This document shows, piece by piece, positions 1 through 7,438 of a stretch of DNA of 7,438 bases. Position 1 is the first letter of the stretch, and every line of letters starts with the position of its first letter. The notes beneath the pieces are model-generated. The model did not search any database and was not told where the DNA came from. It saw only the letters and a program-made list of their open reading frames with translations. Origin of the DNA: Massilia sp. UBA2604 (GTDB lineage: Bacteria > Pseudomonadota > Gammaproteobacteria > Burkholderiales > Burkholderiaceae_D); NCBI GenBank assembly GCA_002339265.1, contig DDKG01000111.1, forward strand, positions 1 through 7,438, given 5' to 3'. The position numbers were made by a program, and so were the translations under genes.

Positions 1-49
1 CAAGCAGTCGAACAGCATGTCCTCGATGGTCATGTCGCTGCTGCAGTAA
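1..49 (+). CDS. Flagellin, C-terminal end only (truncated by the window edge)
   Basis: The first complete codon is at 2 and the TAA stop is at 47-49, encoding 15 residues (KQSNSMSSMVMSLLQ). These 49 bases are identical to the last 49 bases of the complete flagellin gene downstream (1019-1067), so this is the 3' end of a tandem paralogue on the same strand. The residues form the end of the C-terminal D0 helix, which packs in the core of the filament and carries the polymerisation surface. A terminator follows, so this gene is probably transcribed separately from the next. The full length and how far the identity extends cannot be seen. Confidence 0.9.
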   Translation, partial: KQSNSMSSMVMSLLQ

Positions 50-61
50 TCGTCCCGGGGA

Positions 62-76
62 CCGGGTTCGGCCCGG
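62..76 (+). repeat. GC-rich hairpin preceding the flagellin terminator (copy A)
   Basis: CCGGG (62-66) pairs with CCCGG (72-76) around a TTCGG loop. It lies between the flagellin stop codon and the T-tailed terminator. A hairpin in the same relative position, with different bases, follows the second flagellin (1081-1096). It may protect the mRNA 3' end or assist termination; that role is inference. Confidence 0.45.
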
Positions 77-85
77 GCGCCAGAG

Positions 86-115
86 AAAAAGGCCATCCCT
101 GCGGTTGGCCTTTTT
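86..115 (+). terminator. Rho-independent terminator of the upstream flagellin gene
   Basis: AAAAAGGCCA (86-95) pairs perfectly with TGGCCTTTTT (106-115) around a 10-base loop. The 3' arm contains a run of five T. It lies 36 bases after the flagellin stop codon, where an intrinsic terminator is expected, and separates the two flagellin genes into distinct transcripts. Confidence 0.85.
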
Positions 116-159
116 CGTTTCTGAACCAGGCGTCATGGAAAATATTTCTCAAAAGAATT

Positions 160-186
160 TAATGCCAGCGAGAAATTTGCCGCCTT
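160..186 (+). promoter_or_regulatory. Candidate sigma-28 (FliA-type) promoter for flagellin
   Basis: TAAT (160-163), then 15 bases, then GCCGCCTT (179-186). The enterobacterial FliA consensus is TAAA-N15-GCCGATAA, so the spacing is exact, with three of four bases matching in the -35 element and the GCCG core of the -10 element intact. An A/T-rich stretch lies upstream (about 139-163). Transcription would start near 193-197 and leave a leader of about 45 bases. No sigma-54 GG-N10-GC pattern was seen here. Class 3 flagellar genes such as flagellin normally use this sigma factor. The -10 half is degenerate, so this is a candidate only. Confidence 0.45.
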
Positions 187-199
187 ATACAGTTGAGAG

Positions 200-214
200 C
201 GAGTGACGCACTCG
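200..214 (+). promoter_or_regulatory. 5'-UTR hairpin upstream of flagellin
   Basis: CGAGTG (200-205) and CACTCG (209-214) form a perfect 6-bp stem with a 3-base loop (ACG). It lies in the predicted flagellin leader, 15 bases upstream of the Shine-Dalgarno site, which it leaves exposed. It could stabilise the 5' end of the mRNA or serve as a regulator binding site. Function is not established. Confidence 0.4.
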
Positions 215-229
215 AAACCGCAACCCATC

Positions 230-234
230 AGGAG
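230..234 (+). promoter_or_regulatory. Shine-Dalgarno site of the complete flagellin gene
   Basis: AGGAG lies 5 bases before the ATG at 240. The strong match and good spacing fix the start codon and suit a highly translated structural protein. Confidence 0.85.
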
Positions 235-239
235 TTACC

Positions 240-1067
240 ATGCTGAGCCTTCACACCAATAACGCCGCCCTGTCCGCGCAGAATTCGATCTCGCGCACCC
301 AGAGCACGCTGTCGACCTCGATGACCCGCCTGTCGACCGGCTATCGCATCAATTCGGCGATGGACGACGCCGCCGGCCTGCAGATCGCCTCGCGCCTGAA
401 GGCCCAGACCTCGGGCATGACCGTCGCCATGCGCAACACCCAGAACTCGACTTCGATGCTGCAGACCGCCGAAGGCGCGCTGGACGAAGTGTCGAACATG
501 CTGATCCGCATGAAAGACCTGGCCACCCAGGCTGCCGACGCCTCGTCGACCGATGACGACGTGACCGCTATGCAGGCTGAATACGATGCGCTCGGCCTCG
601 AACTGGACAACATCATGACGAACACGACTTTCGGCGGCAAGCCGCTGCTGGATGGCGGCACCCTCGATGCGGCCATGACTTTCCAGATTGGCGCGTCGGC
701 TAGTGAAACGATGTCCGTCAATCTGAGTACCGAGCTTGGCGAACTGGTGACCGCCATCGGCACTGCTACCCCCGCCGATGCTCTCGACACCGCTGGTACC
801 GCCATCGGCAACCTGACCGACGCGCTGGATAAGGTCGGCGTCGTTCGCTCGGGCCTGGGTGCCGCCGCCAACCGCCTGGAACACGTGTACAACAACCTGG
901 CCAACATCAGCACCAACACCAAAGCCGCCACCGGCCAGATCATGGACGTCGACTTCGCCAGCGAAAGCGCGAACATGACCTCCAATCAGATGCTGCTGCA
1001 GGCCTCGACCGCCATGCTCAAGCAGTCGAACAGCATGTCCTCGATGGTCATGTCGCTGCTGCAGTAA
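240..1067 (+). CDS. fliC: Flagellin, short (275 aa), complete
   Basis: This is the structural subunit of the flagellar filament, exported through the flagellar type III apparatus and polymerised at the tip. Residues 1-140 form the conserved N-terminal D0/D1 region, with LSTGYRINSAMDDAAGLQIA at 31-50. Residues 196-275 form the C-terminal D1/D0 region, with IMDVDFASE at 234-242. Only about 50 residues separate them, so the exposed D2/D3 domains of long flagellins are essentially missing. Positions matching the TLR5 contact patch of Salmonella FliC appear kept (R90, L94, E114); this is from memory, not an alignment. The C-terminus is rich in Met and Ser. The ATG at 240 is supported by AGGAG at 230-234. 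A paralogue lies immediately upstream, and each gene has its own terminator. Ser/Thr residues around 150-195 are possible glycan acceptors, given the vioA/vioB-like genes next door; this is inference. Whether it belongs to a polar or a lateral system cannot be settled here, so fliC is used generically; lafA is the alternative. Confidence 0.95.
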   Translation: MLSLHTNNAALSAQNSISRTQSTLSTSMTRLSTGYRINSAMDDAAGLQIASRLKAQTSGMTVAMRNTQNSTSMLQTAEGALDEVSNMLIRMKDLATQAADASSTDDDVTAMQAEYDALGLELDNIMTNTTFGGKPLLDGGTLDAAMTFQIGASASETMSVNLSTELGELVTAIGTATPADALDTAGTAIGNLTDALDKVGVVRSGLGAAANRLEHVYNNLANISTNTKAATGQIMDVDFASESANMTSNQMLLQASTAMLKQSNSMSSMVMSLLQ

Positions 1068-1080
1068 CAGCTTGCGCGAT

Positions 1081-1096
1081 CCCGGTTCGCACCGGG
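1081..1096 (+). repeat. GC-rich hairpin preceding the flagellin terminator (copy B)
   Basis: CCCGGT (1081-1086) and ACCGGG (1091-1096) form a perfect 6-bp stem with a TCGC loop, 14 bases after the flagellin stop. It is the counterpart of the hairpin at 62-76. The two differ in sequence but keep the stem. Confidence 0.45.
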
Positions 1097-1106
1097 CTGA
1101 AACGAC

Positions 1107-1133
1107 AAGGCCAACCGCGAGGTTGGCCTTTTT
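1107..1133 (+). terminator. Rho-independent terminator between flagellin and the converging vioB end
   Basis: AAGGCCAACC (1107-1116) pairs perfectly with GGTTGGCCTT (1121-1130) around a GCGA loop and runs into TTT, giving five T in a row at 1129-1133. It terminates the flagellin transcript. The - strand operon ends 19 bases away (vioB stop at 1152-1154) with no other terminator visible, so the same hairpin may also serve that operon. Its T-tract on the - strand is weak. Confidence 0.85.
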
Positions 1134-1151
1134 CATGGCGCAGCTACCGTT

Positions 1152-1835
1152 TCAAACGTCCTGCCAGCCCACCGGACGCCGCTTGACGACCCGCGCCGGC
1201 ACGCCCACCGCGATGCATGCATCCGCGACCGGGCCGGTGACCACGGCGCCGGCGCCGACGACGCTCCAGGCGCCGACCGTGCAACGCGGTATGACCGAGC
1301 AGCCGGTCCCCAGCTCCGCGCCCTCGCGCAGCAGGACATTGCCGGCGACGTGCACGCCGGGCGCAAGGGTGACGAAGTCTTCCAGCACATCGTCATGGGC
1401 CAGCGTGCTGCCGACATTGACGTGCACATGGGCGCCGATCCGGATATCGGTGGTCAGCATCGCACCGGCGCAGATGAGCGCGCCCTCGCCCAGGGCGACC
1501 GCGTCGCCGATCCACGCGCGCGGGTGCACCAGGGCCGGAAACGGATTGCCGCCCTGGGCGCGGATACGCCGCACCACGGCGCGGCGCGCCGCGGGCGCGC
1601 CCAGCGCCACGACGACGTGGACCTCGGGACGGCCTGCCAGCCAGTCGAGACCGCCCAGCACCGGCAAGCCGGCCACCGCGGACGCCCCTTCCAGGCCGGC
1701 GTCGACCAGGAAGCCCCGGCAATCCCAGGTCGGCCGCAGCGCATTGATGTCGCGGACGGTCTGCAGCACCTCGCGGCCATGGCCGCCGGCGCCGAAGATC
1801 ACGAGCGGTCGAGGTGCGCTCAGGACTGCGCTCAT
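1152..1835 (-). CDS. vioB: VioB-like sugar N-acyltransferase (NeuD/PglD left-handed beta-helix family), 227 aa
   Basis: It probably acylates the 4-amino group of a dTDP-4-amino-4,6-dideoxyhexose using acetyl-CoA or another acyl-CoA in the cytoplasm. The N-terminal domain (about 1-95) starts with the Rossmann-like glycine motif FGAGGHG (14-20), which in PglD-type enzymes binds the nucleotide sugar. From about 100 to 217 there are imperfect hexapeptide repeats of a left-handed beta helix, ending in GVPARVVKR (211-219). His147 in GSTLAHDD (142-149) aligns by motif with the catalytic histidine of PglD. The ATG overlaps the vioA stop as ATGA (1832-1835). No convincing Shine-Dalgarno lies upstream, so translation is probably coupled to vioA. 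Pairing with a VioA-like aminotransferase favours VioB. A PglD- or NeuD-type enzyme with another substrate, or an O-acetyltransferase, remains possible. The family is secure, the exact substrate less so. It is the last gene of the - strand operon. Confidence 0.82.
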   Translation of the reverse strand: MSAVLSAPRPLVIFGAGGHGREVLQTVRDINALRPTWDCRGFLVDAGLEGASAVAGLPVLGGLDWLAGRPEVHVVVALGAPAARRAVVRRIRAQGGNPFPALVHPRAWIGDAVALGEGALICAGAMLTTDIRIGAHVHVNVGSTLAHDDVLEDFVTLAPGVHVAGNVLLREGAELGTGCSVIPRCTVGAWSVVGAGAVVTGPVADACIAVGVPARVVKRRPVGWQDV

Positions 1836-2944
1836 GACTGCACGACGAGGCGCACGATGCGCTCGACATCCGTATCGCCCAGGTCGGGGTAGATCGGCAG
1901 GCACAGCACCGCGCGCGCCGCGGCCATGGCGACCGGCAGATTGTCGCGCTGTGCGGACGGCAGCCCGCGATACATCGGGAACTCGGTGATCAGGGGATAG
2001 AAGTAGCGCCGCGCATGGACGCCGGCGTCCTTGAGCTTCCGGTACAGCGCATCGCGCCCGAGCGGATGCTCGGGGCCCACCAGGATCGGGAAATAGGAAT
2101 AATTGGCCACGCTCTCGCCGGCGTCGTCCAGGCAGCGGATGCCCGCCACGCCGGCCAGCCGCTCGCGGTACAGCGCGTCGATCGCACGACGGCGCGCGAT
2201 CGCCCCATCGACATGGCGCAGCTGCAGCATGCCGAAGGCCGCATTGATCTCGCTCATCTTGCCATTGATGCCGGGCGCGACCACCGTGACCTCGTCGACG
2301 AAGCCGAAATTCTTGAGGTGGTCGATGCGCTGCTTGGTGCGCGCGTCGGGGCACACGATGGCGCCGCCCTCGAAGGTGTTGAACACCTTGGTCGCGTGGA
2401 AGCTCAGCACCGCCAGGTCGCCATGCCGCAGGACGCTGCCGCCGGCGTCGCGCACGCCGAAGGCATGGGCCGCGTCGTAGATCACGCGCAGGTTGTAGTT
2501 GTCGGCGATCTTCTGGATCGCCTCGACGTCGCAGGGATGGCCGTAGCAGTGCACCGGCATGATGGCCGTCGTCTGCGGCGTGATCGCGGCCTCGATCCGG
2601 GCCGGGTCCAGGTTCAGCGTGCGCGGATCGACGTCGACGAACACCGGCTTGATCCCGTTCCACAACAGCGAATGGGCGGTGGCGACGAAGGAATACGGGG
2701 TGGTGATCACCTCGCCCGTGATGCGCAGCGCCTGCAGCGCCGTCACCAGCGCCAGTGTGCCGTTGGAGAACAGCGCCAGGTGCTCGACGCCGAGATAGTC
2801 GCACAGGGCGCGTTCGAGCTGCTGGTGGAACGGCCCGCCGTTGGTCAGTATCCGGTTGTCCCAGATCTTTTCCAGGTAGGGCAGGAATTCGTCCAGCGGC
2901 GGCAGATGCGGCCGCGTGACGTAGATCGGAGTGTCCTTGCTCAT
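1832..2944 (-). CDS. vioA: VioA-like dTDP-4-keto-6-deoxyglucose aminotransferase (DegT/DnrJ/EryC1/StrS family), 370 aa
   Basis: PLP-dependent sugar aminotransferase. VioA converts dTDP-4-keto-6-deoxy-D-glucose plus glutamate to dTDP-4-amino-4,6-dideoxy-D-glucose (dTDP-viosamine). Visible elements are SNGTLAL (60-66, cofactor phosphate region), the cofactor aspartate D157 in IYDAAHAFGV, and the Schiff-base lysine K186 in SFHATKVFNTFEGGAI (181-196). NGKMSEINAA (227-236) is the family's second conserved block. The HATKVFNTFEGG form resembles VioA. QdtB/FdtB 3-aminotransferases usually carry a YPxKNLGA-type motif and WecE a HETKN-type motif. These comparisons are from memory. The length is normal for the family. 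The ATG at 2944 has a strong AGGAG (2951-2955) 6 bases upstream. The gene starts 35 bases after flhA with no terminator between them, so it is probably read through from the export operon. It overlaps vioB by 4 bases. Its position beside flagellin genes suggests a role in flagellin glycosylation; O-antigen synthesis is the main alternative. Confidence 0.87.
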   Translation of the reverse strand: MSKDTPIYVTRPHLPPLDEFLPYLEKIWDNRILTNGGPFHQQLERALCDYLGVEHLALFSNGTLALVTALQALRITGEVITTPYSFVATAHSLLWNGIKPVFVDVDPRTLNLDPARIEAAITPQTTAIMPVHCYGHPCDVEAIQKIADNYNLRVIYDAAHAFGVRDAGGSVLRHGDLAVLSFHATKVFNTFEGGAIVCPDARTKQRIDHLKNFGFVDEVTVVAPGINGKMSEINAAFGMLQLRHVDGAIARRRAIDALYRERLAGVAGIRCLDDAGESVANYSYFPILVGPEHPLGRDALYRKLKDAGVHARRYFYPLITEFPMYRGLPSAQRDNLPVAMAAARAVLCLPIYPDLGDTDVERIVRLVVQS

Positions 2945-2976
2945 ACGCTTCTCCTGTGCGAATCGAGCGTGTCCAT
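2941..2976 (-). other. Possible 11-codon coupling micro-ORF between flhA and vioA
   Basis: An ATG at 2976-2974 begins three bases after the flhA TGA, in the same frame. It reads 11 codons (MDTLDSHRRSV) and stops at a TGA (2943-2941) that overlaps the vioA ATG as ATGA. Its tandem AGG AGA arginine codons are the vioA Shine-Dalgarno itself. The arrangement could pass ribosomes from flhA to vioA by termination and reinitiation. It has no strong Shine-Dalgarno of its own and is short enough to occur by chance. No protein function is claimed. Confidence 0.25.
2951..2955 (-). promoter_or_regulatory. Shine-Dalgarno site of vioA
   Basis: On the - strand AGGAG lies 6 bases before the vioA ATG. It is clearly stronger than the sites before flhA and vioB, so vioA can initiate independently of flhA although it lies in the same apparent operon. 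Confidence 0.75.
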
Positions 2977-2979
2977 GGT

Positions 2980-5082
2980 TCAGCCCACGGTCCCCACGAT
3001 CGACACGTCGCGGTTCTCGGGAATCTCGTTATACGACAGCACGTGCAGGCCCGGCGCGAACAGGCGCGCGTAACGGGCCAGCAGCGGGCGCACCTGCGGC
3101 AGCACCAGCAGCAGCGGCGGCGTGTGCTGCTGCTTCATCTGCTCGCGCGCTACCGGCATATTAATCTGCAACTGCGACAGCAGCTGCGGATCGATCGGGT
3201 AATTATCCAGCACCACCTTGCCGCCGCCGGCCTGGCGCGCCTGGTTCAGGGAGCCGAGCAGCATGTTTTCCAGTTCGGCCGACAGGTTAAAGGCCGGCAT
3301 GTCCTTCTTCTTGCCGAACAGGGTCGACACGATCTGGCGCCGCAGCGCGCAGCGCACCTCGGCCGCCAGCAGGATCGGATCCTTGGTCGTCTCCGAACTG
3401 TCGAGCAGGGTGGTGGCGATCACCACGATGTCCTTCAGCGACACGCCTTCGGCCAGCAGCACGCGGAACACGCGCAGCAGCTGGGTGTGCGTCAGCGCCT
3501 TTTCCAGCGCCGCCGCCAGCTTGGGCGACAAGGCGGTCAGGCGCTCCAGGATCGCCGGCACGTCCTCGTGGCGGAACAGCTCGTGCAGGTATTCGCGCAC
3601 CACCTTGGAGACGTGGGTCGCGATCGCGCTCGGCACCTCGACCACCTGGTAGCCCAGGCCCAGCGCATGCGCCTTCTGGTCGGGCGTGATCCAGGTGATG
3701 GCCATGCCGTAGGCCGGCTCGATGCCGGGGACGCCATCGAGTTCGCCATACACGTTCGGCGACGGGATCGCCAGCAGGTGCTCGGGCATCACCTCGGCCT
3801 CGGCCACCACGGTGCCGGACAGGCTGATCGAATACTGGGTCGGGCGCAGCGCCAGGTCGTCGCGCACCCCGATCGCCGGCAGCAGCATGCCCATCTGTTC
3901 CGACAGGCTCTGGCGCACGCCCTTGATGCGCTTGGACAGCGGCTCGCCCTGGGCGCGGTCGACCATGCCGACCAGCTTGTAGCCGACCGCCACCGTGACC
4001 GGCTGCACCACCGGCAGGGCCTGCCAGTCGAGGTCCGGGACGCGCTCGTCGCGCAGCGCGGCCTCGATTTTTGCCACGCCGGCGACGTCGGGCGCCTTGA
4101 TCCGGCCGCCGACCTTCCAGCCGGCGAAGGCCAGCACCGCCGCCGCCAGCGCGAAGAACAGCCATGGCATGCCCGGCACCACCGCCATCAGCAGCATGAC
4201 GCCGGCCGCCGAGTACAACACGCCCGGCTGGGCCAGCACCTGGTTGCCGACCTGCTGTTCGAGGTCGCCCGATTCGCCGATGCGGGTCACCAGGATCGCA
4301 GCTGCCGCCGACAGCATCAGGGCCGGGATCTGGGCCACCAGGCCGTCACCGATGGTCAACAGCGCATACACGCGGAACGAGTCGCCCAGGGCCAGGTCGT
4401 ACATCAAGGCGCCGATCGCGACGCCGCCCACCAGGTTGATGATCAGGACCAGGATCGAGGCGATCGCGTCGCCGCGCACGAACTTCGAAGCGCCGTCCAT
4501 GGCGCCGTAGAAGTCGGCTTCGGCGGCGACGTCCTTGCGCCGCGTGGTGGCCTGTTCCTGGTTGATCAGGCCCGCGTTCAGGTCGGCGTCGATCGCCATC
4601 TGCTTGCCCGGCAAGGCATCGAGCGTGAAGCGCGCCGAGACTTCCGAGATCCGTTCCGCGCCCTTGGTCACGACGATGAAGTTAATGATCATCAGGATCA
4701 CGAAGATCACCAGGCCGACCACGAAGTTGCCGCCGATGACGACGTTGCCGAAGGCTTCGATCACCTGGCCGGCCGCATGGGTGCCCTCGTGGCCGTGCAG
4801 CAGCACGACTCGGGTAGATGCAACATTGAGCGCCAGCCGCATCAAAGTCGCGCCCAGGATCACGGTCGGGAATACCGAGAAGTCGAGCGGACGCTTGGCC
4901 GTCACCGCGACCAGGATCACGATCAGCGACAGCACGATGTTGAAGGTGAACAGCACGTCGAGCAGGATCGGCGGCAGCGGCAGCATGATCATGCCCAGCA
5001 GCGCGATCAGGAATACCGGCGCGGCGAACTTGTGCCGCCGCAGCTCGCCGACGAAGGCATTGATGGTATTCGTGAAGTTCAT
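2980..5082 (-). CDS. flhA: FlhA, flagellar type III export gate protein, 700 aa
   Basis: FlhA is the large export-gate subunit. Its membrane part uses the proton motive force, and its cytoplasmic part forms a nonameric ring that docks chaperone-substrate complexes. Residues 1-325 carry about eight hydrophobic segments and the FHIPEP hallmarks: MRLALNVASTRVVLLHGHEG (81-100), EVSARFTLDALPGKQMAIDA (147-166) and GDGLVAQIPALMLSAAAAIL (245-264). A linker (about 326-360) leads to the cytoplasmic domain, ending in SYNEIPENRDVSIVGTVG. The length is typical. The chaperone-pocket block reads EPAY (455-458) where Salmonella has DPAF, a conservative change. The ATG at 5082 overlaps the flhB stop as ATGA (5079-5082), and its Shine-Dalgarno is weak, so coupling to flhB is likely. 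A longer open frame upstream is the flhB antiframe and is ignored. vioA follows instead of flhF/flhG. A lateral-type orthologue (lfhA) is possible. Confidence 0.97.
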   Translation of the reverse strand: MNFTNTINAFVGELRRHKFAAPVFLIALLGMIMLPLPPILLDVLFTFNIVLSLIVILVAVTAKRPLDFSVFPTVILGATLMRLALNVASTRVVLLHGHEGTHAAGQVIEAFGNVVIGGNFVVGLVIFVILMIINFIVVTKGAERISEVSARFTLDALPGKQMAIDADLNAGLINQEQATTRRKDVAAEADFYGAMDGASKFVRGDAIASILVLIINLVGGVAIGALMYDLALGDSFRVYALLTIGDGLVAQIPALMLSAAAAILVTRIGESGDLEQQVGNQVLAQPGVLYSAAGVMLLMAVVPGMPWLFFALAAAVLAFAGWKVGGRIKAPDVAGVAKIEAALRDERVPDLDWQALPVVQPVTVAVGYKLVGMVDRAQGEPLSKRIKGVRQSLSEQMGMLLPAIGVRDDLALRPTQYSISLSGTVVAEAEVMPEHLLAIPSPNVYGELDGVPGIEPAYGMAITWITPDQKAHALGLGYQVVEVPSAIATHVSKVVREYLHELFRHEDVPAILERLTALSPKLAAALEKALTHTQLLRVFRVLLAEGVSLKDIVVIATTLLDSSETTKDPILLAAEVRCALRRQIVSTLFGKKKDMPAFNLSAELENMLLGSLNQARQAGGGKVVLDNYPIDPQLLSQLQINMPVAREQMKQQHTPPLLLVLPQVRPLLARYARLFAPGLHVLSYNEIPENRDVSIVGTVG

Positions 5083-6218
5083 GCTTGTCTTTCGCTCAGG
5101 TGAGATGGGACGTCCATCTCGTGGGGGAACCGCGGGGGCGCCTGGCGCCGGCCCGTGCGGAACGCATTCAATTGTAAAACGTAGTTCAGCACCTGCGACA
5201 CCGCCTGGTACAGCTGGGCCGGAATCTGCTGCTGCACCTGGCTGGTGTTGTAGATGGCGCGCGCCAGCGGCGGCAGGGTCAATGTCTCGACATTGTTTTC
5301 CCGCGCTATCTGGCGGATGTACAGCGCCATCTCGTCGACGCCCTTGGCCACCACGAACGGCGCCTCGGCGCGCGCGGTGTCGTACTTGAGCGCCACCGCA
5401 TAGTGTTCCGGATTGACGATCACGACGTCGGCGGTCGGCACCGTGCTGCGCACGCTGCGCCGGGCCAACTGCTGCTGCAGCTGGCGGATGCGCTGCTTGA
5501 CCTCGGGGCGGCCCTCGTTGCTCTTGTGTTCTTCCTTGATCTCTTGCTTGCTCATGCGCTGGTTGCGCATGAACAGGAAGTGCTGCACCGGCACGTCGAT
5601 CAGCGCGAACACCACGAACACCGCCACCAGCGCCATCAGGGCGTCGAAGGCCAGGCCGCTGCCGGCGGCGATGGCGTCCATCAAAGGCATGCGCTGCAGC
5701 TCGACGTAGGCCTTCATGCCGGCGCGCGACACCATCCACAGCACCACGCACAGCATGACGGCCTTGCCGAACGAGGTGAGAAAGCCCACCCAGTGCTTTT
5801 GCGTGAACAGGTTGCCCAGGTTGGTGATGGGGCTGAAGCGGCTCAGTTTCGGCTGCAGGTTCTTGCCGCTGGCGACGAAGCCGCCCGGCATCGCGCCGGC
5901 CACGACGATCGCCAGCGGGATCGCCAGCAGCGGCAGCACCATCTGCACCAGCAGCATGACTGCGGCGCCGAACACGGTCGACAGCGCGTTCTCCATGTCT
6001 CCCGCCGCGCCCAGCGGCACGAACACGAGCCGGAACAGGTGGCGCATGTCTTCCAGGTAGGTGGGCGCCATCAGGGCGAACAGCTTGAGGCTGATCAGGA
6101 TGCCGACCGCGGTCGCCAGGTCGCGCGAACGCACCACCTGCCCTTCCTGGCGCGCCTTCTTGAGCTTCTGCGCCGAGGGCTTTTCGGTCTTGTCGCCGCC
6201 GCTGTTGTTATCCGCCAC
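5079..6218 (-). CDS. flhB: FlhB, flagellar export switch protein with NPEH cleavage motif, 379 aa
   Basis: FlhB sits in the export gate and switches substrate specificity from rod/hook to filament proteins after self-cleavage in its cytoplasmic domain. The basic N-terminus (KTEKPSAQKLKKARQEGQVV, 10-29) is typical of the family. Four hydrophobic segments follow at about 34-51, 83-111, 147-165 and 188-216. A charged linker (about 217-260) leads to the cleavage site. That site reads NPEH at 269-272, followed by YAVALKYD; most FlhB proteins have NPTH. The Asn-Pro bond and the histidine are kept. The start codon is GTG (6218-6216), with AGGA at 6225-6228 inside the end of fliR, an 11-base overlap. 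The next in-frame stop overlaps flhA. The length is close to Salmonella FlhB, and the motif falls at the same residue numbers. SctU-type injectisome proteins are homologous, but the flagellar context settles the call. Confidence 0.97.
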   Translation of the reverse strand: MADNNSGGDKTEKPSAQKLKKARQEGQVVRSRDLATAVGILISLKLFALMAPTYLEDMRHLFRLVFVPLGAAGDMENALSTVFGAAVMLLVQMVLPLLAIPLAIVVAGAMPGGFVASGKNLQPKLSRFSPITNLGNLFTQKHWVGFLTSFGKAVMLCVVLWMVSRAGMKAYVELQRMPLMDAIAAGSGLAFDALMALVAVFVVFALIDVPVQHFLFMRNQRMSKQEIKEEHKSNEGRPEVKQRIRQLQQQLARRSVRSTVPTADVVIVNPEHYAVALKYDTARAEAPFVVAKGVDEMALYIRQIARENNVETLTLPPLARAIYNTSQVQQQIPAQLYQAVSQVLNYVLQLNAFRTGRRQAPPRFPHEMDVPSHLSERQA

Positions 6219-6999
6219 GGGCCATCCTCATCTGCTCGGTCAGCATCTCGAGCACCTGGTTGGTCATGGCGATGTAGTGCTCGGGAATGAAGCGCACCAG
6301 CTGGATCAGCATCAGGAGGCCGAAGATCGTCACCAGCGCGAAGCCGAGCGAGAACAGGTTCAGGCTGGGCGCGACCCGGTTCAGGAAGCCGAAGCCCATC
6401 TGCACCACGATGGTCGAGAACACGATCGGCAGCGCCAGCAGCATGGCGGCGGCGAACACCCAGCCGACATTGAGCGCCACCGCTTCCAGCAGCATCGGCT
6501 GGAAGCCTGAACCGACCGGCCAGGCGTGGAAGCTCTGGCCCAGCACCGCGACCAGCACCAGGTGGCCGTCGATCGCGAAGAACACCAGCATCGCCACCAG
6601 CGACATCAGGCCCGAGATCACGTCCGAGACCTGGCCGTTGATCGGATCGTTCATCTGGGCCATCGAGAAGCCGATCTGGCTCGAGGTCAGGAAGCCCAGC
6701 ATGGTGACGGCCGCCATCGCGAACTGCAGGGCCAGGCCCAGCACGCCGCCGATCACGGCCTGTTCGAACATCGCCACCACGCCGGACAGCGAAAACGGAT
6801 CGGGCGCGGCCATGCCGGCGCGCGTGGTCAGGGGCAGCATCAGGAACGACAGCACGATCGCCAGCAATGCGCGCACCGGCATCGGGATGGTGCCGTCGCC
6901 CAGCACCGGGGCGGTGACCATCATCGCCATGATGCGGCAGAACGGCCACCACAGGGCGCCGATCAGCGGCAGCAGGAAGCTGAACAGCTCGATGCCCAT
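6208..6999 (-). CDS. fliR: FliR, flagellar export gate membrane protein, 263 aa
   Basis: FliR joins FliP and FliQ in the helical export-gate complex that forms the secretion pore in the inner membrane. The protein is hydrophobic almost throughout, with about six membrane segments. It contains the conserved QIGFSMAQMNDPINGQVSDV stretch and FFAIDGHL further on, where FliR proteins have a similar FLALDGHL block. It ends with a short basic tail (MRMARGG). The length is normal. The ATG at 6999 directly abuts the fliQ TGA (7002-7000) with no spacer and only a GGTGG-like Shine-Dalgarno, which suggests coupled translation. Its last codons overlap the flhB start. Confidence 0.96.
   Translation of the reverse strand: MGIELFSFLLPLIGALWWPFCRIMAMMVTAPVLGDGTIPMPVRALLAIVLSFLMLPLTTRAGMAAPDPFSLSGVVAMFEQAVIGGVLGLALQFAMAAVTMLGFLTSSQIGFSMAQMNDPINGQVSDVISGLMSLVAMLVFFAIDGHLVLVAVLGQSFHAWPVGSGFQPMLLEAVALNVGWVFAAAMLLALPIVFSTIVVQMGFGFLNRVAPSLNLFSLGFALVTIFGLLMLIQLVRFIPEHYIAMTNQVLEMLTEQMRMARGG
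6225..6228 (-). promoter_or_regulatory. Shine-Dalgarno site that sets the flhB GTG start
   Basis: On the - strand AGGA lies 6 bases before the GTG at 6218, within the last codons of fliR. It supports GTG as the flhB start. The resulting N-terminus (MADNNSGGDKTEKPS) matches typical FlhB N-termini in length and charge. Confidence 0.7.
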
Positions 7000-7269
7000 T
7001 CAACCCACCAGGGTCGCCGCGCGCTGGAATACCGAAACGCAGTAATCCATCAGCCGGGTCGTCATCCAGTGGCCGGCCAGGATCACCGCCAGCAGGGTCA
7101 CCAGCAGGCGCGGCAGGAAGCTCAGGGTCTGTTCGTTGATCTGGGTGGCGGCCTGGAACAGCGCCACCACCAGGCCCATGATCAGGCCCGGGACGACCAG
7201 CACCATCACCAGCAGCATCACAATCTGCAGGGCCTCGACCACCAGGTCGACGGCGATATCGGGACTCAT
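7000..7269 (-). CDS. fliQ: FliQ, flagellar export gate membrane protein, 89 aa
   Basis: FliQ is a small two-helix membrane protein, present in several copies around the FliP/FliR core of the export gate. Two hydrophobic segments (about 15-38 and 50-70) flank the conserved loop ALFQAATQINEQTLSFLPRL (36-55), a hallmark of FliQ. The length is exactly typical. The ATG at 7269 has only a weak GAGAG-like Shine-Dalgarno about 10 bases upstream and lies 31 bases after the fliP stop. The stop codon abuts the fliR start. Confidence 0.97.
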   Translation of the reverse strand: MSPDIAVDLVVEALQIVMLLVMVLVVPGLIMGLVVALFQAATQINEQTLSFLPRLLVTLLAVILAGHWMTTRLMDYCVSVFQRAATLVG

Positions 7270-7300
7270 GTTCGTCGCTCTCTCGTGTGTTATCGGCCGG

Positions 7301-7438
7301 CTAGTAGCCGTGGATGCTGCCCACCAGGGTGCTCACCGTCAGGGTCCAGCCGTCGACCAGCACGAACAGCAGCAGCTTGAACGGCAGCGAGATCACCAGC
7401 GGCGACAGCATCATCATGCCCATCGCCATCAGCACCGA
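7301..7438 (-). CDS. fliP: FliP, flagellar export gate protein, C-terminal 45 residues (truncated by the window edge)
   Basis: The frame runs in from the right edge of the window and ends at TAG (7303-7301). The visible residues contain [20 protein letters not shown], the very conserved FliP C-terminal segment, followed by [20 protein letters not shown]. In full-length FliP this forms the last membrane helix and the C-terminal end. The order fliP-fliQ-fliR on the same strand confirms the call. Confidence 0.96.

Follow-up and report, generated by a model that had tools for sequence, protein, structure and literature searches.

Background

Flagellin glycosylation islands have been described in Enterobacteriaceae, where they occupy the fliC-fliA interval, vary in content and are exchanged horizontally (PMC4875605). 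They resemble the Massilia system described here in carrying GT41 glycosyltransferase, DegT aminotransferase, acetyltransferase and fatty-acid genes beside flagellin. The arrangement is different: the enterobacterial donor genes are found between fliC and fliA, whereas the donor genes here are behind flhA, on the opposite strand and apart from the transferase (PMC4875605). Many enterobacterial GT41 proteins contain methyltransferase domains (PMC4875605), while in some of the genomes studied here GT41 is joined to an aminotransferase. In Pseudomonas syringae the flagellin glycan requires vioA, vioB, vioT and vioR, and vioM is responsible for methylation (PMC3927599). The viosamine island of P. 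syringae pv. tabaci 6605 encodes vioA/vioB-type enzymes like those found here, and its vioS, vioR and acp have counterparts in KAS, SDR and ACP of the larger gene sets reported below; unlike the present locus, it is flanked by genes for glutamine synthase and histidine kinase, and its VioT (1,173 aa) adds the terminal sugar onto rhamnan, whereas the GT41 protein discussed here would be expected to act on flagellin (PMC3927599). The table of a review gives Qui4N(3-OHBut) as the flagellin glycan of Burkholderia cenocepacia, the same sugar class as predicted here (PMC12355684). FlmG of Caulobacter crescentus combines a TPR domain, which binds flagellin, with a GT-B domain and in this is like the GT41 protein; it differs in its sugar, pseudaminic acid, and in its length of 596 aa (PMC7591256).

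Named Burkholderia loci also have GT41 and aminotransferase genes as neighbours near flagellin, but there the two are together on the same side of the flagellin gene and no flhA junction was found. In a Xanthomonas study, vioA is near fleQ, rpoN2 and fliC and not behind flhA. A literature search, with subscription papers mostly beyond its reach, found no report of the flhA location or of a GT41-aminotransferase fusion, no paper on flagellin glycosylation in Massilia, and none on FlmQ. Exchange beside flagellin is already known from the enterobacterial islands (PMC4875605); the search gave no precedent for the place behind flhA, the separation of donor and transferase genes, or the fusion, and the Massilia locus would extend these exchangeable islands to another location and gene order.

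Gene organization of the locus

The window, as we call the whole 7,438-nt stretch of DNA analysed, carries the export-gate genes on the minus strand in the order fliQ (7000-7269), fliR (6208-6999), flhB (5079-6215) and flhA (2980-5082) without gaps, the part other than flhA spanning 5079-7269. The Pfam domains FHIPEP, Bac_export_1, Bac_export_2 and Bac_export_3 were all over their cut-offs (PF00771 at 772 bits for FlhA; PF01312, PF01311 and PF01313 as the set for flhB, fliR and fliQ), and FlhA scored 748 bits against TIGR01398, below the cut-off of 772. The upstream neighbour of the two sugar genes is flhA. The minus-strand junction of 35 bases (2945-2979) contains a ribosome-binding site, AGGAGAAG, three bases 5' of the ATG of the aminotransferase gene (1832-2944, minus strand, 370 aa), which in turn overlaps the acyltransferase gene (1152-1835, minus strand, 227 aa) by 4 bases (ATGA). 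The first-pass annotation had described the sugar genes as following flhA by 35 bases on the same strand with no terminator between, and the coordinates and the terminator scan agree: no terminator-like site was listed between flhA and the aminotransferase gene, by a scan that also omits the hairpin at 1107-1134. With the short gap, the ribosome-binding site and no listed terminator, co-transcription of the sugar genes with the export gate is plausible. The sigma-70-type scan listed no promoter and the Rfam search gave no match at gathering scores. With sigma-54 and sigma-28 consensus patterns, there was no exact sigma-28 match; the number of sigma-54-like matches was below that expected by chance, and with a relaxed sigma-28 pattern it was in the chance range.

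The sugar genes converge on flagellin, as the earlier annotation also had it: the minus-strand pair faces a plus-strand flagellin gene (240-1067, 275 aa, with PF00669, Flagellin_N, and PF00700, Flagellin_C, both over cut-off), whose product is the predicted acceptor. The "tandem flagellins" of that annotation are one whole gene and only the tail of a second, its last 49 bases (1-49, plus strand), identical to 1019-1067. A hairpin with a T run in the convergent gap (1107-1134, plus strand; 10-bp stem, -18.4 kcal/mol, z -4.2 by folding) is the likely terminator of the flagellin gene. Donor-sugar genes are present at this flagellin locus, one of the features by which a glycosylation island is recognized, and no glycosyltransferase gene was found within the window. 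The Ser/Thr share of the flagellin central region had a mean of 0.29 at GT41-bearing loci (17 flagellins) versus 0.24 at other loci (32 flagellins), with the difference running the opposite way in the conserved ends; the window flagellin, at 0.197, is below both means, and the comparison was not counted as support for the acceptor role.

Putative functions of the two sugar enzymes

The aminotransferase belongs to the DegT/DnrJ/EryC1/StrS family (PF01041, 349 bits, cut-off 19.8). Its closest solved structure is DesI (2po3, E 3e-72), an enzyme of antibiotic-sugar synthesis, with perosamine synthetase behind it at E 1e-51. K186 and D157 are aligned with DesI K200 and D171 and are presumably the PLP lysine and aspartate. 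The top NCBIfam model is also DesI (TIGR04427), but the score of 308.8 bits misses the equivalog cut-off of 650, and the protein is therefore not filed as DesI itself; we call it a DesI/VioA-like sugar 4-aminotransferase. Of the earlier label "VioA", the sugar-aminotransferase family stands, while VioA as such was a functional guess.

The acyltransferase is a hexapeptide N-acyltransferase of the VioB/NeuD family (TIGR03570, NeuD/PglB/VioB, 193 bits, cut-off 160.8), and VioB is its closest solved structure (7txp, E 1e-34). H147, aligned with VioB H135 and invariant in four relatives, is taken by us as the catalytic histidine. The reading frames of both genes are intact. From these assignments the pair is likely to produce an N-acylated Qui4N (viosamine) donor.

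The flhA junction and GT41 genes among related genomes

Massilia sp. IC2-477 (L027), a strain that itself carries the junction, belongs to a genus-level group of 62 genomes. FlhA was matched in 53 of them (E 1e-200 or better) and an aminotransferase relative, 68-88% identical, in 22. In 10 genomes (G001, G010, G013, G036, G038, G044, G049, G055, G061 and G063) the aminotransferase gene, 74-88% identical, is in the same orientation as flhA and starts 17-68 bases beyond the FlhA match, and a layout that recurs so often is not due to chance. On a tree of 60 the flhA-adjacent label required 2 changes, compared with a mean of 10.2 after shuffling, and none of 500 shuffles gave a value as low. The other 12 aminotransferase relatives are fused to GT41 (six), have a GT41 neighbour away from flhA (one) or are elsewhere (G002, G030, G043, G047 and G056); G044 has a second copy elsewhere besides its junction copy. 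The acyltransferase found closest to that of the window is in G036 (75% identical), and no relative of the window acyltransferase was detected at E 1e-12 in the junction genomes G001, G044 and G061. G007, G028 and G029 have an acyltransferase relative (60-61%) alone behind flhA, with their aminotransferase on the GT41 side.

Upstream of flagellin, these relatives encode a GT41 protein some 720 aa long, in which Pfam analysis, run on L027, identified TPR repeats and PF13844. When the C-terminal domain of the flagellar GT41 was searched against all 62 genomes, 26 proved to carry GT41; 18 of these have the flagellar type (57% or more) and 8 have a second type (44-50%) alone. The flagellar type is carried by the 10 junction genomes and by G007, G014, G023, G028, G029, G045, G046 and G053. 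It adjoins a flagellin gene in 10/10 junction genomes, the GT41-flagellin pair of G013 being at another chromosomal site. The eight non-junction carriers have a different DesI-like aminotransferase, 41-44% identical to that of the window, between flagellin and GT41 (the one member scored reached 499 bits on TIGR04427), and within the genus group this arrangement and the junction were not found in the same genome. In the other 44 genomes there is no flagellar-type GT41 and the aminotransferase search showed neither class at the flagellar locus, though 9 of the 62 are without a FlhA match and some contigs stop shortly past flhA. Past its flagellins, G037 has a DegT gene of lower identity (35%), together with a different TPR protein. 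The co-occurrence of junction and GT41 is weakened by kinship, since only 3 contrasts are on well-supported branches, against 12 on the best tree.

The left end of the window is a flagellin tail and the relatives have GT41 upstream of flagellin; a TPR-GT41 gene is therefore predicted directly left of the window in the source genome. The first-pass annotation had the transferase coming from elsewhere; judged by the relatives, it need not be far away, as their GT41 gene is immediately upstream of flagellin, at a site that here would be only a little beyond the window. It had also placed the dTDP-sugar precursor genes outside the window, which fits the relatives: rmlB (TIGR01181) and rmlA (TIGR01207) are over cut-off in 18/18 GT41-bearing genomes of the group. 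Among 14 control genomes rmlB was over cut-off in 10 and rmlA in 7, so the 18/18 result just removes an objection.

GT41-aminotransferase fusion

In the six genus-group genomes with the fusion, an aminotransferase relative 68-70% identical to that of the window and GT41 form one protein. The open frame exceeds 1,100 codons and the called proteins are 1,089-1,112 aa long; Pfam analysis, run on one member (L137), found TPR, GT41 and PF01041 in a single chain. In G005 the GT41 and aminotransferase parts are neighbouring genes. With the aminotransferase domain of the fusion as query, 155 matches at E 1e-40 were obtained among 7,989 scored candidates, in a search covering proteins 0.55-1.75 times the length of the fusion, and 96 of 120 among the matches listed also contained PF13844. 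The fusion would couple a particular sugar class with a particular protein-glycosylation enzyme within one gene, and it would aid donor assignment in the large, mostly untested bacterial GT41 family.

Exchange of the genes behind flhA

In a tree of 20 near-full FlhA sequences, the window clusters with G061, G023, G038 and G013 at 100/100, the identities to the window FlhA being 98%, 97%, 95% and 95%, respectively. Behind these closely related flhA genes the contents differ. The window has the aminotransferase and acyltransferase genes; G061 has the aminotransferase gene alone; G023 has no sugar gene, but has the other aminotransferase class beside GT41; and G038 and G013 have 6-7 genes, for aminotransferase, KAS III, ACP (called in G038 only), a further KAS III, SDR, acyltransferase and Rieske protein. 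G008, which was not included in the FlhA tree, has a FlhA 94% identical to that of the window and again no sugar gene in the slot. The nucleotide identity between the window and G061 is 90-98% in flhA and 74-87% in the aminotransferase gene, with the acyltransferase gene unalignable; the alignment with G023 ends 3 bases beyond flhA.

The aminotransferases of the window, G061, G038 and G013 as one group were rejected by 71.6 log units (p-AU 1e-6). For the aminotransferase two sister pairs are both allowed, window with G061 (p-AU 0.30) and window with G036 (p-AU 0.09), and the G036 FlhA (87%) as sister of the window FlhA was rejected (p-AU 2e-6). These comparisons mark the position behind flhA as one where donor-gene sets are exchanged. 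As relatives have differing sugar genes at the same spot together with a flagellin-linked GT41, a flagellar sugar exchangeable between lineages is likely. One may go further and propose a natural glycotype switch at the flhA-flagellin site, with GT41 fixed beside flagellin, the donor cassette behind flhA swapped and, elsewhere, the donor enzyme fused to the transferase, so that a change in the terminal genes of the export-gate operon would be enough to alter flagellar surface chemistry; for this broader proposal we consider the odds even.

Proposed role and alternatives

We propose, with a probability of roughly 0.78, that the window pair makes a dTDP-Qui4N-acyl donor for an adjacent TPR-GT41 that glycosylates the flagellins, and that the slot behind flhA is exchanged. 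For this we infer the substrates, the products, the acceptor, the co-transcription and the presence of GT41 in the source genome. The aminotransferase and acyltransferase would most likely convert dTDP-4-keto-6-deoxyglucose to dTDP-4-acylamino-4,6-dideoxyglucose (dTDP-Qui4N-acyl), the donor for the TPR-GT41 predicted just left of the window, which in turn would probably glycosylate the neighbouring flagellins prior to export. Swapping of donor sets behind a conserved flhA would then alter the acyl group of the flagellar sugar and leave the transferase in its place next to flagellin. The link between a Qui4N donor and flagellin, first suggested from the window sequence, is supported by the relatives, namely by the flagellin-adjoining GT41 of all 10 junction genomes and by the six fusions.

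The aminotransferase type is not flagellum-specific: among 80 loci that carry it, GT41 is within 100 bases upstream in 17 (with a flagellin match in 15 of these 17), and most have no GT41 neighbour. Five genus-group genomes have the gene only away from flhA and GT41, and at 5 of 7 such loci it adjoins a WbqC-cluster gene (Pfam on one member, L124). These loci would suit a pair whose Qui4N goes into O-antigen or a different surface polysaccharide and which came to lie behind flhA by insertion chance. Apart from the pair, all genes called in the window are flagellar, with no further polysaccharide gene, which argues against such a pair; because the junction copies co-occur with the flagellar GT41 and cluster in the tree of 60, we keep the polysaccharide explanation as improbable, and the original preference for flagellin over O-antigen is favoured by the flagellin-adjoining GT41 of the junction genomes. 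The donor might instead serve flagellin and other proteins or glycans, the second GT41 (44-50% over the C-terminal domain) sharing the sugar. Six genomes that lack the flagellar GT41 carry this second type as a fusion with the aminotransferase, and 13 carry it unfused, of which 11 have an aminotransferase at the flagellar locus; no aminotransferase match was near the second type in the three regions examined. The second type has no known target, and we regard a shared donor as unlikely, though worth keeping in mind. That the pair is a remnant, or a transient insertion of no use to the source strain, might be read from the lack of a transferase in the window and the low Ser/Thr content of the flagellin central region; with both frames intact, the active-site residues aligned and the flagellar GT41 absent from none of the 10 junction genomes, we consider this very improbable. 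If the reading of an exchanged flagellin-sugar donor is true, a single short intergenic site would be enough to tell the flagellar glycan type of many Oxalobacteraceae, and a flagellum could be re-coated with flagellin and its transferase unchanged.

Distribution in the wider family

The aminotransferase was found at E 1e-140 or better in 112 of 392 sampled genomes of the family. The first-pass annotation had suggested a survey for conserved linkage to flhA; linkage was found in 10/62 genus-group genomes, but not beyond, as 0 of the 91 aminotransferase-bearing genomes outside the genus set have the gene within 100 bases of flhA. In 33 of these 91 it is 3-25 kb beyond the flhA 3' end and points back toward flhA. 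All 14 loci selected from the 33 have GT41 adjoining upstream and flagellin between the aminotransferase gene and flhA. On this distribution, the module seems to belong to the flagellin side, with the flhA-adjacent place as a derived position. Three of the outside loci (L196, L197 and L200) have KAS, KAS, SDR and acyltransferase genes in between, with a Rieske gene too in two of the three. In two others (L198 and L199) 10-13 kb separate the intact pair from flagellin, and a partial copy is closer.

Second GT41 and the fusion protein

A second GT41, not fused to an aminotransferase, is encoded in 13 genomes of the genus-level group (G001, G005, G008, G010, G013, G023, G038, G044, G045, G046, G049, G055 and G061), and these unfused copies share 44-48% identity with the flagellar GT41, the TPR-containing glycosyltransferase encoded next to the flagellin gene; 11 of the 13 genomes carry an aminotransferase at the flagellar locus. 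In the three regions examined, no aminotransferase match was found close to the second GT41, which is 62-68% identical to the GT41 part of the TPR-GT41-aminotransferase fusion. The second GT41 may share the donor of the flagellar enzyme. The fusion itself is encoded at loci L136-L139, L141 and L142, with a split version (TPR-GT41 and aminotransferase) at L140. Throughout L136-L142, a series of genes encoding a Rieske protein, an acyltransferase, two SDR proteins and a KAS III lies opposite the fusion genes, an FkbM methyltransferase gene adjoins some of the loci, and flagellin is not close by.

Genes near the aminotransferase and flagellin

WbqC-cluster genes, so labelled from a Pfam run on one member (L124), are found near GT41 at loci L124, L145 and L146 and adjoin the aminotransferase at L127, L128, L129, L132 and L151; they may represent another route to modifying the 4-amino group. 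Among genomes of the group that lack the flagellar GT41, a different TPR protein is encoded beside flagellin on the opposite strand (L162, L165, L166, L167, L169, L170 and L173). The Pfam run on L162 gave a marginal GT9 match, and this protein is possibly another flagellin transferase.

Cluster X284, a conserved protein of approximately 284 aa, has 51 members, those at L027:11102-11956 (the Massilia sp. IC2-477 locus) and L133:3864-4715 plus 49 others. In most of the group's flhA loci, its gene sits in the interval from flhA to flagellin; in the window, it is absent between the acyltransferase and flagellin genes. No Pfam or NCBIfam match was obtained for X284, which by eye looks similar to FliK.

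In P0118, catalogued as an Oryza sativa Indica protein and recovered with the aminotransferase domain of the fusion as query, flagellin domains are joined to an aminotransferase of the window's type; it is probably bacterial contamination in which two adjoining genes were modelled as one.
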